This document shows positions 1 to 9,669 of a DNA stretch of 9,669 bases, one piece after another (the first letter of the stretch is position 1; each line of letters opens with the position of its first letter). The notes below the pieces were generated by a model. The model saw only the letters and a list, made by a program, of their open reading frames with translations, did not search any database and was not told where the DNA came from. Both the position numbers and the translations under genes were made by a program. Origin of the DNA: Candidatus Auribacterota bacterium (GTDB lineage: Bacteria; Auribacterota; JAFGBW01); the NCBI GenBank assembly GCA_016932965.1, contig JAFGBW010000044.1, positions 1 through 9,669 on the forward strand. The letters are read 5' to 3'.

Positions 1-1
1 G

Positions 2-439
2 GTGGAAAAAACCTCCCAAACCCTTTTGAGTTATTATCAGGACGGGATTAAACCGGTCATTTTGATTGATGAAACGCATTTCCTTTCTTCAGGAGCCCTT
101 CATCTGCTCCGTACTTTGAGTAATTTTGAGACAGCCAGAAAAAAAATCATGACATGCCTCCTTTTTGCCGAGGAGCCTTTTTTGCGTCGTCTTGCGAGCC
201 CGTCTTATGCTTCGTTGAGGAACAGGATGTATCTTCAGGTGAATCTGGAACCTTTAACCAGAGAAGAATGCAGGCATTACATCCGGTACCGGCTCATGAC
301 AGCCGGAAATACCAGCGCTGATTTTTTCAGTCCGGATGAGGTGGATGAATTGTATACCAGAAGCTACGGCATCCCCAGGAATATCAACAAGGAATGTACC
401 CAGATGATGCTGAACCGTTTCCTGGAAGAAAAGAGATGA
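2..439 (+). CDS. ExeA/GspA-type AAA+ ATPase, C-terminal part (5' end outside window)
   Basis: This is the C-terminal 145 residues of an AAA+ ATPase of the ExeA/GspA type (AAA_22 class). Relatives energise assembly of the type II secretion secretin or work beside pilus and exopolysaccharide systems at the inner membrane. Seen here: a Walker B strand VILIDETH at residues 19-26 (DETH where DEAH is more usual), the helix LHLLRTLSNFE, a sensor-1-type strand TCLLFAEEPFLRRL at 51-64, an arginine-finger-type LRNRM at 72-76, the family phrase LEPLTREECRHYIRYRL at 82-98, and a sensor-2 segment YGIPRNINKEC at 122-132. The Walker A motif must lie upstream of the window. The frame is open to the left edge, so the GTG at position 2 is not a credible start. 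The next same-strand gene, ffh, lies 400 bp away behind a likely terminator, so no operon partner is visible. The family assignment is firm; the exact system served is unknown. Confidence 0.85.
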   Translation: MEKTSQTLLSYYQDGIKPVILIDETHFLSSGALHLLRTLSNFETARKKIMTCLLFAEEPFLRRLASPSYASLRNRMYLQVNLEPLTREECRHYIRYRLMTAGNTSADFFSPDEVDELYTRSYGIPRNINKECTQMMLNRFLEEKR

Positions 440-535
440 TATAAACAGGTAAACTTACGATTTTGCCGAAGGACTTATCCAGTTTGAAGCTTATGGGAGT
501 CTCAAAATTAATTTTCACCACGGAGGGGAGAAGTA

Positions 536-577
536 AATTAAGAATTGAGAATTAAGAATTTTGAATTGGGAAATAAG
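536..577 (+). repeat. Tandem in-phase heptad repeat, AATTNNG type, six units
   Basis: Six consecutive 7-base units lie in exact phase: AATTAAG, AATTGAG, AATTAAG, AATTTTG, AATTGGG and AAATAAG. The same motif recurs just after the ffh stop codon (2164-2191) and just after the stop codon of the 367-aa membrane protein gene (8142-8176). Inverted copies lie at 2234-2246 and 8269-8278. The function is unknown. Similar AT-rich heptads are known to be scattered between genes in some environmental bacteria. Confidence 0.8.
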
Positions 578-580
578 ATG

Positions 581-620
581 ACTCCCGCAGAGGCGCTGAG
601 GATTGGAGTCGGGAGTTTTT
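581..620 (+). terminator. Probable rho-independent terminator downstream of ExeA-type gene
   Basis: ACTCCCG at 581-587 pairs perfectly with CGGGAGT at 610-616, and the right arm runs into TTTTT (616-620). The loop is long at 22 bases. The site is 140 bp beyond the stop of the ExeA-type ATPase gene and reads in its direction, so it likely ends that transcript. Confidence 0.55.
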
Positions 621-622
621 AA

Positions 623-710
623 GTGTTGAGTTGGAAAAATGAATTTGTTTAAACATGACACTCATTTTTAACCATTCACCATTTACTATTCACTTTTCCC
701 AACTCGTCAC
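623..710. repeat. Long imperfect inverted repeat
   Basis: The left arm at 623-644 (core GAGTTGGAAAAATGAAT at 628-644) is complementary to the right arm at 688-710, with one extra base and about three mismatches over some 22 pairs. The loop is about 43 bases. No T tract follows the right arm directly, so it is not a standard terminator. It could be a remnant of a small non-coding element. Confidence 0.65.
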
Positions 711-719
711 TCATAACTT
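671..719. repeat. Second heptad series, ACCATTC type, about seven units
   Basis: Units ACCATTC, ACCATTT, ACTATTC and ACTTTTC follow one another in exact 7-base phase from 671. Three degenerate units continue to 719. This differs in sequence from the AATTGAG heptads but has the same period, and it overlaps the right arm of the 623-710 inverted repeat. Confidence 0.65.
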
Positions 720-748
720 TTTTTATCCTTCGTGTTTAAATGATATAT

Positions 749-815
749 GCCACTTCAAGTGGCTTTATATATGAGGCTTTGAGCGATAACCGTTTCAAGC
801 CTCCGGCTCAGCCGG
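749..815 (+). promoter_or_regulatory. Cluster of three hairpins in the ffh leader
   Basis: Three stem-loops stand in a row. GCCACTT(749-755)/AAGTGGC(757-763) is a near-perfect palindrome. GAGGCTTTGA(773-782)/TCAAGCCTC(795-803) has one bulged T and a 12-base loop. CCGGC(803-807)/GCCGG(811-815) has a three-base loop, and its first base is also the last base of the second stem. The last stem ends 29 bases before the ffh ATG. None is followed by a T tract, so a leader or protein-binding role fits better than termination. The role is inferred; the pairings are seen. Confidence 0.5.
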
Positions 816-844
816 ATGTATTGTAACTTATTATATTAACGGTC

Positions 845-2158
845 ATGTTTGAGACTATTTCAGAAAAATTTCAGGTCATCTTCAAAACGCTTCGCGGTCA
901 TCACCGGATATCTGAAGCCAATATTACTGACAGTCTGCGGGAAATCCGGAAGGCCCTTCTGGAAGCGGATGTCAGCTACACCATCGTCAGGGATTTCATC
1001 AAAGAGGTCAAGGAGAAGTCGCTGGGAGAGAAGGTGCTGGATTTGGTTTCTCCGGGACAAATGATGACCAAAATCATTTATGATGAAATGGTCCGGTTCC
1101 TTTCCATGGGGGCCTGTGAGCTGCCGCTGGACCGTTCCTTTCAGACACTGATGATAGTCGGACTGCAGGGATGCGGAAAGACCACTACCTGCGCGAAGCT
1201 CGCTTTCTGGTTCAAGGAGAAAGGCCTGCGGACGCTTCTGGTGGGAGCCGATGCGCAGCGGCCGGCTGCCAAGGAGCAGCTTCGGACACTTGCCGGACAG
1301 ACGGATGTTGATTTTTTTACTCTCGATGAGGAAAAGAATCCTCTTGCCATTGTTCATGCTGCCTTGAAAAAGGCAAAAGACGACAATCTGTATCACAGGA
1401 TGGTTGTGGATACCGCCGGGCGTCTTCACGTTGATGAGGAGTTGATGAAGGAATTGACCCTGCTCTCGCAATCCGCCAGGCCTGACCATATACTTCTTAC
1501 AACAGACGCCATGCTCGGCCAGGATTCGGTTAAGACAGGAGAAGCTTTCAGCCGGTATCTGAATCTGACGGGAATCATCCTGACGAAAATGGACGGAGAC
1601 GCACGCGGCGGAGCGGCCATGTCCATGGCGGCTGTCACGGGAAAAAGCGTTCAATTTGTCGGAACCGGTGAAAAAATCAGCCAGTTTGAGCCTTTTTATC
1701 CGGACAGGATGGCCTCCCGGATACTGGGAATGGGAGATATTCTGACTTTAGTGGAAAAAGCCAAAGAGACCGTGGATGAAAAAGAGGCGAAAAAACTCGA
1801 GACCAAAATCAGAAAAAACGATTTTGACCTGGAGGATTTTTTATCGGCTTTTCAGCAGATCAAGAAAATGGGATCTTTGCAGAGCCTTTTACAAATGATT
1901 CCGGGCATGCCTAAAGTGGATCCAAAGGATTTGGATGAGGGAAAGATGAAGCACATTGAAGCCATCATTCATTCCATGACGCCCAAGGAGAGGGGGCGTC
2001 CGGGAATCATCAACGGGAACAGAAAAAAAAGGATATCCAGGGGGTGCGGACGCTCCGTCGAGGAGATCAACAGACTCCTCAAGGATTTCCGCGAGATGAA
2101 ATTCATGATGAAGCGGATGCAGCCGTTATTGCAGAAAATGCCGGGGAAATTTAATTAA
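845..2158 (+). CDS. ffh: Signal recognition particle GTPase Ffh (SRP54)
   Basis: Ffh is the protein of the bacterial signal recognition particle. It binds 4.5S RNA and hydrophobic signal sequences at the ribosome and docks on FtsY at the membrane. The 437 residues match the family length. The N-domain (1-95) begins MFETISEKFQ and contains LREIRKALLEADV. The G-domain shows the P-loop GLQGCGKTT (106-114), DAQRPAA (136-142), DTAGR (189-193), TKMDGDARGG (247-256), GTGEK (273-277) and RILGMGD (292-298). The Met-rich M-domain follows, with the RNA-binding stretch NGNRKKRISRGCG (390-402). Several usually conserved serines differ: Cys110 in the P-loop, and Asn392 and Cys401 in the RNA-binding stretch. 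No clear Shine-Dalgarno precedes the ATG. The usual rpsP-rimM-trmD neighbours are absent. Identity is near certain; whether it is the cell's only Ffh is open. Confidence 0.96.
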   Translation: MFETISEKFQVIFKTLRGHHRISEANITDSLREIRKALLEADVSYTIVRDFIKEVKEKSLGEKVLDLVSPGQMMTKIIYDEMVRFLSMGACELPLDRSFQTLMIVGLQGCGKTTTCAKLAFWFKEKGLRTLLVGADAQRPAAKEQLRTLAGQTDVDFFTLDEEKNPLAIVHAALKKAKDDNLYHRMVVDTAGRLHVDEELMKELTLLSQSARPDHILLTTDAMLGQDSVKTGEAFSRYLNLTGIILTKMDGDARGGAAMSMAAVTGKSVQFVGTGEKISQFEPFYPDRMASRILGMGDILTLVEKAKETVDEKEAKKLETKIRKNDFDLEDFLSAFQQIKKMGSLQSLLQMIPGMPKVDPKDLDEGKMKHIEAIIHSMTPKERGRPGIINGNRKKRISRGCGRSVEEINRLLKDFREMKFMMKRMQPLLQKMPGKFN

Positions 2159-2163
2159 AAAAT

Positions 2164-2246
2164 AATTGAGAATTTAGAATTGAGAATTAATGCCCAAAAA
2201 AATGCATAATAAAATTGCATTCTTTTATGAGTTTTAATTCTCAATT
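2164..2246. repeat. Nested AT-rich inverted repeat built from AATTGAG heptads
   Basis: Starting 5 bases after the ffh stop, four heptads run in phase (2164-2191). AATTGAGAATTAA at 2178-2190 is perfectly complementary to TTAATTCTCAATT at 2234-2246. Inside lies a second stem, AATGCA (2201-2206) with TGCATT (2216-2221), extendable by flanking A and T runs. The structure fills the ffh to ABC gap. It could act as a weak terminator or be a small palindromic repeat element. Confidence 0.7.
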
Positions 2247-2266
2247 TTATTCTATCGGGAGTTTTC

Positions 2267-3373
2267 ATGGCCAAGGTCAGTTTGAACAATATAAGCAAGA
2301 CATACGATGAGAAGGAATATGCGGTCCTAAACTGTAATCTGGAAATCGAAGACAGGGAATTTGTGGTTCTGGTCGGGCCTTCAGGCTGCGGCAAATCCAC
2401 GACATTGCGCATGGTTGCAGGATTGGAATCCGTTTCTTCGGGAGAAATCATGATCGGGGACATGGTCGTCAACCATATTCCTCCCAAGGACCGCGATATC
2501 GCCATGGTGTTTCAGAATTATGCTCTTTATCCTCACATGACTGTTTTCGATAACATGGCTTTTGGCTTGAAATTGCGCCGTTTTTCTAAAAATGAGATAT
2601 CCGAAAGGGTCCTGCATGCGGCTAAAATACTGAATATCGAACCCTTTCTACACCGAAAACCCAGGGAATTATCCGGAGGAGAACGCCAGCGGGTCGCTGT
2701 GGGCCGGGCGATCGTCCGTAAACCGCAGGTGTTTTTATTCGATGAGCCTTTGTCGAACCTGGACGCTAAAATGAGGGTCCAGATGCGGACTGAAATCTCC
2801 AGACTGCATAAACGTCTCCAGACCACCATGATTTATGTGACCCATGACCAGGTTGAAGCCATGACCATGGGAGACCGTATTGTGGTCATGAATAAGGGGG
2901 AAATCCAGCAGGTGGCTGACCCATTAACCATTTATGAACACCCCCGAAATCTGTTTGTAGCCGGATTCATCGGATCTCCACCTATGAACTTTTTTTCGGG
3001 TAAAATCATATCAGCTGGAAGTATCCTTCAATTTGTCATCAAAGGGATGTCATTGCAGCTCACGCATGAAATGAACAAAAAAATGCATTCCTACATCAAC
3101 CAGGAGGTCATCATGGGCATCAGGCCGGAAAAAATTTATGACAAATTATTTGCCAAGACCGCAACCGATACGAATACGATCACCGCTTCAGTGGAAGTGG
3201 TGGAACAGATGGGCAGCGAAATGTTTACCTATTTGAAAAATGAATCCGCAGATTTTGTTGCCCGGCTGGATGCCCATGAACAGCTTGAACCGGGACAGGA
3301 TATGGAACTGGTTTTTGACATGAGTAAATGTCATTTCTTTGAACCTGGAACCGGAATCAATCTGGTGGATTAA
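2267..3373 (+). CDS. ABC importer ATPase, MalK/UgpC family
   Basis: This is the ATP-binding subunit of a carbohydrate-type (CUT1, MalK/UgpC/MsmX-like) importer; it would power two permeases at the inner membrane. The 368 residues show Walker [10 protein letters not shown] (37-45), Q-loop Gln83 in [21 protein letters not shown], signature LSGGE (135-139), Walker B VFLFDEP (155-161), D-loop SNLD (163-166) and switch His193 in [16 protein letters not shown]. The C-terminal TOBE/OB-type regulatory domain runs from about 235 to 368, with the family phrases [10 protein letters not shown] and CHFFEPGTG. The start is supported by GGGAG at 2257-2261, five bases before the ATG. No permease or solute-binding gene is in the window, so it is an orphan ATPase that may serve several transporters, as MsmX does. 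The substrate cannot be told. Its 3' end overlaps the convergent HD gene by 17 bp. Confidence 0.93.
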
Positions 3374-3386
3374 AAAGCCGGTTCCA
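3346..3386. terminator. Hairpin across the convergent gene ends
   Basis: TGGAACCGG (3346-3354) pairs perfectly with CCGGTTCCA (3378-3386) across a 23-base loop. It spans the overlap of the ABC gene (stop 3371-3373) and the HD gene (stop 3357-3359), so both transcripts would carry it. No T tract follows on either strand, so its use as a bidirectional terminator or 3'-end stabiliser is only an inference. Confidence 0.4.
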
Positions 3387-3938
3387 TTCCAGGAAGGTTT
3401 CGGATTTTGCTGGGGAGAATTTCTCCAGCTCTCTGACGATTTCCGGAATGGTTTTTTCTGTGAGAATCTTTGCCGGAGTTTTTGAGTAGAATTTGTCCGC
3501 CCAGGCAATCAGCTTCTCTTCGAGGCTGAGCGGCATGAAATCTTTTTCAGGCAGCGGAAGGCTTTTTTCACTGATTTCCGTTAGCGTAATTCCTGCCCCC
3601 ACATGGCGCTCACATACGAGAGCTTCTTTACTGAGTCCTTCTTTCCGGAGCAATTCCGCACCCAGATAACCATGGCAAAGATAGGGGGCTTCCCCATGAC
3701 AGTCAATCTCAGGCGCATGGGTGAAAATAATCCCGATATCATGCAGAAGTGAAGCCGAATAAATGAAATCCGGATCAGGATTCATGTGAGGAACTTTCGC
3801 TGCCCCTTTAAGCGCCTTTAATGCCACCTGAGTACTGTGAATCATGAGGATTTCTAAAACAGGTCTGTCAGGATTGACCAGATGAATTAACTTTTTAAAC
3901 GCGGTTGTCCCTGAGAAAATATTTTTGGCTGAATTCAT
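3357..3938 (-). CDS. HD-domain phosphohydrolase
   Basis: This 193-aa protein carries a metal-dependent HD phosphohydrolase domain. Candidate ligands are His34 (MIHST), His66-Asp67 (LLHDIGI), His89 ([10 protein letters not shown]), His102 (ERHVGAG) and Asp148 (AWADKFYSK). The phrases [33 protein letters not shown] and [16 protein letters not shown] are typical of a family of small stand-alone HD proteins, likely cytoplasmic, found in several Gram-negative groups. The natural substrate is not established for these. No signal peptide or extra sensory domain is present. The ATG is preceded by A/T-rich sequence without a good Shine-Dalgarno, which could mean translation linked to the upstream gene. 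It lies 51 bp downstream of the 853-aa exported-protein gene on the same strand with no terminator between, so co-transcription is likely. Its end overlaps the convergent ABC gene. Confidence 0.88.
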
Positions 3939-3989
3939 AAAAAATGAATTTTAAAGAAAAACTGCAGGGTTGGAAATAAAAATTCAGTG

Positions 3990-6551
3990 TCAGGCTGAGG
4001 TTTCCGGCAGGCCGCTGTCCGGCATCAGGATGATATCAATGCCTCTGAGCCTTTGTGCAATACGCATACTCGGAGAAGCCAGCCAGATATAAAAACCAGT
4101 CGTTTGTGCATCCGAAGTCATATTGGAGAGAAAATTGTTTTTGCGCGCGTCTGCTATCCCTGATTTCGAGACGTCCCTGTCGTTCAGCCTGGTTGAAACA
4201 GAATTGATAAAACCTGTTTCAGGATCAAAATCCTCCCAGGTCACCACGTTCGCTCCTGACGAATCTGTGTATAAAACAGCATGAAAGAATAAGGTTGGGT
4301 CTCCTTTGTCATAGGGGGCTTTAAAAACGGATGAAATCCCCTGAACTCCCTCCATCAGGGGATACAGGGATAGCTCACGGGTGGCAGTGGAGAAATTCCC
4401 ATAATAGAGATGGTCCGATCCGGAAGCATCTGTAAAAAGCAGCGGTATGGCAATATCATCGGAGTCTCCTGGAATAAAAGATCCTGAAGACCTGTTTCCT
4501 CCGATCTGTTTAATCACATGCCCCTCCGGGAAATTTTGCATTCTCTCCGTGGTCATTTTATCGCCCCCGAAGGACAGGATATCCAGATCGGTTTCTCCTG
4601 GAACATCCCCAATAAGCATAAAGCATATATCATTCTGGGGACGGACCGCGCTGCCGGCAGTCAATTGGAGGACTTCCCCGCGGGGAAATTCACTGAGAAT
4701 GATGTTAAGCTGATTCAGTATTTCAATACCCTCTTCGTTCAGACCGGATGAATTATCCAGAATGGATTTGACAAATTCAACCGTATCCAGGGCGTCCGCT
4801 CCAAATATCTGTCGGGGTTGTGCAGGCGGGCTGTATCCTGTATCACTGGTATAGACTCTTAAGGTTTTGCCGGATTCATAGGTGATGATTTTTTCCACCG
4901 GGGCGCTGGCTGAAAGCACTGTATAGATGATCACAGTTTCTGTTCCGAAGGTGTATGCCCTGACAGAAACCCTGCCGGAAGAGTCAGGCATGATCTGTTC
5001 ATAATCCGGCTGAACAGTCAGTTTTAAAATAGCCGCATCCAGGTCTGATAAAATGGCTTCTTTTGACGGGGCGCTTTCAGAGGGGATGCTTTCGTATAAT
5101 ACTTTAAGATATTGCAGATGTTTAAGAGCTTCAAGGCCTGAAAAAGTCCCCTTATCGTTTTTAACGATGATGGAAGATGGCGTCACGACAATCCTTGAAG
5201 AGGCATCCTCGTATCTGAAATCAAGGACGGTTCTTTCATCAGACTGCCATTTCTGCCATTGATATTCATTGTAGCTTGTCAGGGGGATTGTTTCAGGAAT
5301 ATCGATATGCGCGTTTTCTATGGTATTCAAATACCACATGCCTGATTCACTCAATTTTCCGTCAATCAGTGAAAGAGACGGGGAGGTATAGTCCGTAAGG
5401 GTCAGCCTGCCAACACCTAAAGGGCCTGGCCTGGTGATGACTAAATTGTTGCTGTCCATGTCATCAGTACGTACATTTTCAATTTTTGCCCCATGACCGG
5501 TATCATACACTTTTATTGCACCATTATGATCCGCCAAAAATAGCCTGCCTGTTTCTTGAGTATCATCGGTGACGTTCACGGTTATCAGGTAATATTCAAA
5601 GGTGGAGTTCATGTAAAAATATCCGGAGATTTCGAAATCAGTCACTCCTAGGGTCACGGATGGATCGTAATCCGCTACGAGCCATTCTGCATCCATAGTC
5701 ACGGCAGAATCCGGGGATGAGTATTGATAATGCCTCATGACTAACTTTCCGTCGGTTTTCCTGATCAGAGCGTGGTACCTTTCCTCGGATATCCGGCCTG
5801 CCAGAAATTGTTCCCCATCCTGCAGCGGACATTGATACAAATCATGAAGACTGCCTGTTTCAGCTCCTGCTCCGGGCGGATCCTGAAGCCTGGGTGCAAT
5901 CAGGATGCAGTCGTATTCGGCGGTATCATTCCCTGTCCCCGCCCAGGATCCGGCATTTCCGCTTTCACCCGCACTCCCTCCCGGATTCAGGTTCATTCCT
6001 CCTTGCGGTTTTCCCCCATTGGTGACGGAATCTCCGCCAACAGAGCGTCCTCCGTCTGAATTTTCTTTTATCCCTGCTGACCCTTCTGTTTTTCCTCCTT
6101 CAGAAAAAGAGCCTCCTTCTGATGACCTGTAACCTCCAAGAGGCCTGACCCCGCCAGAGTGATTCCCCCCAATAACAGCTGCTCCGCCGAACCCTTTGCC
6201 TCCTGATCCGGAATTGTTTCCACCGTAAGCGGGCCGTTCTCCTCCTGAAGAATAAACTCTTGTTCCACCTGAATTATCCTGTCCGCCATAGGGATGATTA
6301 TTTTTTCCGGCATCGTCCGATTCACCCTCAAGCCCTGTTCTTCCGCATGCAGGAAAGATCCCATCCATTAATGACAGTAATAAAATATACCTCGGTGATA
6401 AGCCAAGCAGGGTGAGCCTGCTGCCCAGCTTTTCTTCCCTCGAGGCAATTTCCGGATCAAGCGTTTCCAGATCAGCATGTTTTGGAGCAAGAGAAGAGGC
6501 AGGAAAAATGAAATAAAACAGGAAAATATGAGTGAACAGCAATTGTTTCAT
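3990..6551 (-). CDS. Large exported protein with Gly-Gly-rich tether and unrecognised beta-rich domain
   Basis: I do not recognise the family of this 853-aa protein. Residues 1-22 look like a Sec signal peptide (MKQLLFTHIFLFYFIFPASS). A second hydrophobic segment at 54-69, RYILLLSLMDGIFPAC, ends in Cys69-Gly70 and resembles a weak lipobox. Residues 72-207 are low-complexity and hydrophilic, with sixteen Gly-Gly pairs spaced about every 5-8 residues. From about 210 to the end the chain is beta-rich, with many strand-turn segments such as GRLFLADHNGAIKVYD (335-350), and two likely helical stretches near 473-511 and 585-620. Only four cysteines occur: 69, 215, 241 and 643. The layout of anchor, flexible tether and globular domain suggests a surface or periplasmic lipoprotein; the domain could be propeller-like, but that is a guess. 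A strong promoter precedes it, and the HD phosphohydrolase follows 51 bp downstream. The ribosome binding site is weak (GAG). Confidence 0.85.
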   Translation of the reverse strand: MKQLLFTHIFLFYFIFPASSLAPKHADLETLDPEIASREEKLGSRLTLLGLSPRYILLLSLMDGIFPACGRTGLEGESDDAGKNNHPYGGQDNSGGTRVYSSGGERPAYGGNNSGSGGKGFGGAAVIGGNHSGGVRPLGGYRSSEGGSFSEGGKTEGSAGIKENSDGGRSVGGDSVTNGGKPQGGMNLNPGGSAGESGNAGSWAGTGNDTAEYDCILIAPRLQDPPGAGAETGSLHDLYQCPLQDGEQFLAGRISEERYHALIRKTDGKLVMRHYQYSSPDSAVTMDAEWLVADYDPSVTLGVTDFEISGYFYMNSTFEYYLITVNVTDDTQETGRLFLADHNGAIKVYDTGHGAKIENVRTDDMDSNNLVITRPGPLGVGRLTLTDYTSPSLSLIDGKLSESGMWYLNTIENAHIDIPETIPLTSYNEYQWQKWQSDERTVLDFRYEDASSRIVVTPSSIIVKNDKGTFSGLEALKHLQYLKVLYESIPSESAPSKEAILSDLDAAILKLTVQPDYEQIMPDSSGRVSVRAYTFGTETVIIYTVLSASAPVEKIITYESGKTLRVYTSDTGYSPPAQPRQIFGADALDTVEFVKSILDNSSGLNEEGIEILNQLNIILSEFPRGEVLQLTAGSAVRPQNDICFMLIGDVPGETDLDILSFGGDKMTTERMQNFPEGHVIKQIGGNRSSGSFIPGDSDDIAIPLLFTDASGSDHLYYGNFSTATRELSLYPLMEGVQGISSVFKAPYDKGDPTLFFHAVLYTDSSGANVVTWEDFDPETGFINSVSTRLNDRDVSKSGIADARKNNFLSNMTSDAQTTGFYIWLASPSMRIAQRLRGIDIILMPDSGLPETSA
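5931..6338 (-). repeat. Gly-Gly-rich low-complexity coding segment
   Basis: This stretch encodes residues 72-207 of the 853-aa protein. Short units such as NSGG, SSGG, HSGG, SEGG, NSDGG and TNGG recur at intervals of roughly 15-24 bases but are never identical. That fits an old, diverged repeat or selection for a flexible hydrophilic linker rather than recent duplication. On the other strand it yields spurious Pro-rich open frames. Confidence 0.75.
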
Positions 6552-6587
6552 TATAGCTCAATGATTTAAATTAAATCTTTTGTAATA

Positions 6588-6615
6588 TATTTATCACAAT
6601 TATTGATTTTGTCAA
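6588..6615 (-). promoter_or_regulatory. Sigma-70-type promoter for the 853-aa protein gene
   Basis: Read on the - strand, a perfect -35 box TTGACA (6615-6610) is separated by 16 bases from TAAATA (6593-6588) as -10 box. Transcription would begin near 6581, leaving a leader of about 30 bases before the ATG at 6551. The surroundings are AT-rich. This is the best promoter match in the window. Confidence 0.6.
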
Positions 6616-6632
6616 TATACTGAGAACGAATT

Positions 6633-6718
6633 TGTCATTTCAGTACTTCAAATAAATGAGTTCTTAGACAGCCTCAGATTTCTCACTTGAACCAGAAATG
6701 ACATAACCTGGGGTTATG
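6633..6718. promoter_or_regulatory. Stem-loop followed by an interlocked palindrome
   Basis: TGTCATTTC (6633-6641) is perfectly complementary to GAAATGACA (6695-6703), and the stem continues imperfectly with TTCAA (6647-6651) and TTGAA (6687-6691). The right arm overlaps by two bases a second palindrome, CATAACC (6702-6708) TGG GGTTATG (6712-6718). The first could be a non-coding RNA fold or an element end; the second has the size of a dimeric regulator's operator. Both roles are inferred. Confidence 0.5.
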
Positions 6719-6877
6719 AATGCGCGCTTTTATTACGAGAAAGAATCGTGTGACTAAAAAAGTATTTTTATCAGTTTATTTAAGTATTTATCATGAAGAT
6801 TATTATAAAGCGATGATGTGATACGTCCGTTATGGGAATAGCCGATCTATAAATGGTCTTTTATGATACATTATATT

Positions 6878-6905
6878 TTGTTACACTTATTTTAAGTAAT
6901 AAAAT
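6878..6905 (+). promoter_or_regulatory. Weak candidate promoter for the 367-aa membrane protein gene
   Basis: TTGTTA (6878-6883) and TAAAAT (6900-6905) stand 16 bases apart, matching the sigma-70 boxes at four and five of six positions. In such AT-rich DNA chance matches are common, so the call is weak. It would give a leader of about 120 bases. Confidence 0.25.
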
Positions 6906-7023
6906 ATTACAGATTGTGCGTATTGATTTTCCCTCATGTATTTATCTAATTTATTTTTATTAAATGAGTTACATCTTTTTTTGCTGTGTGGGATCAGTAT
7001 TTGCATTTATATTAAGGCAAGAA

Positions 7024-7028
7024 AGGGA
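7024..7028 (+). promoter_or_regulatory. Ribosome binding site that fixes the start at 7035
   Basis: AGGGA (within GAAAGGGA, 7021-7028) sits six bases before the ATG at 7035. The upstream in-frame ATG at 6936 has only AT-rich sequence before it and no such site. This decides in favour of the shorter protein. Confidence 0.7.
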
Positions 7029-7034
7029 ACGATC

Positions 7035-8138
7035 ATGAAAGAGTGGACTAAATGGAAAGTGCTGGATTACCGGCTGCCCAATCGTCATGTAGAGGTCCGT
7101 TTTGATGAAATCGTGGATCTCATGAATAAAGGAGAACTGGGGCAAAGCGACCTGGTCTGTCCTCCGAACGAGGAGAATTATCAGTTCGTTTCTAAATGTG
7201 CCCAGCTCCAGTATTATTTCGTCAAATCCTATTACGATATTTTCCATGAACATAAGACACAAAGGAAATACATAGAAAACTGTTTTGGCCTTCCGGTGAA
7301 TAAAAGAACCGCTTTTGTCCAGGAAAACTATTTTTTCTCCGCCTTTTTTAAGAAGAAAAAATTGGACCTTTTGGAAAGATGTTCTTCACAGCTCATCAAG
7401 ATCCTCGAACCCCTGGAAGAGATCAATTATATCTTCAGTGCTACCGCAGATATCGGCCTTTCGTCTTTTTTCAGCTTTTTTTTCAATACCAGCCGTTTTC
7501 TTGAAAGTTTTGTGATCATCACTAATCTGAGGATCATTCAGGCCTACTGGAATCCTAAAACCAACCGCCCCGAATCTTTTAAAAGCATCTATCTGTCCAA
7601 TATCACGGATTTTCAATTCTCGTCATCTTCCATCCAGTCTCCTAAACTGGAAATATACTTTTATAACAAATGCCTCCTGACATGGCTGAAAATGAATCCC
7701 ATTGATAAGGTCCAGCTGATGCCCGTTCTTTCAGGATTGATCAATAAAAACAGCCATCCCGCCACCAACATCAACGAGGTGTGGGTGCCGAATCTCTGCA
7801 AGTCCTGTTTTTCAAAATTAAAATCCGATTCGCTTCTTTGCCCCTATTGCGATACGGAATACAAATCTCCTTCACGGGCATCTGAACTTTCAGCACTCAT
7901 TCCGGGGCTTGGACTCATTTACAGCGGATTCAAATGGTGGGGGATCACTTCCATCATAGGGGAATTGATCTTTTTATTCGGCTGTTTCCCCTTCCTGATT
8001 TCCATGAATTATCCGATGTCCATCAATTTCATGATTCTCGGAATGATCAGCCTCTTTTTAATCATCACGCATCAGCAATGCGCCAGGACCATGGAAACGC
8101 TCGTCAAGGAGCTGCGCCCCCTGGCCAAGGGATCATAA
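7035..8138 (+). CDS. Membrane protein with PH-like domain, zinc ribbon and two C-terminal helices
   Basis: No named family is recognised for this 367-aa protein, but a domain order can be proposed. Residues 2-60 (WTKWKVLDY, then DEIVDLMNKGELGQSDLVCPP) resemble a GYF-like interaction domain. Residues about 120-235, with FLESFVIITNLRIIQAYW and SIYLSNITDFQF, resemble bacterial PH-like domains. Residues 255-272 form a zinc ribbon with Cys255-x2-Cys258 and Cys269-x2-Cys272. After this comes SALIPGLGLIYSGFKWWGI (286-304), the kind of motif seen in small TM2-type membrane modules, with helices near 303-323 and 327-346. The soluble part probably faces the cytoplasm. The start at 7035 is chosen for its ribosome binding site. 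The gene is flanked by gene-poor DNA on both sides, so it likely stands alone. The PH, GYF and TM2 assignments are inferences from pattern; the zinc ribbon is seen directly. Confidence 0.85.
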   Translation: MKEWTKWKVLDYRLPNRHVEVRFDEIVDLMNKGELGQSDLVCPPNEENYQFVSKCAQLQYYFVKSYYDIFHEHKTQRKYIENCFGLPVNKRTAFVQENYFFSAFFKKKKLDLLERCSSQLIKILEPLEEINYIFSATADIGLSSFFSFFFNTSRFLESFVIITNLRIIQAYWNPKTNRPESFKSIYLSNITDFQFSSSSIQSPKLEIYFYNKCLLTWLKMNPIDKVQLMPVLSGLINKNSHPATNINEVWVPNLCKSCFSKLKSDSLLCPYCDTEYKSPSRASELSALIPGLGLIYSGFKWWGITSIIGELIFLFGCFPFLISMNYPMSINFMILGMISLFLIITHQQCARTMETLVKELRPLAKGS

Positions 8139-8141
8139 AAG

Positions 8142-8176
8142 AATTGAGAATTAGGAATTATGAATTGAAAATGAGA
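8142..8176 (+). repeat. Tandem heptad repeat after a stop codon
   Basis: Five 7-base units in phase (AATTGAG, AATTAGG, AATTATG, AATTGAA, AATGAGA) begin three bases after the stop codon of the membrane protein gene. The first unit and its flank, ATTGAGAATT (8143-8152), are perfectly complementary to 8269-8278. The placement mirrors that of the copy after ffh. Confidence 0.75.
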
Positions 8177-8350
8177 GATGACGGAATTGTTTTTAGACAG
8201 GATTGCTGTGGATTCCCCTATCGGGTTGCGCTCTCGCCTTTGGCTCGGCTTACAGGATTTTAATCCAAAATTCTCAATCGGACTTCTGGCATTGTGCCCT
8301 TTCCCTTACGGGCGACTCGCGTCGTTCTTCTTCGCCGTCCTGGCTTTGAG

Positions 8351-8395
8351 TCTTAATTCTTTATTTAATCTTACTCCCCTTCGTGGTAAAAATTA
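8351..8395 (-). repeat. Inverted distant copy of the 509-549 segment
   Basis: Read on the - strand, this segment aligns with 509-549 of the + strand over about 45 bases with a few gaps and substitutions. The shared core is TAATTTTYACCACGRAGGGG, followed by AAG and a heptad-like AAGAATT. This shows that a longer dispersed element, not just the heptads, is shared between two intergenic regions about 7.8 kb apart. Confidence 0.6.
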
Positions 8396-8441
8396 TTTCT
8401 TAACTCATGATTATGTCTTTAACGGACCAGACAGTAAGGAG

Positions 8442-8816
8442 TTATGTATGGACAGAAGTGCTTTTCCTGGTTGCGGAGGCGATCATCTTATCCATTTCCT
8501 TGAGATCAAAGGGCTTGTAAAGAAATTTTCTGATGCCCAGCTTCTTGATTTCACTTTCAAGCGCATAAGTGACAAAGGCGGACATCACGATGATGGGGAC
8601 TTTAATCCCCTCGGCCCGGAGATGTACAATGATTTCTTTTCCGGTGGGGGGGCCCATTTTTAAATCGATCAGAACACAGTCCGGCTTATGCTCCTTGATC
8701 TGGGATTCAGCCAGTGAAGGATCGGAAAGAAATATTCCATCAATCCCTTTTTCCTTGAAATATGCGCTGAGCATTCCAAGGATTGAAATGTCGTCGTCAA
8801 TGACTATGATTTTCAT
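8442..8816 (-). CDS. Stand-alone CheY-like response regulator receiver protein
   Basis: This 124-aa protein is a complete phosphoacceptor receiver domain with no output domain. Seen directly: the acidic pocket Asp7-Asp8-Asp9 (IVIDDDISI), the phosphorylation site Asp51 (CVLIDLKMG), Ser79 in IVMSAF, and Lys101-Pro102 in FLYKPFDL. In this family a histidine kinase phosphorylates the aspartate, and the changed surface signals to a partner protein in the cytoplasm. No kinase gene is nearby, so partner and pathway are unknown. The start is supported by AAGGGA (8828-8823), six bases before the ATG. The leader has an inverted repeat (8846-8880) and a strong hairpin (8895-8928) that may control it. 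The C-terminus ends soon after helix 5, so a lost output domain is unlikely. Confidence 0.93.
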   Translation of the reverse strand: MKIIVIDDDISILGMLSAYFKEKGIDGIFLSDPSLAESQIKEHKPDCVLIDLKMGPPTGKEIIVHLRAEGIKVPIIVMSAFVTYALESEIKKLGIRKFLYKPFDLKEMDKMIASATRKSTSVHT

Positions 8817-8845
8817 GTATTTTCCCTTCAGTTACCTTCCAGGAG

Positions 8846-8880
8846 TTTTATAGCAGATGAAGGAATGGGCGGCTATAAAA
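8846..8880. promoter_or_regulatory. Inverted repeat in the leader of the receiver gene
   Basis: TTTTATAGC (8846-8854) and GCTATAAAA (8872-8880) are perfectly complementary over nine bases with a 17-base spacer. The element lies 30-64 bases upstream of the receiver ATG. It could be an operator or a leader RNA stem; the sequence alone does not decide. Confidence 0.5.
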
Positions 8881-8894
8881 AAGAATAAAACACA

Positions 8895-8928
8895 ACAGCC
8901 GTCCTTTGTTCTCACAAAGGGCGGCTGT
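8895..8928. terminator. Strong 15-bp hairpin upstream of the receiver gene
   Basis: ACAGCCGTCCTTTGT (8895-8909) pairs with ACAAAGGGCGGCTGT (8914-8928) across a four-base loop. Pairing is complete on the + strand with one G-U; on the - strand there is one A-C mismatch. The T tract is short on + (TTT) and interrupted on - (TGTGTTTTATTCTTTTTT). It sits between the receptor terminator and the receiver gene, so it does not simply end a known gene. It may be an attenuator or the end of a small RNA. Confidence 0.6.
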
Positions 8929-9035
8929 TTAGGATAGTTAATTGATTGTTACCTGGGGGCCATCATGGCAAGATTACTTCTTAAAAGAATCAAGTATCTT
9001 TAGTAATCCAAAATGGAAAGGAAAGCAGAGAAGAT

Positions 9036-9081
9036 AAAAAATCCCCCCTGGCCACTTTTCAAGGGTGACTAAGGGGGATTT
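9036..9081 (-). terminator. Rho-independent terminator of the TonB-dependent receptor gene
   Basis: On the - strand, AAATCCCCC (the complement of 9073-9081) pairs with GGGGGATTT (the complement of 9039-9047), and a run of six T follows. It starts 20 bases beyond the receptor stop codon at 9101 and reads in the correct direction. Confidence 0.75.
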
Positions 9082-9100
9082 GTTAAAACGGGTTAATTAA

Positions 9101-9669
9101 CTAGTAGTTCAGGGTTGCTCTTACATAGAATCTCCGGCCTTCCGGCGCCAGGGTTCCGGTTGTGTTTCCGGCATGCTCTCCGAACGATGGGACCCGGTCA
9201 TCGTTATCCAGAAGATTGAGTGCAACCAGCTCCAGACTCAATTTATTGTCCAGGAATTTCTTTGTCCTTAAAGTGAGGTCAATGAAATTCACGCTTGCTT
9301 TATCCTCATCTGCTTCTGCAGTGATATAAGGAATGGAATTGATGTTTCTTAAAGCCAGATTGACCCTTACCACATCCGCAAGAGAGATTTCAGTGCCGAT
9401 AAAGCTGGTCAGTTCAGGCACAAATAAAGGCTCATCGTCTGAATTGCAGGCCTCAGATACAGTCACGCCTCCGCTTAGAGTTTTTGCTTTCACTTCAGCC
9501 TTCTGATAAGAGCCGTTCCAATACACAATCCAATTCTCAACCGGCATGTATTTTAACGCCCATTCTATGCCCTTTGTTTCAATTCCGCCTGTATTATAGA
9601 ACTGGTTCAAGATACGCGGGTCGTTCACACGTGTGATCTCATCAGTCAGTTCCTGAATAAAAAGAGTCA
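9101..9669 (-). CDS. TonB-dependent outer-membrane receptor, C-terminal barrel part (5' end outside window)
   Basis: This is the last part of a TonB-dependent receptor, a 22-strand outer-membrane barrel that imports iron-siderophore complexes, cobalamin or other ligands with energy from TonB-ExbBD. The frame stays open to the window edge, so the GTG near 9628 is internal. Seen: the barrel phrase FYNTGGIETKGIEWALKYMP, alternating strands such as WIVYWNGSYQKAEVKAKT, the strand VRVNLALRNINSIPYI, FIDLTLRTKKFL, the late-barrel motif LELVALNLLDNDDRVPSFGEH, and a final strand RRFYVRATLNY ending in an aromatic residue, as required for barrel insertion. The plug domain, TonB box and signal peptide lie upstream of the gene part seen. 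The ligand cannot be inferred. A clear terminator follows the gene. Confidence 0.9.
   Translation of the reverse strand, partial: TLFIQELTDEITRVNDPRILNQFYNTGGIETKGIEWALKYMPVENWIVYWNGSYQKAEVKAKTLSGGVTVSEACNSDDEPLFVPELTSFIGTEISLADVVRVNLALRNINSIPYITAEADEDKASVNFIDLTLRTKKFLDNKLSLELVALNLLDNDDRVPSFGEHAGNTTGTLAPEGRRFYVRATLNY

Follow-up and report, generated by a model that had tools for sequence, protein, structure and literature searches.

The window analysed here is a stretch of 9,669 nucleotides from a Candidatus Auribacterota bacterium (contig JAFGBW010000044.1). It contains an open reading frame of 853 stop-free codons, expected by chance with a probability of about 6e-22 at this base composition; this length is beyond chance and the frame is a genuine gene. 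The layout of the encoded protein given in an earlier sequence-only reading is accurate, though the strand was left unstated there. The features of the gene, referred to below as the orphan, and of its neighbours are listed in the table.

Features of the orphan gene and its neighbourhood, in positions of the window.
Feature	Position	Strand	Description
Orphan, whole frame	3990..6551	minus	853 aa and stop; ATG start
Residues 1-20	6492..6551	minus	Probable cleavable Sec signal peptide MKQLLFTHIFLFYFIFPASS; hydropathy maximum, Lys2; likely signal peptidase I site A-S-S/L, inferred
CTG codon 42	6426..6428	minus	Putative; the one non-canonical codon plausible as a later start; GAGG 9 nt upstream
Residues 46-68	6348..6416	minus	Second, weaker hydrophobic stretch LTLLGLSPRYILLLSLMDGIFPA, with Arg54 and Asp63; hydropathy maximum 1.42
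Cys69	6345..6347	minus	Preceded by FPA (non-consensus lipobox)
Residues 70-205	5937..6344	minus	Linker rich in Gly-Gly; 16 GG doublets at intervals of mostly 5-8, GGG absent
Residues 206-853	3993..5936	minus	C-terminal region; acidic (net -44), predicted mainly beta; Cys215 and Cys241 possible disulphide
Residues 428-513	5013..5270	minus	Most confidently predicted submodule; five beta-strands followed by a hairpin of two helices; pLDDT mostly 68-83
ffh	845-2158	plus	Outside the murA-ffh-rpsP-trmD order of sister genomes
UgpC/MalK-type sugar ABC ATPase	2267-3373	plus	Solitary, flanked by ffh and the HD gene
HD-domain protein	3357-3938	minus	PF01966, E 1e-8; resembles TIGR00295
400-aa protein	6936-8138	plus	Zinc-ribbon and DUF5683 matches, both weak; divergent to the orphan
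TonB-dependent-receptor-like barrel	9101-9667	minus	C-terminal end, cut by contig end

Lying in the same direction, the HD-domain gene starts 51 bp after the end of the orphan and could be co-transcribed with it; its product matched nothing else in the phylum. The 400-aa protein has one distant relative, in genome G001 (29 %). No permease genes for the UgpC/MalK-type ATPase are present in the window, and the trmD of this genome (G000) is on another contig, G000:C149. Mis-binning of the contig was considered and rejected: its Ffh is most similar to those of the other two members of the order (56 % and 54 %), with which it groups with full support, and the contig therefore belongs to its genome. 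A syntenic orphan in the sister genomes was likewise rejected, the ffh neighbourhoods there differing from that of the window.

Neither the whole protein nor its C-terminal 651 residues matched any entry in Pfam, NCBIfam, PHROGs, PADLOC or the PDB sequences. The C-terminal residues were searched whole and in three pieces, the pieces against Pfam to E<=10 and the PDB sequences to E<=10. The sequence-only reading had held that this region (about 640 residues there, about 648 here) belongs to no family that could be named; all five collections were empty for it and the profile searches returned no match. No significant relative was found in the same genome or in any of 58 others, of which 15 are outgroup genomes and 43, including the two of the same order, belong to the phylum. 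Scans of plasmids, viral contigs and GTDB contigs gave no significant relative either, the two contig scans being based on exact back-translated peptides, which reach close relatives only. A weak match in G033 (E 0.11, 29 % over 68 aa) is attributed to chance, since it is to a 334-aa protein of FecR-like appearance that does not share the architecture. In the 1.02 Mb searched for them, about one third of the genome, paralogues with a Gly-Gly linker are absent. As far as has been sampled, the protein is a lineage-restricted orphan of a thinly sampled order.

The linker that was reported to follow Cys69 for 136 residues is confirmed by its composition. Gly accounts for 44 of the 136 residues, and the GG doublets are 5-8 residues apart, with one gap of 15. 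When the linker residues are shuffled, a mean of 10.6 doublets is obtained and the probability of at least 16 is 0.001; at least 16 doublets without a GGG were seen in none of 5000 shuffles. The spacing is therefore ordered beyond what Gly-richness would give. No tandem repeat is present in the underlying DNA. Secreted orphan proteins with Gly-rich interdomain linkers are a general class, and the orphan resembles them in its Sec signal, its low-complexity spacer and its unassignable beta-rich domain. It differs from them in the regularity of the GG doublets without GGG and in having a second, weak hydrophobic stretch ahead of the linker.

AlphaFold2 modelling of residues 203-853 without relatives gave a mean pLDDT of 34, with mainly beta-strand predicted and helix pairs near 472-512 and 587-620. 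When residues 425-632 were predicted alone, as a 208-residue model, a confident submodule was obtained at 428-513 only. Fold searches with this model, which is reliable for 428-513 only, reached a best Foldseek E of 0.0098 and a best VIA-align Z of 6.4. Both searches returned scattered, unrelated beta-meander matches, none of which was significant; those to polo-box, XLF, PUR, RseB/LolA, FABP and OspA-type sheets were read as the common beta-meander and rejected. Failure to place the predicted fold is not evidence that it would be new. An internal repeat was also considered: the best self-alignment has a z of about 4 after picking the best pair, which is not convincing. The strand-plus-helix-pair unit predicted at about 520-620 is similar to 428-513 in secondary structure, with a sequence alignment score of only 27.

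At the N-terminus, the hydrophobic stretch covers residues 1-22, and the Kyte-Doolittle maximum of the whole protein (1.76, 19-residue window) falls at residues 4-22. By inspection and hydropathy, MKQLLFTHIFLFYFIFPASS/L has the positive N-terminal residue, the hydrophobic core and the small residues at -3 and -1 of a Sec signal cleaved by signal peptidase I. The suggestion that a good Sec signal exports the protein is thus supported by Lys2 and by the strongest hydropathy at 4-22. On these features the protein looks to be exported through the Sec route, which is favoured because a single convincing N-terminal signal directly follows the only well-placed canonical start. A TTGACA is present about 60 nt upstream of ATG1; because promoter-like sites near this region are less than 2 s.d. 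above shuffles, it was set aside as evidence.

The second hydrophobic segment, ending in Cys69-Gly70 directly before the linker, is also as had been described. On the same 19-residue scale its hydropathy of 1.42 is at residues 48-66, and the maximum after residue 70 is only 1.26. The stretch is real, yet under the usual transmembrane cut-off of 1.6. The presence of two hydrophobic stretches would fit a membrane-anchored protein, in which the first is cleaved and the second, or an uncleaved first, is an inner-membrane or peripheral anchor from which the linker reaches into the periplasm. This is considered unlikely, given that the second stretch is below the threshold and carries Arg54, Asp63 and prolines. 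In addition, if ATG1 is used, the C-terminal domain would be brought back into the cytoplasm by a second segment that crosses the membrane, and such a hairpin of both segments is ill-matched to the export features.

The segment had been taken as possible grounds for a later true start, with Cys69 as a lipid anchor. In codons 1-70 the only canonical starts are ATG1, TTG4 and ATG62, the last of which is inside the hydrophobic core; there is no ATG, GTG or TTG between codons 4 and 62, and a later start therefore needs a non-canonical codon. The lipobox consensus is [LVI][ASTVI][GAS]C (PMC7857515), from which the FPAC box of Cys69 departs at two of three positions, F(-3) and P(-2), and Asp63 breaks up the hydrophobic core before it. 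Nine lipoprotein-like N-termini from one third of the genome have mostly Gly-Cys ends (LSGC, ITGC, LGGC, LPGC, IGGC), and none of the nine ends in FPAC.

A lipoprotein could still be made if translation started at CTG42, with residues 42-68 as a type II signal, cleavage by LspA before Cys69 and the linker as a surface tether. The GAGG upstream of CTG42, the normal signal length of 27 residues from there to Cys69, Arg45 and Arg54 on the N-side, and the Gly-rich tether straight after the Cys, which is typical, are consistent with this, as are the LspA encoded in the genome (PF01252, E=8.4e-35), which is part of the lipoprotein-processing machinery, and another lipoprotein-like box of the genome that also has Pro at -2 (LPGC). 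It would, however, require a rare and unusual CTG start, an off-consensus box, an Asp within the core, and residues 1-20 that are signal-like by accident, and it is therefore thought decidedly improbable. Likewise, for a protein that carries both segments, lipidation of Cys69 is topologically difficult by our reasoning: with ATG1 in use, segment 1 would export the chain with its C-side out, whereas lipidation needs the opposite orientation, and is thereby disfavoured. On these sequence features, a lipid anchor at Cys69 appears a weak reading, and one that is mostly not supported.

The surface lipoproteins of Gram-negative bacteria (PMC7857515) resemble the orphan in being exported, in the flexible linker after Cys-Gly, in the large folded domain and in the LspA of the genome. 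The tether after the Cys is of the flexible kind, with its 44 Gly and 16 GG in 136 residues. The orphan differs in having no canonical start for an N-terminal type II signal, so that only CTG42 could place such a signal directly before the Cys, in the off-consensus FPAC, and in the separate, ordinary Sec signal ahead. A further variant, thought to have only the slightest chance of being correct, is that one gene gives two products, one secreted from ATG1 and cleaved by signal peptidase I, the other lipid-anchored from CTG42 via Cys69, with the choice of start setting release or attachment. If true, the same tethered beta-domain would be switched in a simple way between a released and an anchored form.

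Autotransporters with extended signal peptides likewise have a pair of hydrophobic segments within their first 70 residues (PMC2805444). Residues 1-68 could on this basis be one long bipartite signal (H1-N2-H2) cleaved after about residue 68: a charged stretch parts the two hydrophobic ones, with 68 residues in all, and such long signals are known (PMC2805444). The middle region of the orphan is, in contrast, acidic with a net negative charge, the tabulated N-domains of extended signal peptides averaging approximately four Lys+Arg and one acidic residue (PMC2805444). At a cut-off of E<=10, no Pfam family for an autotransporter C-terminal beta-barrel translocator was found anywhere in residues 203-853. 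A bipartite signal is therefore very unlikely.

The explanation proposed, with a little better than an even chance, is that of a Sec-exported, lineage-restricted envelope protein, processed by signal peptidase I around residue 20, in which the Gly-Gly spacer holds an acidic, beta-rich domain off its attachment point. Residues 1-20 would target the chain to Sec and signal peptidase I probably cleaves near residue 20. The mature N-terminus, about residues 21-68, is moderately hydrophobic at 46-68 and most likely lies packed on the membrane or on a partner in the envelope. The 136-residue linker has the composition of a flexible spacer, and may act as one, putting distance between the attachment point and the C-terminal domain, which is predicted to be mainly beta. 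As a guess from the architecture, that domain is most likely a non-enzymatic binding or adhesion module, which is favoured because no enzyme family was found in Pfam, NCBIfam, PHROGs, PADLOC or the PDB. This explanation is supported by the difference of the linker, in composition and spacing, from shuffles of its own residues, and by a beta-rich prediction that spans the C-terminal region, with the confident five-strand and two-helix submodule at 428-513. An envelope location is supported because the genome looks diderm, with a TonB-receptor-like barrel fragment in the window and LspA present. The proposal is weakened by the mean pLDDT of the full C-terminal prediction and because, without a homologue, no residue, signal or boundary has support from conservation. 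The orphan is ordinary, one of many orphan envelope proteins; in phyla that have been poorly sampled, exported orphans that carry a low-complexity spacer are common, and the finding matters little.

A separate observation was made while kinship was being checked by Ffh, which is absent from about half of the phylum. The PF00448 search covers the Ffh, FtsY and FlhF GTPases together; it found no match in 23 of 43 phylum genomes, and in two more there is only a weak P-loop match (G018) or a fragment (G035). All 14 control genomes have matches. In a scan with stricter filters, the SRP RNA (RF00169) was found in none of the 25 SRP-negative genomes (G003, G005, G006, G008, G010, G012, G013, G016, G018, G023, G025, G027, G029, G030 and G032-G042; loci L185-L196, with SRP-positive comparison loci L048 and L197-L199), and it was also missed in some SRP-positive genomes. 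In the present genome, Ffh and FtsY-type GTPases are present and this stricter scan has no RF00169 match; since the assembly is 92.6 % complete, the SRP RNA probably falls in a gap or is divergent.

The SRP GTPases and RF00169 are missing family by family (f3, f5, f6, f8, f12, f15, f16 and f17; 25 out of 43 genomes), and several of the SRP-negative genomes are 94-98 % complete. SecY is present in 40 of the 43 phylum genomes and TrmD in 39, including all 21 of good quality. SRP-positive genomes G001, G007, G021 and G028 have a conserved murA-ffh-rpsP-trmD-rplS-rnhB site; in G005, G006, G012 and G030 (families f5, f6 and f15), rpsP directly follows murA and ffh is missing at the syntenic site. 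In a TrmD tree the SRP-negative genomes cluster, with 4 changes compared with 11.5 in shuffles, and one origin of the SRP-negative state is conceivable. PMC7844537 describes the SRP pathway as one that all living organisms conserve. The apparent loss of the SRP pathway in related families, seen here in draft assemblies, is far more surprising than the orphan protein and, if confirmed in closed genomes, would be a natural clade-wide loss of the pathway.
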